NCBI GenBank assembly: GCA_947177885.1
Contig: CAMWWF010000106.1
Coordinates: 1-8,753 of the forward strand
Direction: 5' to 3'
Origin: an uncultured Lachnospiraceae bacterium
GTDB lineage: Bacteria; Bacillota_A; Clostridia; Lachnospirales; Lachnospiraceae
DNA: 8,753 nucleotides
Made by a program: the position numbers and the translations under genes. Numbering within the stretch: the stretch's first letter is position 1; every line of letters starts with the position of its first letter. The notes beneath the pieces are model-generated. The model was not told where the DNA came from, did no database searches, and saw nothing but the letters and a program-made list of their open reading frames with translations. Positions 1 through 8,753 of the stretch are shown in pieces.

Positions 1-461
1 GGATAGATCTCCCCTTTTACATGGAAAATTCTCTCCTCCTGCTCTGTCAGACATAAATGCCGTACCGTTGTCAAGTGATCGATCAGCTTGAGAGGCCGTT
101 GGTGACAGACAAGGGATATGGTAATATCTGTTATCGGTATGGTATTCTCTTTTGGCGTATCAGACTTGTAAAAGCAGGCATAGCCGAGAACCTTATAATA
201 GTCATCTATACTGAGATAATCTCCCGGGCGCTTGTACTCCATAATATTATGGGTACGGAAAATTTTTCCGATATTTTTATGGATTTTTTCCTTTGGATTT
301 TTCCGGATGATCAATACGTCGATCGCTTTCGGTTTGGTGCCCAACTGATGTTCACTCTCAAATAAAAGTTTATCTGCCTCTTCCGAAAATTCAATCCGGA
401 TGCTGGCATAAAAGGCCGGATGCCACTGCAGCATCTGGTTTCGCTTCCGTTCTTTTCTCAT
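1..461 (-). CDS. PD-(D/E)XK-like small protein, 3' end beyond window
   Basis: An open frame reads leftward from an ATG at 461-459 to the window edge without a stop (153 codons seen). The start is supported by GGGAGG (466-471, minus strand), 4 nt before the ATG. The protein starts with a basic stretch (RKERKRNQ), then has W13-H-P, a helix, the segment QLGTKPKAIDVLIIRK, and later IMEYKRPGDYLSIDDYYKV. I recognise this as a family that is frequent in Lachnospiraceae genomes and usually annotated as hypothetical. The spacing of D48 (in a hydrophobic strand, DVLII) and E75-Y-K77 fits the D...ExK core of PD-(D/E)XK nuclease-fold proteins such as the Rpn/PDDEXK transposase-like group; that fold is my inference. 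A nuclease activity is not shown. No partner gene is visible. Confidence 0.7.
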   Translation of the reverse strand, partial: MRKERKRNQMLQWHPAFYASIRIEFSEEADKLLFESEHQLGTKPKAIDVLIIRKNPKEKIHKNIGKIFRTHNIMEYKRPGDYLSIDDYYKVLGYACFYKSDTPKENTIPITDITISLVCHQRPLKLIDHLTTVRHLCLTEQEERIFHVKGEIY

Positions 462-734
462 TTGGCCTCCCTGTGTATATGCGGAGACCCTTTCGGAGCT
501 CCTGCTTAAATATTGGAATATAAAAGCATGATTTTCCGAAAGAAACAGAAGCTGCATAAAACACTGCTTCCATCCTGATGAAATGTAATCAGAAGACACG
601 ATAAATGGTTTCTTTGTGTCTGATATGTTGTAGAAAATTTGCTTTTCTACACTCTACCACATTTTGAGAAATATGGCAAGACATCAATAAATAAATTTTT
701 TATAAATGATATTCAGGGTAGTCAGAGGCCGAAT
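462..734. other. Gene-free stretch left of the palindrome
   Basis: No convincing coding frame is seen on either strand. The short open frames here have no ribosome binding site or recognisable composition. The only structures noted are the leader and Shine-Dalgarno site of the leftward gene (466-471), the 9-bp hairpin at 629-651, and AT-rich DNA at 680-712 (runs of AATAAATAAATTTTTT type). The promoter of the leftward left-edge gene should lie here, but I could not find a convincing -35/-10 pair. Confidence 0.5.
629..651. repeat. 9-bp perfect inverted repeat
   Basis: TGTAGAAAA (629-637) and TTTTCTACA (643-651) are perfect reverse complements around a 5-nt centre (TTTGC). It is AT-rich and has no T tract after either arm, so it is not a typical intrinsic terminator. 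It lies about 170 nt upstream of the leftward left-edge gene, and could be an operator for that gene or a weak hairpin behind the decayed regulator. Confidence 0.5.
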
Positions 735-781
735 GGCCATATGCCGAGCGGCCGTGCTTGCACGGACAGTTGGCGAATGCC
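735..781. repeat. 47-nt imperfect palindrome (REP-like hairpin)
   Basis: The core is CCGTGC (752-757), a TT loop, and GCACGG (760-765). After a 4x4 internal loop, GCCGA (743-747) pairs with TTGGC (770-774), and GGC(C)AT (735-740) pairs with ATGCC (777-781). The stretch is clearly more GC-rich than the AT-rich DNA on both sides and lies directly at the end of the regulator pseudogene, whose family-like sequence stops near 793. There is no T tract on either side. It looks like a dispersed extragenic palindrome rather than a terminator. Whether other copies exist in the genome cannot be seen here. Confidence 0.5.
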
Positions 782-789
782 GCGAGAGC

Positions 790-1381
790 CGTCGTTGGGA
801 CGTATATTTCCATGGTTGCGTCAGCACGGAAATGGCATCTCTCGTCATAAAACTAAAGTCGATTTTACTTTCGTCATAGATATATTCACTATTGGGAAAC
901 CATTCCTCAAAGATATATTTCCAAGCTGCTTTGACAACGTCAGCTAAAGGATCATTCTGACCTGTATCAGCTTTTGTTAAATCATTTTGTTTTCCGGGTT
1001 TTCGCCTGTATAGGTGTCCCAATAAGCGGCAATATCTTTCATATAACTGCTTGTAACGTTGGTTTTTATGCCATAACCAGCCACTTTAAACGCTTCTTTT
1101 TTCAGAATAACAGGATTCCTAATATAACCACCAATTTTAGTTAATGGTAATTCAAAGTCAACATCACTCATATGAGCCGCATAAGCAGTTGGACTATATC
1201 CGAATTCATTGTTAAATGATTTTGCAAACCCGCCTGCTGTTTCATAGCCATAATCTACGGCAACGTCAATTATTTTTTTGCCTTTAGTGAGTTCGGTTCG
1301 CGCAACGGATAATCTTCTTTTCTGAACGTAATCCATAAGTGTTATGCCCTTTTGTGCGGTAAACACTCTGCAAAAATGCAA
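790..1381 (-). pseudogene. Decayed AraC-type regulator with GyrI-like domain
   Basis: Reading leftward from about 1378, the frame starts abruptly at HFCRVFTAQKGITLMDYV, the middle of the first AraC HTH. It continues with the second HTH (IIDVAVDYGYETAGGFAKSF) and FGYSPTAY, then the start of a GyrI-like effector-binding domain (KKEAFKVAGYGIKTNV, DIAAYWDTYTGEN). It stops at TAA (977-979). The next frame carries the later part of the same domain: DPLADVVKAAWKYIFEEWFP, then SEYIYDESKIDFSF. About 50 residues normal between these two parts are absent. A second frame change at a run of four T (minus strand, 849-852) is needed to read the usual ending YDERCHFRADATMEIYVP; one extra T would restore it. 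Upstream of HFCRVF the frame meets a stop, and the first ~35-40 residues of the family are missing. N-terminal loss, internal deletion and a frameshift together make a functional product very unlikely. Confidence 0.85.
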
Positions 1382-1426
1382 TCTGTTAAAAAAAAGCGGA
1401 AAAGGATACTTTTGTCATAAATCTTA

Positions 1427-1455
1427 TTGGAATAAAATGCAAAACACATTATAAT
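1427..1455 (+). promoter_or_regulatory. Sigma-A promoter
   Basis: TTGGAA (1427-1432) and a consensus TATAAT (1450-1455) are separated by exactly 17 nt in AT-rich DNA. The expected start of transcription near 1461-1463 is about 15 nt before the ATG at 1478, with a purine-rich Shine-Dalgarno (GAAAGGA) in between. It would drive the 71-codon gene and the amidohydrolase gene behind it. Confidence 0.75.
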
Positions 1456-1477
1456 AAAATATAACAGAAAGGAAAAG

Positions 1478-1693
1478 ATGGAGAGGGTATGCGATAACAG
1501 GGTGGTTCGGATTGACGGCGATTATGCCGGACTCTTGAAATTGACGGACAGGAATGAAATGTCTGAAACAAGGAACACTGAGGACAGTGAATTACATTTT
1601 GCGGCAAGGGCGCTTCTGTCTGAAAATATTACGGAAGACAGCAGGCTGCACTACGGAATGCTCACGTATACATTAGTAGAAGAACGTCAGTAA
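1478..1693 (+). CDS. Small DUF3006-like protein
   Basis: A 71-codon frame lies immediately behind a good promoter, with AAAGGA 4-6 nt before the ATG, so it is probably expressed. The sequence begins with a strand-rich piece (NRVVRIDGDYAGLLKL), has a polar middle (SETRNTEDSELHF), and ends with ALLSENITEDSRLHYGMLTY. This layout, an 'R-I-(D/E)-G-xx-A' strand followed by 'LP/LSxxxxEGD-like, L' and a final strand, resembles the small DUF3006 family of about 70 residues, which has no known function. The match is from memory of the pattern and is moderate only. No membrane segment or signal peptide is visible. It is 58 nt upstream of the amidohydrolase gene and probably in the same transcript. Confidence 0.6.
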   Translation: MERVCDNRVVRIDGDYAGLLKLTDRNEMSETRNTEDSELHFAARALLSENITEDSRLHYGMLTYTLVEERQ

Positions 1694-1751
1694 TTACAAA
1701 ACTCCGATTTTGCAAACGCCTAAGTAGAAGAATAGATGGGAGGACGATCAT

Positions 1752-2675
1752 ATGAAGATCATAGACGCACACATTCATCTCTGTCAGAGCCTGAACGGCT
1801 TCGGCGCCAGAGGAGAGCTGCGTTGCATCGGCGGCGGATATGTGGAATACGCGGACGGAAGCACCTTTCAGATGTTTCCGGAAGAACTGGGAGAGGACAG
1901 GGTGACACCGGAAGCTGTACTTTCCCTTATGGACAGGGAGGGGATAGAGAAAGCCGTGATGCTTCAGGGCAATTTCATAGGTCCCCAGAATCTCTATACG
2001 TGGGAAGCGATGCAGAAATATCCGGACCGTTTCACCGGAGCGGCATGTTACGATCCCTTTTGCAGAAAGTATGAAGATGTCCGCAGACATCTGTTCGAAG
2101 ATCTGGGATTTCCCATCGTAAAGTTTGAAGTCAGTGACGGGAGCGGCCTTATGAGTTATCACAGGGAATTCCCTCTGGAGGGGGAGATGATGGAGGAACA
2201 GCTCCGTTATGCGGAGTTCCTGGGACTGACGGTGGTGTTTGACATCGGGCGTCACGGCGGATGCTGCTGGCAGGTCCGGGAGCTGGCAACAGCCGCAAAG
2301 AGATATCCCGGCCTGCAGTTTGTGGTCTGTCATCTTCTGGCGCCCCAGGGACGGAGTTATGAGGAGGACTGGCGTGAGGCGATGAAAATGCTGAATCTGG
2401 ACAATGTGGTCTTTGATCTGGCCAGCTTAAGCGGCAATCAGAGACCGGAGCCTTATCCGTATCCCACCGCAATATGGTTTATCAAAGAGGCCATGGGCAT
2501 CCTCGGGGCGGACCGTATGATGTGGGGAAGCGACCTGCCCAGCAACCTCTGCAGGGATACTTACCGCCATCTCTTTGACTATATACTGGAGAGTCATGCT
2601 TTCACAGAGAGTGAGAAGGAGTCCATGCTTTGGAAAACTGCGGACAGAATTTACTTTACGGATTCCCATTTGTGA
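1752..2675 (+). CDS. Amidohydrolase_2-type metal-dependent hydrolase
   Basis: This 307-aa protein is a TIM-barrel member of the amidohydrolase superfamily (Amidohydrolase_2, the ACMSD-like branch). The metal-ligand pattern is visible: H7-I-H9 at the end of strand 1 (IIDAHIHL), H168 (DIGRHGG), H194 (VVCHLLAP), and D261 (MMWGSDLP) near the C-terminus. K124 sits in the strand PIVKFEV. This family hydrolyses or decarboxylates small carbonyl-containing substrates; the substrate here cannot be told. No signal peptide is present, so it acts in the cytoplasm. The length is normal for the family and the frame is intact. The start is firm: GGGAGG (1738-1743) lies 8 nt before the ATG. It follows the small 1478-1693 gene and is probably cotranscribed with it. 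No transporter or other catabolic gene is nearby to suggest a pathway. Confidence 0.88.
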   Translation: MKIIDAHIHLCQSLNGFGARGELRCIGGGYVEYADGSTFQMFPEELGEDRVTPEAVLSLMDREGIEKAVMLQGNFIGPQNLYTWEAMQKYPDRFTGAACYDPFCRKYEDVRRHLFEDLGFPIVKFEVSDGSGLMSYHREFPLEGEMMEEQLRYAEFLGLTVVFDIGRHGGCCWQVRELATAAKRYPGLQFVVCHLLAPQGRSYEEDWREAMKMLNLDNVVFDLASLSGNQRPEPYPYPTAIWFIKEAMGILGADRMMWGSDLPSNLCRDTYRHLFDYILESHAFTESEKESMLWKTADRIYFTDSHL

Positions 2676-2691
2676 TAAAATGTGATAAAAT
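2663..2691 (+). promoter_or_regulatory. Possible promoter of the pqqD-like/pel-like operon
   Basis: TTCCCA (2663-2668, 4 of 6 against TTGACA) and TAAAAT (2686-2691, 5 of 6 against TATAAT) are 17 nt apart. This overlaps the end of the amidohydrolase gene and a tandem repeat. A second TAAAAT sits 10 nt upstream. The evidence is weak because the DNA is AT-rich here. If used, the transcript would have a leader of about 275 nt containing strong hairpins. Confidence 0.3.
2671..2690 (+). repeat. Tandem 10-bp direct repeat
   Basis: TGTGATAAAA occurs twice with no gap (2671-2680 and 2681-2690). The first copy contains the TGA stop of the amidohydrolase gene. It may be a replication-slippage product or a pair of -10-like boxes; no function is evident. 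Confidence 0.8.
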
Positions 2692-2710
2692 ATCCGAAAA
2701 GGGCAGAACC

Positions 2711-2767
2711 AAACAGACGAAGATGTATCTGCCGGGCTTGCCTGGGCAGATACATCTTTGGCTGTTT
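2711..2767 (+). terminator. Long hairpin behind the amidohydrolase gene
   Basis: AAGATGTATCTGCC (2720-2733) and GGCAGATACATCTT (2745-2758) form a perfect 14-bp stem. The 11-nt centre can pair further (GGC-TT-GCC). Outside it, AAACAG (2711-2716) and CTGTTT (2762-2767) add 6 bp across a 3x3 internal loop. The stem is followed by TTTGGCTGTTT rather than a clean T run, so termination would be only moderate and possibly bidirectional. It lies 36 nt after the amidohydrolase stop and may also act as a leader structure for the downstream operon. Confidence 0.6.
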
Positions 2768-2781
2768 GACGGGAGGTCAAA

Positions 2782-2973
2782 ATGTGTCGGCATCTTTCGG
2801 TCTCTGCCTGGGAAGCCTTGGGAACCTGGAGAGAGAAAAGGCAAAGCCGCAGGAGGGTTCCGGCCTCTGCCCGGGAGGTAGGGGAACCGGGTGACATAAA
2901 GCGCAAAGAAGAGGGGCTGAAAGCTGTCTGTGACGTGCAAAAACAGGGAGGCATTCAGAAGACCGGGAGAGCT
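2782..2973 (+). other. GC-rich structured leader or N-terminal extension
   Basis: This stretch is either the untranslated leader of the PqqD-like gene or an in-frame N-terminal extension of it. An ATG at 2782 has a fine Shine-Dalgarno (GGGAGG, 2771-2776, 5 nt spacing) and stays open into the PqqD-like frame, adding 64 residues. The added residues are Arg/Glu/Gly-rich with no domain pattern, so I favour non-coding. At nucleotide level GGAACC (2821-2826), GGTTCC (2856-2861) and GGAACC (2883-2888) can form two mutually exclusive hairpins. The blocks at 2798-2834 and 2859-2894 are imperfect direct repeats of each other (both with CTCTGCC(T/C)GGGA and GGGAACC). Confidence 0.45.
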
Positions 2974-3240
2974 ATGAAAAAAGGAGTACGTTATCAGATG
3001 CGCAAAGCCGCAGGACTGTATTGGCTGATCGATATGGAGCAGAGCGGTTCGGACTGGCGGGAACCCGTGGCGGTCAATGAGAGCGGCGCATTTATTTGGG
3101 AACGATATCAGTGTCTGAGATCGGAAATCGCAGTGGCGGAAGAACTGAACAGGGAGAGAGGGGTTCCTGTACAGGAGGCGCTGACAGATATCAGGCATTT
3201 TTTGCAGCAGCTTGAGGAACAGGGAATAGTTCTGCAATAA
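2974..3240 (+). CDS. PqqD-like protein
   Basis: An 88-aa protein matches the PqqD fold (winged helix, peptide-binding chaperone family). It has a first strand with GLYWLID (14-20), then the hallmark VNESGAFIW (34-42, family pattern 'lNetga.iW'), a helix with SEIAVAEELNRE, and a last helix DIRHFLQQLEEQGIV. Known PqqD domains bind precursor peptides for radical-SAM enzymes, but stand-alone PqqD-like proteins also occur in polysaccharide loci. No radical-SAM gene or precursor peptide is visible nearby. The ATG at 2974 is preceded by GGGAGA with 4 nt spacing, and gives the family's usual length; an in-frame ATG at 2782 with a better site would add 64 residues. The PelD-like gene follows 22 nt downstream, so the two are likely cotranscribed. 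Confidence 0.8.
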   Translation: MKKGVRYQMRKAAGLYWLIDMEQSGSDWREPVAVNESGAFIWERYQCLRSEIAVAEELNRERGVPVQEALTDIRHFLQQLEEQGIVLQ

Positions 3241-3262
3241 GAATGAATGGAGCGTAAGGGGT

Positions 3263-5533
3263 ATGGACGTTTTACTGGTGGGCAGCACAAGTAATCTGAT
3301 GCAAAAGCTGGTTGATAAACTGGATAAGGAAAAACACAGGATTTTTGTGCTGACCGAGGAGGGAAAGGAAGTCCTCAGCTACCGCAGAGCCTTTGAGACG
3401 TACCGCTTCAGCTATAATAATGCCTGTATCAGAGAAGTATTTAACAGTGTGAAACCGGACGTCACCATTTTTCTGGGTGCGTATGACTGGAATTTTAACT
3501 GGGAGGGCGGACAGAATACCTCCATTGATTATTCTTCGGCAATTCTGAACATGCTGATGGCCTTTGCCGCCCAGCGGAAGGGTAAATTCATTTATCTGTC
3601 TTCTGATGAAGTGTTCGATGGAATCCGCATTCATAAAAATAATGAAATTTTAAACCAGACAGATCAAAATCCCAAGGCACAGGCTATAGCCATGGGGGAG
3701 AAGATGTGTCTGGACTACAGCCACATGGTGGACGGGAAAATAATTGTGCTGCGTCTGGACCACCTTTACGGTATTCCTACCCGCCGGGAGGAGCTTGGCA
3801 ATATCTGTGCGAAAATGTGCATGGAAGCCATTGATACGGGTGAGATCACGATAGACGGCGACAGGGGTATCTATGTGGAAGAGGCGGAAACTGCGGTGGA
3901 AACCATCAACCGATCACATTTTACAATAGATGGGGAAAAGCAGTTTTCACCCGTCTATCTGCCCGATGCCGTGGAGGATATCTATCAGGTGGCTGTGGCG
4001 GAGGAATGCCGACACTCGGTTTATCAGGTGTCAGGCAGTACGGCGATATCTCAGGCAGAGATTGCCAGGATGATACAGCAGAATCTGAGGAAAAAAACGG
4101 ATGAAAATGTCGCAACCATAGTTGATGCACCGGAAAAGGGGATAAACAGTGTTATTTTGTCGGGTTTTGATTTCATGGAGGAGTTCAGACTTCGGAACTT
4201 CAACCCGCCGGCTAAGGCAATCCCCAAACTTACCGAATACCTGCAGAAGAACGCATCAAGGTTTTCCAGGCGCTCGGATGTAGACGAAAGTCTTGCGCAA
4301 AAGGTGAAAAACGGCTTCAGGGAAGTGGTGAGAACACTGGTTCCCTTTGCGGAAAACATGATTCTGTTCATTCCGTTTTTTATGTTGAACAACAGAGCCG
4401 TGGGGAGCCGGTATTTTGCGCATCTCGACTTTTATCTGCTGTATGTATTGCTTTTTGCCATCGTATATGGACAGCAGCAGGCAATCTTTTCCAGTCTGCT
4501 GGCGATCGCAGGCTATTGTTTCCGGCAGATGTATCAGAGAAGCGGGTTTGATGTAATGCTTGATTACAACACATATGTCTGGATGGCACAGCTCCTGATC
4601 CTGGGACTTGTGGTGGGATATATGAGGGACCAGCTGAAATCCATTCGGGAGGAGAACACGGAGGAAGTATGTTTTCTCATGAAGCAGCTGGCCGATCTGT
4701 CAGATATCAACAGCAGTAATGTGAGAGTGAAGGATGTTCTGTCGGATCATTTGCTGAATCAGAATGACAGTATGGGTAAGATCTATGAGATCACTTCCGA
4801 ACTGGGCAGTTATCAGCCGGCGGAGGTATTGTTTTACGCGGCGGAGGTGCTTTCCAAGATCATGCGCAGCAAGGATGTGGCCATCTATTCGGTGGCAAAC
4901 CGTTCCTATGCGAGACTGTTTTCGGCCACATCAGGCAGGGCGCGGATCTTGGGGAATTCCGTTAATTACTCAGAGATGACGGAAATGTATGAGGCCATCA
5001 GTGCGCACAGGGTCTATATCAACAAGAATATGAATGAGAGTTATCCTCTGATGGCCAGCGCCATTTACGAGGGTGATGAGATGCAGATGATATTGATGGT
5101 ATGGGATATCCCCTGGGAGCGAATGACGCTGGGGCAGGCGGATATGCTGGCCATCACCCGATATCTGATCCAGGACGCTGTCCTGAGGGCAAACCGTTAT
5201 ATGGCGGCGCTGGAGCAGCAGCGATATATTCAGGGAACGCATATACTGGAGAAGGAGGCTTTTGAAGAACTGGTATCCGCATTCATGCGCGCAAGGAGCA
5301 GGAATCTGACCACATGTGCATTGCTGAATCTCGATACCGGAGAATTGTCTCAGGAGGAAGTGGATGCGAAGCTGAGCAAGCTGGTAAGACAGACAGATTA
5401 TCTCGGACAGGATGCGAAGGGCAGACTGCATGTATTATTGGCAAATACAGATGTGGCGGGAGCTAATTTTGTGCAGAAGAGGTTTGAGGATGCCGGTCTG
5501 GGCTGTCAGGTTGAGGAGGCATTGGCGGTATGA
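3263..5533 (+). CDS. pelD: SDR-PelD fusion, c-di-GMP receptor of a Pel-type locus
   Basis: A 756-aa inner-membrane protein. Residues 1 to about 325 form an extended-SDR domain (RmlD/epimerase type): Rossmann start VLLVGSTSN, YLSSDEVFDG (111-120), LRLDHLYG (163-170). Four membrane helices follow (about 356-375, 390-403, 406-424, 438-454), then a helical connector, a GAF domain (about 517-645) and a GGDEF-like domain (about 660-756). The order 4 TM-GAF-degenerate GGDEF is that of PelD, which binds c-di-GMP and activates Pel exopolysaccharide synthesis. The I-site R709-Q-T-D712 is intact, while the position of GGDEF reads A718-K-G-R-L722, so it should bind but not make c-di-GMP. The SDR part lacks the catalytic Tyr (A141 at that position) and the full glycine motif, so it is probably not a normal oxidoreductase. 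Translation start: GGAG (3249-3252) lies 10 nt before the ATG. Its stop overlaps the next gene by 4 nt (ATGA). Confidence 0.85.
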   Translation: MDVLLVGSTSNLMQKLVDKLDKEKHRIFVLTEEGKEVLSYRRAFETYRFSYNNACIREVFNSVKPDVTIFLGAYDWNFNWEGGQNTSIDYSSAILNMLMAFAAQRKGKFIYLSSDEVFDGIRIHKNNEILNQTDQNPKAQAIAMGEKMCLDYSHMVDGKIIVLRLDHLYGIPTRREELGNICAKMCMEAIDTGEITIDGDRGIYVEEAETAVETINRSHFTIDGEKQFSPVYLPDAVEDIYQVAVAEECRHSVYQVSGSTAISQAEIARMIQQNLRKKTDENVATIVDAPEKGINSVILSGFDFMEEFRLRNFNPPAKAIPKLTEYLQKNASRFSRRSDVDESLAQKVKNGFREVVRTLVPFAENMILFIPFFMLNNRAVGSRYFAHLDFYLLYVLLFAIVYGQQQAIFSSLLAIAGYCFRQMYQRSGFDVMLDYNTYVWMAQLLILGLVVGYMRDQLKSIREENTEEVCFLMKQLADLSDINSSNVRVKDVLSDHLLNQNDSMGKIYEITSELGSYQPAEVLFYAAEVLSKIMRSKDVAIYSVANRSYARLFSATSGRARILGNSVNYSEMTEMYEAISAHRVYINKNMNESYPLMASAIYEGDEMQMILMVWDIPWERMTLGQADMLAITRYLIQDAVLRANRYMAALEQQRYIQGTHILEKEAFEELVSAFMRARSRNLTTCALLNLDTGELSQEEVDAKLSKLVRQTDYLGQDAKGRLHVLLANTDVAGANFVQKRFEDAGLGCQVEEALAV

Positions 5534-6678
5534 CGACTGCGGAGAAGGTTTTTATGGTGATCCTGCTGGTCAATACGCTGATCGCCGTGGCATATTTTGT
5601 CTGGGGGTGCCTTATACAGACCGTACGGGCGGAAGGACAGCCTTTAGGGGAGACGAAGGCGGAAGATGAAAAGACCGGAAAAGCAAAGACCCTAAAAACA
5701 GGAAAAGCAAAATCTGAGGAAACAAAGCCGGAGAAAGTGAAATCCGGGGAGCCTGAGTCCGGAGAGGCAAAGTCTGAGGGATCCAAGAGCGACGAGGTCA
5801 AAGCATGGGAAGCGGAAGAAGAGGATGTGGAGGAAGATCTGCCGGAGTGGAGGATGCTCAGTAAAACGGGGTATTTTTTTAAAGCACTGGTCATGTTGCT
5901 GTGTCCGGTGGTAGGCGTGCTGTTCTTTCTGACCACCCTGCTGATGTACGTATTGTTCTTCCGGACAACGGCTGACCTGACGGACGTCATTTTCGGCAAG
6001 GAGAAAGTGGTTGCCCGCAGGAAGGCTGATGAAGAGAGTGAGCGCAACAGGGTACCCATAGAGGAGGCATTGGCGGTGGCGGACAAGGAGAGCCTGCGAT
6101 CCCTGGTCATGGACGTGGTAAAGGGCGACATCAGGAAATCCCTTGCCACCATTTCTCTGGCGCTTAACAGTGAGGATACGGAGACTTCCCATTATGCGGC
6201 TTCCGTGCTGAGAGATGCCCTGAATGATTTCCGTCAGGAGTCTCAGGAGCTGTATAATGCGTTTCATAAGGGGGACGAGGGAGCCGCAGATTATGCATGT
6301 ATGATGATCGAGTATATGAATGAGGTCCTGTGTCAGGAGGTGTTTCCCGATATAGAGCAGCGCAGCTATGTGGAGATGGTGGAGGAAGCGTGTACATGGC
6401 TGTATAAGAGCGAGGAGCATCGATATCGTCTGCACTGTGAATATATAGAATGGATGGCCGCCCTGCTGTTGCGCCTGAAGGAATATGAGCGGATGGAAAT
6501 ATGGTGCAATCGCTGTATGGAAATATATCCCGAGGAACTGACAAGCTATACGATCCCGCTCAAACTGTATTTCAGTATTCAGGATAAGGAGAAATTCTTT
6601 GCCGCTATGGACAGATTAAAGAAATCTGATGTGGTGATCGACAGGGATACATTGGATCTGATCAGAGTGTTCAGCTGA
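5530..6678 (+). CDS. pelE: PelE-like membrane protein
   Basis: A 382-aa protein that starts inside the PelD-like gene (ATGA overlap), with GAGGAGG 10 nt upstream, so the two are translationally coupled. It has a membrane helix at about 8-28, a long Lys/Glu/Ser-rich linker (about 33-112) with near-repeats of GKAKS/SGEAKSE type, and a hydrophobic stretch at about 116-146 (one long or two short helices). A C-terminal all-helical region (about 175-382) follows, with TPR-like pairs such as EWMAALLLRLKEYERMEIWC and the following MEIYPEELTSYTIPLKLYF. PelE of known Pel systems has the same plan of membrane helices plus TPR-type repeats and works next to PelD at the membrane, presumably as a scaffold for the synthase. 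The assignment rests on plan and position, not on a sequence match I could check. The expanded charged linker is unusual. Confidence 0.7.
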   Translation: MTTAEKVFMVILLVNTLIAVAYFVWGCLIQTVRAEGQPLGETKAEDEKTGKAKTLKTGKAKSEETKPEKVKSGEPESGEAKSEGSKSDEVKAWEAEEEDVEEDLPEWRMLSKTGYFFKALVMLLCPVVGVLFFLTTLLMYVLFFRTTADLTDVIFGKEKVVARRKADEESERNRVPIEEALAVADKESLRSLVMDVVKGDIRKSLATISLALNSEDTETSHYAASVLRDALNDFRQESQELYNAFHKGDEGAADYACMMIEYMNEVLCQEVFPDIEQRSYVEMVEEACTWLYKSEEHRYRLHCEYIEWMAALLLRLKEYERMEIWCNRCMEIYPEELTSYTIPLKLYFSIQDKEKFFAAMDRLKKSDVVIDRDTLDLIRVFS

Positions 6679-6717
6679 TATGTGGTGGAAGGGTTAGCGA
6701 AGGAGACATGGAAAGCA

Positions 6718-8753
6718 ATGTCAATGCAGATGTTGACAATCTTACAATTTATAGCTGTCCTGGCAGCGTATCTGGGGATGACAGTGCTTTTACCGGCCTT
6801 CGTGTTTTACAGGAAGGTCAGTGGGGAGAGATTCTGCGTCCGTTTTATGATTTATCTGGTGATCGGAAATGTTTATCTGATGAATATGGTGATGGTATTA
6901 CAGCTTCTCCATATCTCAAACAGGTTTACGCTGGCGCTGGGCACGGTATTGCCGGTGCTCTGGGCTGTAGCTAGGGTTCATAATGTCACCATCAAAGACG
7001 GAATATTGGGGGCGGCAAGAGCAGTAAACAGCTTCCTGACGGGCACCATGGGCGGCCGTCTCCTGTTCAGTAAGATATTGCGATTTACGGGAAAGTGCAT
7101 GAAGACGGGGGTGTCACGTCTGTTCCGGAGTATTCGGAAGAACTTTTTTGACTGGGTGCTCACTGTGGGATTTATTGTGGCGATATTATGGCTGTACGGA
7201 TGTAATCTGGTCTGGAATATGGGGTACTGTACTTCGGATATACCGGTGCACAATTACTGGATCAACGGCATGGACAGAAATGAAATGTTTATCGCGGGAG
7301 TGTATCCTCACGGCTTTCACAGTATGATCTATTATCTTCATAAGATGTTTGGATTTTACACTTTTGTGCTGCTGCGTGTTTTCTGTCTGGTACAGAATAT
7401 CATCATACATATGGTGCTGCTGGCATTTTTAAAAGCGTGCTGCAGAATGAAATATTCACCTTATGTTGCCATGGTTCTGTATGTTCTTGCCAATATCTGG
7501 CACGAGAACACTTATACGAGATATTTCAGCTCTCTCCCCCAGGAATTCGGCATGATATTTATATTGCCGTCGATTTATTTTCTGACAGCATTTTTTGAAG
7601 ACAGACGCCGTGAGGACGGAGCGAAGGGGTGGAAGTTACACAGCAGCCGTTATCTGTTGTTTTTCGCTTTGAGTTTCAGCGCCACATTGGCGGCACATTT
7701 TTATAATACCATGGCAGCCGGTCTGTTCTGCGTGGGAGTTGCCATAGGGTATGCGGGGATCCTGTTCCGAAAGGAATATTTTGGAAGGGTAATGGCAGCC
7801 GGTATATTGAGTGTTGTGCTTGCCGTGTTGCCGATGGTGATCGCGGTGGCAACAGGTACGCCCCTGGAAGGTTCTCTTCGATGGGGCATGAGCATTATCA
7901 AGGGAACGACGGATTCAGGGCAGACGACCCAGACGGTGCAGGACAGCGATCAGGGATCTTCCGCCGATGTGAGTCAGAGTTCTTCTGACGGTGCGACAGT
8001 AACCATAATGAACGGAGATACGCAGATATCATCTGACGGTACATCTCTGCCACCGGAAGCTCCGCCGCCGAAAACCAAAATTCCGTTGGGAGTACGGTTG
8101 AAGACATGGATCTCTCAAAAGTGGAACAGTGTCCTGTTCGTATTGTCGACCATACGGAGCGTGGTACACATATATGTATTGGATAAAGTCTCGCTGGAAA
8201 CGGTAAAGATCATGTTGTTTGGCACAGTGCTGCCGGGGATTCTGGGGCTGGTCTGTCTTTTGGAGAAAAAGAACCGATTGTATGGCTGTACCCTGTTATC
8301 GGTGTTTTTCTGTCAGGTGTTTCTGTATGTGATGATCATAGCATGGGAACTCGGCATTCCCGCACTGATGGATAAAAACAGGTGCAGTATTTATCTTTCT
8401 TATATCTTAGCGGTATCATTGGCCTTTGCGGCGGATGCCATAGTGAGTCTGTTCATAGAACGGATCACCAGACGACCCTTTGCAAATATCATTTCCCTGA
8501 GCGGAGTTGCGATAATGATCTTTGTTCTGACTCTGGGGAAAATGTACAAAACGCCTGTCAATTTCGAGGCGCTGGAGTGTAATGACGCGATCACTTGTCT
8601 GACAAATATATTGTGGGATAACCCGCGCTTTCAGTTTACGGTTTGTTCTGCCAACGACGAGCTGCGTATGGTAGAAGGATACGGCTACCATTATGAAACC
8701 ATAACTTTTTTGCAGCAGATGGAGGGGGAACGACAGGAGGGATATCTGACGAT
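6718..8753 (+). CDS. Large multi-spanning GT-C-like membrane protein, cut by window end
   Basis: The frame runs open from 6718 to the right edge (678 codons) and has no stop in the window. I count about 13-14 membrane helices, for example MLTILQFIAVLAAYLGMTV, FDWVLTVGFIVAILWLYG and LFGTVLPGILGLVCLL. The loop after the fourth helix contains D174-I-P-V-H178 and V-Y-P197-H-G-F-H201. This layout resembles GT-C-fold membrane glycosyltransferases (DUF6541-like), which carry acidic/His loop motifs there and use lipid-linked sugars; this is inference. A Ser/Thr/Asp/Gln-rich loop lies at about 396-455. From about residue 620 on a non-membrane domain begins. The start is uncertain: AGGAG (6701-6705) is 12 nt before the ATG at 6718, while an ATG at 6708 is in another frame and GTG codons at 6682/6685 lack a site. 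It follows the PelE-like gene by 39 nt and should share its transcript. Confidence 0.7.
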   Translation, partial: MSMQMLTILQFIAVLAAYLGMTVLLPAFVFYRKVSGERFCVRFMIYLVIGNVYLMNMVMVLQLLHISNRFTLALGTVLPVLWAVARVHNVTIKDGILGAARAVNSFLTGTMGGRLLFSKILRFTGKCMKTGVSRLFRSIRKNFFDWVLTVGFIVAILWLYGCNLVWNMGYCTSDIPVHNYWINGMDRNEMFIAGVYPHGFHSMIYYLHKMFGFYTFVLLRVFCLVQNIIIHMVLLAFLKACCRMKYSPYVAMVLYVLANIWHENTYTRYFSSLPQEFGMIFILPSIYFLTAFFEDRRREDGAKGWKLHSSRYLLFFALSFSATLAAHFYNTMAAGLFCVGVAIGYAGILFRKEYFGRVMAAGILSVVLAVLPMVIAVATGTPLEGSLRWGMSIIKGTTDSGQTTQTVQDSDQGSSADVSQSSSDGATVTIMNGDTQISSDGTSLPPEAPPPKTKIPLGVRLKTWISQKWNSVLFVLSTIRSVVHIYVLDKVSLETVKIMLFGTVLPGILGLVCLLEKKNRLYGCTLLSVFFCQVFLYVMIIAWELGIPALMDKNRCSIYLSYILAVSLAFAADAIVSLFIERITRRPFANIISLSGVAIMIFVLTLGKMYKTPVNFEALECNDAITCLTNILWDNPRFQFTVCSANDELRMVEGYGYHYETITFLQQMEGERQEGYLT

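Follow-up and report, generated by a model that had tools for sequence, protein, structure and literature searches.

A PelD-type c-di-GMP receptor with a degenerate SDR domain, encoded beside a PqqD-family gene in a Lachnospiraceae bacterium

Gene content of the locus

The window (the whole stretch of 8,753 nucleotides that was analysed) contains pelD and pelE, followed by an incomplete extra membrane gene, and ends before pelADA, pelF and pelG. A small gene of the PqqD family precedes pelD, with its stop 22 bp before the pelD start. The features are as follows, with residue numbers referring to PelD.

2974..3240, + strand: small gene of the PqqD family, 88 aa, with its start placed according to the conserved core
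3263..5533, + strand: pelD, 756 aa, encoding a degenerate SDR domain, a membrane part of four predicted helices, a GAF domain and a degenerate GGDEF domain
3263..4267, + strand: pseudo-SDR domain of extended SDR fold, Pfam RmlD_sub_bind/Epimerase, residues 1–335 (Pfam, model)
3281..3301, + strand: GSTSNLM replacing the SDR motif GxxGxxG, residues 7–13 (alignment of 81)
3674..3688, + strand: KAQAI replacing the catalytic YxxxK, residues 138–142 (alignment of 81)
4337..4642, + strand: membrane part with four predicted helices, residues 359–460 (structure model at low confidence; hydropathy)
4814..5212, + strand: GAF domain, residues 518–650 (boundaries from the model)
5252..5518, + strand: degenerate GGDEF domain, residues 664–752, AKGRL replacing GGDEF (model, Foldseek)
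5387..5398, + strand: I-site R709-Q-T-D712 (alignment, comparison with B. cereus PelD)
5480..5482, + strand: R740, counterpart of B. cereus R395 and P. aeruginosa R402 (alignment)
5530..6678, + strand: pelE, 382 aa, overlapping pelD by 4 bp
6682..8751, + strand: large multi-pass membrane protein, 690 aa within the window, continuing past its end

Upstream of these genes lies an Amidohydrolase_2 gene (1752–2675, + strand; Pfam), found at this place in only 6 of 81 loci (the window and five close relatives), some loci having little upstream DNA. It is separated from the PqqD-family gene by a terminator-like inverted repeat (2710–2768) with 24-nt arms, 92% complementary, and an 11-nt loop. An AraC-type DNA-binding ORF (977–1381, − strand) is overlapped by another minus-strand ORF (684–1022), and the ORFs at 684–1381 may represent a split or damaged regulator gene.

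At the Pfam cut-offs, PelD matches RmlD_sub_bind and Epimerase only, within residues 1–201 (E 1.1e-11 and 6.8e-10). With this match and an extended SDR fold, the fusion of an SDR domain ahead of PelD, proposed in the first-pass annotation, is confirmed. Searching the PDB with full-length PelD (phmmer) gave chance matches only. With a profile of the C-terminal half, nothing beyond a weak match to a diguanylate cyclase emerged (E 0.45, in the same register), so the folds had to be modelled.

Comparison sets

A protein search with PelD returned 1674 homologues, of which 120 were listed. Among the matches listed, the homologues are 50–94% identical to PelD and 714–781 aa long (one is 879 aa), and the few named by source come from Lachnospiraceae, Blautia or Roseburia. 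A scan of genome contigs gave 182 relatives; the best 80 of these 182, mostly from Lachnospiraceae MAGs, and the window PelD make up the 81-sequence set to which all counts out of 81 refer. For more distant sequences, 398 genomes were drawn from the phylum of the genome of one relative (L027). Seventeen matched: eleven have PelDs, L027's own included, and six (L092–L097), in which the match spans the GGDEF part only, were excluded from PelD counts. One PelD split by a frame change (L088/L098) was excluded from residue counts and assessed by eye.

The receptor half of PelD

Ahead of the GAF domain, the model predicts helices at residues 344–381, 390–402, 404–422 and 435–480 with low pLDDT, and the hydropathy of the membrane part has four peaks, one of which exceeds 1.6. 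In the membrane part, 50% of columns are at least 95% identical across the 81 sequences (best 80 of 182 relatives plus the window). The modelled C-terminal half contains a GAF fold followed by a degenerate GGDEF fold. Its best Foldseek match is the PelD receptor of P. aeruginosa (PDB IDs: 4dn0, 4dmz, 4etz and 4etx), which shares the GAF domain and the degenerate GGDEF domain with an I-site, and diguanylate cyclases are among the next matches. In a VIA-align comparison of the same model, GAF domains filled the match list and the GGDEF part was barely tested. P. aeruginosa PelD differs from the window PelD in having no SDR domain and in belonging to a Gram-negative operon with outer-membrane export.

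The first-pass annotation had described this half as PelD with a complete I-site and no GGDEF motif, and had named structure prediction of the GAF and GGDEF parts as a check; the modelled folds, with PelD as best match, and the residues below bear the description out. R709, D712 and R740 are invariant in 81/81 sequences (best 80 of 182 relatives plus the window) and in all 54 rows of a second, overlapping set that adds nine distant PelDs (20–28% identity). Among the matches listed plus the window (121 sequences), R709 is present in 120 and both D712 and R740 in 121. The spacing from R709 to R740 is 31 residues, compared with 32 in B. cereus and 35 in P. aeruginosa. The GGDEF signature is absent, with AKGRL at residues 718–722, a stretch that varies among the 81 sequences. 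The equivalent residues are R363, D366 and R395 in B. cereus PelD, each needed for c-di-GMP binding and biofilm, and R367, D370 and R402 in P. aeruginosa (PMC7112168).

We consider it nearly certain that the C-terminal half is the c-di-GMP receptor for Pel. That the GGDEF-like domain is instead a diguanylate cyclase would agree with its fold, its I-site and the cyclases among the next Foldseek matches, but AKGRL stands in place of the signature, the stretch is unconserved in the 81 sequences and the best structural match is a PelD receptor, and we give this alternative scarcely any credence. GGDEF proteins occur in all 15 of the relatives' genomes tested (4–25 matches each), so c-di-GMP is likely made in these bacteria. 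No c-di-GMP riboswitch reached the Rfam gathering scores upstream in the window or in five relatives. By analogy with the characterised receptors, Pel is predicted, very probably correctly, to be under c-di-GMP control through PelD.

Loss of SDR motifs

The motifs of active extended SDRs and UDP-glucose 4-epimerases (GxxGxxG and YxxxK) are absent from the window PelD. We compared the 81 PelDs with eight reference SDRs, namely five GalE proteins encoded in the genomes of relatives, two standalone epimerases, and the SDR-PelD L082, whose motifs are intact. The catalytic tyrosine, present in 8/8 references, occurs in none of the 81 PelDs (Lys in 37, Arg in 36, Glu in 3, Trp in 3 and Pro in 2), and the catalytic lysine, again found in 8/8 references, is always replaced by Leu, Ile, Val, Phe, Trp or Tyr. 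The third glycine of the NAD site is missing from 81/81 (Met, Ile, Thr, Val, Leu or Ala in 80, and one gap), and the NAD-site aspartate is replaced in 79/81 (Thr in 76, Ser in 3). Other positions are retained: Gly7 in 79/81, Gly10 in 52/81 (Ser10 in the window) and Ser or Thr at position 114 in 79/81. Tyr51 is present in 80/81, with one gap, at the position that maps to Ile59 of E. coli GalE, beside the adenine-side Asp58. The nucleotide-sugar recognition suggested in the first-pass annotation finds no support in these residues, since 81/81 sequences have lost the Tyr–Lys dyad and the third Gly, and Asp has changed to Thr or Ser in 79/81.

Seven of the ten distant PelDs with genomic context carry the SDR domain and three lack it. 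Among the seven, one has an intact dyad, five lack the dyad by alignment, and one, the split gene, lacks it by eye. L082 keeps GxxGxxG, Asp, Tyr and Lys. The more distant pseudo-SDRs L083–L086 have other substitutions at the motif positions, so one common ligand across the pseudo-SDR class is unlikely. A tree of 17 PelDs was too long-branched to tell single from repeated SDR decay.

Conservation and selection in the SDR domain

Pairwise dN/dS of the SDR domain was 0.052–0.089 between the window and six relatives and 0.034–0.129 in five other pairs, values that are approximate because dS was often above 1. On these sequence comparisons, the SDR domain is under purifying selection. Mean column conservation in PelD was 0.64 for the Rossmann half, 0.51 for the C-terminal half of the SDR domain, 0.59 for the GGDEF domain, 0.77 for the GAF domain and 0.85 for the membrane part.

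Within the Rossmann half, the 24 positions that we take to contact the cofactor, on the basis of E. coli GalE numbering, have a mean conservation of 0.774, compared with 0.619 at the other 146 positions (permutation p 0.001); they were transferred through an alignment of remote sequences and some are uncertain, for example one for Lys84. Outside strands, the contact positions remain higher (0.737 for 19 positions, versus 0.583 for 118; p 0.005). The strands themselves score 0.795, on a par with the cleft, whose conservation may therefore partly reflect the demands of the fold. The main cleft-side segments score 0.72–0.89, with segments 77–85 and 115–136 at only 0.50 and 0.45, and the helices expected at the SDR dimer face score 0.63 and 0.59. 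The cleft is rewritten as well as conserved: Lys/Arg takes the place of Tyr at position 138, Thr that of Asp at 31 and Met/Ile that of Gly at 13, and Tyr51 is near-invariant and Asp75 invariant.

The pel operon and the PqqD-family gene

Judged from the loci of relatives, the window pelD probably belongs to a Gram-positive Pel operon (pelDEADAFG). Of the 68 loci with 9.8 kb or more of downstream DNA, 66 show the order pelD-pelE-pelADA-pelF-pelG, the exceptions being L028 and L074, and pelF lies beside pelD in 10/10 distant loci. In one relative (L001), PelG scores 492 bits against Pfam PelG, and PelF matches DUF3492 and Glycos_transf_1. For the genome of the window, pelADA, pelF, pelG and the c-di-GMP enzymes are presumed from these relatives. 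The large membrane gene lies between pelE and pelADA in 57/74 loci (in L001 at 13762–16338, 858 aa), is missing from 17/74 and was not found in 10/10 distant pel loci. DUF6541 matches 1 of 24 members of this protein, two other Pfam families match one member each, and comparison with the PDB gave no credible match; it is possibly a membrane glycosyltransferase. In two distant loci, standalone epimerases with intact motifs lie directly upstream of the SDR-PelD gene (L104, 3423–4466; L105, 11289–12335). The SDR-PelD gene of L105 (12308–14498; L088/L098) is split into two overlapping frames, through an assembly error or as a broken gene.

In 61 of 73 loci the PqqD-family gene immediately precedes pelD, at a median gap of about 20 bp; it is absent from that place in 12/73 and was not found in 10/10 distant pel loci. 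All 23 members aligned, of the 61, match PF05402 and share invariant Y, R, AAG, WL, D, Q, N, G, D and F positions. The best solved relatives of this protein are lasso-peptide PqqD-type proteins, and PqqD matches number only 1–5 per genome in the 15 genomes tested.

Some relatives have a larger set of genes. Of the 57 loci with 5 kb or more of upstream DNA, 11 (L022, L023, L024, L027, L029, L031, L036, L049, L051, L062 and L076) have, within 5 kb upstream, both a PqqD-containing ORF of ~400 aa and, on the same strand as pelD, an S26-signal-peptidase-like gene; eight of the 11 also have an ABC exporter nearby. In L027, the ~400-aa ORF has a weak match, below the cut-off, to HprK-related kinase B (E 3e-4 over 42 residues); its S26-like gene matches signal peptidase weakly (E 2e-7, below the cut-off) and was assigned no Pfam family. 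Seven further genomes (L114–L120), chosen for a second PqqD match on the same contig (L121, the genome of L022, is not counted), have a kinase-like ORF 23–34 kb from the small PqqD match. The window carries only the small PqqD gene of this set. The PqqD, kinase-like, S26-like and exporter genes may form a peptide-processing system. Our literature search found no paper combining PqqD with 'Pel polysaccharide', and PqqD does not occur in the text of PMC7112168.

Relation to described PelD proteins

SDR-linked PelD variants, which the first-pass annotation suspected might already be described, are indeed in print. Whitfield et al. 2020 (PMC7112168) report an apparently functional epimerase domain ahead of PelD in Brevibacillus and an altered, probably inactive SDR in streptococci, clostridia and actinobacteria. 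Like the window PelD, the degenerate proteins begin with an SDR whose cofactor and catalytic residues are altered, and continue with membrane, GAF and degenerate GGDEF parts (the last not in streptococci). They are encoded by pelD of a pelDEADAFG operon, as is probable for the window protein; in a comparison of architecture, no difference from the window PelD was found. The Brevibacillus-type PelD (PMC7112168) and L082 have the same domain order too, but L082 keeps the motif residues that the window PelD has lost. B. cereus ATCC 10987 PelD shares RxxD and the third Arg, binds c-di-GMP with a KD of 103 nM and requires these residues for biofilm, but, unlike the window PelD, has no SDR (PMC7112168).

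In Raju et al. 2025 (PMC12345266), PelD is divided into four classes, class IV being without GGDEF, and the function of the degenerate SDR is stated as unknown. The class IV PelD of S. intermedius has a degenerate SDR in front, as in the window PelD, but lacks the GGDEF domain and so has no c-di-GMP input. A literature search by titles found no further paper pointing to SDR-PelD fusions. The fusion as such has been known since 2020, and the window protein is a further example of the class with a degenerate SDR and a GGDEF domain. Less expected than the fusion is its context, with a PqqD-family gene directly upstream of pelD.

Role of the SDR domain

Our best overall explanation, which we regard as probable, is a Gram-positive PelD receptor with a non-catalytic pseudo-SDR as a second module. 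As in B. cereus and P. aeruginosa, c-di-GMP would bind R709, D712 and R740, PelD would change state via its GAF and membrane parts, and the PelDEFG complex would activate the polymerase PelF. With less certainty, the SDR domain would be a pseudoenzyme with no redox or epimerase chemistry, acting at the cytosolic face as an additional module for input or docking, without catalysis. We hold with good confidence that it serves as a non-catalytic module of some kind, and the pattern of residues suggests the rewritten but conserved cleft as its most likely route of action, a point on which our judgement is evenly balanced.

Extended SDRs dimerise, and the domain could be a pure protein scaffold, forming homodimers or pairing with an active UDP-sugar epimerase and so keeping precursor supply beside the Pel synthase. 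A GalE gene is present in 14/15 relatives' genomes, and intact-looking standalone epimerases directly upstream of the SDR-PelD gene in two of the six distant dyad-less loci (L104 and L105) fit such pairing. The dimer-face helices, however, are less conserved than the main cleft-side segments, though segments 77–85 and 115–136 are lower still, and no other SDR gene was found in the 80 close loci (up to 10 kb each side, often less; E 1e-5, L082-seeded profile), which leaves the scaffold somewhat unlikely. We think it quite improbable that the domain has kept its affinity for NAD or a UDP-sugar and acts as a non-catalytic reporter of precursor or redox state; the fold is intact and Gly7, Gly10 and Ser/Thr114 are retained to the extents given above, but the dyad is gone, the third Gly is replaced in 80/81, Thr or Ser stands for the NAD-site Asp in 79/81, and Tyr51 sits near the adenine side.

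The domain could instead be the decaying relic of a fusion that once carried an active epimerase, without a role today. In favour of this are the existence of an intact-motif SDR-PelD (L082), the published Brevibacillus SDR-PelDs that look active and the lower conservation of the SDR C-terminal half. The domain may also be dispensable, since S. thermophilus JIM8232 forms Pel-dependent biofilm with a PelD that lacks the SDR region. Against a remnant stand the dN/dS values far below 1 in close pairs and a Rossmann half as conserved as the GGDEF domain, and we judge it very improbable.

Within the preferred reading of a non-catalytic module, the former NAD/substrate cleft may have been rewritten for another ligand or a partner segment. 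PelD would then be a two-input switch for c-di-GMP and a second signal, possibly from the linked module of PqqD, HprK-related kinase-like and S26-peptidase-like proteins. We put this specific proposal forward as speculative and, taken whole, unlikely. Residues Y51, G72, D75, E146, R164, T31 and K/R138 are direct targets for mutagenesis and binding experiments on the role of the SDR domain. The PqqD-family gene beside pelD, with the kinase-like module in some relatives, could point to a so far overlooked input into how gut commensals produce Pel; if true, a repurposed sensor receiving a signal from the PqqD module would couple a peptide-processing system to Pel output.
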